Positions 1 to 64,000 of a stretch of 64,000 nt of DNA are shown here, one piece after another (position 1 is the stretch's first letter; each line of letters opens with the position of its first letter). The DNA is taken from positions 620,001 to 684,000 of the forward strand of contig WHVD01000036.1 in the NCBI GenBank assembly GCA_015178975.1, given 5' to 3'. The notes under the pieces are model-generated. The model made no database searches. It was given only the letters and a program-made list of their open reading frames with translations, and was not told where the DNA came from. The stretch comes from Hysterangium stoloniferum (Eukaryota; Basidiomycota; Agaricomycetes; Hysterangiales; Hysterangiaceae). The translations under genes and the position numbers were made by a program.

Positions 1-50
1 AATGCACAATGGAACAGGGATTATTTGCAATGTAATGAACAGTCAAATTA

Positions 51-304
51 CTCAACTAGAGGTGACTGAAGTCTTAGAGTACAAATAACAATGTAAAGAA
101 AACTAATAATCAGTACTCAATTAAGAGGTGACTATAGTATAAAGGATTAATACCAGAAGCTCAACAAGAGGTGACCAGGGGTAGGACTATTGTCAGAAGC
201 TCAACAAGAGGTGACAAGGGATCCTGAGTTAACTTAGGTCAGCAGTTCAACTAGAGGTGACTAAGTGTTTGTATTTATTTGTCCAACAGCCCAACTAGGG
301 GTGG
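51..304. repeat. Degenerate tandem repeat, about 44-bp period
   Basis: Six copies of a motif close to CTCAACTAGAGGTGAC begin near positions 51, 116, 160, 200, 246 and 290, so the spacing is 40-46 bp after a first gap of 65 bp. The two middle copies are the most alike (CAGAAGCTCAACAAGAGGTG). The spacers have diverged, so this is an old minisatellite. No coding potential is visible. Confidence 0.7.
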
Positions 305-1080
305 AATAAACTGCTTGCTGCAGTGGCACACTGATGTGGCTGATAAAATGTAGTAAAGATGATATATATTCAAGGCTGGAGCTGAGCTCCTTATATACAT
401 TTTAGTCTGAGACATTTAAAAGATTCTGAAGATTGAATGATGTCATTTAGAATTTTCTAAAATTTTCTAGAGCATTGTGGAAGATTCTAACTATTTTTAA
501 AACACTATAGAATGTTCTTGGCATAAAGGAACATTCTAGAATTTTATAGAATATTCTACAATATTCCATCTATTCGTATATATTATATCTAACTGTTTCT
601 TTGGAAGCCACTGGAATATTCCAGGAGTTTCTGGTTTGTTCTGCAGTAGCATACATAATGACATAATGCCCTTGCGTCTGTGTGCATATGACACCCTTCA
701 CATCTTGTGACTGTCATGTGTTGTGACTGTCACGCACCCTTATGACAATTTTCCCACATGCCATGTAATAAGTGCCAGGTGCCTGTTTATTATTATTATT
801 ATATAGTTATTATATTTACTTTTAGATAATTATAAATATAATACTATTTTATTATAATAATATATAGATATATATTGCCTTGATTATGTATGATTATTTC
901 ACATCGAATATTGTCTTTGTTGAAGTTTGTGACAAGTGTCACAATTGTCACGTTTCGTGACAATATTCTCGTGCATTGTGCATAAGTGCTGAGTCGCTGG
1001 TGAAATGTATTAACAAGGCTGTGACCCATGGGGGGCAAGCCCCCACCATGCTACCACCCCACAACTTTACTTGGTCACTT
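305..1080. other. AT-rich stretch without a recognisable gene
   Basis: I see no supportable gene. The stretch is rich in TTCTAGAA-like words (410-570), has an ATT run at 789-800 and long A/T tracts around 830-880. Short reading frames here have no recognisable motif. It separates the tandem repeat from the Helitron remains. Confidence 0.6.
509..556. promoter_or_regulatory. Cluster of heat-shock-element-like units
   Basis: GAA-CA-TTC-TA-GAA at 529-541 fits the alternating nGAAn/nTTCn pattern of a heat-shock element. Another GAA-TA-TTC pair follows at 549-556 and GAA-TG-TTC precedes at about 511. The segment is also an inverted repeat (TAGAATGTTC...GAACATTCTA), so AT-rich palindrome chemistry may be the simpler explanation. 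No gene start lies nearby, so function is doubtful. Confidence 0.2.
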
Positions 1081-1091
1081 CACGACCTGGT

Positions 1092-1129
1092 GGATCAATA
1101 ATAATGTCTTTAAACACTACATTAGCAGT
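1092..1129 (-). repeat. Duplicate of the Helitron helicase tail
   Basis: This short segment repeats, with a few changes, the segment 1313-1351 that encodes the end of the helicase frame (VVFKDVIIDP). The two copies lie about 220 bp apart in the same orientation. It is either a leftover of a second Helitron copy or a small tandem duplication at the element's 3' side. Confidence 0.6.
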
Positions 1130-1308
1130 TTGTATTCCCTTCTGTGACCACTTCTGTACATTCCAGTTTCCCATTTATTCATTCAAAAACTTATTTTAAA
1201 GTGATTAAGTTTACATTATTCAGAATTATATACATTATATACATTTGTAAATTCACTGAACCTAAAAACATAAGTCAGTCTCCTTTTGGAATGTTACTGA
1301 ATACTTAC

Positions 1309-2871
1309 TCATGGATCAATAATAACATCCTTAAACACTACATTTGCAGTCATATCAGTGTCATGGAGTAGGATTTTCACTCTTCCCCAATTTGTCCCTC
1401 TTGAAACACCAACATAAAACTGTCCATGTGAGAACACAGGACTATGCAGATCCAATCCAACTAATTTTAAAGATTGACCCTGTGACTTATTGATAGTCAT
1501 AGAAAATGCTAGCCTGACTGGAACTGCCGACGATGCAATTCAAATGGCACTTGTTTTGTAGTTGGAATAATTGTTATTTAAGGAATGAATGCCAGCTCTC
1601 CTGCTGAAGGTCCTGTAATGATCTTTACTTCAAGTACTCTGTGAGTCATTTGTATTAACCACAGTCTTGTTCCATTACAGAGTCCTTGTCCTGGATCCAA
1701 GTTTTGGAGAAGCATCAATGGCACTCCAGGTTTCAAATACAATTTACTTGGTGACAATCCTCCAAAGTTGATTGAGTTTAAGTACTCAGGAGGATATAAT
1801 GTCTCATTGGCTCCATCTTTAACACTGTCTACACTGTGGTAGGTCTGCCCAATCCCTGGAAATTTTTCAAAGAGCATGTCATTGATTTGATCTACATCTG
1901 TATTTCGAGGACAGAGAATGGCCCTCTCCAAGAAAAACTCATCAGTAAGAACCTCAGGATCATGTATGTTTGGATAAATAGTTGAGACTAAATTATCCAC
2001 TGTTGGTCCACATAGCATGTATTCAGGGACTTTAAACATATGATCAAGAGGCATGTCCTTTCCATGTCCAATATCCAAAAGCCACTGAGCAAAAACAGCA
2101 GTCTCTTGATCAGTAGGATCTCAGTCAAAAACAGAATCTTCACATTGTGCCAAAGGTGAGACTGTGAAATACATGCACCAATAGGAATGACAGGCAATGT
2201 CTGTTGAAAGTCGTCACCACCCCATAGTACTGTAATGCCTCCAAAAGGAACATCCTTGTTAAGGATATCTCTAAGGGTCCGATCTATTGCTTCAAAGGCA
2301 AAGTGATTCTGCATTGGAACCTCATCCCAAATAATAAGGCTGACCTCTTTCATTAGATTGGCCTTATCTGAGCCTTTTTTCATTGTACAGATGGATTTCT
2401 CATCAACCTCAAGGGGAATTTGAAACATACTGTGAGACGTCCACCCACCACTCAGAATAAGTGATGTGATGCAGAGGAAGCAACACAGAGTACAATGAGT
2501 CCTTTGCCTCTGCAGGCATATGCCAAAGTATTCCAAACAAATGATTTTCCAGTACCCCCAGGTCCATTTAAAAAGAAAACCTTTCCACCTACTCCAGTTT
2601 CATGTCTTGCAATGACAGCATCCATAATTTGATTGTATGCAACCCTTTGGCCCTCATTTAACATTTCAATATTTATATTTGCTTTTATTTGCTCAGTATC
2701 CTTGTCATAAGCCCTCTGTTCATTGATGAATTGATTTCCCACTCTCTCTTCCCATGGCTGTGTAAACTGAGGCATATGAGGGTACTCTGAGAGTGGTTTC
2801 CCACTTGTACGAAGAATTTCATCAAGCTTAATGTAAGATATCATTGGAATTTTTTGATACATTTTCTTCAT
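1309..2871 (-). pseudogene. Helitron PIF1-type helicase, decayed
   Basis: This is the helicase half of a Helitron rolling-circle DNA transposon, which would unwind DNA during transposition. In minus-strand order I read Walker A GPGGTGKS (2542-2565), a motif II form IWDEVPMQ followed by AIDRTLRDI, motif III GGDDFQQTLPV, then ERAILCPRNTDVDQIN, FGGLSPSKLYLKPGVPLML, and the C-terminal TINKSQGQSLK..GQFYVGVSR. These are the expected PIF1 motifs in the right order. The frame is split into at least four pieces (2871-2452, 2536-1988, 2078-1578, 1500-1309), so several small indels and stops have accumulated. The Rep nuclease domain that should precede it on the minus strand (above 2871) is not seen; the flank there is AT-rich repeat. 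No intact Helitron 3' hairpin end was found. Confidence 0.85.
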
Positions 2872-3530
2872 TAAGTAAAACTACCTATATATTCTCAGTA
2901 TGTTGAATCAAGTAGAAATCTATACAGATTGACACACCCCTTCCAATGTAATGCATATGTACATATTCAGAGGTGTCAATGATATACATATGCATGAAAT
3001 GGACACCATTTAAAAAGATATACTTTTTAAATGTTTTGATGTTTCAAACTACTCAAATTTTTCATAATATATTCAGATCCTGAAAGATGCTTTGTTTCAA
3101 AATATAAAAATAAGTTTTAAACATTCCCAAAGTTTGAAAACCCAAATTATGTTTGAATTACATCCCAGATGCTTAAACTGACCTTTAAAGTTTATTAAAA
3201 TTTGATATACTTGATAATTTTCAGATATCCTTGTAAATTTAAATTATATAAACTACATTTGAAATTTTGTATACAGTATGTATATAAGAATACATTTTAT
3301 CCTAATGATTAAGTCTTAAGCCAAATAATTTTGTTTAACCACGACAATTGTGGATATTTTAAAAGTCACAGAGATACTAGAGAATATATCTTATCCCAAA
3401 GATTAATTTATAACCCAGATAATCTTGTTTAACTATAATATTGTGCATATTTTAAAAGAGTACACAAGTCTTAAAGATAAAATTTTGGGATAATAAAATA
3501 TAAGCTCCTAAAACATGTAGTCATAGCCAG
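2872..3530. repeat. AT-rich repeat flanking the Helitron
   Basis: The part up to about 3235 matches 62460-62860 at roughly 80% by eye, starting inside the last helicase codons and including the words GTTGAATCAAGTAGAAATCT and CCAATGATATACATATGCAT-like sequence. The part 3290-3530 matches 34760-34990 (shared CAGAGGAAATAGTCTCACTTA-like words). These scattered copies look like pieces of one AT-rich, probably Helitron-derived, repeat family. It has no coding potential. Confidence 0.65.
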
Positions 3531-3735
3531 AGGAAATAGTCTCACTTAAAGATAATGAGGATTTCAAATATTGAGGTGAGATAGTTAACACTACTGTTAT
3601 CTAGTTTCTTTTCTTATTTTCACTATCTAGTTCTCATTCTTGTATCTAAGTAATCAATATTAGCTATTTGGTATACTGCATGTAAATACTGAGTCCTCAT
3701 TCTTGTATCTTGTATCTAGCACTTTGTTTTCACAG

Positions 3736-3992
3736 ATCACTTAAGTAAATCTAATAGTTAATCAATCTTTAAACAGATGCTTGGATATTTGACTCTCAGA
3801 CAATCTCTCTATTTATAAATTATTCAACCACTTGTTAAATCTTTATAAATAGTAATCTCAAAAGCTAGAAGAAAGTGAAGGCTTCGACCAAGTTGCTGAC
3901 TTATTGGACATACATTCAGTTCCCAAACCTTTATTCTCAAGAAGACCTGAAGTGATGAGTCGAGTGTTGGTAGTTGGTATACATGGAATGTA
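3736..3992 (+). repeat. Truncated diverged LTR fragment
   Basis: This stretch resembles the 3' part of the long terminal repeats at 53.0-54.2 kb and 56.2-57.5 kb. It shares the order TTGTTAAAT..TATAAATAGT, a GAAGCTT-like word, CCAAGTTGCTGA, CATTCAG and TATTCTCAAG. Both ends are lost and it is the most diverged of the three copies, so it is an old fossil. Confidence 0.5.
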
Positions 3993-4797
3993 GGTACTTT
4001 ACACTGTTCATAGACCAGCTTTTTTCCTCATTCTTTTTCTGTCTGACATCATTCTTTTTTAAAATTCATATGTGCATTGTCAGGTGGCTTTTTTACTACA
4101 TTTTTTTCCACTTTTTTATGAAGGGGTTATCCATTTTTTCCCACAGATAGATATCTTTGTATATCTTATATACAGTACATAGGTTGCTTTTTGGTATTTA
4201 TGGGTTTTATTTTTGAACCTGTCTATTATATTTATGGCTGTAATTGAAATCTGAATAGTGTATATTGCATTCCAAAAATGAATCACAGCACAGGCCGTCT
4301 CAGGATGTCCTCGTCAGATGTGATGACTTGAGAGATTTTGAGAAAAGCAAATTTTCTGATTTTCCAAATTGCTAAGCCTACAATGGGCCCGACTATGGAC
4401 CCATGTGTAATACTACCCTGAATTTGCTGAACCTATAATGTAGGCAATAATTTCTTAACTTTTGTTTTTTGAATTTTCAGGTAAAGTGAGCAGTTTGAAG
4501 TATGAAATTAGTCCCATGGTGAAGAATGATCCCAATTAATAATTGTTCAATCCCTCATGGAAGAGGTAATTGTTGAAGTGTGATATTACACCTTTATGTT
4601 CTATATTACTGCTTATACTTTCCTGATATTTGTAGTATTTTTCCCAGGACTGTAGGTACAGTAATGAGTGAATTACCTACTTTGGCAACTATGTATGTCC
4701 CTGGGAACCTGTGTGCTTAAATAAGCACCCCATCACATCTGTAGGTGTCCCAACAACTGCGGCCTTCACTCGGATGTTCGTGCTCTTGCTGCTCCAC
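3993..4797. other. Unassigned AT-rich DNA
   Basis: I see no gene here. T-rich runs occupy 4020-4140. Past about 4740 the composition turns abruptly GC-richer, which marks the switch from transposon-derived DNA to the first host-like block. Confidence 0.5.
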
Positions 4798-5064
4798 CTA
4801 CCGCTGCTTCCCGCAGTCGTAGTATGTAACGGCAACGACCTCCGACCGACGCCAGTCCCAACCCCGCCCAGCCGACACCCGCGTCTTCATGTCAGCAACA
4901 GTATTATCATCGCCCGTGTCATCGTGATAATATCTCAGGGCCCCTGGTGCTAGTGCACGACACACCGTTGGTGTAGGCTCCCGAATGGGAAGAAGAAGAC
5001 GCCATGTTGACACAGCATAGCCGTTATCAGCATTACCGCCACTAGCATTAGTTAACGAAGACAT
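4798..5064 (-). CDS. Possible hypothetical exon, 88 codons
   Basis: An open frame starting MSSLTNASGGNADNGYAVS reads with an even amino acid mix and ends CGKQR. It lies in the first GC-balanced stretch after the transposon block. I do not recognise a family, and the opposite strand is also open for part of it. It could be the first exon of a larger gene running leftwards, or chance. Confidence 0.25.
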   Translation of the reverse strand: MSSLTNASGGNADNGYAVSTWRLLLPIREPTPTVCRALAPGALRYYHDDTGDDNTVADMKTRVSAGRGWDWRRSEVVAVTYYDCGKQR

Positions 5065-5599
5065 ACGATTCAGACTTCGCAGGTGAGCAGGTGAGTTAGG
5101 GGTGGGAAACGTGGGCAGAGAACCATGAAAGCCAGAGCGACCGGTCTTCTTCAGGGGGGGGGGGGTGTACCTCCGCCGGGCGTTGTGGACGAGAGGTAGG
5201 TGAAGATGGTGAGATTAGGAGGAGCAGGGTCTTTAGCGCGCTGTGGTGAGAAAATATAGAGGCAAAAACACAAACCCCTCACTCTCCTGTAACTGATTAC
5301 GCCTCCTGAGCTTTCAACAGGGGAAACCTACTTGCTTCACGCCAGTGTGGGGAGTGTTCCCAGCGGTGTTTGACGAGACAACTCGGGTGGATGTAAACCT
5401 GGGTGTTGGGTTCGGGCTTTTAGCAAAAGGTAACAGAAAACACTTTAAAACCCTTGGAACAACTCTCATTGACCGTCAAACTATTCTCTCCCTCCTCCCC
5501 AATGTCGCTGCGCCTGTCCATGAAGATAGCCATTCAACGGGACACTCTCCGAAACCTGTACCCCCATAACCCATAATACTGCTTTTTCGCATGCTTCAC
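5065..5599. other. Unassigned host-like DNA with a 12-G run
   Basis: No gene is supportable. A run of 12 G lies at 5154-5165. The plus frame 5345-5569 has no recognisable motif. Confidence 0.4.
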
Positions 5600-5755
5600 C
5601 TGCCCTTTTCGGGTCTGCGTCTGTGGCCTCTTGACTCCCATCTCAAGCAGGGTCTGGCCCTCCGCCTGACCCTCCGCGGAAGCCTCTCCCAGATCCAGAC
5701 GCCGATACCATGCCAATCCCAGTTCCTGAAATTGGGTGCGTCATAGAGCGGGGTA
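5600..5755 (+). pseudogene. Proline/aspartate-rich coding remnant, copy 1
   Basis: One plus frame reads GPPPDPP.. then PDPDADTMPIPVPEIG. It aligns with a frame at 11790-11915 that reads PGPPLQP..DPDADPMLTPAPDM. The similarity extends upstream at DNA level (TCTGCG-CTG-GG-CTCTT-ACTC-C). Two related but diverged coding segments 6 kb apart suggest a small gene family or an old segmental duplication. Product unknown; no complete gene is seen. Confidence 0.35.
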
Positions 5756-6246
5756 TGTCATAGATTGATCGAAGGGGATTGGGTTGCGATGGGGTGGTTG
5801 CTCTGTTGCCCTAGAGGAAGACGCCATTGTAAAGCAAATGGAGCATACCCTTTTTCTCACATTGGGTGAAGCAGTGACGATTTTTCACAAGATTGATACA
5901 TGTATCGTTTGGCGTAGATGTGATGATGAGAGGACGATAATAGTTGAAGGGAATTAAGGCAAACTTCCGGATCCCTTTTCTCCTACCCTGGCCTTTGTGA
6001 TTCCGCAACGTTTACCGGAAATTATCTACGATATCCACTAAATCATGTGAGAATGATTCATAAGGATATGAATGATGCTACGAGACGCTGCAATATTTTA
6101 CCTCTTGGTCAGTCTATTCAGCACTCCTTGCATTTATGTCCATCTGAAATAAATCTTCATCACATGAAAGATCTTTTTTAATGGATCATGGTGGGATCTA
6201 TTAGAGTTTATTTGAGGTAAATATAGTGTACGAGTGAAGACGTTGG
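5756..6246. other. Unassigned DNA
   Basis: No gene or repeat is recognised. A minus frame at 5811-6008 is basic and short and has no motif. Confidence 0.4.
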
Positions 6247-6400
6247 AGAACTCAGATGAGGAAGGTATGGCAATCAAATGAGGAAAATGTTGCACTCGAA
6301 TGAGGTCAAGGCTGCTCTTGAACGAGGAAAACACTGCTCTCGAACGAGGAAAACACTGCTCTCGAATGAGGAAAATGCTGCTCCCGATCAAGAAAACTTC
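6247..6400. repeat. 22-bp tandem repeat
   Basis: About seven imperfect copies of a 22-bp unit near TCGAATGAGGAAAACACTGC follow one another. Two adjacent copies at about 6320-6365 are almost identical. The period is not a multiple of three, so the array is not an in-frame protein repeat; the peptides seen in all frames are by-products. Confidence 0.7.
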
Positions 6401-6767
6401 GTCTCGAAATGCTTTGCTGGGTCATATTTGGCGATTTGCTCAGAGTTGATGGTAAAATGATGGTTCCAAATGACACAATAAAAATTCGCTCAAAGGTAAT
6501 AGAGAGATAACCCTGCAGAACAAACAATTTCGCTCAGAGGGTGATACGGAGATGGTCATGTAACGTGGCACCAAAAAACAAATATTAACTTAGTGGTGAG
6601 GTAAAAATGCACACAGAAGATATAATGAGATGATAATTATGCATCACAGTGATGTGGAGGGAACAATGGGAAGTAGCACAAGGAGACCGTGGTCCTTTGT
6701 GTCACTGAAAATAGGTGTCTCACTCGATCGGGGTTGATTACCGTTGATACATGCACTCCAACACACC
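6401..6767. other. Unassigned DNA
   Basis: No gene recognised. Confidence 0.4.
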
Positions 6768-7064
6768 CTACATTGTCTTCTCATACTCGAATTCTGCAAC
6801 AAATGAAGCTGGACTTGTGGAGTTGATCATATTAGCGCTACTTGCTCGCGTCCCCAATGTACCTGAGTGTAACACTCGATTTGCGTCAACATCGATGTAG
6901 TATTTTGTTGGACTCAAGCCCGTGCAGATGTCATGAAGGCCCTGCTGCCCTGGCATATGCTCATACATTGACATCCATGTAGGGGAAATTTGAAATTCCA
7001 ACAGGAATTGGTGGAGATCGCCGCGCGTCCGGTGAGGTACTCCTGATCTATCATCATAACACAA
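6768..7064 (-). CDS. Hypothetical protein fragment, copy 1 of a pair
   Basis: The 98-codon frame contains GDLHQFLLEFQISPTWMSMY, then EHMPGQQGLHDICTGLS and YYIDVDANRVLHSGTLGTRA. A related segment lies on the same strand at 18000-18230, where one frame reads ILPEFQIAYIWIPICMPGGG. DNA similarity is clearest at 6950-7010 versus 18090-18155 (AATTTGAAATTCC, GGAGATCGC-GCG). The shared coding-strand similarity makes a real diverged gene family plausible. The family is unknown to me, and this is probably one exon of a longer gene. Confidence 0.4.
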   Translation of the reverse strand: MCYDDRSGVPHRTRGDLHQFLLEFQISPTWMSMYEHMPGQQGLHDICTGLSPTKYYIDVDANRVLHSGTLGTRASSANMINSTSPASFVAEFEYEKTM

Positions 7065-8652
7065 AGTTGAGCATCTGATTAGAATTTAATACAGAATTGA
7101 CATTTCAGGTAGTAATCCATTACACTTCTTCGGTCCGGTTTCTGGCACCCCTATTTGATATCGAACGAACCATCCCACGCCATTTGTAAATTACGCATTG
7201 CTGATGGCCGATTTTGTTTTTGTATTCTATTTCCAGTTTTTTCGCTGAAATTTTGAGCAGATTTGCCGATTATAGCGCTTTAACTCTTCGAAATCCTTAG
7301 CGGGCCCCGATTGCTCTGCGTCTAAGGAAGAGCTCGTGGGAGAATGACAGGTATTGGCGTATCCCCCATTGTGTTAGTCCACATTGTCCCACCTCTAGTA
7401 TTCGACTCCGTAATTATACATAGGTGTTTCGGTGAATTACGGTTACACTCGCGCTGAATTATACATCCTACATTCTACCCGAGATCGTGACAATAATTTT
7501 CCCACCCCACTCATTTCCCAACTAACTTCCAAGGCGCTGGCTACTTCCTTAGTCTCTACACGATCTTTACGGCATCACCCGCAAGAAGCACTGTGGTAGA
7601 CATCAGTAACCTATAAAGTCCTGCAGACCTTCTTTCCAGCCGTTGATAACCCAACCTGTTCACTCATACACCGTCCCTCTCCTCTACCCCCATTACGTTG
7701 TTATGAGCGTAAGCTCATCAATATTTTCACCTGCCCCGTATTGATCAAAATATTCTTAAGACTTGTTGTTGCGCCGAATCGACAGTTGATGCCACCGGAA
7801 CCCAAGTTATTGAAAGCCCCAAGTCGTGCAACTGTTCGACTTGTGGTTGCAATGAAACGAAAAGGTGAGTTTCCTCAATGCCTCCTCGTCCACTCCAGAA
7901 GTCATGATTATTGTAGATCCACTGATTCTGTGACGGATAATAACATTGTCACGTTCCCTCCTCCTATAAGTGCGCTGAATGTAACGAGGAAGATTAGATT
8001 CATAATTAACTGGGGGTTAGGTTGTGTCTCCGGATGTCGGTGGTGTATCGATGGATAGCTCTTGCGAGTGTCCTCTTTCCTGCCAGTGTGGGAGATATTT
8101 TGGCCAAACATGTCAACCGGGGAAAACATGCGGGGTTGCCTAGTAGTCATATTTACTTGAAACATGATCGCTGCGAAATAGTAAATCCCTCCGATTAAGC
8201 TTGAGGAAGCCTCGTAGATTGTTTTGACGACAACAGGGACTGTCAATGTCTAGTGATGGTCACCTGATTCCTGCTTGGCTATTAAGACGTCGGTATAGAG
8301 GTTGATATAATCGGTATAAAGACCCATGGTGAGCATAAAGGAGTTCTGTAAATAAAGAAGGATCTCGAGAACTAAATATATGTCCCTCTACTTTGAATAC
8401 TCGTATAATAGCTTTTTTTTTAATATAGATATTTGATGGTATTTAATTTGGTTTAAACTTCTCCTTTCCAGAGGGGAAGCCGCGGCGGAGTCTCGCGAGG
8501 TGTGTAAAAATACCTATGATCCCTGTAAGCCACACAGCACAAAGTCTCGTATTCGATGAATAGATATAGATATAGAAACATCTCTTCATATACTCAGAAG
8601 TCACGTTGGGACCATTTTAAAATTCAAGTTGACTTCCTATTTGTATACTACC
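7065..8652. other. Host-like DNA without a supportable gene
   Basis: Several 100-codon frames exist on both strands (for example plus 7741-8058 and minus 7908-8246), but they overlap each other, lack motifs and have no convincing splice context. The sequence could contain short exons that cannot be resolved by eye. Confidence 0.4.
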
Positions 8653-8952
8653 TCAATACCTGTCACATATAATACATGGATCCGTCGATGTCACAACATA
8701 TTTCGCCCTGGCTGACTCACATACATACCTCTCAAATGAACTCGGCATCAATGATTTTGACTGTAATAGGAAAAACAAATCGTGATCATTAATATTAGTA
8801 GATAATACTTCCCCTATCTTCTGGGATACTAAGGGGTAACTTACCTGGCTTGAAGCTAACTCCAAAGAATTGGGCAGTCGCTTAGAAATCGTCTCTACTG
8901 CCAGTTTATCGGGACATAGCTTACGTAACACCCTCAAGCGCTTACATTGCAA
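8653..8952 (-). CDS. Hypothetical two-exon gene fragment
   Basis: The frame begins MQCKRLRVLRKLCPDKLAVE. A GTAAGT..TTACAG intron (minus 8844-8761, 84 nt, phase 0) fits between ..LELASSQ and SKSLMPSSFERYVCES, and the exon then runs to TSTDPCIICDRY and a stop. The intron can also be read through in frame, so splicing is not proven. No family recognised. It lies head to head with the APH gene, about 140 bp from its start. Confidence 0.4.
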   Translation of the reverse strand: MQCKRLRVLRKLCPDKLAVETISKRLPNSLELASSQVSYPLVSQKIGEVLSTNINDHDLFFLLQSKSLMPSSFERYVCESARAKYVVTSTDPCIICDRY

Positions 8953-9088
8953 AGTTCGATCTCACTACCAAGATGTCCTCACTGGATAAAAACGTAAATA
9001 AGGATTTTTTTTGTAGATATATACTTATTCGTGCCAGAAGCTTCCCTACTATGTACCGTCCTCTCGGGCTCCAACGAAATTCAACCCA

Positions 9089-10481
9089 ATGCGTCCTGGA
9101 TACAAGCAGGAGGATATAGACATGCAGCCCCTTATCGAGGCAGTATATAATTTTCTTCGTGCGGAAGTGGTGCATACTATGCTAATAGGACGGGGGTTCT
9201 TCAACGTTGTAAGTTATTGAGGTAATTACACCAATCCCACTTACACATGCTTCCCCGAGGTGTACGAGTTAGAGATGAAAACAGGCCCTCCTCTAGTAGC
9301 CAGAATTCAGTGGAATTATAAGACTGATCCCGTATCATCTAGTTGGGTTGTGGAGAAAATGTCTCGCGAAGTAGCCGTCCTTGAGCTTCTGAAAAGTGTC
9401 AGTCCCCAGGTTCCAGCACCACGTGTACTTGCTTGCGATTTCGCCTTCAATAATTCCGTTGGCGCGCCATTCACGATTATTAATCGGCTCTACGGGGAGG
9501 ATCTGTGGATGTCTTGGCCAAAACTTTCCGCAGAAGACAGAGTATATATAACTGTCATGATTAACGCAGGTAGAAAATTAACGTTTCTGCTGGCAGATCA
9601 CATTCGTGAAATCTCTCGCTTCTTCCTTCGTTGGTATTTTTAACGTGCGACTACCGTCCATCGGTTCTTTGCAAAAGCTCACCGCTGATGGTCTCCCCGT
9701 CATCGGGTCCATCTTACCACATATAATCTTGGTGCCTATGGAGCCATGCGCTACGCTAGAACAGCAAGTGGATCCCCCATGTCTTCCTGTTCTTTTGTAA
9801 TACCATAGCCCACAGATACATCACCTGTCAATTAGACGATGCCTTCGCACAGCCTCACGATCAGACTTTATACAATTTTTCTCTTCCCGACCTTTTTGGC
9901 AGAATCCGCACTTTAGCGATCGCCGTGATTCCTCGAGACGACCCGGCCATGCTCGTGCCTGTTTTGGTGCACGTTGATTTGAATAACAGAAATATCATGG
10001 TTAAAGATGGCACTGTGTCTGGCATACTTGACTGGGAGGTGAGTTCATAACCATGGGTTTCAGGGCAATACTGTATGGGGCTAATACGCACATAGATACA
10101 CTCTTCTCTTCCGGCTTGTTTGGGGGCAACGTATCCGGATTTCATGCGTTACGATGCCGCTTATCACCCTAAATACGGCACAGAAACTCGTTTAATGCCC
10201 ACTAAAGAATGCTGGCCATCGGAGGATGAAGCTGCTACCTTGAGAAATATTTTTAGAGAAGTAAACGCAGTTTATTGAATTTTGTATATTCTGTGCATCT
10301 GAGGTACCCCATGTAGGCTGCTGGCCCATTATCCGCCGACTTTGTTCGAGCCCTGGACAAAGGGGAAATCTTGCGCCAGCTCCTTGAGCTCGTTTCATGT
10401 TGTAAATTTTCAAGCCAGGGAATGATAGCGTTGTTTACCTGGGAACAGGAAATAACGAAAACGGTGGTTTCAAAAAACTGA
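9089..10481 (+). pseudogene. APH-family phosphotransferase gene, probably decayed
   Basis: It belongs to the aminoglycoside phosphotransferase / choline kinase fold family, widespread small-molecule or protein kinases of unknown substrate in mushrooms. Exon 1 starts at ATG 9089 (MRPGYKQEDIDMQPLI) and ends LIGRGFFNV; a 51-nt intron (9209-9259) joins it to VYELEMKTG and the strand carrying VARIQW, the likely ATP-binding lysine position having become R. Later come LPSIGSLQKL, the catalytic loop VHVDLNNRNIMV (about 9968-10003; H-x-D-x4-N intact) and the metal-binding ILDWE, followed by GTGAGT. Then ATYPDFMRYDAAYHPKYG is read, an intron of about 58 nt (10260-10317), and a last exon ending TKTVVSKN. 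Problems: the acceptor expected before ACLGATYP reads CCG instead of CAG; about 9570-9610 needs a 27-nt intron or a frame change; 9700-9800 changes frame. So it is probably a recent pseudogene, though unusual splicing cannot be excluded. Confidence 0.75.
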
Positions 10482-11644
10482 CCTCGTTCTTCGGTTTTTC
10501 GGTCAGCCGAACTATGACATCTATTATATCTCTCGGAACCCCATCTCACCACTTAAAAATTCGCATTAAATGCAGCCATTTCGTGTACACATGACACTTC
10601 AGTGCTTCTTCACCTTAATATCAAACATTTACATTTGAAGCAGAGATAACCCCGCCTTGAAAGCTGAGTTGTCCGTCGCTTGTAGGTCGGCATCTGTTTT
10701 TCAGAAATTTGCTATAATACGACTATATTGGAACATTAAGTGGATAACCCAGAATGCGCCATCCGCGGGAACATTGACACAGGTAAGCTAACACAGCATC
10801 GAATAACCTCGAACAGCCTCAAGCTTACATATAGCCGATGGCAGACCACTGCATGTGGGACAACTCATCTTCATCTCTTTGTCTTGTATTTTTTTGACGT
10901 TAGAAGGGAACTCACATGCAGGAGACGCATAATGAACACCAAGTGAATGGTTACAATCCCGGCGGATGTGGGTGTCCGACACTCTCGGAAGGGTATCAAG
11001 CATGCGTACCGACAACAGTGATTAATGAGCCAGATGGATGTAGATATTTTAAAATCCCTTTATTGGCTTTATTTTAGACTGTACCTATGCGACGCCTCGA
11101 AGATTTTTCGATTGGTGTGATACACAGCTTGTGATACCCCATCATTGCTTCATCTCCACAAGGGGGGGGGGGGGGGGAGTAAATTAGATCCAGTAAATGT
11201 GTATCTTCAATGGCTCCAATTATATGATATGATCATACACATGACAGTTGTATCGATACTTTGACCTTCTCGAGATTATTGCTAATGTGAAATAATCCTT
11301 GATTATTTGTGGAAGAAATACCTTTCGAAAATTCAACCCAAAATTTCTCCGAGGGAAAAATTTTCTTTTTGCGATAAACCTGCACCACCGAAAGCCTTAA
11401 ATATGCCCCTCGCAGTGACGCCGGGTCTTTACTGAACTTCATTACTTAGACTTCTACTAGACGAAAACGCTATTATTCTAAAACGTTGAACGCGTCAAGG
11501 TCCGCTGGCAGCCGACGCAAACTTATGACTCTTCAAATTTCAATTACAGCCATAGATAGAGTAGACACGTACAAAAATTAAACCATAAATAAATAATACT
11601 AAAATATGTTTATACAATATACAAAGATATGTCTGTCCATATCT
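10482..11644. other. Unassigned DNA with a 16-G run
   Basis: No gene recognised. A homopolymer of 16 G lies at 11162-11177. Short minus frames (for example 11233-11442) are without motifs. Confidence 0.45.
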
Positions 11645-11915
11645 GCCCTTGATTCTGCGCCTGCGGACTCTTCACCCGCATGCCAAATAATGACATGGCT
11701 AGCGCTGTGGACTTACCCCGGTCCCTGTCTCAGGGTGATTATGGAGCTTCAGTCGTAAATGGTTGCGTAATTTGATATTTAACCGAACACCTAGGCCTGG
11801 GCCTCCGCTTCAGCCTGCCACAGATCCAGACGCAGATCCCATGCTGACGCCAGCACCGGACATGGATGATTCAGAAGGGCATAATCGGTCTACGTCCGCG
11901 GGTCTCGCTGAATGA
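11645..11915 (+). pseudogene. Proline/aspartate-rich coding remnant, copy 2
   Basis: The plus frame from about 11790 reads PGPPLQPATDPDADPMLTPA, then PDMDDSEGHNRSTSAGLAE and a stop at 11913-11915. It matches copy 1 at 5600-5755 in protein and DNA. The acidic ending followed by a stop may be the true C-terminus of the family. Product unknown. Confidence 0.35.
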
Positions 11916-14266
11916 GCTGGAGTCCCGCTGTTTGATATGGATGGATATGGGTCTAGTGGCTGGAGCGGGGTTCATAGATTGTTCGTGGGGGACTCGGGTT
12001 GTGGCTGTGGTTGGGATGTGGGCGGGAGGGGTGGCTGTGCGGCTCTGTCCTTTGTCTGTGTCTTAGTCTGTGCATGTTTCGAGGATCGACAGGAATAATT
12101 TGTATGTAGGCTTGGTTGTCGGGTTGGGGTGGGTGTAGGGTTTGAAAGGGAGAGGAGGGAGAGTGGGTGGGATGTGCTTGTCATGGGTGTTGTTCGTGAT
12201 ATTCTAGTGCGTGTCTAAAAACTGTATCATTATCATCGCAGATATGATATAAGAAAAACTAAATAAACCACACGATCAATGTGAATCTGAATTCTTCTCT
12301 GGGTACTCCAATTGATAGTAATAATGTGAGGTCCAAAGTGGGTGCCGCTCTGATAGCCAATGTTTTCAAGAACCCAGATGCTGGCATTCAGGACGATGGG
12401 AATGGAAGAGGAAGAAGGCGGGGGATAAGATTCAATCAAGATCAAGGCAAACTCCGAAGCGGGGCGTTCCCTTTTGTCATAGCCGAACCATTTTGTTGCC
12501 GCAATGTTTGCCCCAAATCATCTAGTGCGAGAATCATCTTTAAATGTATACATTTGGCTTCCAGAATTAATCACTCAGACAAATTATGACAATCTCGAAA
12601 ATATCATATTGGTGGTCTGCTTTTTTGGTTGGCCAGAAATTCTTTGCTTCCGTCAGACACGTCATACGTTTAGACCCCATGAAGGTCTGTGAAATCTGGC
12701 ACCAATCTTGATTTAATTTGACCACTGTCACTGAAACTAATGAAATAAGGTGAAGTTATGGATTATGGATAATTGTCGGTTGGTATTCCCACCGGGTTAG
12801 AGACGATCAGAATTTTCGGGATGCGCTAACGACAATGTATCAAATTAGGAAAATTGTCTGTGAAACGAACTTACATGTTCGCCAAAATTCCAATGGTGTG
12901 AAGAGTCGGGTTTGCCACACCACTCGAAGTACAAGACATGTCAAAGAAGACCTCAGCATCCCTCAAACAATTCACCTGTCATGGTCAGTCCTAGTGCAAC
13001 ATTTTAAGCTTCAGGCCAATGCTGCTAGCTGCTAAGTTAGAGGTCATTGAGGGATTAAAGATGGCGTTTTTGTTGATGTGTTGTCAGCGAGGAAGAACCT
13101 AAGAGCAACGGGTCCCGTAAATGGTGTACTGAACGAGATACACCAAATACGTAGATCGATATATTGTCGCGATTTCTCGACTTTCTTATCAACTAATTAA
13201 AATTAATTTAAGGGAAATTCTTACTTATTAGACGGGGAATATTACAGAAAGATTAATAGAACAGACCAAACGGTAGTCTCATTTGAAATAAAATATGCAA
13301 TGATTGCCCCAGCAAGTTCCACCGTCACCCACATGAAACCAAATCTATTCCAGGTTCTCTTTGGTCAGAAAGCACGTTGAAGGGAGAAATAGCGACACTA
13401 TGTATGGATTCTGATGAGAAATAGTTCGCATTCCTTCCTGAAAGGTGACTAGATGTTGACCCAGCCGATGTCAGAACCTCTCCTCCTCAGTCACATTCCA
13501 CCATTATACCACGAGAGACACTAGCCACATGGTTGTGTTATTACACATCCCATTTCACATTCAACCTCGGGGTTCTTCAGCAATTGAAGAATAAGTCGCA
13601 GACCATAATGTGTTGAATCCACCCGCTCAACTGATATACAAAGTGCATATAGTTAACAAAGCCGCGATAGAATTGAGTCAGTAATCCGACCTATTAATGA
13701 TCTGCTTTACTACACACATTATGTTATGTCTGATGTATCCGCCAATATTGACCAGGGAAAAGCACCGGCCGGATCACCACAACGGTGCTGACCTGCTTGA
13801 CGTCACAGCCGTAATTGCATACAGTTTCCACCATGAATTTCCACCCCACCTTAAATTGTGTGGGAAATTTCATGTGTACGAAGTTAGCATATTGCCGACG
13901 CCATACCAGCCCGAAGGCAGGAGGGGAGGAGAGTAAAGAGCCAAAAGCCATTCAACAGATCTACTTACCCTGAGATATGATCTCTTTGTACTTCTATACA
14001 ATTGAAATATGGAAAGTAATATATAACTATCCTTTATTGATTTGGGTCAAGCCATTTATACTCACTGTTTTGAGCCTACTGGCGATCCCGTACCTTTTGA
14101 TGTCGTTCTAAGCCCCACGGGATTATGACCACGCGGTAACATATCTTGTAGGTATGGAAGCCATGATAAATATAAGGAGAAAGCTATTACTCAAAATAAA
14201 GATTGAGAGGAGGGCCATCAACACTCCGTAGGGGGCCTGAACCATTAAAAATAATATAAACCCTGA
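11916..14266. other. Long host-like stretch without a supportable gene
   Basis: A purine-rich strand with GGG(T/A)G words occupies 11950-12190, so the minus-strand frame there is a low-complexity Pro/Ser/Thr translation. Frames at 12281-12692 and 13697-13951 lack motifs and overlap opposite-strand frames. I see no repeat relationship to the rest of the window. Confidence 0.4.
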
Positions 14267-14470
14267 GACGTCCGAAAATCCGCCATACTACTTACTACAC
14301 ATGAGTCGTATTTCGCAGCCACGGCCTCCGATGACCGACATTCTATCTTCAAAAACGTTCCCAATATACCAACCAATAGCCATCCATCTTGGTTGTTAGA
14401 CACCCAGCATGTCACATTAAGCGTCATCAAAACGCCAGAAGAAGCATCTCAGAGTTCTTTGGGCTTCTAG
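14267..14470 (+). CDS. Possible terminal exon, 67 codons
   Basis: After an in-frame stop the frame reads DVRKSAILLTTHESYFAATA, then SDDRHSIFKNVPNIP, SHPSWLLDTQHVTLSVIKTP and EEASQSSLGF before TAG (14468-14470). Codon use and amino acid balance look like coding sequence, better than the opposite strand. It could be the last exon of a gene whose other exons I cannot place. Family not recognised. Confidence 0.3.
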   Translation, partial: DVRKSAILLTTHESYFAATASDDRHSIFKNVPNIPTNSHPSWLLDTQHVTLSVIKTPEEASQSSLGF

Positions 14471-15017
14471 ATCCGGGCTCCAAAGCTTAAAGGGGACGAT
14501 CCCGCATTCAATCGGCCACGCCCAGCCTTATCCATACATATATCGATCGTCCGAAAGTCTATCTCCATCGTTGGGCGAGTCACTTTTTTCAAAGGGTAAA
14601 TGTGGTTTTCTCATATGCAGGGTGTTGGCCAATACTTATTACAATGAAAAGAATGAAGTATAGAGACTACTATTTTTAACGATTTAATTTCAGAGTGTCG
14701 TGATGTGTCACCCTAATGGAAACACGGCCCTAGTTCGCTTCAGAAGCTTTCAGAACAGATATTCTTGGGTTGAAACGGGCGATACCATTGTTATAAATCG
14801 AGTTTACATCTCACTGGAGGTGTTCGGCCCATTTTCATTGTAGATACATGTAAATAGACTATGTACCAACGTACAAGGAAAACGATGAAAAAATGTAACG
14901 AAGCAAAAAATACAAAAGGAGGCAAAGGTATCTACATTGATGGATGGCAGGGATGGATAGAATCCCGAGGTCATGTGATGGTGTGAGTTGATTGTCTTGA
15001 TGAAAAATGGGTGTCAG
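14471..15017. other. Unassigned DNA
   Basis: No gene or repeat recognised. Confidence 0.4.
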
Positions 15018-15221
15018 TTGAAAATAAGAGACTCGGGATAAAATGTCAACTTACCACAGATCCGCTGGATTGATCTGAACTCCCGCCGACCGCACGTCGC
15101 AGACGTTACTTTAAACTATATCTGTGGTATATGTGTGTAAGTCGAAAAATAAGAGACTCAATTAAATGTCAACATACCAAAAAGTCACTGGCTTGATCTG
15201 AACTCCCACCACCAAGTCACA
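15018..15221 (+). repeat. Two diverged direct repeats next to the palindrome
   Basis: Segments near 15020-15090 and 15143-15215 share AAAATAAGAGACTC, AAATGTCAAC-TACCA and TTGATCTGAACTCCC. The end of the second (CTTGATCTGAAC then ACCAAGTCACACA) resembles a shortened form of the start of exon 4 in the adjoining palindrome (CTAGATCTGAAC..ACCAAGTCACACA). So pieces of the same gene appear to be repeated just outside the left arm. Confidence 0.5.
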
Positions 15222-16490
15222 CATTGGTTGTAGATCACGGTTATGCCAAGTTCCTAGATGGAAAGAAAGAAGATACTTACCTGAAAATTGTGAGGAAATC
15301 TTACGATAATTCTTCAATGATTCCCTGTGAGTTCTTCATCCCTCCCCTTGAGATACAACTGAGCAGTCAAATAGCATTATCATCTGAATCATCCTTTGAT
15401 TGGTCAGATGTGAACATTCCTGACTCTAGTATCGTTGAGAGAGTACACTATGGCTCTCATAATGGCGGTAAGCACCACAGGTGAATGAGGATCTCACACT
15501 CACTAACGTAGTTTGGATGGGCTAGATCTGAACAACATCACCCAGGGACCCACCAAGTCACACAGCCTCAAGAGACAACGGGAGGACGACAACCCCAGGT
15601 CCGAGCCGCCAAAGCGGAAAAGGATGACCTCACCTCCGACTGTCTCTCCAAACCACAATCCGGCACTTTCCGGGAAGATAAAAGTGGACGATAATGACGA
15701 TGAGTATGTTCCAAAATACTCATCTCACCGGCATCCATCAGACATCGCATCCTCCCAACCAACATCAAGAAGTGCAAAACGACAACGCATCGATAGCAGC
15801 GATCGTTGTCGTTCAGATCAAGACGATGGTGCAATTGAGAAGGATCATACACAATTCCTCATTATGATCCTTCTCAATTGCACCATCGTCTTGATCTGAA
15901 CGACAACGATCGCTGCTATCGATGCGTTGTCGTTTTGCACTTCTTGATGTTGGTTGGGAGGATGCGATGTCTGATGGATGCCGGTGAGATGAGTATTTTG
16001 GAACATACTCATCGTCATTATCGTCCACTTTTATCTTCCCGGAAAGTGCCGGATTGTGGTTTGGAGAGACAGTCGGAGGTGAGGTCATCCTTTTCCGCTT
16101 TGGCGGCTCGGACCTGGGGTTGTCGTCCTCCCGTTGTCTCTTGAGGCTGTGTGACTTGGTGGGTCCCTGGGTGATGTTGTTCAGATCTAGCCCATCCAAA
16201 CTACGTTAGTGAGTGTGAGATCCTCATTCACCTGTGGTGCTTACCGCCATTATGAGAGCCATAGTGTACTCTCTCAACGATACTAGAGTCAGGAATGTTC
16301 ACATCTGACCAATCAAAGGATGATTCAGATGATAATGCTATTTGACTGCTCAGTTGTATCTCAAGGGGAGGGATGAAGAACTCACAGGGAATCATTGAAG
16401 AATTATCGTAAGATTTCCTCACAATTTGCAGGTGAGTATCGTCTGTCGTTCCATCTAGGAACTTGGAATAACCGTGATCTACAACCAATG
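15222..16490. repeat. Near-perfect inverted repeat, 627-bp arms, 15-bp spacer
   Basis: The left arm 15222-15848 is the reverse complement of the right arm 15864-16490, separated by 15 nt (15849-15863). By eye the only differences are about six substitutions, all within the outer 65 bp (15245-15285 against the mirrored positions); the inner 560 bp appear identical. The arms hold exons 3 and 4 of the gene annotated at 15864-16969, so the left arm is an inverted partial copy. The outer boundary falls 12 nt upstream of the exon 3 acceptor. There are no transposon ends or target duplication. It is a true palindromic duplication or a fold-back assembly or amplification artefact. Confidence 0.9.
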
Positions 16491-16969
16491 ACGACAATCA
16501 ATTAATGGAACTAATAGTAGACTCAGTCACTCACATGAAATTGTTGATAAATGATCCTCTGCATCGTCAAGGGGTGGTGAGGGTGATTTTCGAGAGTATA
16601 ACCACAAATCGGTGGTGGACCCAGAATTGAGAGCCTGTCTCACTTCCTGCGAAAACGAGGGGATCGACGCCATCGTATCCTCGTATAGTGGTGGTGGTGA
16701 ATAAATGGACTCATCTGTCTCGCCTGTTAATGGTGTCTCAACAAAATCGGTGTGATGAAGAACGTATTACGATACACACCGAGAGGTGTTTCAGAGAGTA
16801 TGTCCCACGAGATATCATCCCACGCATCGAAATATTGTGGTAAGGTTGGAGACGGGGAGGCACCACGGGGAGGGTCTTGAGTAGGGTCTGCGCGGCCTGG
16901 AGTTGACGAGCGTTTGCCGATAGAGCAGATTGAATCCCAGGTGGCTTTTAAAAATGACATTTTGGACAC
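15864..16969 (-). CDS. Hypothetical nuclear-type protein, 3' end lost in palindrome
   Basis: Exon 1 (16969-16780) starts MSKMSFLKATWDSICSIGKR. An intron 16779-16724 (56 nt) leads to exon 2 (16723-16535; GETDESIYSPPPLYEDTMAS). An intron 16534-16479 (56 nt) leads to exon 3 (16478-16245 or a few bases longer; YSKFLDG, SYDNSSMIPCEFFIPPLEI). Exon 4 (from 16200) is hydrophilic and rich in basic clusters: KRQREDD, PPKRKRM and SAKRQRID, which suggest nuclear localisation. The exon 3/4 junction is uncertain: a 44-nt intron (16244-16201) shifts frame to an early stop, while a 31-nt intron keeps the basic frame. The coding frame runs into the palindrome centre after GAIEKDH, so the natural C-terminus is missing or displaced. 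No domain recognised. Confidence 0.6.
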
Positions 16970-17595
16970 CAGTAGATATAGATGGCGGGCAGCAGAAATT
17001 GGAAGTTTACGTTGAAGATGACACGTAGGAGATGTCGAAGGGACGTTTTGTAGACAGTTTGTAGTTATAGTGCGGCGGAAGGGCCTGAAATTCCGAACAT
17101 GGAGTGCCAGGGCGGTGGCCGATGACTTATCTTCGCTTATTAGAAAAGAAGGATATTTGAATGTGATGAGCCCATGATTAATATAATTGGATTATTCAGT
17201 GGCATGGCGCCAGACGCTAATATTTCCAATCTGTCACTCATAGAAGCATGGAAGGTCGTCGGCAACCAAAAACGTCATTTTGTCCCTTTTTTCGGAGTAA
17301 ATGGTAAAATCAGCGTTTTCCCCGAAGCCTGTACATCGCTCGTGTCTGCCCAGGCTGCGTAGGCAAGTGGCCACTATAATCCATATGAGCATACGTGGAA
17401 GGGATATCTATCCGCGATACTGTCAATTAATATACGGTCGGCTAAATACCGTGTATTCATACGGTACATGTGATTATGTGCAAATTGTATGACATGCCCC
17501 ATATTATCAGGAGCTGGTATTCTATTAGTTGCTGCTTGCCACACAACGTGGACACCTGATTGTAGATCAAATTTGAACAAAACCGCTAGTAACAG
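16970..17595. other. Upstream region of the palindrome gene
   Basis: It should contain the promoter of the leftward gene starting at 16969. I see no clear TATA element. A plus frame 17174-17362 has no motif. Confidence 0.4.
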
Positions 17596-17739
17596 TCTAA
17601 AGAGGGTGGCTATATCTTATTCACTGTGTCCGATGACAGTGTCCACATGTGGAAGTTGTGCAAACAATACATCGAAAATGCCATGAAACTAATATATCAA
17701 AGTCTGTCGTGTGAAAAAATCTGTGTTGTTGATTGGTGA
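17596..17739 (+). CDS. WD40-like exon fragment
   Basis: Directly after a possible acceptor (AACAG) the frame reads SKEGGYILFTVSDDSVHMWK. The segment ILFTVSDDSVHMWKL has the form of a WD40 blade (..sgSDDstVriWdl). The frame stops at 17737-17739. Upstream, near 17540, a HTTWTPDC peptide lies in a different frame. Only one blade is visible, so this is a weak assignment to a beta-propeller gene, probably decayed. Confidence 0.3.
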   Translation, partial: SKEGGYILFTVSDDSVHMWKLCKQYIENAMKLIYQSLSCEKICVVDW

Positions 17740-17999
17740 GTGGGGGCCAGAGGTCATCGACATAGGAAGATAGACTGATCGGCCCGTCGACAAATATCGT
17801 GATGTCGAGAAAGACTGAAGGTATGATCGATCCCTCGCGACTCGTGATGGGGATGTGACATTGATCGGCCCGACTCCGAGGACGACTTGTGAGTTCAATA
17901 TAACTCAACAGAAGGTATGAAGCGGGCAAGCAAGCTTCGTTTCTCACAGGTGATGAAGATGCGTGTCGTGCAGATACTGGTGATGAAGTAGAAGGTTAA
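17740..17999. other. Unassigned DNA
   Basis: Minus-strand frames (17621-17947 and 17689-17898) are without motifs. Confidence 0.35.
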
Positions 18000-18230
18000 T
18001 CAATGTTGGGAGGGTCCATGGGGAAGTTCCAGCGTTTGTGGGGGAAAGCTACACGCAACATTCACCAAAATGTGACACAGGCTCCGCCCCCTGGCATACA
18101 TATTGGAATCCATATATAGGCAATTTGAAATTCCGGAAGAATGTTTGGAGATCGCGGCGTGCCTGGCCAGCAAGTGCAACTCGCCATCATTCGGTGGGCA
18201 TGCGACAAGGATCCAATACAGACCTGACAT
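18000..18230 (-). pseudogene. Hypothetical fragment, copy 2 of the 6.8-kb family
   Basis: One minus frame contains ILPEFQIAYIWIPICMPGGG, matching LLEFQISPTWMSMYEHMPGQ at 6768-7064. The longest open frame in this segment is a different one, which suggests that this copy has shifted frame since duplication. Family unknown. Confidence 0.35.
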
Positions 18231-20136
18231 TTATAAGCAACATTTTCAATAAAATTTGCTCGCCATTGTTAAGTTAGAGCTAATAAATAATATCACTCAC
18301 GGTGGCAACCTGACCACGGGACAATGTGCCTTATCATCCACATTCAGCTGTGTAGACGGGTCTAACAGCAATCCCTTATCTGTGAACCTTGACAGTCACC
18401 AGGAATGGACAGACAGTCTTTCTTTGCTCTCTTCAATCCACGACACAGACCGGCATCCGACATGAGCATTCAGACTTAATCTCGTGGTGAGACAATGAAT
18501 CGTACATCACACCATGAGCCCTCGTACACTGAGGGTTCTCACGGTGGTCCGACCAATAATATCAAGGGACAAGAACCTCAGGGATGTCATACACAGAATC
18601 GGACGGAGGCAGCGTTGAATGAATAATTCTTTCCAACCCTCGGCTACATTTTGTGCTTCATTAATAAAAATGCCTTACATTTTAGACACCGTAATCCTTG
18701 GTCCGATTCTCTACAGATTAGTTCCAGACATGTATTTCGTCCATTTTACCGTTCCCCAATGCGCTTTATTGCTGGTTCATATTCCTTCCCATGACTTACA
18801 TGGATTATGTTTCCACTGTCAACTCCAATATACTCAACAGAAGTATGGTTATCATGGTTGCTGTGGGGAGTGTGGATCACATCACCAAACGCTATAACAT
18901 GCCATCTGAAATGTGAGACTATAAATGGTATCGCATTGGCGTTGCGTGCGTACTTTGTGTGACCCCAAGTGACCCAGAAACAATAGGATCATCCTCACCG
19001 GGATGTTCCTCGTGTAGACATTGAACTTCAGCGGCGTTGTGTGAATTATAGAAGTCGTTCAAGGGTGTGTAGTTCAACTGTTGTCAGCGGTGCGCCCAAG
19101 ATCCATGAAGGGTTTACGTATGGCTCCGGTGAAGAAAGAAGAAATGTATTCACATCCTTCAGAGTCCTCGAAGTAGGCATCCCACATACTATGACTACCT
19201 GAGAAATAACGGCAATTAAAACAGTCGATCAAGCCCAGTGTAAGGTTTTGGAGATAGCGTAATCCTTCGGTTTGAGCTCTTACGAAGAGGAATGCACGGA
19301 GTGCTCCAATTCGACAAAGACTAGTGGGGAGTTCACCTATTTATGCTAGCAATATTAGACTAAGTCCCCTGACAACAAATAATAGGTAAACACTGTAATG
19401 ATCGGAAAATTATAGTACCTTCTCTCTTACCCCTTATCGTCTAAGACAATGGCGGTGGCTTGCCCGATTCAAAGTCCGCCACCACGTCTGCTCCCGTTAG
19501 GCCTTATGGTAGAATAGGCGCCATAGTCGCCAGTGTCCTTCGTACTGGGGGATTCATCCTTCTTGGTCCAACCAGTTCAAGGCTTTGAATCCATTGCATG
19601 CATATTCTTGAACATAGACAAGGGATATTCGTTTCAAATTTCCGAATGGTGTCCAGACAAAGGGGTAAATATGAAGATCCGGGTCTGTTTTGACACTCCA
19701 CATTTTGACGATGCTTTACTGAAATAAATGATATCTCGATTGACTAAGCGGATAAAGTATATTGGAATAGTAAAAAGTTAAATGCTATTGACATTGACCA
19801 CGAGGGATATACCAATACGGAAAAGAAACGAAATAATTTGAAAGTCTGATTGAATAACCATTTCATCGTTATCCATTCCTTAGTAGCTCATCCAGGTTTT
19901 TAATGTTCCGTCCCCTATAGTAATAATAAATATAGAAAGAGATTCACGAGTGGAAGAAGGTACAATGCCTCAAAAGATATCCAGACCTGTATAGTAGATA
20001 TAACATCTCAGTTGATGCAAAGAGAGAATCGACTAGAATTGACTGCTGTCAATAACAGATATAATGTCCCAAAGTGTCAATGTGCTATCGGAAATACTGA
20101 CAAACGCCGAAGAGACAAAACGATGAAATGGTGACA
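18231..20136. other. Host-like stretch, no supportable gene
   Basis: The plus frame 18619-18897 (92 codons, Cys/His-rich end HCQLQYTQQKYGYHGCCGEC) and the overlapping frames at 19504-19727 are the only long ones. None shows a family motif, and the latter pair overlap on opposite strands. Short exons may be present. Confidence 0.4.
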
Positions 20137-20348
20137 ATGCCGGGTAACAACGCGTCTGAAAAACACGTGACTCTCACGTGCAACTATGACGTGTGCAACA
20201 CTGCTCTGAACCTTCTCTTCGAATCAGATATGGAGGGCCCTGCTCATGTAAGTCTCTTCGGATCCTAAATATGATGTTTTAATTTGGAAATAGTAGGGTA
20301 TCGGGGAACAGGAACGAATGGAACGGGAACAATCCCGTGACACCTCAG
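20137..20348 (+). pseudogene. Host gene exons split by the Copia insertion
   Basis: ATG 20137 opens a 37-codon exon (MPGNNASEKHVTLTCNYDVC then NTALNLLFESDMEGPAH) that ends at a good donor GTAAGT (20248). A 49-nt intron to 20296 leads to GIGEQERMEREQSRDTS, and there the retrotransposon begins. The host frame resumes after the element at 29225 and reaches a stop within 20 nt (IPLQP). The whole product would then be only about 60 residues, so the model may lack exons. Function unknown. Confidence 0.45.
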
Positions 20349-23023
20349 TGTTAAAAAGTAGCCCCTATTATCATTGTTACTGTGGTCTGTTTACCACCTA
20401 TTACACCTGGATTTATAAGCATATTAGCCCTGGTGTACATATGTGTACCCCCGGGCTAATTTGCCCCCTTATTGCGTTGGGCCTCTTCCACGGATAATAC
20501 CGTGGATCTGGGGGAAAAAATCAATAAAAGTTAATAAAAATCAATACAACTAAGATAACAAAACGTTCCTTACTTTTACTACAACACTTTGTAGTCTCAA
20601 GACCGTGGGAGTCCTATCCTCAATCCTTCACTTGCCGTCACCTCCATCCGCTTACCGGCAACATCACCTCCCGTCGTCACGGCGCTGCCCTTCGGCAACG
20701 TTCCTGTGCGTCATACTGCTGCGCTCATCGTCAGTGACAATGAGCTCGTGCATCGCCTTCCTGGCCTCTCCAGAATGGCGCGCTCAGCGCATTTCGTGTT
20801 TCTATATTAGCTATTAGTTTAGACATAATATATACTTGACAACTAAACCAAATAAACCAAATAATGCTATTCTTTAAGTACTTCTAATAAAAACTATAAA
20901 TTCATGCTGAGCAGGAATTATCACGTTCCTCCACTTACTGGCAACATCACCTCCCGTCGTCATGGCGCTGCCCTTCACGAATGTTCCTACGCGCCATACT
21001 ACTGCGCTCGTCGTCAGTGACGATGAGCTCACGCCTCGCCTTCCTGGCCTCTCCAGAATGGCATACTCAACGCATTTCGTGTTTCTATATATTAGCTATC
21101 AGCTTAGACATAATATATACTTGACAACTAAACAAAATAAATCAAATAATGTTGTTCTTTAAGTACTTTCCTACGGGCCATACTACTGTGCTCGTCATCA
21201 CTGACAACAAGCTCACGCCTCGCCTTCCTGGCCTCTCCAGAATGGCGCACTCAACGCATTTCGTGTTTCTATATATTAGCTATCATTTTAGACATAATAT
21301 ATACTTGACAACTAAATGAAACAATGTTGTTCTTTAAGCACTTCTAATAAAGATTATAAATTCATGCTGAGCAGTTATTATATTATTTGAATTAAACTAG
21401 GTCTATTAAAATTATTCCATATGCAAAATGTGTTTTTTGTGGATATCATATTGCGAGGTATTGTCATGGTTCACTGAACCTTTCATTTACCCCTGAGTAT
21501 TATTCCTTTCTTTATAGGAAAAGTCACATAAATATTAACTTAACTTTATATACCAGTAATTACACCTGATATTTTTCACAGGAAGAAATGTTCATCCTAT
21601 TCTTCTCTTGTCGACCTATAATTTCAATGACTTTATTAGTGTACCTCTGCTCTTGATTGAATGTAACAAGTTATTCATTGAGTTTAATATGACCTGACAC
21701 TTTAGCAACATACAAAATTCAAGGCAAGAGTCCGGTGTAGACAATCATCACTATACTTACATATTTGACATGAGTCATCCAACAGTCTTACAGTCCTACT
21801 CTACTCACAGGGCACATTGATAGATACCAAATATATGCTCATTTCTAGATTTGGCATCTTTTATATATCACTGTGAGTGACTACTCACTTGTTAGTGAAG
21901 TACTTTATTGCATACCTTTTAGATTGGAATGTTTGGCTTATCATGTCATGGACTTACATATGTACCATACTGTGCTCAGTGAGCATAGCCATGTGAGAGC
22001 TCTTTGAATACATACCTCACAATATGATATCCACAAAAAACACATTTTGCATATGGAATAATTTTAGTAGACCTAGTTTAATTCAAATAATATAATAACT
22101 GCTCAGCATGCATTTATAATCTTTATTAGAAGTGCTTAAAGAACAACATTGTTTCATTTAGTTGTCAAGTATATATTATGTAGCTAATATATAGAAACAC
22201 GAAATACATTGAGTGCGCCATTCTGGAGAGGCCAGGAAGGCGAGGCGTGAGCTCGTCGTCACTGACGACGAGCGCAGTAGTATGGCGCGTAGTAACATTC
22301 GCGAAGGGCAGCGCCGTGACGACGGGAGGTGATGTTGCCAGTAAGTGGAGGAACGTGATAATTCCTGCTCAGCATGAATTTATAGTTTTTATTAGAAGTA
22401 CTTAAAGAATAGCATTATTTGGTTTATTTGGTTTAGTTGTCAAGTATATATTATGTCTAAACTAATAGCTAATATAGAAACACGAAATGCGCTGAGCACG
22501 CCATTCTGGAGAGGCCAGGAAGGCGATGCGCGAGCTCATTGTCACTGACGATGAGCGCAGCAGTATGACGCACAGGAATGTTGCCGAAGGGCAGCGCCGT
22601 GACGACGGGAGGTGATGTTGCCGGTAAGCGGATGGAGGTGACGGCAAGTGAAGGATTGAGGATAGGACTCCCACGGTCTTGAGACTACAAAGTGTTGTAG
22701 TAAAAGTAAGGAACGTTTTGTTATCTTAGTTGCATTGATTTTTATTAACTTTTATTGATTTTTTCCCCCAGATCCACGGTATTATCCGTGGAAGAGGCCC
22801 AACGCAATAAGGGGGCAAATTAGCCCGGGGGTACACATATGTACACCAGGGCTAATATGCTTATAAATCCAGGTGTAATAGGTGCTGTTTACACATTGTT
22901 AGTTTTTATAACTCCGCCCTAACCGAACTACATATTGTATATACATGAAATAAATAATCACTAAGTATGTGTCACATGATAAAAGAACAAAGGGAATATG
23001 TGCGGTGTCTTTGTTCCTCAACA
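20349..23023 (-). repeat. Copia 3' LTR, interrupted by the fold-back element
   Basis: The LTR consists of 20349-20394 and 22893-23023 (46 + 131 = 177 bp, the same length as the other LTR). The fold-back insert 20395-22884 and one 8-bp duplication lie between. The internal side next to 23023 is purine-rich on the coding strand, as expected for a polypurine tract. Confidence 0.9.
20395..22884. mobile_element. Fold-back (long inverted repeat) element, hAT-like target duplication
   Basis: The 2490-bp element starts CACCTATTACACCTGG and ends with its reverse complement, flanked by a perfect 8-bp duplication CTGTTTAC (20387-20394 and 22885-22892). Eight bases is the size used by hAT transposases. 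The arms are long: about 20395-21459 on the left and 22012-22884 on the right. Each has internal direct repeats of about 200-280 bp (cores near 20640-20880, 20940-21165 and 21170-21345; mirrored near 22080-22330 and 22370-22640), so the arms differ in copy number. The middle 552 bp (21460-22011) is AT-rich and encodes nothing recognisable. There is no transposase, so it is non-autonomous. Short frames such as 20605-20817 and its mirror 22462-22674 are repeat by-products. Confidence 0.85.
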
Positions 23024-23164
23024 CTCCTCCTCACCGCAGTACTCCTCCTGTCATTTGCACCTATTTTAAACCTAAAAAGCCTCAGAGACGTATAAATTGT
23101 GGGCTTTCCAATGCTTTAGTGAATATGTCTGCTAGATTATCTTTAGTATGAATGTATTTGAGTT

Positions 23165-24327
23165 TTAGCTCCTTAGACTCTGAGCATTCTCGTATAGAAT
23201 GGTATTTGATATCAATGTGCTTGACTCGATCATGTAGTAGTGGATCCTCTGAGAGACAAATGGCAGCATTGTTGTCACAATGAATTGTTGTTGGATTCTT
23301 GAAAGGTAGGTTGATGCCCTGGAAGACAGATCATAGCAGGAATTTTCTTTGGCTGCAGAAAAGGCAGCAATATATTTAGCTTCACAAGATGAGGCAGCAA
23401 CAGTCTTTTGTTTGCGAGCATTCCAGGATATGACACCAGAGCCAAGAGAGAATGCAAACCCCCCCACACTTCTACATGTGTCGAAACAGTTAACCCAATC
23501 AGAGTCACTGTAGCCCACCAGTTTTAAATCATCAGAGCCTCCAAGGTGAAGTTGCAGGGCACGAGTCCCCTTAAGATACTGGACAACATGGATGGCAGCA
23601 TTCCAGTGTTCATAGGAATAACAATCAAGGAACTGTGATAATTGTTGGACAGTATAGGAGATATCAGGGTGAGTTGAGATGGCAAGGTATAGGAGGGAGC
23701 CAACAAGGGAGCAGTAGGGAAGCCCGGAAAGGTTGTCCTTGTCATCTGCAGGAAGGGAAGACCTAATGACACGCCTTAGTTTGAGGCCAGGAACCATAGG
23801 GATAGAAAATGGAGTGGCATCAGTTTGGCCAAATTGAGAAACAAGACGATGAATAAGAGCAGTCTGGGACAATTTAACAGTATGATTCAGCCGGTCCCAT
23901 TCAACTGCTATGCCAACAACAAAGCAGACTGTCCCAAGATCAGAAATGGTCCAGACCTCTTTCATTTGCTGTTTAAACCTGTCATTTTCAGCTTTGGAAG
24001 ATGCAATGGTTAGAAAATCATCAACATGGACTGCAGTAATGACAGTTCCTAGTGGTGTATGACGGTAGTACTGTATATGCAAGATTCACTGGAGAGCTGA
24101 GTAAATCCCCAGCTCAACATTTTTTCATGCATTGTACGATTCCAGATACGACCTGCCTGCTTCATGCCATACAAACCACGGACAATTTTCCATACCCATG
24201 ACTCTTTTCCTGGCTCCTCAAAACCTTCTGGTTGGAACATATACTGGACCTCATCATTTGGGAGCAGACCATATAAGAAGGCAGTTTTAACATCAATTTG
24301 CTATGCATCCCATCCAAAGTGGGCTGC
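23165..24327 (-). pseudogene. Copia reverse transcriptase and RNase H part
   Basis: Motifs visible include HVDDFLTIA (active-site region, with H in the usual Y position), PYCSLVGSLLYLAISTHPDI, GYSDSDWVNCFDTCRSVGG and AASSCEAKYIAA of the RNase H. The pol region is interrupted at 24328 by the Tc1 element. Part of the fossil Copia element; the frame is broken. Confidence 0.85.
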
Positions 24328-24329
24328 TA

Positions 24330-25883
24330 CAGTGACTCAAAAAACCCTTCACATGTTTTGTACTTCAGACCTATATCCCTGATAACTCAAAGAATAAAAA
24401 TACAAAAATACCAAGAATATTTGTGAACATGCACTATCATATCTAGATTATGGAGGTATGATGCCATTACATAAGCTCCAAATATGGAAATATTACAAAT
24501 ATTTATATACAAGAGACTCATGCGAAGGGTTTTTTTGCTGGCAACTTTGATGACTATAATGCTTACAGTCATGTGACCTTGTTGATTGTTTACCTCCAAC
24601 TGGGTCATATTAACAAAATCATGTGATGTCACATGACCATGTTGTACTGGAGTATAAATATATGGTCTTTAGCAACCAGCAATGCTCCAATTCCCAAAAT
24701 GCACACTTTGTCTCTTGCCAGCCAGAATCATATCCTCTCATTGCTTGATGTTGGCCATTCAGCTAGCCACATTGCAGCTTTTACTGGTCATAGAATTTTC
24801 ACAGTCTCTAAGCTTCACTCTAAGCATTGTTCTCATCTCTCTAAGTCCATTGGTGGTCATCCCTCAAAGCTTTCCCCTACCAACATTCACTATGCACAGC
24901 ACCTCATCAGCTCTGGGAAGGCTGACACTGCTGTTGATGTGTCCAAAGCTCTTAGGAGTGTCACCAACCAGTTAATCTGCACCCAAACTGTGTACAATAG
25001 TTTTAATATGGTTGGGAATGCCTCAATAACCCTTCTAATGTTTGGTACTTCAGATTTACATACCTGATAACTCAGAGAATAAAAATGCAGAAATATCAAA
25101 GATATTTGTGAATATGCTCTATCATATCTATATTATGGAAATACTACAAATATTTATATATAGAAGACTCATTGGAAGGGATTTTTTGTGAGGTTTGGAG
25201 AAGGATTTGTGATGTTATGGGCTACATGCTGTGGGAAGGACCTGGGTATTCTTTCAAGATAGATGAGAGAATGGATGGGGACCTTTATCTTAAGATTATA
25301 GAGAAGGACCTTCAAGCCAGCTTCAGCTATTATAGAAAATATGTGGGTGATGTCATCTTTCAGCAAGATTATGACCTTGAACATACCTGCAAGAAGGCCC
25401 AGACTTGGTTTCAAGATAATGATTTCAAGGTTCTCCAATGGCCAGCACAGTCTCCAGACCTCAACCCCATTGAACACTTGTGGGACTATGAAAAGAGGAG
25501 GCTAAGGGATACTGGTATTGTGGGAGAGGGTGGAGGAGGAGTGGAACAAGATTGATGCAGAGGTGTGTCAGAATTTGATTGAGAGTATGCCTAGGAGGGT
25601 TGTAGCTGTGTTGAAGGCAAAGGGTGGCTATACTAAGTACTAAATATAAGTAGTTTTGTGGGTCAGAGTGGTCAGCAAAAAAACCCTTCACATGAGTCTC
25701 TTGTATGTAAATATTTGTAATATTTCCATATTTGGAGTTTATGTAATGGCATCATACTTCCATATTCTAGATATGATAGAGCATATTCACAAATATGTTT
25801 GATATTGTTGCATTTTTATTCTTTGAGTTATCAGGGATATAAGTCTGAAGGGTGAAACATGCGAAAGGTTGTTTGAGTCACTG
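24330..25883 (+). mobile_element. Tc1/mariner element inside Copia pol
   Basis: The 1554-bp element is bounded by TA (24328-24329 and 25884-25885) and long inverted ends starting CAGTGACTCAAA. The inverted similarity continues for about 200 bp. On the plus strand it encodes an N-terminal helix-turn-helix part (24633-25030; LSLASQNHILSLLDVGHSAS) and a C-terminal DDE part (25172-25555; DGDLYLKIIEKDL, IFQQD, SPDLNPIEHLW). Between them, about 25034-25190, lies a segment resembling the terminal repeat again instead of the central transposase, including the first catalytic Asp region. So it is internally rearranged and inactive. Confidence 0.88.
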
Positions 25884-25885
25884 TA

Positions 25886-28039
25886 TGTGTAGAAGAAGGC
25901 ACCAGGATTCCATTCGAGCAGTAGGTGAGGTAGTTTTATCATAATCATGCCCATAGACTTGTTCAAAACCCTTGAAAACAAGCCTGGTTTTTCGATGGAT
26001 CACCTCCCCCATGGCATCCCGTTTGACATGGAATACTGGTTTTCCTTTATGGATTTTAGTACCAGTGGGGACTTCAGAACTTGGTACTAATTCATACACC
26101 CCCATATCCCGTAAGGACTGAAGTTCTTCCTGGTAACTAATATGCCAGGCTTCTCCATGGGGAGAACTACGAGCCTCTTCCCATGTGAGGGGGGCTGCCT
26201 CATATGGTGCAGATCCATCACATGTAGGAATATTTGAGATTGCAGCCAGGATATCAGCATCAACAGTATCAACTGGTGGGAGGGGATTGTTATGTAGCTG
26301 TAGAAGGTCAAGACGGTGTTGCTCCTGTTGTGCACGAACACATGTTGCACTTGCAATTGAGTCTTGAACAGCTGTTTCAAGCCGAGAGGGAAGGTCAGGA
26401 ATACGTGTGGCAAGGCGAGAAGAATGGTGAGTGTCATCCCCAGTTGGGAGAAGAACTGGATTAGCAACAATAGGCTCAGTGGTTATAGGAGTAGCATCAG
26501 ATTGTGTTGGTGCAAGAGGCAAAATTGGTTGAGGTGTAGTGATAATGGGATCAGGATCATCAATAGGGGATGGTAAAGTGATCACAGGCAAAGTGGGATT
26601 AGGTGCAGGTAGTGGATGCTTGGGGGTGTTGGAGGGAGGCAAGTGAGGATGGCCTTCATGACTTTCAAGGAATTTAACATGGTAGGAGATATAGATCTGG
26701 TTAGATTTGCGGTCATAGCATCGATAAGCTTTCATATTGGGCTCATATCCAAGAAGGATGCATTCTATAGAGCACTCATAAATTTTGGGATTATGTTTAC
26801 TAAGAATGAGGACAAAGGCACAGCATCCAGCCTCCCACAAGTAAGAGAGATCTGGAGTGCGGCCATGCCAGAGTTCCCAAGGAGTCTTACCATGCAGTTG
26901 GTGTGTTGTAGTTTTTGCATGTAGGTAGAACTCCTCCCAAAACTGGGGAGGCAGACCTGCATATATCCGCATAGTACGGGCCTTGCCCATCAGTGTCCGG
27001 TGCAGACGTTCAACACAACCTATATGTGCAGAGGAATAAGGTGCAGTAAATTGGTGCATAGTACCTCGAGATTCCAACCACTGCCTCATTTGATTAGTTT
27101 TCAATTCCCCATTGTCTGTCCTATAAGTACCAATTTTCAGACCAGTCTCTACTTCACGGGCAAGCTCCCAAGTCTGCAATGAAGAGAAAGCATCACTCTT
27201 GCTTTTGAGAGGAATGGACCAGGGGTGGCTTGAATAATCATCAACAATGTTCATTATATACAATGATCCTGTGTGGGATGCCACATCATTAGGGCCTGCC
27301 AGATCCACCCAGACTTTCTCTAAATGCCTCGTGGCTTTATGCCCATCCCCCTGTGCTCGGACTTTTGGTACAGAATTTTTGTCTGTTTTCCAAGAATGCA
27401 AAAGTCACATTTTGGAGGATGCTGGCGAATGGATGCTGGCATACCTTTGATAATACCATTGTTGATCATATCTGTAATAGACTGGTAATTGGTATGACCT
27501 AGGTGTCGATGCCAAGTAGCTAGGTCTGGAGCCCCATGGGTGAAAAGAGCATGTACCGCTATGGCAGATTGGATTGATAGTGAGTACAGGTTCTTGTATG
27601 ACAATAGGGATCCAGATGCAATGGTTGCACCAGAGGAGTTTGTGAGCCAGCATGAAGACTCACTAAAGTGTGCAATAACCTTTGAGTCTCTAGTGATGCA
27701 CTGGACAGAGACAAGCCAAACAGATACAGTGGGAATATAGAGAACATCATGAAGAACTATATGGGCCTCCCTGCCAATGCAGAGGTGGACATCCCCTATG
27801 CCAATGGCTGTGACTGATGACCCCCCAAGGCCCTTAACAGAATGTGGGTGGATAGGCTGCAAGGACTTGAAATCATTGTGGTCAGGTGTGATATGAACAC
27901 TTGCACCCATGTCCAACCAAAAAGGATGTGTGTCACAGGAGAGGGGTGTGGCAGTGGCCTGAGATAGAGGGCAAATGGCAGATGCAGTGAGAGCGGTCAT
28001 GTCCACTGGTTGTGTTTGTGTTGTCCAATCGACTGTCAC
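25886..28039 (-). pseudogene. Copia protease-integrase and start of RT
   Basis: The protease site FWLDMGASVHITPD and GSSVTAIGIGDV precede the GAG-pre-integrase region (WHRHLGHTNYQSI, CDFCILGK). Then comes the integrase core with VWVDLAGP, YRTDNGELKT and a CVERLHRTLMGKARTM block holding the third acidic residue, a Pro-rich linker, and the start of the reverse transcriptase (TWEEARSSPHGEAW, KTRLVFKGFEQ). A clear Copia order (integrase before RT). Fossil; frame broken. Confidence 0.88.
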
Positions 28040-28401
28040 ATGTAGGCCATCCTCCAGGGTGATCCAGCCAGTGTATTATATTGTATCAGATAGGGAGATA
28101 GGAGTAGAGGGGTTCACAATGGCCACACCAGTGAATGCTGGGTTGGATGGAAGGGGTGTGTCCATGTATGCAGTGAAGACCTGTCCATCCGCTCCTTTAA
28201 TACTGACGGGGAATTTCCCTGTAGGTGAGGAGGTGGTACCCCCAGACTTCTTACTGTCTTGGTCCTTGCCCCTGGCTGCCTTGGATTCCTCAATCAAGCA
28301 GCACACTTGGTGTCCAACTCAAGGATACACTGTTCGTTTTCGAGACGGGTGAGAATGCGGGAGGATGGATATGGGGTGGAGGTGGAGGACTCCGATAAGT
28401 C

Positions 28402-28990
28402 TCAAGTGATCATAGAATGCAGGCGAGGAAAGTCGGTGAGCGAGTTGAGTAGTGCAATACACTTGAATAAATCCTCGGTAAGCTGTCCCATCTCGAATGC
28501 ATGAGAGATAGCTTTACAGATTTGAGATGCAGTGGTGGATAAAGAGGTGGATTTGGAGCATTGGAGTGTAAGAGCCTCCTGGATCAATTGGACCTGATGA
28601 ATTGGGCCTTCAGTACGATGACGAATCAAGAGTGTATCCCAGCAGGACTGAGCACCTTGTAAAGGCTCAGCGAAGTCCCACTCAGTCCTCGAAAGAGTTG
28701 AGAGGATCAGTGCATGAGCAAGAGTGTTGTTGGAATGCCAATTGTGGACGGCAATAGGGTCGGAAGGATCGGGGGAAAGGGTGGTACCAAGGGCGTAAGA
28801 AAGGAAACCAGTGATGGTGAGTTAATGTTTGGCATTATGATACCACTCGGTGTAATTGCCCTCGGCTTTGTTGAGCTTGGTTTCTGTGTAAGTGATAGAT
28901 GTTTGCAGGAGAGGGACTGATGGGACATAAGAAGCCGACAACATTGCGGGCAGTGATTAGGTGGGGATGCCAGGAAGAAAAGTGGCAAAA
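28402..28990 (-). pseudogene. Copia gag part
   Basis: The minus-strand segment reads with peptides of the Copia gag type (HNWHSNNTLAHALILSTLS, WDFAEPLQGAQSCWDTL and LIRHRTEGPIHQVQLIQEAL). The nucleic-acid-binding tail leads towards the protease near 28.0-28.3 kb. It lies next to the 5' LTR. Fossil; frame broken. Confidence 0.7.
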
Positions 28991-29042
28991 TGGAAAAAAA
29001 ATGGATGTAGTAGAGGGACTTTAAAGCAATAGGCCTATAACC

Positions 29043-29219
29043 TGTTAAAAAGTAGCCCCTATTATCATTGTTACTGTGGTCTGTTTACACATTGTTAGTT
29101 TTTATAACTCCACCCTAACCGAACTACATATTGTATATACATGAAATAAATAATCACTAAGTATGTGTCACGTGATAAAAGAACAAAGGGAATATGTGCG
29201 GTGTCTTTGTTCCTCAACA
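29043..29219 (-). repeat. Copia 5' LTR
   Basis: A 177-bp LTR, TGTTAAAAAG to CTCAACA, intact and without insertion. It is identical to the other LTR except at two sites (CACCC/CGCCC and CACGTG/CACATG). CTCAG follows at 29220-29224. Confidence 0.92.
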
Positions 29220-29224
29220 CTCAG

Positions 29225-31000
29225 GGATACCACTCCAACCCTAGGTCGGTCTAACCCTTGAACTATAATGAAGCCATGAGGCTTAATATTCATAAAATCT
29301 TATCAACCCTTAAATGCTTTCATGATGTTGGCGATCTCTGGCCATCATCCTGCATCAAAGGTAAGTCTCCTTTCAACCAATGCCATAGTAGCAATAACAT
29401 GCCTTTAGCATCTATCTATCCAAGGTGGCCAGGATGGATACCATTGACCAACCTATCGTTCACTGTCAGTTCATCCTGCTACTGTTTCTATAACCACACT
29501 GAACCCTAAACCCTAATATCAGTGTCCCTCTCTCCACCGTCCTTTTCTCAGTGCTAAACAGATTACATGTAAACTTGGGTTGATCACTCATGATCAATTG
29601 ACCAGCCAAGTCCAATATCATCCTTTCCCTTGTTAAAATGATGTTTCTACAGCTCTAAGCCACTTCACTGTGACCTTGGAAAATGTCCCAGTGAATTTGA
29701 AATGGAAATTAATGAGAAGAAGGCACTATGCACAATTATTCAGTTTAGCTACCTTTGATGAACCAGGTTCTTTCACCTTGTTGATGGTATTGATTAACTT
29801 GCAGTGGAGTGTGTGGCTGGGCAGCTCTGAAGGAACCGAAAAGTACAGCCAAGAGCCATTTGTACAGGACATGTTAGAGCTATGGACATGGTCACCTCGT
29901 CATTTTCCCATCTTATATGGGAAGTGGACTCTACCCTCTTAAATTATTTCCAACAAATGAATGAATCACTAGCCCACCCATTTGCAGCTCGATATGAGAC
30001 AGACCTAAACTTCTCAGTCAGATCAAGATTGTTCCTTAATATGTTACTAGGCAGCCCAATCCTGCAAAAGCAGAAGGGCAACAAAGCTGCCATTGGAAGT
30101 GGTGACCTCAGGGTGGTCAGGAAGACATCACCTATAACTGTTACGACCATGTTGCAACCTGACAGTCCCCAAGGTTATTGCCACCTATTGACATTTTAAG
30201 TTATCAATCAGGTCATTGCATTGGAAACCGTCAGTTGCCCGACACTGACATATGCTTTCATGGTGATCAAACCCCATTTACACCCCCATCAAAATATACT
30301 CATACTGTCTGGTTATACTCTGATACATCCCTTTGTATTATGATGATCCGTTCTACTCTATGTTTCACATATACCCATATATACTTGTAATCCTTGGACT
30401 ATTTCCTGTTCTCATAATCCCACTCTTGGTTAATCACAGCCTCCAAACTTATCGTAACCTTCCCATTCCTAGTAAAGTTTATTTGTCAAATAATGTTTCT
30501 GCTCTTCCCTTAGTTAGTATTTTCTAGATGCCGATAACTTGTATATGAACCCGCTGTAGTTGTAGTTACTAGGCAATCAGAATATCAACTCAGAACACCC
30601 ACTTACATCTCCATTGACTTTACACTAAGTATCCTGCTCCCCACCTTCTTGTGCACTTGCCCACTCTCAGTCCCCAACCCCCTTGGCCCGACACTTGACT
30701 TATCCTTCAGTCCCGATCAGCAACTCACCATGAGGAACTCATTAGGACTAGTCTTCACCCATCTGAAATTTAAGGACACCCAATGGTTACTTGTGAGGGC
30801 GCAGCACATAAGCTGAAGCTAAGTCCTTCCAATCGGTCCCCATTGGCCTACCGACATTAGTCAGTTTTCAGTTCTTAACAATAATCTTATAATGATCTGG
30901 AAGGTATCCTTGTTTGATAATGAAGCCATCAAGGAGATTTTTGTATGCAACCTCAGATATTACATGTCTACCTTACCAAAATTTTGGATCTGTTCTATTG
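29225..31000 (+). pseudogene. Unknown multi-exon gene, broken, split by a solo LTR
   Basis: The first about 25 bp continue the host exon of 20.1-20.35 kb. From 29258 another reading appears: NEAMRLNIHKILSTLKCFHD then VGDLWPSSCIK before a donor GTAAGT at 29361; VARMDTIDQPIVHC after an acceptor at 29424; NVPVNLKWKLMRRRHYAQLF and GSFTLLMVLINLQWSVWLGS at 29680-29830; HPFAARYETDLNFSVRSRLF and GSGDLRVVRKTSPIT up to the LTR; and IWKVSLFDNEAIKEIFVCNL then RYYMSTLPKFW after it (30890-30990). The pieces change frame at least twice. I do not recognise the family; it may be a transposon-associated gene. Confidence 0.5.
30139..30880 (+). repeat. Solo LTR of the Ty3/Gypsy family seen at 54-63 kb
   Basis: The 742-bp segment TGTTACGACC..CTTAACA is related to the LTR of the chromovirus at 54.2-63.0 kb, in opposite orientation to that element. 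Flanks ATAAC and ATAAT look like a slightly decayed 5-bp target duplication. Divergence from the 61.6-kb copy is considerable (roughly a fifth to a quarter by eye), so it is an older insertion. It interrupts the unknown gene at 29.2-31.0 kb. Confidence 0.8.
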
Positions 31001-31385
31001 GGTAAAGATGCAAGTACTGGGATGCTGATGCCTACAGACTGCTGGTCCCCCTCCCCCCCATGTAGTTGCTCAATTCCTGGAATGATTAAGTTTTTCAGGT
31101 GGACACAAGAAGTGGTTCTAACTGGCACATTTACTAGAGGGCTCAATGTGGCGAAGAAACTTTTGAATCTAAAACCTGTATGCTCACAGGATATGTTCCC
31201 ATAGTCTGTCTGTTTGTAATTCTGCCACATCACCCATTCACTTAGGTCAGAGTCGTGCCATATGCTTGTTATGACATCTGTCCAGCATAGGTTTCCCACC
31301 ATAACTCTTTATGTTGCTGTTATCTGTCCACAAGTCACTGATGTGACATGAATCCATACTTATTCATAAAATGTAGACAAGTTAA

Positions 31386-31461
31386 TGGCCAGACTGGGAA
31401 TTGAACCCAGGGTCTTTCACATATATGTATAGTAAGGATGTTACTACTACACCACCTGACC
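31386..31461 (-). tRNA. tRNA-like sequence (decayed tRNA or SINE head)
   Basis: Read on the minus strand this 76-nt segment has a 7-bp acceptor stem with two G-U pairs (GGTCAGG with TCTGGCC) and discriminator A. It also has a box-A-like GGTGGTGTAGTAGT and a perfect T arm CTGGG-TTCAATT-CCCAG (box B GGTTCAATTCC). A weak 4-bp D stem is possible. The anticodon region is abnormal: a mismatched stem CTTAC/GTGAAAG around a 13-nt loop, so no anticodon can be named. A degenerate tRNA gene or the Pol III promoter head of a SINE fits best. Confidence 0.4.
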
Positions 31462-31574
31462 TTATGTAGGTCCCATGTTACACTGTATTCAAGGACATAA
31501 CCTCAAGTGCCTTCCGTATTAAATTATATATGTACACACTGAACTCAGAGCTGTATACAATATATGTGTAGAAC

Positions 31575-31690
31575 AGTGGTTGGCATTGCAGTGATTCACA
31601 AAATGCTTCCAATGTTTGGCAGTGTCAACATACATACTGTACATATATATCTTATAACTCAATTAACTCAATAGAGAAAATATGTTTGGT
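31575..31690. repeat. Solitary Tc1 end fragment
   Basis: The sequence CAGTGATTCACAAAATGC.. followed by a TTTGGCAGT..CAACATACATAC pattern is a diverged form of the end of the Tc1 element at 36387 (CAGTGACTCACAAAAATG..). No partner end or transposase follows directly. Confidence 0.5.
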
Positions 31691-31929
31691 GATATTTTAA
31701 GTGTACATGCATGAAATTATGCATTAGCCTCACTGAGTATAGTCCACAATATACATTTGCAAGAATTTTGTTGAAGGAGAAGGGTGAGCTGCCTCTAGAG
31801 AGGTGGGGGTGTGTCATCACCATTTCCAATGAGCACTATGTTGGATGAATTCAAATCCATTCCTTTCATAATGGTATGCAAACAATAACACACAGAAAAC
31901 TGTTACTAAGAAAGAACACAAAGACTTTA

Positions 31930-32399
31930 GAGGAGGACAACCAATAAAAATAAAAATGATTTACTCAATCAAGTATATATTGATATTGTTTGACATACAA
32001 ATAATATTTTATCAGATCCAGTCTATCAGGCAATAACATTCTGGAGAATAGGGAAATATTGATGTTTATCCTGCATCTGACAAAAATTATTCAAATAATC
32101 ATTTTGTTGATTATCCTTTTGGAATAAAATGTAGTGGTAGGCCATGATAGTTCTGGTTAAGTTTCTGAATGAAATGAAGTTGAATTATATTAACTATTTT
32201 TGAAAAGTCAAATATATTCCATAAAATACATCTTATCCCATGACATTTGTATGTATATATTTTAAATGTGAGGGTTACCAATACAGATCATAAATCATAT
32301 TCCTACAAAACTCCATCTTTACACAGTAGTATCTATTCTTAGACTATTATATTGTAAAAAAACAATCATGGGAAATAGTTCTCCCCATTATATTTACAA
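31930..32399. repeat. AT-rich repeat family copy
   Basis: Region 31940-32190 aligns with 34480-34730 (shared ATATTGTTTG, TTATCCT-CATCTGA, CTTTTGGAATAAA and ATAGTTCTGGTTAA). Region 32285-32399 aligns with 62240-62345 (ACTCCATCTTTA..AGT, AATAGTTCTCC). Noncoding; part of the same scattered family as 2872-3530. Confidence 0.6.
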
Positions 32400-33330
32400 A
32401 ATTCACAGTCATTCCAGGGAAGTTCTGGGGATTAGTAGTACAAGACAGTGTATCAGAATAATTACCAGAAGTAGGTAACAGTTGAGATGGACTTGGCTTC
32501 AGCTTATGGGCTGTGCCCTCGTACACTCATTTGGGTGTCCATATTTCAAGCTCATAGAATGCATAGAAGGAGATGTAGATTCCAGAGTTGCCCATGGGAG
32601 TTCCAGGAATCAAGCATGCAGACAGACAAGAGGAGCAGAGACTGGATTGGGGTGTAACTTGTTCAAGGGTCAAACTTGTTTGAGATTCAAACTGGATTCT
32701 AAGTACATGAATATAGCAGACTTATATAGACTTTGGAATGTAATAATACAAAATCTGGTATTAATGAGGGGCAGAACTATTAAACATAAAATGAAACAAG
32801 TAACTACCAAACTAGGTATTAGGGATGGAATGGAACGGGAGCAGAGAATGAATCATGAGAGGTCATTAGACCATAATGGGAACAGGGCTCTGTTAAAGGG
32901 GTTCCAGGGAGTCCGGTTGGGGTCCGGTGACTGGTCCATGAGATACAGAGAGTTGGGTATAAGCAGGTTGATGTCTGGGTCTGGCAGAGTCCGAGGACTG
33001 GTGTATATGACACAGTGTCGGGTATAGACAGGTTGAGGTACAAGTCCAGTGGAGTCCAGACAACTGGTGCATATAGGGTGATGTGCAGGTTCCGGGACTC
33101 CAGTCAGAGTCCAGTTCAGGAGATGATTAAGAACATATAACAAAGTTAAATGTCAAAGGGCAGAGTCTGATGGATTCTGGGTCATAACAGAAGATGTCTA
33201 GTTGGGGAAATACAGGGTGGATGCATACAGAGAGTCAGGCATAAACAAGTTGATGTGCAGGCTCTGGCGGGAACTCCAGTTGTAACTATACAATATAGAG
33301 GGTCAGGAGCATGTATGATGGGGTCTGGGA
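32400..33330 (-). repeat. Diverged LTR of a second Ty3-like family
   Basis: Bases 32400-32650 match, in inverted orientation, 63045-63290, which lies just ahead of a Ty3 gag fragment. The module GGCTTCAGCTTATGGGCTG links it to the other Ty3 LTRs of the window. The rest (32880-33330) contains loosely repeated GAGTCC, GGTCC and ATACAGAGAGT words, also seen at 36270-36386. The long plus frame through 32482-33027 is a by-product of the LTR. Old fossil without a partner LTR. Confidence 0.5.
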
Positions 33331-33389
33331 GCTCGGAGGCTGGTGGGTTTTCCAGTTCCTGACACCATTCTGGTGAAGTCATTGCCAAG

Positions 33390-34322
33390 AGAACTGGTGT
33401 TAGCCCATCTGCCATATCCAAACTTCACTCCAAACAATGTTCTCTCCTTCCCAAAGCTGTTGGGGTCATCCCTCAAAGCTTTCCCATACCAATATCTGAC
33501 ATGCTCAACACCTCATCACCTCTGGCAAAGCTGAAAATGCTGTCCAAGTGACCAAAGCCCTCACCAACATTATCAACCAGCCCCTCTCTGCCAATACAGT
33601 CTGCCTCCACTTGAAGAAACCTGGTATGAAGGCTGTGGTCAAGTCAAAATGCCCCTTTTTTTCTGCTAGACATTGCAAAGCTCGGTTAGACATTGCCTAT
33701 GCTCACAAGGATTGGACTATGGAGGACTGGAAGAAGGTCATGTGGTCTAATGAAACTAAAATCAATCACCTAGGTCAAATGGACGTAAATGGGCATGGAA
33801 AAGGGCAGGTGAAGGCTTGAATGATAGGCTGGTAGAGGGAACTCTGGAGTTTGGAGGAGGTTCTCTCATAATGTGGGCTGTATGACTTGAAAGGGAGTTG
33901 GCTTTCCTAGAAAGATTGATGGTAGGATGGATGGAGACCTCTATCTTCAAATTTTGAAGGATGAGCTCCAGAAAACCCTGGAGTATTATGGTCTCAATCC
34001 TCCTGACATCATCTTTCAGCAGGATAATGACTCTAAGCATACCTGCAGGCTGGTCAAGAACTGGCTGGAGAAGCAAGAATTCAGGACTATGGTTTGGCCT
34101 GCACAGTCTCCAGACCTGAATCCTATTGAACATCTCTGGGGTTCTCTCAAGAGAAGGCTTGCAGAGCAGGAACCCCCTCCCAATGGAATCCATGAATTCT
34201 GAGAAAGGGTTCAAGTGGAGTAGGATAGAATACCAGTTGAGGAGTGTCAGAAAGTAATTTAAAGCATGCCTAGAAGGGTTCAGGCAGTGCTTAAAGGAAA
34301 AGGTGATTATACCAAGTACTGA
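33390..34322 (+). mobile_element. Decayed Tc1/mariner transposase
   Basis: The plus strand carries most of a Tc1 transposase in pieces: an N-terminal part from about 33390, then KPGMKAVVKSKCPF, HKDWTMEDWKKVMWSNETKI (33548-33820), and the C-terminal part MDGDLYLQILKDELQKTLEY, IIFQQDNDSKHTC and SPDLNPIEHLWGSLKRRL (33927-34202). The first catalytic Asp of the usual WSDETK is Asn here. Frameshifts and stops separate the pieces. Left and right ends are not certain; a Tc1-like end occurs at about 35085-35111 after an intervening repeat. Confidence 0.85.
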
Positions 34323-34474
34323 TAATATGTAAATACCCTTTCATCAGAACTCATGGTATTGCTGTTTTAAATTGATCATATCTCTACACCCTGTGGCCCA
34401 AATCACATGACCCAGGGAGAAATCTTGTAGTCAAGGGTATGTACTATGTATGACTCCACCAAAGCTAAGGAGGA

Positions 34475-34995
34475 TAACCCAAAACTTTAAAAGTTATTTA
34501 TCCACTAAAGTATATATATTTATATTGTTTGTTGTAAAATTAATATTTAATCAAATTCAGTTGATTAGGTATCACTCTGAAGAATGCAAAAATATTAATA
34601 TTTATCCTATATCTGAAAACATTTAGTCAAACAATCATCTGTAGATTATTCTTTTGGAATAAATTGCACAATGAGGATTGGTACCCTAGATAGTTCTGGT
34701 TAACACTCTAAACCAACTAAATTTAAATCATATGAAATATATTCGAAAGTTTGCTTGTATACAAGAGAATACATCATAATCCAAAGATTAAGTCATAATC
34801 CAAAGATTAAGTCATAATCCAAAGATTAAGTCACAACCCAAATAATCTTGTGTAACTATGTCATTTGTGTGTATTTTAAAGGGGCATGCATATTTTAAAG
34901 ATGAAATTTCAGGTAATTAAATATAAACTCATAGAATAAGTTGTCATGGTCAGAGGAAGTAGTCTCACTTAAAAATATGAGGATTATTCAGTAAA
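34475..34995. repeat. AT-rich repeat family copy
   Basis: It matches 31940-32190 and 3290-3530 in consecutive parts, so it shows that those two belong to one longer family. It contains three tandem copies of a 19-bp unit, CATAATCCAAAGATTAAGT, near 34767-34830. It lies between the Tc1 transposase and a Tc1-type end. Confidence 0.65.
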
Positions 34996-35084
34996 CTTTT
35001 GTATATTCAATACAGTGTGACCATCCTCCTAAGTGGAATTCCCACACTGTAAGGCAGTGCACTTCACACACTGTATTTGGGGTT

Positions 35085-35113
35085 AGCATGGAAAGGGTTT
35101 TTGGAGTCACTAT
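35085..35113. repeat. Tc1-type terminal sequence
   Basis: AAAGGGTTTTTGGAGTCACT followed by ATA is the mirrored form of the element end at 24330 (CAGTGACTCAAAAAACCC..). It could be the right end of the Tc1 element at 33.4 kb, displaced by the AT-rich insertion at 34475-34995. Confidence 0.45.
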
Positions 35114-35149
35114 AATTAAATTAAATTAAATTATTTTCATCCTACAGTT

Positions 35150-35830
35150 TTCTTTATTAAGTAAAATGATCTGTGTGATCAATATTCTTCATATGAAACA
35201 TAATCCTTGTCATATGAAGAATCAGGATCTACTTCCAAACACTCCACTGGGTTTCAATAGAGAAAGAGTTGAGGATCAAGTGGAGCCTCAGGTAAAGTTA
35301 TCCACTTCCCTGTCCACACTGGTAAACTAGGTAATGACTCAATTCTATTAACAAGATCAGCACTTGTCTTGAATGATAGTGGTGAGCTTTTAACCTGAAA
35401 TAAATACTATAAGACATGCTACATTTGGCATATAATGAAAGAAGATCCTACCCAGGGATAGATTTAAGAATGCATCAATTTGTGTATTTGGAAGACCTGT
35501 TGTACCTAGCCACTTTGCTAGCTCCCATTCATTTAAGCCAGTAAATGGGTATGTCACATTTCCAGGATCAACTTCTATAGCCATTGTCTGTTTATATGGT
35601 GTACTTCCCTGCCTAAATGTTTTTCCAGCATTGTGGAATTGATATCTATAATAATGAGCATAAGGATCATCTGATTCTGTGACAGATAGGGGGGAATATC
35701 TGAGTGACAGTGCATCATCCATACTATGATCACTATCAATCTCCATCATATGCTTATCTTCCCAGTTAGACAAGGCATCATATGCATGAAAAGCATCAGG
35801 ATCATCAGGGTCAAGTTGCTGCACTGGCTG
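35150..35830 (-). pseudogene. Plavaka-type DNA transposon protein fragment
   Basis: The 144-codon frame (35824-35390) includes YHFHN-like text, GKTFRQGSTPYKQTM and YPFTGLNEWELAKWLGTTGL then PNTQIDAFLNLSLG. This is the conserved N-terminal block of Plavaka (CACTA-related) proteins of basidiomycetes, usually YPFASKDEWELAxWL..IDxFL. After a probable 55-nt intron (about 35452-35397) comes PLSFKTSADLVNRIESLPSL, then WTGKWITLPEAPLDPQLFLY, a stop, and NPVECLEVDPDSS. Only this N-terminal region remains; the DDE catalytic part is absent. Confidence 0.7.
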
Positions 35831-35934
35831 TCAAAGAAACATGCAGCACAGTCCAGAGATTTCATTTGTGTACTACTAGTCCTATTTCAGTACCAAAATC
35901 CCTACCATAACTAGGCACAATACAAATAGGTATT

Positions 35935-36386
35935 AAGTGCAGGGCTTATGGGTGGGTTTCTGGGGAAACCTGTGGACATTCCAGGAAGGAGGTGGCTTCA
36001 GCTTATGTGCTGTGCCTTCATAGATCACATTGTCCAATTTCAAACAGGAGCAGACAGGGAACCCGTGGGTTCCAAGAATACACAGGGAGTAAAGACAAGT
36101 AGAAACTAAGTCAATTTTCTGATAGGATTGTATGTACAAATAACTAGTGGACTATATAAACTAGTAGATTATTGTACTACTAACTTAGACATACAAAAAG
36201 ACATATCAAGAGTACAATAACACAATAAACCAGATGTCAAATGAGCAAAGATGGATTGAGAACAAGGGGATCCAGAATATCTGGACAGGGTCCAGTGTAT
36301 AGTTCATATGATACAGAGAGTTGGCACATGTAGAATGAGGTTCAGTTTATCCAGGTGGAGTCTGGTGCGTGAGATTGTGTGATATA
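35935..36386. repeat. Fragment of the second LTR family
   Basis: It shares GTGGCTTCAGCTTATGTGCT and later GATACAGAGAGTTGG, ..GGTCCAG.., ..GGAGTCTGG.. with 32480-33000. It is truncated by the Tc1 element that starts at 36387; the LTR-like sequence may resume after 37979. Confidence 0.45.
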
Positions 36387-37977
36387 CAGTGACTCACAAA
36401 AATGTATTGAATGTTTTGCAGTTTCAACTTACATACCTTATACCTCATTAGATAAAATAGAAAGAATCACCAAAATATTTGTCAACATGCTCTATCATGC
36501 ATAGTGGGATATAATATAATGTCATTGTGTAATCTCCATAAATGGAAACAATAGAAGGTTCCTTGGATACCTTTTGTTGCTGACAAGAGGTTAGGTGGGA
36601 AATTACTTGTATGTAGTGCTTGGTATAGCCACCCTTTGCCTTTAATGTATCTGAAACATTCCTCTGCATATTTGAAATCAAATCCTGACACACTTTGCAT
36701 CAATCTTATACCATTCCTTCACCACCCTCTCCAAAAGCTCTTCCATCCCCTGGAGTGCATTCTCATACCCTGCCAACCTCCTCTTCAGATGATTCCATAA
36801 GTGTTCAATGTGATTCAGGTCAGGAGACTGTGCTGGCCATGAGAGAACCCTGAAATCATTTATTGGACCCAATTCTGAGCTTTCTTGCAGGTGTGCTTGT
36901 GGGTATTATCCTGCTGGAAGCTGCAGATTTCATAGTCACTAAGGCTGGCTTGTAGATCATCCTCCAGAATCTGTATATACAGATCCCCATCCATCCTTCC
37001 ATCAATCCTGCATGTATACCCAACCCTCCCTCACAGCATACACCCCCATACCATCAAAGATCCACCACCAAACTTCAGGGGTTCCCTCAACCAGCCTATC
37101 ACTCAAGCCCTTCCCTACCCCTCCCCTGCCTATTTCCACACCCACTTCCTACCATCTGACTCCAGCCTATATATTTTTGTCTTATCAGAACCATACCACC
37201 TTCTTCCAGTCATCCACAGTCCAATCCTGATATGCCAAAGCAAAGTCCATCCTCTCCTTTCTATGCTTGTTAGAAAGAAGAAGCATTTTCTTCTTTACCA
37301 CAGACTTCATCCCCAGCCACCTTGAGTACACAATGCACTGTTTGAGGATGGAGTGACTGGTTGGTGATAGTTCAAAGTGCCTTTGTTGCATTTACAGCTG
37401 TGTCAGCCTTCCCAGAACTGATAAGGTATCATACAAGACAGATGTTGGCTATAGAGAGTTTGGAAGGGTGACCACCAGAGGCCTTAGGAATATAGGAATC
37501 ATATTAAGAATGAAGTTTAGAGATAGTAGAAAATCCATAGCCAGTAGAAAGTGAAATATGTTTGGTAGAATAGCCAGCATCAAGTAGAGAAAGGATCTCA
37601 TACTGGGCAGCAGGGGAAAGGAGATGCATATTTGGAATTAGGAGAATCTTATCTGTGACAGCCCTTTGACTTATACTTCAGCACAACATAATCACATAAC
37701 ATGTTGAAAAAAGATAAACAAGTGCAAACAATCTACATAGTACATGATTTTCATGCAAGAGCCTGTCAGCAACAAAAGATATCCAATGAACCTTCTATAT
37801 GAAAATATTCATATTGTTAACATATATGGAGATTAATGTCATTATGTCATATTGGACTATGCATTATAGAGCATGTTGACAAATATTTGGGTGATTTCTA
37901 CTATTTTATCTAATGAAGTATAAGGTACATATGTAAGTCGAAACTGCAAAACATTGGATACATTTTGTGAGTCATTG
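36387..37977 (-). mobile_element. Decayed Tc1/mariner element with both ends
   Basis: The 1591-bp element is bounded by TA (36385-36386 and 37978-37979), with inverted ends starting CAGTGACTCACAAAAATG and matching for about 100 bp. The minus strand encodes a broken Tc1 transposase: QQRHFELSPTSHSIL, then GMKSVVKKKMLLLSNKHRKE and YQDWTVDDWKKVVW (37391-37185); a central GGGSLMVWGCM-like part (about 37080-36900); and DFRVLSWPAQSPDLNHIEHL (36872-36678). Many stops and frame changes separate the parts. Its ends differ from those of the 24.3-kb element, so it is a different subfamily. Confidence 0.85.
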
Positions 37978-37979
37978 TA

Positions 37980-39449
37980 AAGAGTTGGATACTTTTAGGG
38001 TGTATTCTAGGTCCCAGTGGGATGCCTGGTCCTAACAATAGGTATAACCAGACCAACCATAATTGATTTTAGTTTGAAATTGAAGTCAGGACAGAGATTT
38101 GATCTGATCTGATTTGATCTCTCATATTAAATATTGAAGCTCCAATAGCAATCTGCCCAAATTGAAACTCTGATAGTCTGAACCTAAAATCTTTTTCATT
38201 GTTCCATGTCACATCCCTTTCATCATGGTCAAAGCCAAATGAACTATACCCAACTTTGCTCTGTTGAACAAACTTCAAAATAACCAACAAGCAAGTTGTA
38301 TTTTTTCTCTTTGCTTTCTTACTAAAACCATGGGGTGAACAATCAAAGCTAAAGAAAGCAAACAGAAGGTGTCACCAAAACAAACAGCTGCAGAAATACT
38401 TCCCAGAAGATCTACTTGCCACAATACTAATAGACAGGACAAAATTATTGTGTTCTGGATGATTGCTTACTTCTCTAAAACAGATGTCATGTAGCTAATA
38501 TGGAATTGAGAATCCTAAAGTATTTATGACAGAGGGAAATTTGAAACAAGCAGAACCAAGAGTCTAGATTGGGATAGGAAACAAAAAGAGGTCCTGATCT
38601 TGGTTGGGCTTGATCAGGGGACAATATGAATACATGCAGTCAGTCTAATTGTAGCTGTGGATCAGGAGAACAATATGTGTGTGGTCAGTGGTCCAGTTGT
38701 GGCCCAGTTGTGGCCATGTATGTGTGGTAAGATGGCCAGAATTACACTAATGGTACTAATCTATGATAACATCAATTAATCACTTTTTTTAAATCACAAT
38801 TGTATTTGAAATTGTCAAATTTATTTTGTTAAATAAATATTTATTAAATATATTTTAAATACAGATGATGGAGCAACTAAAGTAGTAGGAGTAGTGAGAG
38901 CAGTGGGAGAAAGATATTCATTCATGAGAGATGTTGTGAGTGCTTGCCATCTCTATAGTGCTCTGAGAGTATTTGAAACTGGGTGATGTTCTCTGAATAC
39001 TCTGGTACCACTGGAGCCTCCTAGAAGCTCCAGAGCACATGCCCATTTTACTAATGTACCTGTTTCTCTTCTGTAGCAGAAGAGCATCAGACTCCCCAAC
39101 CTAACAACAATGAGGAAAGTCTTTCCCACTCTTTTAAGCAGCCCAGTCTCATTCAATCCTGAGTTTCCCCTTCATATGAATCCTTTCCTTGTGTTTTGAT
39201 GGGAAATCCTTTATGTCAATACTTTAAACTGGAGGGTGCTTGGAGGAATAGGGTAATGTGAGTTATATGAATAATATGAATTAGAAGCTCTCACATACCC
39301 CACAACTTGCTCCATGTTGACAATTCTGAGTGTTTTTCAGGACATGATTTAACTCAGATACTTATGGAAATTTTATTAATTATTTACAATTCCATACTTT
39401 TATATATTTTTGAATCCATTAAATATAAATAAGTCAGTCTATCTTTGCA
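37980..39449. other. Unassigned AT-rich DNA
   Basis: No gene recognised. The minus frame 38069-38290 (GYSSFGFDHDERDVTWNNEK) and 38953-39156 are open but motif-free. Probably old transposon-derived sequence. Confidence 0.4.
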
Positions 39450-39700
39450 ACTGGCCCTGAATACTTACTTGCAGGGTAATAATAAAATCCTCAAACATTA
39501 TATCACCAGTCATATCTGTGTCTTAGAGTAGGATTTCACTCTTCCATAACTGCAGATGCCAATCAAATTGATAGTTATAGCAAATTTTTATTTGGAATAA
39601 TTGTTATTCAAGGGATGAATTCCAGCTTCCCCTCTTTGTTATAATTTACACTCAAATTACTATGAAGTCATTGTATCAACCAGGACCTTGTTCCATTATA
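39450..39700 (-). pseudogene. Helitron helicase 3' scrap
   Basis: The segment 39474-39550 matches the end of the helicase at 1313-1385 (ATAATAAAATCCTCAAACAT versus AATAACATCCTTAAACACTA; both then read CAGTCATATC). The part 39580-39700 matches 1555-1690 (GGAATAATTGTTATT, AAGG-ATGAAT-CCAGC). The sequence between is deleted. A second, more decayed Helitron copy. Confidence 0.65.
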
Positions 39701-41122
39701 CCCCCATCCCCTCATGTGGCTTTGTATATCCCTGCGGTGTCATATTGAGGACCTTTTCACATTCGGGGCCCCATTTATTCTCATTTATCATTCAAACTCG
39801 TACCCCTATTTCCGTCCTATTCCACTCACCTTTTTGTTATTGAATAATTTATGTAACTCAGAATTTCATTGTCCGCCCCCCATTGTTAAGGTTGGTACTC
39901 TCACCCAGCACCCCTGCGGTGAGACTTGACGCAAGTTTCACAAGGAGAATGAGACAACGTTTATCCCTCTGTAGGATTTCAGCTCATTCAATTTTCCTAT
40001 TTAATTCCTTTCCATTAGTGTTGTTTACCGACGAGGTGCACATAAACACATAAACACGCAGTACGTCTCCGTTTTCCCAGCTCTGATTTCGGGTGCGAGT
40101 CCCCAACTTGTTTTTTTCGTTTCAACACTCTGAATGTATATTATACAGCAGATATCGTCTAATTCAAGCATTTGAAGCGACTCGACTATCCACAGCTCAA
40201 CATGCTTCAAACGAAAACCGTACTCCAATGACTACGTGTAATCATCATTAGGCCTCGTGCGCACACCAAACACGGATATCTCTATGGAACCATACCTTCA
40301 TCTCATATTTAACACACCGCATTACCCACCCGCCCGCCCCCCGGTACTTCGGTCCCATTTTGTACTTGACCACCCACCTCCGATTCACGGCACTCTGTGT
40401 CCCCGTGCTAATGGGTCTCATGAGGCCGTTCGAGTTCTTAAATTTCTTTCTTTAATGGGTGGATGCGCTCGTAGCCCGTTTTCAGCGCAACGCCCCCGCG
40501 GCCCCCCAGCAACATCCCGCGAATGATCTCCCTTTCCCCGACTGCGTCATCCTCCTCCTCCTCCTCCTCCTCTTCTACATAATCCCGCGACGTACCGAAT
40601 TATATCAAACGGAAAGAAACACCATCATCGCCTTCGTTTAGTTCTTCCGGTGTGAAGAGTTGCTTTGGCAGAGCATGGGCGTTCGATCAAGGAGCTGCGG
40701 ACGGATGTTATGCTGATGCGGCTGGCCGCTGTCGATAGGGTTAGTAATGATAGATGGGTGCAGCGCAGGGCTTGTTGGATGTGATACTCTGTAGGAGCGA
40801 GAGGGGAAGAGTCAGTTTCCATTGCCATCCCTTTGCAAGGAGTATGTCGACATTGGCGTTAACAGCACCGTCGACGCTGGCGCACTGAGGGAAGACGCAC
40901 CTCGGGCCATATCCGCGACTGTCAAACACAAGGCGGTGTTGTCGAAATATATATCAGATCCTTCCCTAGATACAACCTCCCCGATCATGTAGGCCGTCGG
41001 CGGCGGAGGTGAGGTTGGGGTGAGCCCCCTTTGAAGCGGACCAGGACTGTGAATCATTGCGTTTCTTCACTTTTGTTCGAATGATGTCTTTCTGATTCCA
41101 GTCTTCTAGCTCAGACCTGTCA
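39701..41122. other. GC-richer host-like DNA, no firm gene
   Basis: A (TCC)n microsatellite lies at about 40549-40574. Minus frames 41057-40812 and 40828-40625 follow each other in different phases and could be two exons (LTPTSPPPPTAYMIGEVVSR; GSDIYFDNTALCLTVADM), but no splice pair is clear. The plus frame 40257-40526 is Pro/His-rich and motif-free. Confidence 0.35.
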
Positions 41123-42072
41123 CTACTGCGAAATAGCCATCGTCATCCCACCAGTTGCCGTCGCCCCGAGCGCAATCGCAGCGCCGTCTCCGGGTGAGTC
41201 CATTCCTCTGCCTCCTTCGTCTGATCGGAGCGGGGGTGTAAAAATGGATATATCAGGACAATTTAAAGGACCGACGCCCATGCCATCTCCCCCCATGAAG
41301 AAAATCGGGGAAGCTGTCGTTGGCGGCCGTGTTTTGGAGGTGGGAGCTCCAATGAGGGAGACGGAGGCATCAGGTATGAATGTGGATGCTGGTGCGACTG
41401 GGATGAATGTGAGCAGTGAATTCGTCAGAGGAGGGATGTCGAAATGGCCTTGGAGCAAAACGATGGCAAGGGGAAAGTGTACGCGTGGTGTGACGGGGTG
41501 GACAAAGGATGAGGCGAAGAGGCTTGCCTCAGTGTAGAAGGAAGGGAGATTATCGACGTCTCTTAATTGACCGCGGCAGTAGAAGAAAAGCTCTTTTCTA
41601 ATATCGATGCCGTCCGGGGCCTGACTTTTTCTTATCTTTACGCCCTTCTTTGTTGCCGAGGCGTCGTACAATTACTCCTCACCGAAGGCCCAGGCCACCA
41701 AAGACGTTCCCATTGGACTGCACACCCACGCCCCCGCTGATACCTCTGCAAAGTTGTCGTCATCTTCAGTCCAACCACAACTCTCTCGATCACTTCTCGC
41801 TCCCTGGCTTCAACAGACCCATTCACGCTCGCGTGTCTCCTGCTCCGAGAACAACACCCAGAACAACAACTATCGCTGGGGGACATCATTCCATCTATAC
41901 TAAAGCCAGCATAGTCCCATGTTGGCGCGGCCTATTGGTGTTCTTGATCGTCTGCACAACCGGAGCGTGTGTTTCGTTTTGCATTGGCGTGTCATTATGC
42001 ACTAATTTGATCTCGGCGTTAGACTGTCTGGAACACACTTTGAGTGAATTCGGTATATTCTCATATGTTTAA
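41123..42072. other. Open frames on both strands, strand undecided
   Basis: Minus 41671-41123 (182 codons, Pro/Ser/Thr/Gly-rich) overlaps an open plus frame 41244-41537. Plus 41650-42072 (140 codons) has a Pro/Thr-rich N-terminal half and one strong hydrophobic segment WRGLLVFLIVCTTGACVSFC, a possible membrane anchor. The plus frame with the membrane segment is the better candidate, but no family is recognised. Confidence 0.3.
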
Positions 42073-42902
42073 TTTACTGACTTGGATGTCTGTGTTAGAC
42101 TGATACGGGTTACCTTGAGATTGCTTCATCATTTCTTCAAGTTTCACTATGCTACCACTGGAAAACACGCTCATCCATCACAGTCTTCTCACGGCGCTTT
42201 GAGCCACATACCTCTCTTCTTCTTTGTTCTTTTCTTTCGTTGACATTATTTCGCCATTCGTTGTCTCGCTATATCATTGTCGTGAGCAAATATTTGATTG
42301 TTTCGGATATCCTTCCATATATATCAATCGCGGAAAAAGTCACTATGACACATATTCGCTGATAATATTACTACCAAAGTTATCCTTCAAAATACCTGCC
42401 CATGCGGACACTATTGTTCGGACGTGTACGCCTTAAAATGCAAATCACGTGTATTTATATTCGCGTTATGTAAGCCTGTATGGTTGCATAGAGCTCACAG
42501 AGCCCGGGAAAAAACTAGAGTCAAAGCAGGAGAAGAGAGGGTCAGGGTCCCAGGCAGAGTCCAGGCATAGGTCTCAATCCCAATTGGGAACAATGCTATT
42601 ACTTGACCTGCCCACCACCACAGATAGTTATGCTTTCCCCCACAATGTTCTCATGTTCTTTCGAAGAATGTGATGGCAGTTCTCAAACATGATCAAATGT
42701 TGATTGAACCTGCCGAGGTAGCATAAATGATTTTTTATATAACAATCGGTTGTTATTCAATTATAAGTAATCCTTCCAGATAATCCAAGTGCATAAGGTG
42801 AAGTAATCTACCCTATACTTTATTTTATTTTATATCAGCTCTGATACATTACCTTTTTTTTTTAACACACTAATTAGAGTGTATTTGTAGCTAATATGGG
42901 CA
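42073..42902. other. Upstream region of the kinase gene
   Basis: No gene recognised. Around 42515-42560 GGGTCAGGGTCCC and CAGAGTCCAGG words recall the second LTR family, but the match is too short to annotate. T-rich and AT-rich sequence precedes the kinase start. Confidence 0.4.
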
Positions 42903-44317
42903 ATGGCATATTACGAAAATGATAATATGCTATTGGGATGCATCTCAAACAGGAGACATGATCTTCAGTTACTGTTAAGAAAAATTGATCGGCAATGTGT
43001 TCAGGCAGAGGACATAAGGTCACCCCGTTTTTTTCAAAATCGTTCGAAAAGTCCCTTCGATGGACTATGTATCCGCCTCAAAGAAGCGCTCGGTAAGTTG
43101 AAGCACGGACTTAGCGCTGAGAACTTCGCTTGCACACGTTTCGTGTTCCAGTCCTTGACCTTCCCCGTTATAATGTCACTTTTCAATTTGATTGTGAGTG
43201 TCCATGCTAAAATGGCTTTGCTTTATATCTGATTCCCCCGCAGGCACAGAATACCTTTTCATCTATAGAAATTGAGGGGCTGGTCAAAAAAAACGACCAA
43301 ATCGCTATGCTAACCTGTCAAAGAGGTACCACACTTCCTGCCAACCTTCAGTACGACTCGTATGGCGAGGCTAGACCAGACGGCCTTTGGGTCCGCCCTC
43401 CATCCAATTTCCCAGCACCCAGCAATGGAACCCTCCGCGTCACTGTGAACGACCAACTTGGACAAGGACGAATCGGAACTGTCTATTCAGTAGATATTAA
43501 ATCCCCAAGGGATGGTCCACATATACCACCCCTTGTAATCAAATTATCTAACAGGTACCGTTCCCCCAAGCTGGCCCGCGAAGCCTGGTTTTACGAAGAG
43601 ATGGAACATCTTCAAGGTGTCTGCATCGCACGCTGCTATGGCTTTTTCCAAGTTGAATTGACCGAAGAATACGAAGTTCCAAATTGGCGTAGAATTTCTG
43701 AAGAGATCGCGGAGGAAGCTGATGAGGAGGAAAGGTGTTCTTTGAGAGACTCAGTTTGGTCGCAAGAAAGGGCTATATATATCGCTAAAGTTAAGGAGGA
43801 TACTCCAGATTCAGCTTCAAACAAGGTTATCGACACTTTTGAAGATTGGGAAGACCGAATGAATGAGGAACTCTCATGTTACACCCCAGATCCTGCTGCC
43901 CATCTCACTTTTGTTCGCAAACACCATCTGATATCCGTCCTTGTGCTTGAACGGCTGGGTGAACATATTCCCATCGGCATTCCGCTTGAAGGAATAAGGT
44001 GCGTTTTAGGATTATCCTGACATTATATTAACAATCTTATCCCACTCAGGCAGGATATCCATGACCTTTATGATGACTTAGGCAGACTAGGTATTGAGGC
44101 CGTAGACGTTCATTGGCGTAATATTCTCGAAGCATCTGGCACTTCGGAAAGACTAGTCTGTCCCTACCACGACCGTACGCATGCCTGGCGTTTAATCGAT
44201 TTCGACCTTGCAAAGAAGACAGACAAGCTTCCGGAGTGGACAGCATTATCCGCTCATTCTCTTCTAAAATTAATTTTTTTGAACTTAGTCGAAGGGACTG
44301 TGATTGGTTGGGATTGA
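42903..44317 (+). CDS. Divergent protein kinase gene, three exons
   Basis: Predicted protein about 437 residues. Exon 1 42903-43193; intron 43194-43243 (50 nt, GTGAGT..GCAG, phase 0); exon 2 43244-43998; intron 43999-44049 (51 nt, GTGCGT..TCAG, phase 2); exon 3 44050-44314, stop 44315-44317. All three exons join in frame without defects. Residues about 169-178 read LGQGRIGTVY (glycine loop). VIK has its Lys near residue 197. A degenerate catalytic loop AVDVHWRNIL has Asp 368 and Asn 373 (D-x4-N). LIDFDLAKK near 397-405 has DFD in place of DFG. This resembles basidiomycete-specific kinase-like families, with a long insert (residues about 230-300) rich in Glu. The N-terminal 118 residues are unassigned. 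The start at 42903 is the first ATG in frame but uncertain. It may be active or a pseudokinase; substrate unknown. Confidence 0.8.
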
Positions 44318-45845
44318 ACGTATAATAATTATGATATAAGTTGTTTGGAGGAAACACAAGCTGCTTCGTATGTTGAATACCTTTTCTAAACACTTCAAAT
44401 TTCGGTTTCACATCACGTACCGGTGTGAGCTTAGAAAACGAAGCAACGCCTATGATGTAATATATTCATAGGCGCCGGATTTCAGGGCGTCTATGAAGAT
44501 ATTTCGATGTCAGACCCAACGCGTCGTTGTGTTGACTGGAACGGACTAATTTCATTAGACCGTGTCCTTGTAATTGAAATTTCTCCTCTTTTAAGCTCCC
44601 CCATCGTGGAACCAGCACCTGCCGCCTGTGTCTCTTGCTACCATCATCTGAGTGGGAGGTATTGCTCAGCGTTCCCTTGCGTAATTTTCTTTTTCACACC
44701 ATCCCACCATTTCCTGCTCCTTGATGGGCCTAAGTACTTCCCTGGTCTATTTATTTAATCATCCACACTGTGATGTTACATTGGATTCTATATCCATGCC
44801 CGCGTAGCCATTAGTTTGCGGCCACCACAGATCCTGAGGATTCAGCTGCACAAGAGTACGCCATCGGCACGGCAGGTTGTTTGAGATTTACCGCAGAGAC
44901 TTATATCCAAATTTCAACGTTGTCAGCTACAGTCATTAATCCGAAACCTCCTGCAAAGTGTGTTGTAACAACACCGTCATTCACATGTTCCTTCCATGAC
45001 TGCCACCCCTTGACGACTTCGATTTCGAACTTCCGCTCTCTGTTTTAACGGCTGACCGCTGTTACCGCACAGGTATACATATATTAGTTTGACCTGATAA
45101 TTTTCTTTGTCGATCTATAAATCTTCGGAGAAATAATACTACAGTTAAATAAATATTTCTTTACTGTTGACTGCGAACAAACACGATTAATTTTCCATAA
45201 CTCCTTCATGGAATCAGTGACACAAACAACGAAAAACACAACATAGAAGTTTCTGTTGGTCATGAATCAGGGCCTTGGACCGGTATGTGCCTAGTAATTC
45301 CCTGTTATTCAGAAACAAATAGTGCATCGATTCTCCTTTGAATGTACTATGCTGTTGAACTCAGAAGGAATGCATGACAAGAAATTAAAGGTCACAGTGC
45401 ACGAGTTGCGTGCTACCGCTGCTATAATACTCGGGTTCGTGAGGAATGCAGTGCTGCCAGTGTTATGACTGTCTCGTTATTTAACTTTTGTCAGTCAAAT
45501 GCAGCAGAATGTTAACATGTCCCGAAACGTCGCAGGAGAAGTATAGATTTGGGGTCTGGAACCGTTTGATTTTCATGTCTGCCATATTTCATAGAACCCA
45601 TCAATTTCTTTTATTGTTGCGGATTTACATATATTCGTTGCATAGAAAGAAATGACGATCCGGGTCATTTTTGTAACTTTTATTTTAAAAATCCTTCCAA
45701 TATGATCCTTTCCTTTAAAGCTACGTCAAGTTTTGTAGGACTCAATGGACTTAGTGTCGTTGAGTTGATCCATCGTTATTCTCATCTTTTTGATTTCTTC
45801 CAGACCTTTGTCTTGTGTTCTACTTAAAAATCTAATTTTACCACT
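44318..45845. other. Unassigned DNA between two facing genes
   Basis: The intergenic region lies between the kinase (plus) and the nuclease-like gene (minus), so both would terminate into it. A plus frame 44507-44758 is motif-free. I recognise no repeat here. Confidence 0.4.
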
Positions 45846-47371
45846 CTAGAACCCTTCCGATATAAATATTCCGAATGAGAATAGCCGGCGTACTGCATTG
45901 TAAGGCTGTAAGCATCTGGAGGAGATTGCTGTCCATGCAAAGTTGATACTGTGGTAGAACTCACTAGGGATTGGGTCACAATGGGATATATCAGTCAAAG
46001 ACACTTGAGACAAGATTTGTGTGAAAAATACACACGCGATAAAGAAACGATGGCTTAGGACCAATTCGTATCCCAAGTAGACGAATGAGTAAAAAAAGGA
46101 CTCATGACGCCATTCAAGTTATATGTCTTTTCATCCCAAGCAGCAAAGTACAGGCCAAGAAGGACTTGGTGGACAGATGGATCCGTCCACTTCATGATGG
46201 ATGATATAGAGCATGGTGTCGCTTGGCTTATGAAAAACAAAGATCTGAGCTCCGTTGGTACAAATACCCCAACGGCGATTATTAAAACCAAGCTGTCCCC
46301 AGAGCTGCCATGTAAAATCTTTTCAACTAGTGTTAGGTTTATTTTGTGAACAAGTCTTACCTGTCTAACCAATTTGGTCATTCCGTTCTCCTCCCTCCAT
46401 CTGAAGTCTCCGGGGCTGGGAGCCACGGCGTTTCGGTCTGGCGTGGCCGTAGTTTTGGTAAATAACACATTAAAGTTATCACCCCCACCAAGTCTTCACT
46501 TCTAGGACCACACATTGCGACCCTGCCACAGGGGTTCCATTCAAGACGAAGTCTGGGATAGCAGCCTTATTCCCCGCTCTGGCAGCACAACTGCGACCCC
46601 ATTGAGGATAAAAAGTCCTATCAATATTCTTGTCGTTTTTGTTGTTGTATCTGGTCTCATTATTATTTAGTGGTACCGATAGCTTCGGATACACAACAAA
46701 TTTCATGTCTGACCTGCATTAGCAAACTCAATGGGTTCAACAATTGAGTGTATACTTCATCCTGCACTGAAGGCTCGCTTGTCATCTCTGGAGGTTGTCT
46801 TTGATGATGCCATTCGAACCATGAGGACAGTCTGTTGATAGAATCAGCTTGCTGTTGAAGGTTTGGGGGCTGCCTCTCCGTAGAGCGAGCCCACTTTCCA
46901 ACTGTTAAATTGTTGCGGCACTATATCCGGGCGACGCTTGGTTCTAATCGGCCAAGGAACATTGCCATCTGGTTTACTATACTCAACAAGGTAATCACAT
47001 AACATGTTGACGCGTTTTATGAAAGTTAGTTGGAGCTTTTTCGAGAGCTTCATTCCATCTTTTCCTGTTTCAGTGTGAGATGATGGGTCCGTTTTGAGAG
47101 TCGCAGCATATAACTCTATACATCGCAGCATCGCAGGGATTAATCCACTAACTGGTTTTGGGAATGGAAATTCGCGTGGCCAAGCTGTAGGCTTTTTGTC
47201 TGCCTTCAAATGTTCCGGCGTGGAATAAAGAAGGTGGGGAAGGTATAATATACTGACACCCTGCTGCAGTGGTTGGGTCTGCAGTTCTAGTTGCAGTTCT
47301 TGTGGTTCAACTTGACGTCTTCCCAATTCCCCCCCGCTGCGATATCCTTGATGAGTGCGTGGTCTGTACAT
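45846..47371 (-). CDS. PD-(D/E)XK nuclease-like host gene, several exons
   Basis: The first long frame (47371-46844) begins MYRPRTHQGYRSGGELGRRQ and contains PREFPFPKPVSGLIPAMLRC and KRVNMLCDYLVEYSKPDGNV. A shifted frame near 46900-46740 reads ADSINRLSSWFEWHHQRQPP and ends LNPLSLLMQ before GTCAGA, a possible donor. The next segment (about 46640-46485) reads FYPQWGRSCAARAGNKAAIP, then DFVLNG..SQCVVLEVKTWW. The spacing of PD and ExK (IPDFVL..VVLEVKT) fits the PD-(D/E)XK nuclease core. After KTWW a G5 run sits where G4 would keep frame with DNFNVLFTKTT. The tail (46468-45846) then offers GDFRWREENGMTKLVRQ and a GTAAGA donor. Frame changes at two places mean unrecognised introns, sequence error or decay. 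Substrate unknown. Confidence 0.5.
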
Positions 47372-47925
47372 AGTAGGATATGTTCAATCTATGGGTGTTG
47401 CTGTCTTCGTATTTGAGCAGTTGAAAAGAATTAATCATTACTCCTTGTGTCGCATTCAGTCATACTCTATCGGGGGACTATTATCAGCTGACATGTAAGA
47501 CATCCCCATGCATGTACATTCAATCGCAGCCAGAGATATCTACCCGATAAGATGCATGTGATACTATTGGAAATGTAACCTGTCCGATTACGGACTTCCT
47601 TCAGCGTCCAGACTTCTTGTACCTGAACCTTGTGTTTCGATGAGATTACTGTTGATTTTCAGTACTTATCAGCTAGAACACAACCTATTTATTACTTAAT
47701 CAACGTAAGAGCCACTATTATGGTTCGTTGCCACGTAGTACGTCAAAGTTTGTCGAATAGTTATGGTCTTCATGTACGTTATCCATATGTCCTGTAGATC
47801 ACTCATTATAGGTACAGGAGCTCTTAATAAGTGATTGACCACATCACTCCTATTTCCATTATAGAACTGCGTATAATTTAATCAATCCATATATCATCAA
47901 TGGGTTTTGAATATTGAAAGCTACA
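47372..47925. other. Upstream region of the nuclease-like gene
   Basis: No gene recognised; the promoter of the leftward gene would lie here. Confidence 0.4.
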
Positions 47926-48742
47926 TCAAGATATTCTCTGCACACTCTCTTTAGACCCTGTCACAAAGTTGTAAAGGGATACCTTGATAATTCCAAAAAT
48001 CTGTAAGTTTTGGGATGACTTGATGGATTCAGATATATACCAGATGCTGATAATCTCGGTCTTTGAGTACTCCAGTGAAAACATGATCATCCAATATCTG
48101 TGCATTTCAGCATCAACAAGACTCTCAAATTGATCTGTCAAATAATATTCTTTCAAACCCTTCACCTTTCTGGCAACCTGCCATCTGGTGCCTCTGACAC
48201 CAGCATCTCCAATGATGGTGTCCTGAGAACTCATACTCAAACTAATTCCTTTCTGGGTCACACTCTTCCATTACCATTCCAATGGCTCTCTGCGAATCTT
48301 TGCGAATCTTTGTCTCATTTATTTGTGGGATTCACTTTTCCTTTCAATTACTATTATTTTGTGTAATCTGTATATCCATCATTTGTTGATCCATTACTTA
48401 TTTTCTATATCTCACTCCTCGACCATTGTTTTTTTATTCTATTTCGGAATTCTGCCATGTTTTGTATCATTCTATTTCTCTGTATTAAGTTTTACAGTGC
48501 CTCATATCTCTTGAGCCTCCAGTAAAGGTAGCAGGGAGGATCATCTTCTAACTAATATATTTGGCATTTTTATCAGTATCCTCCCTTGTAAATGTATTAG
48601 TGACCTGGTTGTAGAGATCTTCATGTAGCCCTGGTTGATTGTCCCTCAAATATCTCAACCTACTCTGCTCTGTCACCAGCCATGCATCCACTAATGTACT
48701 ATTGGAATAGTATTTGGGCATAAAAAACTGATTTGGCTTCAT
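47926..48742 (-). pseudogene. Helitron Rep-region fragment
   Basis: The frame 48742-48548 contains YYSNSTLVDAWLVTEQSRLR, then YLRDNQPGLHEDLYNQVTN. This is the block preceding the Helitron Rep nuclease motifs (usually ..VDAwaxxEqxRLxylrxNQ..LRaElYxgl.D). The downstream frame 48261-47926 (GDAGVRGTRWQVARKVKGLK) is not recognised and may be unrelated. The HUH catalytic motif itself is not visible, so this is a truncated remnant, probably not of the same copy as 1.3-2.9 kb. Confidence 0.6.
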
Positions 48743-51444
48743 TCTCTTTGAGAACTAGAAAATAAGCATAATACTCATCGCATGTTGAGTCACAGCTTTG
48801 CACCTGTCATTGTGTTCATCACCTTGCTCTGCTGTATCACAAACCCTCCTGTCCCACAACTTTAATATTAACCAACCACACTAAGTATTAATATGGTGTA
48901 TTGTTACCTTTTGAGAGTTTAAACCATTGGGGAATGGAAAGTCTGGGAATAATTTATTTGAACTGGCTGGAACTGTCAATGGCTATCCAGACAGTGAACA
49001 ACAGTCATAGAGACTGACTGTGCAAGATGTTGACATTGCACATTGGGCCTACATTAATACAACTATCAATTCCTCATTACGGGCACGCTGTAACGCAAGC
49101 TTTGGTGTTAATTGAAAACCTTTTTCAAATTGAGTCACTGGGTCCAATTAGTCTTGCTGCCCGTGTTTTACCCACACTGATATTTGCTATTCATTCTATT
49201 CAACATTTTTTCTCACTTAAACTGTTTGGTTCCGAGCTGACATGTTTTCATTAATCTGGGTGCGACTCCCATGTGGGTTTGAGTATTGGAATCAATTTTA
49301 CAAATTGTAGCACTGTATATTGACTTGGGGACATTGCTTTCCCTCAACACATGGTGTTCTTTCATCAACCTTTCGTCGATTGTTTATTATAAATAGGATT
49401 TGGAAAGTCGATAAAGATAATACATTGGATGTGGTATGTATGCTTTCCACCGCCAGTGTGACTCCAACTGCACTTGAATGATCCTGCAAGTGCCAATGGC
49501 AGTAAGGCCTATGAAAAACACACATAAAGATTTCAGTTAGCCGGCATACAAGAATGATTATTTGTTGAATACCTTGAAGTGGCTGTGTCCTGAATGCAAT
49601 CAATCTCTGTTGGCCCATTCAGCAGATTATCAACTGAAGACCACCCACATGTACTGTCTGAGTACAAATGACATAGTGGGGTACATATTCGGCCCCAAAT
49701 AAGTGACAGATTCTTCTTGCAGGGAAGATCACTTACCCTGTGCATATTTGATATGTGGTGATGTGAGTACTATTAAGTCCACATTTGTCTGGTGATGCAA
49801 TTCTATTTTATGTGGCTGGGATTACAGGTCCTGATGCTGGGGTAACATATGTCCCATTGAGGTCTTTCAGAACAGCAAAATAAAGTGCAGAAAGGCATCT
49901 GCATTCGCCTTCCCACAGGATTGTGCAAGAAGCTCCCCATTTCATTGAGTTGTATCACGTGGGAGCATATGGTTCATTCACTTCATTTCAGCGTGATCCT
50001 GAGCTCTACGCTAGTTCTACAATATTCCAAGAAAGAAAATATATGCCTGTGCCAACAACAACTGTTGCATATGTCTAACCTTTCCACTGCTTTGTAACTG
50101 CTCCATGGACATACTCCATGAGGCACACCGAGGTTGTAGCAATTTGGGAAGGTTAATAATTGAGGTCAAATCTAGACAACATGTCTGTACCTTTGATGGC
50201 AATTTCCTAAACGGTCATCTCCATTTAGAATATCAGAATCAAGTCATTTCTTTTATTTCAAATCCAACCCAAAATGCTCAGAGAGTGATGTGCCCAGAAT
50301 GATGGAAGCTTTCAGAGGGCTGATAGGAGTCCAGAACACCTTGAGGCACAATGGAGGTGACAGCTCAGAATCAACCACCATGACTGCTGAACCCAAATGC
50401 ACCATTTACAATTAATATATATGTCCTGACAATTTATGTTCAATTGATTCAATGGATTGCGTTGGTAATGAAAATTCCCAGTGTGGAGCTGGTGAATAGT
50501 TGACATCCATGGTCAATCTAGTAAAAAGGTTTAGGAGAGCTGACTGCTAAGGACTTCTAAAAGTAGTGTTACTGGAAATTGTATTCATGAAATGCTCCCA
50601 CCATCACCACCATTTACCACTTGTCATGTGACCATCACCACCGCCACCATAACCTTCCTAGTTGACATCCTCAACATTATACTCCAGCTTTCAACACATA
50701 TCTTATAAGAAACAGGTGTCCAAACTAAGCAACAACCCCTCATCAAGGACAGATGTAACTGTAAGATAAAAATCCACTATACACCATTTATGAACACGAT
50801 GAGTCAGACAGACAAGATTGTCCTTTGAGTTGGGTACATAGAGGATGTTCTGCCAAGGCACATCCTGATGCCCTATCCCCATTTGGAAAAGGTGGCTAAA
50901 GGTTTCTATTAAGTCTCACCAAAGAGCTACCAAGCATTCATGGCCAGTATTTCCGGTGATAAGGAGTGAACTTACACACACTAGCAGGAAGGGGCATGCA
51001 TCTCGGAATGTGTTCGCCAGGCTTTCAAATACCAACACTGATAGCAGGTGGTGTTGTCCATTTTGTGAGATACCCTGAGTGGTTCTACTGTGAGGGTAAA
51101 TGCAGAGGACAAATTAGATCTCACAATATTAGAGAAATAAAATGAATGGAGCCCACAGATTTTGAATATTTTAATCCCTTGAATGCCATGTTTCTCTCCT
51201 GCACTTCCTATTTTGCATATGTCACACCTTTCTCTTTCTGCCTCATTATTACCAATTCAGTGGCATGTATGGCATCTTCCTGATTGACTTTATTCCAGCA
51301 AATAACTTCATACTGTTTGTGAAGTCGAATCTGGAAGATACATAATACTGTGCAACCATTATATTATGCCTTGGGAGGGGTATATACTATAAGTCATCTT
51401 AGGATTGTGTGTATTAACTGATGGACATGGGCCAGTATTTAGGA
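48743..51444. other. Long unassigned stretch
   Basis: No domain is recognised in any frame. Plus 49027-49254, minus 49745-49298 and plus 49885-50302 are short and motif-free. The segment 48500-50300 has a transposon-like texture (broken frames, AT-rich), but I cannot place it in a family. Confidence 0.4.
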
Positions 51445-52210
51445 TGCTCACACAGAGGTGATTCTTGAGATTGTTAGAGTAGATGCACAGTAAGTGATAT
51501 GCAGATTATAGAGGTATTCACACAAAGGTAATTCTTGAGATTCTTAGTGTACATACACAGGACATGATATACAGACTATGTGGGTTCCCACACTGAGATG
51601 ATTCCTGAGATTCCTAGGGTAGATTCATAGTGCATGAGAAAATGTATGTGATCACACAGTGGTGGTTATTGACATTCTTGCAATAGACACAGTGTATGAT
51701 ATTGAAATTTGTGACTGAGTTACACAGAGAGGATTCCAGAGATTCATAGTGTAGTTACATAGAAATTAATATGCACAGTCTAGAGTTGTTCGTACAGAGG
51801 TGATCCTTGAGATTCCTTGGGTAGATAGATACACACACCATGATACACATATTATAGGAGTGCTCTCACAGTGATTATTCTTGAGACTCTTAGGGAAGCC
51901 AAGTAGCATCTGATATGCATACTATAGGATTGCTCACAAGAGTTGATGAGATTGTTTACATATATGCACCACCCATGTCATGCAGATTATGGGAGTGCTT
52001 AGTGGTTATTCCTGAGGTTTTTAGGGTAGCCCCACAGCACTTGATTATTCTAGAGTTGGTCACACAGATGAGGTTCTTGATATTTCTCTGGAAGCTACTA
52101 AGCACTTGATATGCACTTATTGAGTTGTCCACACAGAAGTAACTCCTGAGATTTGTAGGAATATACACAATACATAATATACAGATTGTTGGAGTGTTCA
52201 CACATTGTGT
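51445..52210. repeat. Decayed tandem repeat, period about 65-75 bp, about 11 units
   Basis: Units begin near CACACAGAGGTGATTCTTGA, followed by GATT-TTAGGGTAGA..CACAGTACATGATATGCAGA and TTATAGGAGTGTT. Eleven unit starts can be followed from 51452 to 52200, with internal deletions making some units shorter. No frame runs through. The AGAGGTGA core resembles the motif repeated at 51-304. Confidence 0.75.
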
Positions 52211-52259
52211 CAGTGTATCAGTGAGCCACCCACTATCTCATCTTGAGATTTTGTGTATT

Positions 52260-52690
52260 AACTGATGGAAATGCCAGTGTATAAGTTCAGTAACACATTG
52301 TTAAATCTTGAGTCCATGGTATGAGCCACAGGGAGAAATCCTGAGATTCAATGGATGGGCAAGAGTGCAAAGTCTCCAGATACTATGGGATGAACCACAG
52401 AGTCAAATCATAAGATTGGTGCATACAGCATACTCCAGAGATATTTAAACATATAATAGAGTACAATAATGAGATTCATAAGATTGGCATGTATAGTATA
52501 ATCTGGAGATATTTAAGCATATAACACAGAGTAAAATATTGATATTCCATGGAATGACCAACAGAGAAAAATCTCAGGATTACATAGAATGAACCACAAC
52601 ATGAAATCTTATGATTTATAAGATAGGTGTATACAGCATAATATGGTGCCATTGAAGTATATGGTGCAGAGTAGAATCTTGAAATTAGCA
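52260..52690. repeat. Second decayed tandem block
   Basis: Another unit recurs three to four times: ATAAGATTGGTG-ATACAGCATA, then ATCTGGAGATATTTAAGCATAT and ACAGAGTAAAAT (near 52410, 52480 and 52615). GAATGAACCACA recurs nearby. It joins directly to the 70-bp array. Confidence 0.6.
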
Positions 52691-52993
52691 TCTTACTAAA
52701 TGGGCTGAATACATGTTAGGACTGGGAAACCTGCCCGGACCTGGAACCCATCCTATAGGTATCCGGCTCTCTATATCATGTGAACTGGCCACTGGACTTT
52801 GCCCAGACATTCCACACCCCCTTTTCCCAATCTGTCTTTGCCTGTTTGATATCTGTCTCAGTCTGCCCCTTGTTTCCCAATCCATTAGATATATGGTTTA
52901 TTGTCATATTGTATGCCTTGTTATGTCTTTTTGTCTCTCTAGATATGTAGTACAATCATCTACAAGTTTCATTTTGCCTTCCCATCTCAAGGA
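52691..52993. other. Short unassigned stretch
   Basis: The sequence is C/T-rich on the plus strand, with frames on both strands and no motif. It separates the tandem block from the LTR. Confidence 0.4.
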
Positions 52994-54182
52994 TGAGGAT
53001 TATCTCATAAGGTTCTCTTAATTTTCTTTGAATTATTTAATATTTTCTTGAATTTATTGTATTTTTATTATATTTCTATTGTGAAATATAAGGCCTAGTT
53101 CCTTGTAACTTGACATAATAATAGCATATATGAGCTCATATAATGCTATTATATCTTAAGTAATTTATTATAATTTTTAACTAATTATTTATATTTTATT
53201 TACTTAGTTATTGCTTCTCGGCATGTTGCTTGCTCCTATATATGTATTTTTGGAGTCACATGACTTATTACTTAAGTCAACTTCGAGTCATTGGCATTTG
53301 ATTCCGACCTGGATCTTGGCCTCTGAACCTTTGAGTTCAGGCTTAGATTGAAGCCCTTGTCTCAGACTGGGGAGTCATAGGATCAAAAAGGGGTAATAAA
53401 TAGTTGGACATGATATCATTACTGACTCAGTGATGATGTCATAAAATAATGAAATAGTTAAATAATTAGTTATCAAAATGTATATAAGGAGGGCCAGAAA
53501 TCCACAATAAATCATCTTATCACACACATATTTTAGTGCACAGCCCAGAAACTTATCTTATCATAGGACAATAATAGCCTTAGTCTGATACACTTACTGC
53601 AAGCACCTACACTTGCAGAATCTAGAACTCTTTGTCAGCACTCTTGAACTTAGCTAATCATCTAAGTTCCCCCAGCCTCACAGCTACCCTTTAGGCTTAT
53701 TAAATACATAATAAACCTAATAAGTATTTTATTGAAATCTCTGCCAACACTTAGATTATTCAAGGCCCATACCTAAGTTAGTGAATTAATCAAGTACAAG
53801 CACACAAGAAATCCAATGCAAATTGTTTTCTCTGTTAATAAAATATTTAACTCCTTGTTAAATATCTATTAATAGTCACAAATAAGCACACAAGAAACCG
53901 AAGCTCTTATATCAAGTCTCTGCCAAGTTACTGTGCATATATTCAGCTTCCAGCCCCTATTCTCAAGGAATAGTTCTTTTATTTGCTAAAAGAGTCATAT
54001 ATTGTTCTATTTAACCTTTCAATAATCCAAATAAGCATTGATTTTAGTTGTTTAAGCTTAATAGTGCAATAATTAATCTATCAGTATTTAAATTACTGGA
54101 CCTTTGCTTATTTTATTGTTGAAGCTCTGTGACACTATAGCATATACTGAGCTATCTAAAAGAAACCCCTAAATACATTACA
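52994..54182 (+). repeat. Long LTR (solo), copy A
   Basis: A segment of about 1.19 kb, TG..CA, is closely related to copy B at 56246-57505. It has a TATA-like TATATAAGG at 53481-53489 followed by a plausible transcript start region, as expected for an LTR promoter. No matching flanking duplication is visible, and its right end abuts the remaining part of the chromovirus 3' LTR. No internal coding region belongs to it, so it is a solo LTR or a truncated end. Confidence 0.65.
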
Positions 54183-54327
54183 AATAAACAGAGTTTGATT
54201 GCCACAAAAGCATATGTTAGTGTCAGGTGACTGACAGTTTTCCATGTGATGACTTGAGCGATAACTTGAAACATTGATAGGTGGCAATAACCTTGGGGAC
54301 TGCCAGGTTGTGACACAGTCATAACAG
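54183..54327 (-). repeat. Truncated 3' LTR of the chromovirus
   Basis: This 145-bp part corresponds to the first part of the LTR (coding-strand start TGTTATGACTG). It matches 62890-63036 at roughly 85-90% by eye (GATGACTTGAGCGATAACTT is shared exactly). The remainder is missing and replaced by the solo LTR copy A. Confidence 0.8.
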
Positions 54328-54496
54328 TGTCCCCCCATTTGGCTGAAATCCCAAGGAGGCTGAAAATCTAGATTCTGTACGTAAAAACTTGTCAGGTACG
54401 GGTGTGTCAAAATGTCATGTGACCCGGTAAAGATTTACATATAAAAATTTGAGGGGTGCTGGCGCTTGATTTTTTACTTCTCTTCCCTCAACCACC

Positions 54497-55498
54497 ATGA
54501 CCATTGGCTCGGGGTTGAAACCCTTCCCAGTTCAGTTAATGGTCGCTCTCATGTCAGTTCCGAGCGGGCCATCGAGTGCTCAAGAATGTTGTTGCCTTCT
54601 TGAGGAGAAAAGAAAAGCATGCAAGGAGGAGGAGTGTAGGGAGAAGGAGGAGCTGGTGGCCATAGAGGGAGAGGAGAAGAAACTGGCAGTGGAGGAGGCT
54701 GCATGCAAGAACTGGGATGCGGTGCTTGTGAAGAAGAAGCAGTGGGAGGCCAATCAGGTGTGAGAGGAGGAGGCGAAGAAGAGAGGGAAAGGTAAGTCGG
54801 GTTCCCATTTCTTTTGTGACCCTGCTGACATTTCCATAGCGCAAGGCAGTGACGCCTTCAGAGTCCAATGATGAGGAGGATGAGGAGGACGAGGAGGATG
54901 TACTGGGGCCGTCAAGCCCCAAGGTGGGTTCAGTTTCCTCATTTTTAAAATTTCTAATTTGTTTTGTCTTCAATTATAGAAACAAAAACAGGCCCCCAAG
55001 GTGGGGCCTGAAAATAACCCCAAGTGCAACCAGTGCACTAAATGGGGTTGGGACTTGCCATCCACGGGCAAGTGGTCAGGGCCACACTTGTCAAGAGTGT
55101 GCCAACCAAAAGCTTGGGTACTCACGAGTATTCCTGGATGCCAACAGGAATGGGTCCTACCAAGAATGGCAGGCTGATGCTCTAGAAGAGCAAAGCCACC
55201 TCATGTGCACCTACTTCTTGGAGACAACACAGTTCTGGTTTGAAACTCTGCAACAACAAGGTCTGATGACTGAACAACTGTGACTTTTGGGCATGGGGCT
55301 GGAGAAACAAACCAGCACAATTGAGTCGCTCAGGGAGCAACTTGAACAATATTTAGAAGTGCCGAGTTGCAATGGAGTTGGGCCTGGAGTTGGGGTATCA
55401 GGAAAGGTCAGTGAAGAGGTGTCAGTGGCCGTCAGGGAGAGGGAAGGCTTGGAAGCCGGAGAAGAAGGAGAGGTTGTAGAGGAAACCTTTAGGTAGTA
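54497..55498 (+). CDS. Antisense accessory gene of the chromovirus
   Basis: It lies on the plus strand between the 3' LTR and the end of pol, opposite to gag-pol, starting 170 bp from the LTR edge. The beginning MTIGSGLKPFPVQLMVALMS is followed by a charged, coiled-coil-like part (LEEKRKACKEEECREKEELV; AIEGEEKKLAVEEAAC). An acidic part (SESNDEEDEEDEEDVLGPSS) follows, then a Cys-rich region with CNQC and HTCQECANQKLG, suggesting a zinc-binding module. Then come EEQSHLMCTYFLETTQFWFE and SLREQLEQYLEVPS, and an acidic tail. GT..AG-bounded segments of about 48 and 56 nt (54792-54839, 54924-54979) look like introns. This layout resembles the coiled-coil plus Cys-motif hypothetical proteins often found in basidiomycete genomes; that is recollection, not a search. 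The frame is not intact throughout. Confidence 0.5.
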
Positions 55499-55589
55499 AA
55501 AATATAATGGTTTTAAAACAAAGAAACATAGTGTGAAATCATAAGGCATAGTTGGAAAAAGGTTGGGTACCACGTGAGATGACTTATAA

Positions 55590-58330
55590 AGAATTTAGAG
55601 GACCGGGTTTATTTGGATAAGCTTGATGAAACCCTAAAATGATTTCTGATGCATTGCCGAGCTCTGTAGCTAAGATCCATGAGGTTTCTTCATCTGTACC
55701 TTCATAGCCAGCCCATTTAACCAAATAAAGTAACTTGCATGAGTGTCAGTGATTGTCGATTTTAGAGCCTAGGATTTCCAATATCTCGAATTTGGGTTCT
55801 CCATCAATAATCACGGGTGGAGGTGGTGGTTGTATGCAATCCAGTATATTGTTAGCAACATAAGGTTCTAACATAGATACATGAAATACTGGGTGTACTG
55901 CACACATGTTGTCTGGAAGCGGAAGTGTCCATGAAAGCGTGCTGGCTTGTGCTATAACTTCAAAAGGACCTAAATATTTTTCAGAGAGCTTCTTAGAGGT
56001 TCTAGTAGTTCGGAAAAACTCAGCTTTAATGAATACTCAGTCTCCGATCTTGAAATCAGGAGGTGGAAGTTGATTCTTATCTGCAGACCATTGGTATTGT
56101 TCTTGGGCCATTGCAATAGTTTTACGAAGTTCTTGATGTAGCTTGTCAAGGTTTGCAATGAAGTCTTGAGTATGGGTGGATGCGAGATCATGGTCCAGGT
56201 GGATTGCAATATTGGGGTTGTAGCCTTTGTTTGCAAAGAAAGGTGTGAGGTATCAGCCTCATCTCATAATATTCTCTTAATTTTCTGTGAATTATTTAAT
56301 ATTTTCTCGAATTTATTGTATTTTTATTATCTTTTTATTGTGAAATATAAGGCCTTATACCTTTTAACTTTACATAATAATAGCCTATATGAGCTCATAT
56401 AATGCTATTATATCTTATTTATTTTAATATAATTTTTAACTAATTATTTATATTTTATTTACTTAGTTATTGCTTTTCGGCACCTTGCTGCAGGCTGGTC
56501 TGCGCATTTTTGGAGTCACGTGACTTATTAGATAAGCCTCCGGTGTTGGGATATCACACAAGTCATGAATGTGACTGTAATGACTTACTCGAGTCATAAT
56601 TTGATTCCGCCGACTCATCAAATGCTTCCGTCCCGGGACCGTGGCCTTGAACCTTCATGTTCAAGCCAAAGGTTGGAACCCTTGTCTCAGAGAGGGGAAT
56701 CACATGGTAAATAAAGGGTAAAAAATAAGTAGAATATGAGGTCATTATGACCTAAATAATGACCTCATAAAATAAATAAATGGTTAAATATTTAGTTATC
56801 AGAATGTATATAAGGAGGGGCAAGTTTCCAATAAAATCATTTTATCACACACACATTTTACTGCACAGCTCAGAAGCTAATCATCCTAAGGACAATAATA
56901 GCCTTAGTCTGATACACTAACTGCAAGCACCTACACTTGCAGAATCTTGAATCTTTGTCAGCAACTCTTGAACTTAGCTAATCATGTAAGTTCCCCCAGC
57001 CTCACAGCTACCCTTAGGCTTATTAATTACATAATAAACCTAATAAGTATTCATACTGAAATCCCTGCCAATACTAGATTATTCAAGGCCCAGCCCTAAG
57101 TTTGTTGAATTAATCAAGTACAAGCACTCAAATAATCCAACACATATTATTTTCTCTATTAATAAATTATTTAACACTTGTTAAATAACTATTAATAGTC
57201 ACAAATAAGCATGCAAGAATCCGAAGCTTTATATCAAGTCTCTGCTAAGTTACTGTGCATATACTCAGCTTCCAGCCCCTATTATCAAGGAATAGTTCTT
57301 TTATTTGCTAAAAGAGTTATATATTGTTCTATTGAACCTTTCAATAATCAAAATAAGAATTGATTTGAGTTGTTTAAGCTTAATAGCACAGCTCATTAAT
57401 CTATCAGTATTTAAATTCCTGGACCTTTGCTTGTTTTATTGTTGAAGCTCTGTGACACTATAGCATATATTGAGCTATCTAAGAGAAACCCCTGAATACA
57501 TTACAAAAGGTGAAATGCCAGTAGTGGCATTCAGTGTGTTGTTATATGTGAATTCAGCTAGTGGTAGTAGTGATTTCCAATTACCTTGTTAATAGTTACA
57601 ATAGACACAAATGTATTGTTCCAAGGTTTGATTCATGTGTTTGGTTTGGCTGTCGCCTTCCGGGTGATAACCCAAAGTGAAGTGTAATTTCATGTCTAAT
57701 GCTTTTCCGAGTGACCTAAAGAAATGAGAGACAAACTTGGATCCGTGATCAGATGTGACATGTGATGGAACACTGTGCTTGGAAAATACATGGGTGATGA
57801 ATAATTCGTCTAACTGTACAGATGTTATTGTGTCATATGTTGGAATGAAAATACTTTGCTTTGTGAGCCGATCCACAACAACTAGGATTGCTGTATGATC
57901 TTTGGATGCCAGTAGGTGCTTGATGAAATCCATAGAAATCGAGTTCCAGGGTTTTTCCAGGATTGGTAATTGTTTCAGTAGGCCATATGGTTTGTGTTGC
58001 TGTGATTTAGAGCGTAAACATGTTGTACAGGATTTTGAATAGTGCTTAGCGAAATCTCAGATGCCGGGCCATGTATATTCTCTTCTAATGAGCAAAAGAG
58101 TTTTATTGAGGCCAAAATGTCCCGAGGTCGGGTGGTCATGCTTATGTTGTAGGATTTGCAGCCGAAGGGTGTCGGAATCTGGTATATAGATATGGTTGTC
58201 AAGTCTAATGAAACCTTGTGAGTCTAGTGACCATCGGGGCTGATCGGGATTGGACAGCTTATTGAGATGTGCTTTGCTGACTGGGTCTAATGGAATTCCT
58301 GATAGTATATCTTGATGTAACTTTTTGGTA
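55590..58330 (-). pseudogene. Chromovirus integrase and chromodomain part
   Basis: Zinc-binding HH-CC region with NHIYIPDSDTLRLQILQHKH and CTTCLRSKSQQHKPYG (about 58200-57990). The core carries MDFIKHLLASKDHTAILVVV, THVFSKHSVPSHVTSDHGSK and GYHPEGDSQTKHMNQTLEQY (57933-57589). The C-terminal region lies left of the inserted solo LTR (56236-55970), and a chromodomain-like YLVKWAGYEGTDEETSW at about 55745-55640 with HPVFHVS upstream places the element among the chromoviruses. Fossil; broken and interrupted by copy B of the solo LTR. Confidence 0.85.
56246..57505 (+). repeat. Long solo LTR, copy B, inserted in the integrase
   Basis: A 1260-bp segment, TGAGGTATC..ACATTACA, is flanked by the direct repeat AAAGGTG (56239-56245 and 57506-57512). 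It is closely related to copy A and has TATATAAGG at 56807-56815. A dyad TGAGGTCATTATGACCTA..AATGACCTCA lies near 56738-56768. Orientation is opposite to the chromovirus. The clean insertion into integrase sequence shows that it came after the chromovirus. Confidence 0.85.
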
Positions 58331-59530
58331 TCTATAAGGATAACACTTCACAAGACTGGATGAATGAGGTAAGTGGCTCGGATAGATGTGAACAGTTGTT
58401 CCGATGAAAACATAGGCTTGAAATTATGCAGATTAACTGTGGTGTAGTCACTACTCCCCTCTTTAGGATAGATGTCCCATCATCTAGTCATAGCATTAGG
58501 GTTTTCCACTAAGGTGGCCGGGACAGAAGCGGATTACCATATTGAAAGTAAAGAGGAGTTTGTACCATCAGGCTTTCCGACGGGTGAGTTTTGTGGTAGA
58601 AAAGTAAACCAATTTTTTGTGGTCGGTAATAACATCTATCGGGTGAGCCGATCTTCCAAATAATGTTGCCATGTTTTGAAAGCTTCAAATATCGCGAGTA
58701 GTTCTCTATCATGAACATCGTAGTTGAGTTCAGGTGCCGAAAAAGTGTGAGACAAAAAAGCTACTGGGTGGACTTCATCATCGGTGTCCAGAATGGACAA
58801 TATCACAGGGAGTGCATAATATGAGGCATCAGTTTCCACAATGAGTTGAACATCAGGCTTCCAGTGTAAACGCACTTTTCAATTCTTGGAATGCCGTTTG
58901 GCATTCTTCAGAGAAATTCCATGGGGTGTCTTTACGAGTAAGATGAGTGAGCGGAATGGTAATTTTTGAGTAGTTGTGAATGAAATGACAATAAAAATTG
59001 GTGAAGCCTACAAAGGACTGAATGTCCTTAACCTTTTGGGGTTCTGGCCAATCTTGAATAACTTGAATTTTAGTGTTGTCCATGCAGAGACCATCAGGTC
59101 CCATCATGAAACCTAAATATTCAACTGTGTTGACATCAAAAGAACATTTTTTCCCATTCACAAAAAGACCACGTTTTTGGAGTCTTCAGAGAACTTCACA
59201 GACATGTTCATCATGAAGTGTAGGATCTTCGGAGAATATGAGGATGTCATCTAAGTACACAATGACAAAGACATTGAGGAGGTCAGAAAAGATGTTGTTG
59301 ATAAAATATTGAAAGACTGACAGAGCAACAGTGAGGCCAAAAGGCATCACTAACCATTTGAAGGAGCCATAGCAAGTGCGAAAAGCTGTTTTCCATTTGT
59401 CGCCTTCGGCGATCTGAACCAAATCATATCCATGTTTAAGATCTATCTTTGTATAGATTCAGGCCTTCTGAGGGGCATCAAGTAAATTGGAGATTAGTGG
59501 TAACAGGTACTTATCTTTTTGGGTGATCAC
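58331..59530 (-). pseudogene. Chromovirus reverse transcriptase and RNase H part
   Basis: RT motifs: [20 protein letters not shown] and [16 protein letters not shown] (59422-59186), then VEYLGFMMGPDGLCMDNTKI and VKDIQSFVGFTNFYCHFIHN (59161-58853). RNase H follows with VETDASYYALPVILS, HPVAFLSHTFSAPELNYDVH and DRELLAIFEAFKTWQHYLE (58875-58636). Typical Ty3 order and motifs. Fossil; broken. Confidence 0.9.
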
Positions 59531-59532
59531 AT

Positions 59533-61550
59533 TTAGTCCTCAAAAGTCAATGCAAAGCCGAATTCTGGAACACCTTTCAAATCTGCAATCAGTTCGGCCA
59601 CCAGGGATGCAAAGTGACTGGTGACTTCATCAACTTTAAGATTGACTGTAAATGCTCGGGAGCCATCCAACTTGATGGCTCTCATAAAAGCTATGGCATT
59701 TATTAGAGAGATGGGCAGCAGAGAGCTTGGATTTGCCACGGGGGCTGGAGATGCTGTAGAGGCCATATTTGCCAGAACAGGTGGAAACGGACCAGTCATA
59801 TTGGGTGCCGACAGGGTTCGGAAATGGATACTGCCCAATACCCAATCAATCAACAGATTGTAGTGGGTGAGCCAGTTATGTCCTAGGACCATGGAGCAGC
59901 TTGAGTCCAACTGTGTTACAAAAAATGTAACTGTCTGAAAGGTTCCACATGGGAACCGAAGTCGGAGTTTGCAGGCTTGCGAGATTATGGAGTATGAGGT
60001 ACCATAAAAGAGTTGGAGTGGAATGAGATCTATTGCATAAGTTTTTAACTGATTTTTTCGGGAAAAACTTGTATCTATAAAACAATGGGTTGAACCTGAA
60101 TCTACGAGAGCTTGAAAAGAAAGACTCCCAAGAGGTTCTGAAGTAAGATTTATGAACAAAGAATTGGGATCATACAGAGCAGATGTTTTAAGATGACAAT
60201 TTTCTGGTGTGCGGGGAGATTCAACGCAACTGTCCAACTGCACAGAATCCAGAGAGTTGCTTAATCTTTTTTTGACTCGGCAGCCAGCTTAGCTGGTTGT
60301 GAAGTCGTGGCCATATTGGCCGATCGAGCTTTTGTGGCCTTCGGGCATGCGGCGACTCAGTGTCCAGGATCTGCACACAACAAACAAAGATTGTTGTCCA
60401 TTTGATGTTGCTTTTCCTGTGGTAGGAGCTTGCCATCGGAGCTGAGTTTGCTAGTTAAGTCAGGTTTGTCTTTGTCTTGAGACTTATTCGACTGTTTGCC
60501 CTTGCCTTTTTTGTCATTAAAACCCTTGTTGTTGGATTTCTTATTGGAGTTTGAGTTACCACTATTGTTGGTGTTTTGATTACCAGACTTGTTGGCATTC
60601 TTATTGTCCCATGATTTTTTGTCCTATGGGTTTTTGCAACTGATTTCCAAACATTGTTCCCAGTATCAGGCATCTGTGTTTTGGGCCTTTAGATGCATGA
60701 GGGGGAGAGTCTTCAGTTTGCCAGTGTCTCCTTTGGAAACTTTGTATTTGAGGCGAGATGGGAGGCCGGAGTAAAACTGGTAACAAAGGGCCAAATCACC
60801 CCAGTTGCAACGTGTGGCGAGGTTGTTGAAGTTGATGATGTAGTCGGTGATGCGCTGGGTGTCTTTCATTTTGAGATTAGAAAGCATGGTTTTGGCATCA
60901 CCAGTTTGGTCATAGGGACCAAAGTTTGTTTTGAGTTCCTCAACAAAGGCATCCCAATTGTGAAGCCAATTGGGATCTTGGGAGGTGAGGACAGAGAATG
61001 TGGGTTCAAACCAGGCTGCTACAGAATCCTTAAGGTACGAGAGTGCAAAGTTTACCTTTCAGTTATCCATTGCAAAAGCAGCTGGGCAGTCCCGAAAGTT
61101 GAATTGACATTGTATAAGAAATGTCAGCAATTTCTTCGGGTTTGAGCTGGTAAATGGTTTGGGTGTGTTGACTCAGGTTTGCCCAGGTTCTTATTCCTTG
61201 GTATTGTTTTTAAGAAAATCATTAAGGGATCCTAGGGTACCAGAGAACAATTCCCATGTCTTGTTGGGGTCAAAATCCGGTTTTTGTTTCATGGACTTCT
61301 TAGGACCACTACCCTGAGGTATGGGTTGGTTGCCATCCTCAGGTTCGGGTCCCAGAGCTGATTGATTGTTAATCTCTTCAGGTGCTTCAGGTTCGGGTGC
61401 TTCAGTAACGTCTTCAGCGTCACTGGTAATTTCCACAAAGCGGGATTCTTTGGAGGTTTCTGGTTGTGGTGTTCTCCAGAGTAGCTCAGGCTGTATACAG
61501 GAATGGAGACTTGAGAATGGAAGATTCTGCTTTGCCACTTGGCTTGCCAT
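59533..61550 (-). pseudogene. Chromovirus gag and protease part
   Basis: The gag N-terminal segment starts MASQVAKQNLPFSSLHSCIQ (61550) and is Pro/Glu-rich. The gag core shows KMKDTQRITDYIINFNNLAT and YQFYSGLPSRLKYKVSKGDT (60887-60666). A CCHC knuckle region, C-x2-C-x4-H-x4-C, lies near 60400-60340. The protease carries [20 protein letters not shown] and [17 protein letters not shown] (60243-59533). Fossil; broken. Confidence 0.85.
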
Positions 61551-61606
61551 CTTTTTTTCTCAGAGGCATGATTAATGGAAAATGCGAGTGTGAAATCAGA
61601 ACATAC

Positions 61607-63036
61607 TGTTAAGAACTGAAAACTGACTAATGTCAGTAGGCTGACAGGGACCGATCAGAAGGACTTGGCTTCAGCTTATATGCTGCACCCTCACAAATAG
61701 CTGTTGGGTGTCCTTAGATTTCAGACAGGTGAAGACTAATCCTAATGAGTACCTCTCGGCAAGTTACCGATCAGGACCAAAGGATAAGTCAAGTGTCAGG
61801 CCAAGGGGTCGGGGATTGAGAGTGGGCAAGCGCACATGAAGGCGGATAGTGGGATATTTAGTATAGGACTTCTAGAGATGTATGTAAGAGGGTATTCTGA
61901 GTCAATATTCTGATTGCCTAGTAACTACAACTAAAGTGGGTTCATATTCAAGTATTCAGCATCTAGAAAATATTAACTAGGAGAAGAGTGGAAAACATTA
62001 TTGACAAATAAGCTTGACTAGGAATGGGAAGGTTACGATAAGTTTGGAGGCAATGAAATAACTGAGAGTGGGATTACGAGAAAAGGAAATAGTCTGAGGG
62101 TTACGAGTATACATATGTATATAGGCATATGTGAAACATAGACTAGAACAGATCATCATAATAAAAGGGGACGTAGCAGAGTTTAACCAGGGAGGGTGTT
62201 TATAATTACTATAATCTCAAATATTTACTAATAAAAGTCTTATTTTTACAAAACTCCATCTTTAAATAGTGATATCTATTCTGAAACAATTATATCATCA
62301 AAAAACAACCATCAGAAATAGTTCTCCATATTACATCTTATACAACCCATAGTTATTTAACAAATTCTATTGTATATAATTTCCTTCCTTTTACAGATGT
62401 CTACTAATACTTTTATTAGTACTTTGCCTTTTAAAAGCTGTAATGTAGTAATTTCCTAGTAAAATATATGAGATGTCATTGGAAATTTTTCATCCTATGG
62501 CCTTCTTTATTAAGTGAAATTACCTATATATTCTGGGTATGTTGAATCAAGTAGAAATCTGTTCAGATTGACAGATCCATTCCGAAGTAATACATATGTA
62601 TTTAGAGGTGCCAATGATATACATATGCATGGAATGGACTATCTAAAGGTATCTACTTTTTAAAAGTATTAGTGTTTCAAACTACTAATTTTTTTATTGT
62701 CTACTCGTGTCCAGAAAGATTCTTTAGTTTGTAATGTATGAGAGAGTTTAAAACTTTTTGAAAGTTTTAAAAACCAAACTATGTTTGAATCACATCCCAG
62801 ATGTTTAAATGACCTTTAGAGTATATTAGAATTTGGTATACTTAATAGTTTTCAGATATCCTCCCAGATAGTACGCGTATATTTTGATGGGGCATAAATG
62901 GAGTTTGATTGCCATGAAAGCATATGTCAGCATCGGGTGACTGACGGTTTCCAATGTGATGACTTGAGCGATAACTTGAAACGTCGATAGGTGGCAATAA
63001 CCTCAGGGACCGTCAGGTTGCGACACAGTCGTAACA
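61607..63036 (-). repeat. Chromovirus 5' LTR with nested insert
   Basis: LTR sequence occupies 61607-62190 and 62865-63036, split by the insert 62191-62864. Without the insert it would be about 750 bp, close to the 742-bp solo LTR at 30139-30880. It contains the module ACTTGGCTTCAGCTTATATG shared with the other Ty3 LTRs here. Confidence 0.85.
62191..62864. mobile_element. 674-bp non-autonomous element in the LTR
   Basis: The insert is recognisable because the surrounding LTR is known. It is flanked by CAG (62188-62190 and 62865-62867) and begins GGAGG and ends CCTCC, a 5-bp inverted end. The first part resembles 32285-32399, and the part 62460-62860 resembles 2841-3235, including the first helicase codons region. 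So it is a miniature derivative of the AT-rich, Helitron-associated repeat family. But Helitrons make no target duplication, so the mechanism is open. Confidence 0.6.
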
Positions 63037-63702
63037 TCTTGTCTGTCTGCATGCTCGATTCTCGGAACTTCCATGGGAACTCTGGAATCTACATCTTCCT
63101 GTATGCATTCTGTCAGCTTGAAATATGGACACCTGAATGAGTGTATGAAGGTGCAGCCCATAAGCTGTAGCCAAGTACATCTCATCAGTATCACACCCAC
63201 TTCTGGTAATTATTCTGATACCACACTCCCTTGTACTAATATCCCCAGAAACTCCCCTGGACTTATTACCTGGGGACTCCATGGGACATTTCTGGGAAAA
63301 GAGGTGTTCGGAATAAATTACCAGAAACCAGGAAATCCGTGGGCCTTTGTTCTGAACTTAACACAAACTCAGACCCAATGGCAAACTGACCCCACAAAAA
63401 AGACAGCATCATATAGACAACAACCTCTGTCTTTTGTGTGGAAAACCTGGTCATTGTGTCCCAGAATGCCTAGTAGCAAAAGCCAACTCTGCCAAGGGTC
63501 ATGGAGCCAATACTTCCTCCATGGAATCCCTGTCAAAGGAGAAACTGCCTTCTGATCTAAAAAAAAGGGTAAGCAACCCTCCAGACTCCATGTGGGCTGG
63601 GGTTGTGTTACCTCTCTGCACATTCAAAAGTTCACCTGTCTTAATGCATCTGCTCTTTTGAACTCTGACTCATTATTTGTAAAACTTACTTCTGATATGA
63701 CC
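63037..63702 (+). mobile_element. Fragment of a second Ty3/Gypsy element
   Basis: The LTR part 63045-63290 matches 32400-32650 in inverted orientation. A plus-strand CCHC knuckle LCLLCGKPGHCVPECLVAKA (about 63427-63486) and a protease-flanking peptide SDSLFVKLTSD (about 63668-63700), which parallels [14 protein letters not shown] of the 54-63-kb element, show gag-pro remains. Most of gag is missing and the element is truncated at both sides: by the chromovirus at the left and the DDE transposon fragment at the right. Fossil. Confidence 0.7.
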
Positions 63703-63951
63703 TCAAACTCTGTTTTTTGCATCCAATGCTATACAATATAATTTGTCTACATACTTTTCTAATTTCATCCTCACAAACATGACTCCATCTGAATTATCTT
63801 TACATGGTGCTGATTTTGATGTGAATAGAACCATCCCATTTATATCAATACAAACTTGTATATGAAGTCCAGACTTCTTGAGTTTATATGAATGCATATC
63901 TTCACTCTTCTCACCAATAACACTTGCTCTAATATTATGACTGTCTATCAT
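63703..63951 (-). pseudogene. DDE transposase fragment (Harbinger/DDE_4-like)
   Basis: The frame reads IDSHNIRASVIGEKSEDMHS, YKLKKSGLHIQVCIDINGMV, LFTSKSAPCKDNSDGVMFV and LYCIALDAKNRV. The pattern D-x-H..SYKLK..HIQVCIDxxG followed by SDGVMF and a final LD resembles the central region of DDE_Tnp_4 / Harbinger-type nucleases, where YSGYKKxHxxKxQxxxDxxG precedes a second catalytic Asp. Only a middle part is present, with ends cut by the Ty3 fragment and possibly continuing past the window. Confidence 0.5.
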
Positions 63952-64000
63952 TAATATTACATGTCTAAAAAATGGAGGATTTTTCTGTGCAGAATGAATG

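What the first reader, a model, noticed from the sequence alone, without database searches (positions are those of the whole stretch)
54497..55498. Chromovirus carries an antisense gene with a coiled-coil and Cys-motif protein
Between the end of pol and the 3' LTR, on the opposite strand, lies a gene-like unit of about 1 kb with two intron-like segments. It encodes a charged helical part, an acidic linker, paired CxxC motifs and an acidic C-terminus. Extra antisense genes in this position are known from some plant Ty3 elements. In a basidiomycete element this would be a cargo or regulatory gene expressed from the LTR side. Seen: position, orientation, motifs. Inferred: that it belongs to the element rather than being trapped host DNA.
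Basis: partly seen in the sequence, partly recalled or inferred. Interest (0 to 1): 0.7.

Follow-up and report, generated by a model that had tools for sequence, protein, structure and literature searches.

The report
Antisense zinc-protein gene in fungal retrotransposon
A jumping element of a fungus carries an extra gene, read backwards relative to its other genes and cut by two introns, that natural selection has kept as a protein with a motif resembling fungal zinc-cluster gene switches; it probably helps the element control its own activity.

Summary
Window 54497-55496 (+) is a broken copy of a two-intron gene lying tail-to-tail with the chromovirus pol, about 170 bp from the 3' LTR edge. 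It belongs to the element: 124 of the 150 best-scoring pol C-term places in the same genome have it antisense, median 107 bp away, none same-strand. Four copies with open frames encode 284-298 aa: charged region, acidic linker, C-x2-C-x6-C-x10-C-x2-C-x6-C, a 70-residue helix, acidic tail. dN/dS is 0.11-0.16 against the most distant family read, while introns drift, so it is coding and selected.

Best reading: a DNA-binding accessory protein of Zn2Cys6-like build, expressed from its own TATA promoter, that regulates the element through the LTR U3, which holds CGG inverted repeats in some copies. Coding, location and selection are shown; expression, zinc and DNA binding are inferred (PF00172 stays below cut-off). 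Gene plus the start of U3 look exchanged as one block between families.

Antisense genes here are known in plant Ty3 elements and Botrytis Boty (brtn). The Zn2Cys6-like product and two introns appear new within a limited literature view.

The parts
54440..54446 (+). TATA box of the antisense gene, 57 nt before ATG
   Evidence: TATAAAA at -57 or -56 in 29 of 33 loci
54497..54791 (+). exon 1 (N-terminal stretch and charged region); degenerate here, in-frame TGA 54761-54763
   Evidence: open homologues
54792..54839 (+). intron 1 (GT..AG)
   Evidence: GT-AG boundaries of open copies
54840..54923 (+). exon 2 (acidic, Ser/Pro-rich linker)
54924..54979 (+). intron 2 (GT..AG)
54980..55496 (+). exon 3 (six-Cys cluster, long helix, acidic tail); frame-shifted here, TGA inside
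54327..54345 (-). polypurine tract beside the 3' LTR
   Evidence: tract of the type GGATTTCGGCCAAATGGGGGGATAC before the LTR start in the copies
54184..54326 (-). start of 3' LTR (U3), truncated by a nested LTR
   Evidence: direct repeat with 62894-63036, 87%
61607..63036 (-). 5' LTR, enlarged by an insertion
60290..61560 (-). gag region (CCHC-like knuckle near 60360; broken), read by eye only
59533..60288 (-). protease domain
   Evidence: RVP_2 2e-6
59186..59458 (-). reverse transcriptase piece
   Evidence: RVT_1 1.7e-20
57589..58056 (-). integrase core piece
   Evidence: rve 1.5e-7, 32.1 bits against cut-off 32.6
55584..56036 (-). Tf2-1-like SH3 and chromodomain end of pol; stop 55584-55586
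   Evidence: SH3_Tf2-1 2.8e-16; Chromo 2.7e-5 (24.4 bits, cut-off 25.1) in relative L037
56252..57507 (.). foreign LTR inserted in the integrase region (not part of the element)

Best explanation
The feature is one decayed copy of an accessory gene that a Tf1/Ty3-type chromovirus carries antisense between pol and the 3' LTR. Transcription starts at a TATA box inside the element; two introns are spliced (possible because the sense genomic RNA carries only their complement); the product is a nuclear protein of about 290 aa with a charged region, an acidic linker, a Zn2Cys6-like six-cysteine cluster, a long coiled-coil-type helix and an acidic tail. I think it dimerises, binds CGG inverted repeats at the start of U3 in both LTRs, and regulates the sense LTR promoter and its own promoter. 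Shown: gene structure, location, copy number, purifying selection, cysteine pattern, conserved TATA. Inferred: expression, splicing in the cell, nuclear site, zinc binding, dimerisation, DNA binding, regulation.
For: Antisense location in 124 of 150 pol places, 0 same-strand. Open CDS with two phase-0 GT-AG introns in L037, L038, L045 and L047. dN/dS 0.11-0.16 for the three comparisons with L047 and 0.11-0.12 for L037 and L038 against L045; L037-L047 differences by codon position 56, 64, 152; introns 52-62% identical to L047's. Five cysteines invariant in 12 of 12 rows and the sixth in 11 of 12. Profile comparison with six Zn2Cys6 stretches from four loci of the same genome aligns all six Cys, P 0.00036, probability 37%; score 27.8 against a maximum of 17.4 in 60 full column shuffles; 1 of 60 shuffles that keep the Cys in place reaches it. 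The order Cys6 cluster - short linker - helix 55-124 (pLDDT 94-98 over residues 61-120) resembles Gal4-type binding domains (recalled). CGG inverted repeats at U3 positions +26 and +82/83 (family B) and +94 (L047, L019, L022, L023). Gene and the first ~110 bp of U3 diverge together between L037/L039 and L047 while the last ~390 bp of LTR read stay 87-95% identical.
Against: PF00172 is never above its cut-off in this gene (best 17.9 bits against 21; weak hit in 4 of 12 members; 1 of 83 PF00172 places of the genome overlaps a known gene copy, at 16.9 bits). The AlphaFold model of the Cys cluster is below pLDDT 50. The CGG motif was noticed after looking; the looser form CGG-N0..8-CCG is found in only 14 of 28 U3 starts (not in the window copy) and is not clearly enriched over shuffles (fractions 0.14, 0.09, 0.01, 0.06 and 0.60 in five copies); the tighter TCGG-N2..6-CCGA gives 0 to 0.001 in four related B copies and 0.049 in L047. 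dN/dS of the closest pair L037-L038 is 0.32, and 0.67 in exon 3, on few changes. No expression data. C14 (L048), with a 1286-aa pol frame, has lost nearly all of exon 3, so not every copy needs the gene in cis. 26 of 150 pol places have no listed gene, 7 of them a subfamily I could not read.
Confidence: 0.5

Rival explanations
1. The protein acts after transcription: a nuclear or chromatin factor that helps the pre-integration complex into the nucleus or to target sites, binding DNA or Gag through the Cys cluster and coiled coil, without regulating the LTR.
For: Basic stretches next to acidic ones and a long helix; the review of plant antisense ORFs suggests nuclear roles (passages of PMC7264820).
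Against: Own TATA box on the opposite strand and CGG repeats in U3 of some copies fit regulation better; no integrase- or Gag-associated family among the Pfam matches.
Confidence: 0.2
2. The protein is an anti-silencing factor: it binds the LTR and removes or blocks cytosine methylation or heterochromatin on its own family (as recalled for plant VANC proteins).
For: Older copies look hit at CpG: 179 of 393 informative variable columns are transitions in CG-to-TG/CA context, which suggests methylation of the family; sequence-specific binding to U3 would be needed.
Against: No direct sign; no enzymatic domain among the Pfam matches.
Confidence: 0.15
3. The antisense transcript, not the protein, matters: it pairs with genomic RNA and tunes silencing.
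For: Antisense transcription across the 3' part of a multicopy element would make double-stranded RNA; proposed for plant elements (passages of PMC7264820).
Against: dN/dS 0.11-0.16, third-position excess and conserved splice sites show that the protein is selected.
Confidence: 0.07
4. A host gene fragment captured by one element or lying there by chance.
For: None found beyond the decayed window copy.
Against: Same place in 124 of 150 pol places; LTR edge beside it in 33 of 33 loci; a family with 65% identical exon 3 carries it too.
Confidence: 0.02

Closest known systems
brtn of Boty, Botrytis cinerea Ty3/gypsy (Zhao et al. 2011, seen only as citation and in passages of PMC7264820 and PMC8365987)
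   Same: Fungal LTR retrotransposon with an additional antisense gene between pol and 3' LTR
Antisense aORFs of plant elements: Grande gene23, RIRE2, Retand TRP28 (PMC7264820 section 5 and passages; PMC11963269 passages)
   Same: Position, orientation, presence in most copies, own promoter (Grande), nuclear or DNA-binding suggestion
   Different: Here a chromovirus; no PF04195 (TRP28) match; two introns; six-Cys cluster
Fungal Zn2Cys6 (Gal4-type) transcription factors, PF00172 (features recalled)
   Same: Six-Cys spacing (with a 10-residue loop), basic residues in lobe 1, cluster followed by linker and long helix, acidic tail
   Different: Below the Pfam cut-off; cluster lies mid-protein (about residue 144 of 292), not near the N-terminus; element-borne
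Deltaretrovirus antisense proteins (HBZ of HTLV-1; PMC11963269 passages, details recalled)
   Same: Antisense gene read from the 3' LTR side, nuclear regulator
   Different: bZIP protein in an animal retrovirus; no sequence relation was tested

Membership tests
Antisense additional ORF between pol and 3' LTR (aORF-3R) | Antisense, between pol stop and 3' LTR | tested here: met
Antisense additional ORF between pol and 3' LTR (aORF-3R) | Present in most copies of the family and conserved | tested here: met
   124 of the 150 best-scoring pol places (of 3315 candidates); dN/dS 0.11-0.16
Antisense additional ORF between pol and 3' LTR (aORF-3R) | Transcribed antisense from its own promoter | not testable with these tools
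   Only a conserved TATA box, 29 of 33
Zn2Cys6 binuclear cluster (PF00172) | C-x2-C-x6-C-x5..16-C-x2-C-x6..8-C (pattern recalled) | tested here: met
Zn2Cys6 binuclear cluster (PF00172) | Score above the curated Pfam cut-off (21 bits) | tested here: not met
   best 17.9 bits; 4 of 12 members weakly
Zn2Cys6 binuclear cluster (PF00172) | Profile similarity beyond Cys spacing | tested here: inconclusive
   hhalign probability 37%; 1 of 60 Cys-kept shuffles reaches the score
Zn2Cys6 binuclear cluster (PF00172) | Binuclear zinc fold | tested here: inconclusive
   cluster pLDDT below 50
Zn2Cys6 binuclear cluster (PF00172) | Zinc and CGG-repeat binding | not testable with these tools
   CGG repeats in 14 of 28 U3 starts; binding untested
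Chromovirus (Ty3 with chromodomain) | PR-RT-RH-IN order with a C-terminal chromodomain | tested here: met
   Chromo E 2.7e-5, 24.4 bits, just under the 25.1 cut-off
Tf1-like self-priming LTR element | PBS complementary to the 5' end of the RNA (11 nt, recalled) | tested here: inconclusive
   AATCAGAATAT in the LTR of 28 of 33 loci, 32-33 nt after a TATA-like word in nearly all of them, is complementary to the start of GTATATTCTGATT, exact in 7 of the 9 loci where the sequence after a 5' LTR was found; RNA start not measured
TRP28 (PF04195) antisense proteins of Retand | PF04195 domain | tested here: not met
   PF04195 not among the matches of 12 exon-3 rows nor of exon 1 of L026 and L037, at E<=5
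brtn of Boty | Sequence homology | not tested
   sequence not held

The most novel reading that the evidence does not exclude
A fungal chromovirus carries its own Zn2Cys6-like transcription factor together with its target sites in the neighbouring U3. One set of U3 sites sits between the sense LTR promoter and the antisense gene's promoter and makes a two-way switch. Protein and target site travel as one exchangeable block between element lineages, and the spacing of the palindrome differs between lineages (TCGG-N2-CCGA against TCGG-N4-CCGA): a Tax/HBZ-like regulatory system evolved independently in fungi.
Probability: 0.3. Interest if true: 0.75.

Novelty: new variant of a known kind. Interest (0 to 1): 0.5.

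Why it matters
Antisense accessory genes of plant elements and of Boty have no known function (PMC7264820, section 5 and passages). Here the candidate protein has a recognisable, testable domain type and candidate target sites in the same element, in a genome with many near-identical copies open in exon 3. That makes the question 'what do antisense genes of LTR elements do' directly testable by binding and reporter assays. The introns also suggest why such genes sit antisense: only there can spliced introns survive the RNA stage. If a fungal element carries its own regulator, it could also be a source of host transcription-factor genes.

Tried and rejected
Trapped host gene: rejected. Chance ORF: rejected. 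Known domain other than Zn cluster: the other Pfam matches (Calici_MSP, GEMIN8, DUF6310, ANG-1 and others) are all below cut-off; NCBIfam none for exon 3 and two far below cut-off for exon 1; PDB by sequence none for L011 exon 3 and three at E 0.43 or worse for L037 exon 3. Relatives outside this genome: the viral-contig scan with A2 gave 15 pattern matches and no confirmed relative; no relatives of this genome are held; genome contigs (prokaryotes) was not scanned. A structure search was not run because the cluster model is below pLDDT 50. Subfamily D (pol 86% identical, 7 of the 26 misses): no gene at those places in the capped lists, region not read, so open. Tree conflict for module exchange: the gene tree groups B with B' (support 99) and has C on a branch of 0.88; the LTR-rest tree separates A from B/B'/C (support 100) with C on a branch of 0.11, but C's exact place there is weakly supported (31-36), and the U3-start tree is too short and saturated (C branch 5.4). 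Branch lengths, more than topology, carry the argument.

Paper searches (all 10 used); titles and starts of abstracts seen. No listed title or abstract start spoke of a Zn2Cys6 antisense gene in an LTR element. Novikova et al. [quoted passage not shown]

Full report
What is there. The window is G000:C290:620001-684000 of an unnamed 111-Mb assembly. At 54497-55496 on the + strand lies a gene-like unit; on the - strand lie the remains of a chromovirus: gag (read by eye), protease, reverse transcriptase, integrase pieces and a Tf2-1-like SH3 domain. The pol stop (55584-55586) and the gene stop (55494-55496) face each other. The gene's ATG is about 170 bp from the LTR edge at 54326. Another LTR is inserted in the integrase region (56252-57507), and a second copy of it ends at 54184, where the element's 3' LTR is cut. 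The window copy is broken: an in-frame TGA in exon 1, frame shifts, a TGA in exon 3 and a lost sixth cysteine.

It is repeated with its element. The DNA search scored 40 of 304 candidates; apart from the window itself the long matches are 77-98% identical. Protein searches with exon 3 of L011, L037, L047 and L040 gave 713, 537, 648 and 370 candidates, of which 150 were scored each time. Of the 150 scored places for the pol C-terminus (3315 candidates), 124 have a gene match on the opposite strand within 1.5 kb, median 107 bp, range 45-713; none has one on the same strand within 2.5 kb. The gene list for this count was all 150 rows, 32 of the 151, 16 and 4. The 26 misses include 7 of a subfamily whose pol is 86% identical and which I could not read. 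One read miss, C14 (L048), has a 1286-aa pol frame and kept exon 1 but lost the end of exon 2 and nearly all of exon 3. Conversely, 97 of 150 gene places and 25 of the 32 taken have a pol in the capped pol list; the others are undecided by that list. Of 33 loci inspected directly (chosen by gene or pol similarity, so not a random sample), 33 have exon 1 and an LTR U3 edge before it (pattern allowing 6 substitutions in 21), 32 have exon 3, and 29 have the pol C-terminus downstream on the other strand; of the four without, two were fetched too short to show it.

It is a coding, spliced, selected gene. Four copies (L037, L038, L045, L047) are open over three exons with two phase-0 GT-AG introns of 49-56 nt (48-53 in L047) and encode 292, 284, 294 and 298 aa; of the seven copies spliced, L039 and L046 hold one in-frame stop each and L041's exon 3 does not join cleanly. 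Between L047 (family C) and the other three, dN/dS is 0.11-0.16 with dS 1.5-2.2, near saturation; L037 and L038 against L045 give 0.12 and 0.11; the closest pair, L037-L038, gives 0.32 (exon 3 alone 0.67) on 34 changes. Differences fall at codon positions 56/64/152 (L037-L047). Introns are 52-62% identical to L047's over aligned sites. A TATA box lies 56-57 nt before the ATG in 29 of 33 loci; the exceptions are L012, L028, L045 and L047, and in L047 CATATAAG was seen by eye.

The protein. An N-terminal conserved stretch is followed by a charged region (23 K/R and 20 D/E in 76 residues of L037), an acidic Ser/Pro linker, the cluster CNRCTKRGRTCHPRTNGRGRTCQECADQKLGC, a predicted helix at exon-3 residues 55-124 (pLDDT 94-98 over 61-120) and an acidic tail. 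Five Cys are invariant in 12 of 12 aligned rows and the sixth in 11 of 12. The spacing is that of Zn2Cys6 clusters (recalled). PF00172 matches only below its cut-off; of 83 PF00172 places in the genome, one at 16.9 bits overlaps a listed gene copy, C203:26101. Profile comparison with six Zn2Cys6 stretches from four loci of the same genome (three from L030) aligns all six Cys, scoring above all 60 full column shuffles and 59 of 60 shuffles that keep the Cys in place. So: works like, membership unproven.

The LTR. LTRs are about 745 bp, TG...CA, with a conserved polypurine tract. AATCAGAATAT is found in LTRs of 28 of 33 loci, 32-33 nt after a TATA-like word in nearly all of them, and is complementary over 11 nt to the sequence found after the 5' LTR in 9 loci (exact in 7), which would fit Tf1-type self-priming (the Tf1 comparison is recalled). 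The start of U3 holds CGG inverted repeats: TCGG-N2-CCGA twice in L037, L038, L039, L046 and L048, and TCGG-N4-CCGA in L047; the looser CGG-N0..8-CCG occurs in 14 of 28 U3 starts extracted and not in the window copy (5 of the 33 loci were missed by the extraction). The motif was chosen after looking. In shuffles of five copies the tighter form is reached in 0, 0.001, 0 and 0 (B copies, related to each other) and 0.049 (L047) of cases; the looser form in 0.14, 0.09, 0.01, 0.06 and 0.60, so it is not clearly enriched.

Module exchange. Between L037 or L039 and L047, identity is 0.47-0.76 across the pol tail, gene and promoter, 0.83-0.86 around the polypurine tract, 0.59-0.61 in the first ~110 bp of U3, 0.73-0.76 in the next ~80 bp, and 0.87-0.95 in the rest of the LTR read, while the pol C-terminus of family C is 96% identical in amino acids to L037's. 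L037 against L026, a copy of the window's family, shows no such step: 0.67-0.83 in the gene, 0.69 in U3, 0.77-0.84 in the rest. Because synonymous sites and introns diverged too, faster protein evolution alone does not explain it; exchange of a gene-plus-U3 block, for example by template switching, is the simplest reading. Since gene and U3 are neighbours, one block would carry both whether or not they work together. Trees agree in branch length, less so in resolved topology.

Mechanism and rivals. I rate autoregulation of the LTR by this protein at 0.5. That gene, introns, position and selection are real I rate above 0.95. Rivals are import/targeting factor, anti-silencing factor, regulatory antisense RNA and trapped host gene.

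Literature. Antisense ORFs between pol and the 3' LTR are known in plant elements and in Boty of Botrytis (PMC7264820: section 5 and passages), Retand TRP28 proteins may bind DNA (PMC11963269: passages), and brtn is mentioned in PMC8365987 (passages). Novikova et al. 2010 (PMC2864245: section 5 and passages) mention an additional ORF in a figure legend. The listings (titles and abstract starts) showed no report of a Zn2Cys6-like antisense gene; that library lacks most subscription papers.

Noticed in passing
window 56252-57507 and 52993-54184: Two copies (77-98% per matching stretch) of an LTR of another family; the first sits inside the integrase region with AAGGTG on both sides, the second ends where the element's 3' LTR is cut.
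   Followed up: partly
L009 (C344:1-9857): A 98% identical copy of the window gene shows the same change of sequence at the 3' LTR cut as the window, so it may be a haplotig or segmental duplicate; the pol C-terminus was not detected there.
   Followed up: no
LTRs of 28 of 33 loci; sequence after the 5' LTR in 9 loci: A TATA-like word, then 32-33 nt later AATCAGAATAT, complementary over 11 nt to the sequence after the 5' LTR: looks like Tf1-type self-priming.
   Followed up: partly
21 gene copies of the window family: 331 of 393 informative variable columns are transitions, 179 of them in CG-to-TG/CA context; stops in listed copies are mostly TGA: CpG-type decay of old copies.
   Followed up: partly
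L018 4379-8473 and L014 4112-8473, in pol-sense (reverse-complement) coordinates of each locus: Copies with only about 4.1-4.4 kb between LTRs that keep the gene and pol end: deleted, possibly non-autonomous forms.
   Followed up: no
window 15222-16490 and 20395-22884: Long, nearly perfect inverted repeats (628 nt at 99% with a 13-nt gap; 704 nt at 98%), unexplained.
   Followed up: no
L030 1342-1761 and contigs C56, C115, C209, C37, C533: Zn2Cys6 clusters repeated close together, in L030 more than one in the same frame; PF00172 places bunch this way on several contigs.
   Followed up: no
L048 about 1460-2001: Flank beyond the LTR reads like a Tc1/mariner transposase gene (recalled resemblance, not tested).
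   Followed up: no
G000 C252:32481, C191:75706, C511:306031, C537:4935, C121:123333, C223:1463922, C286:14738: A related subfamily (pol 86% identical, open pol frames of 508-1237 aa) for which no gene match was listed; it may lack the gene or carry another.
   Followed up: partly
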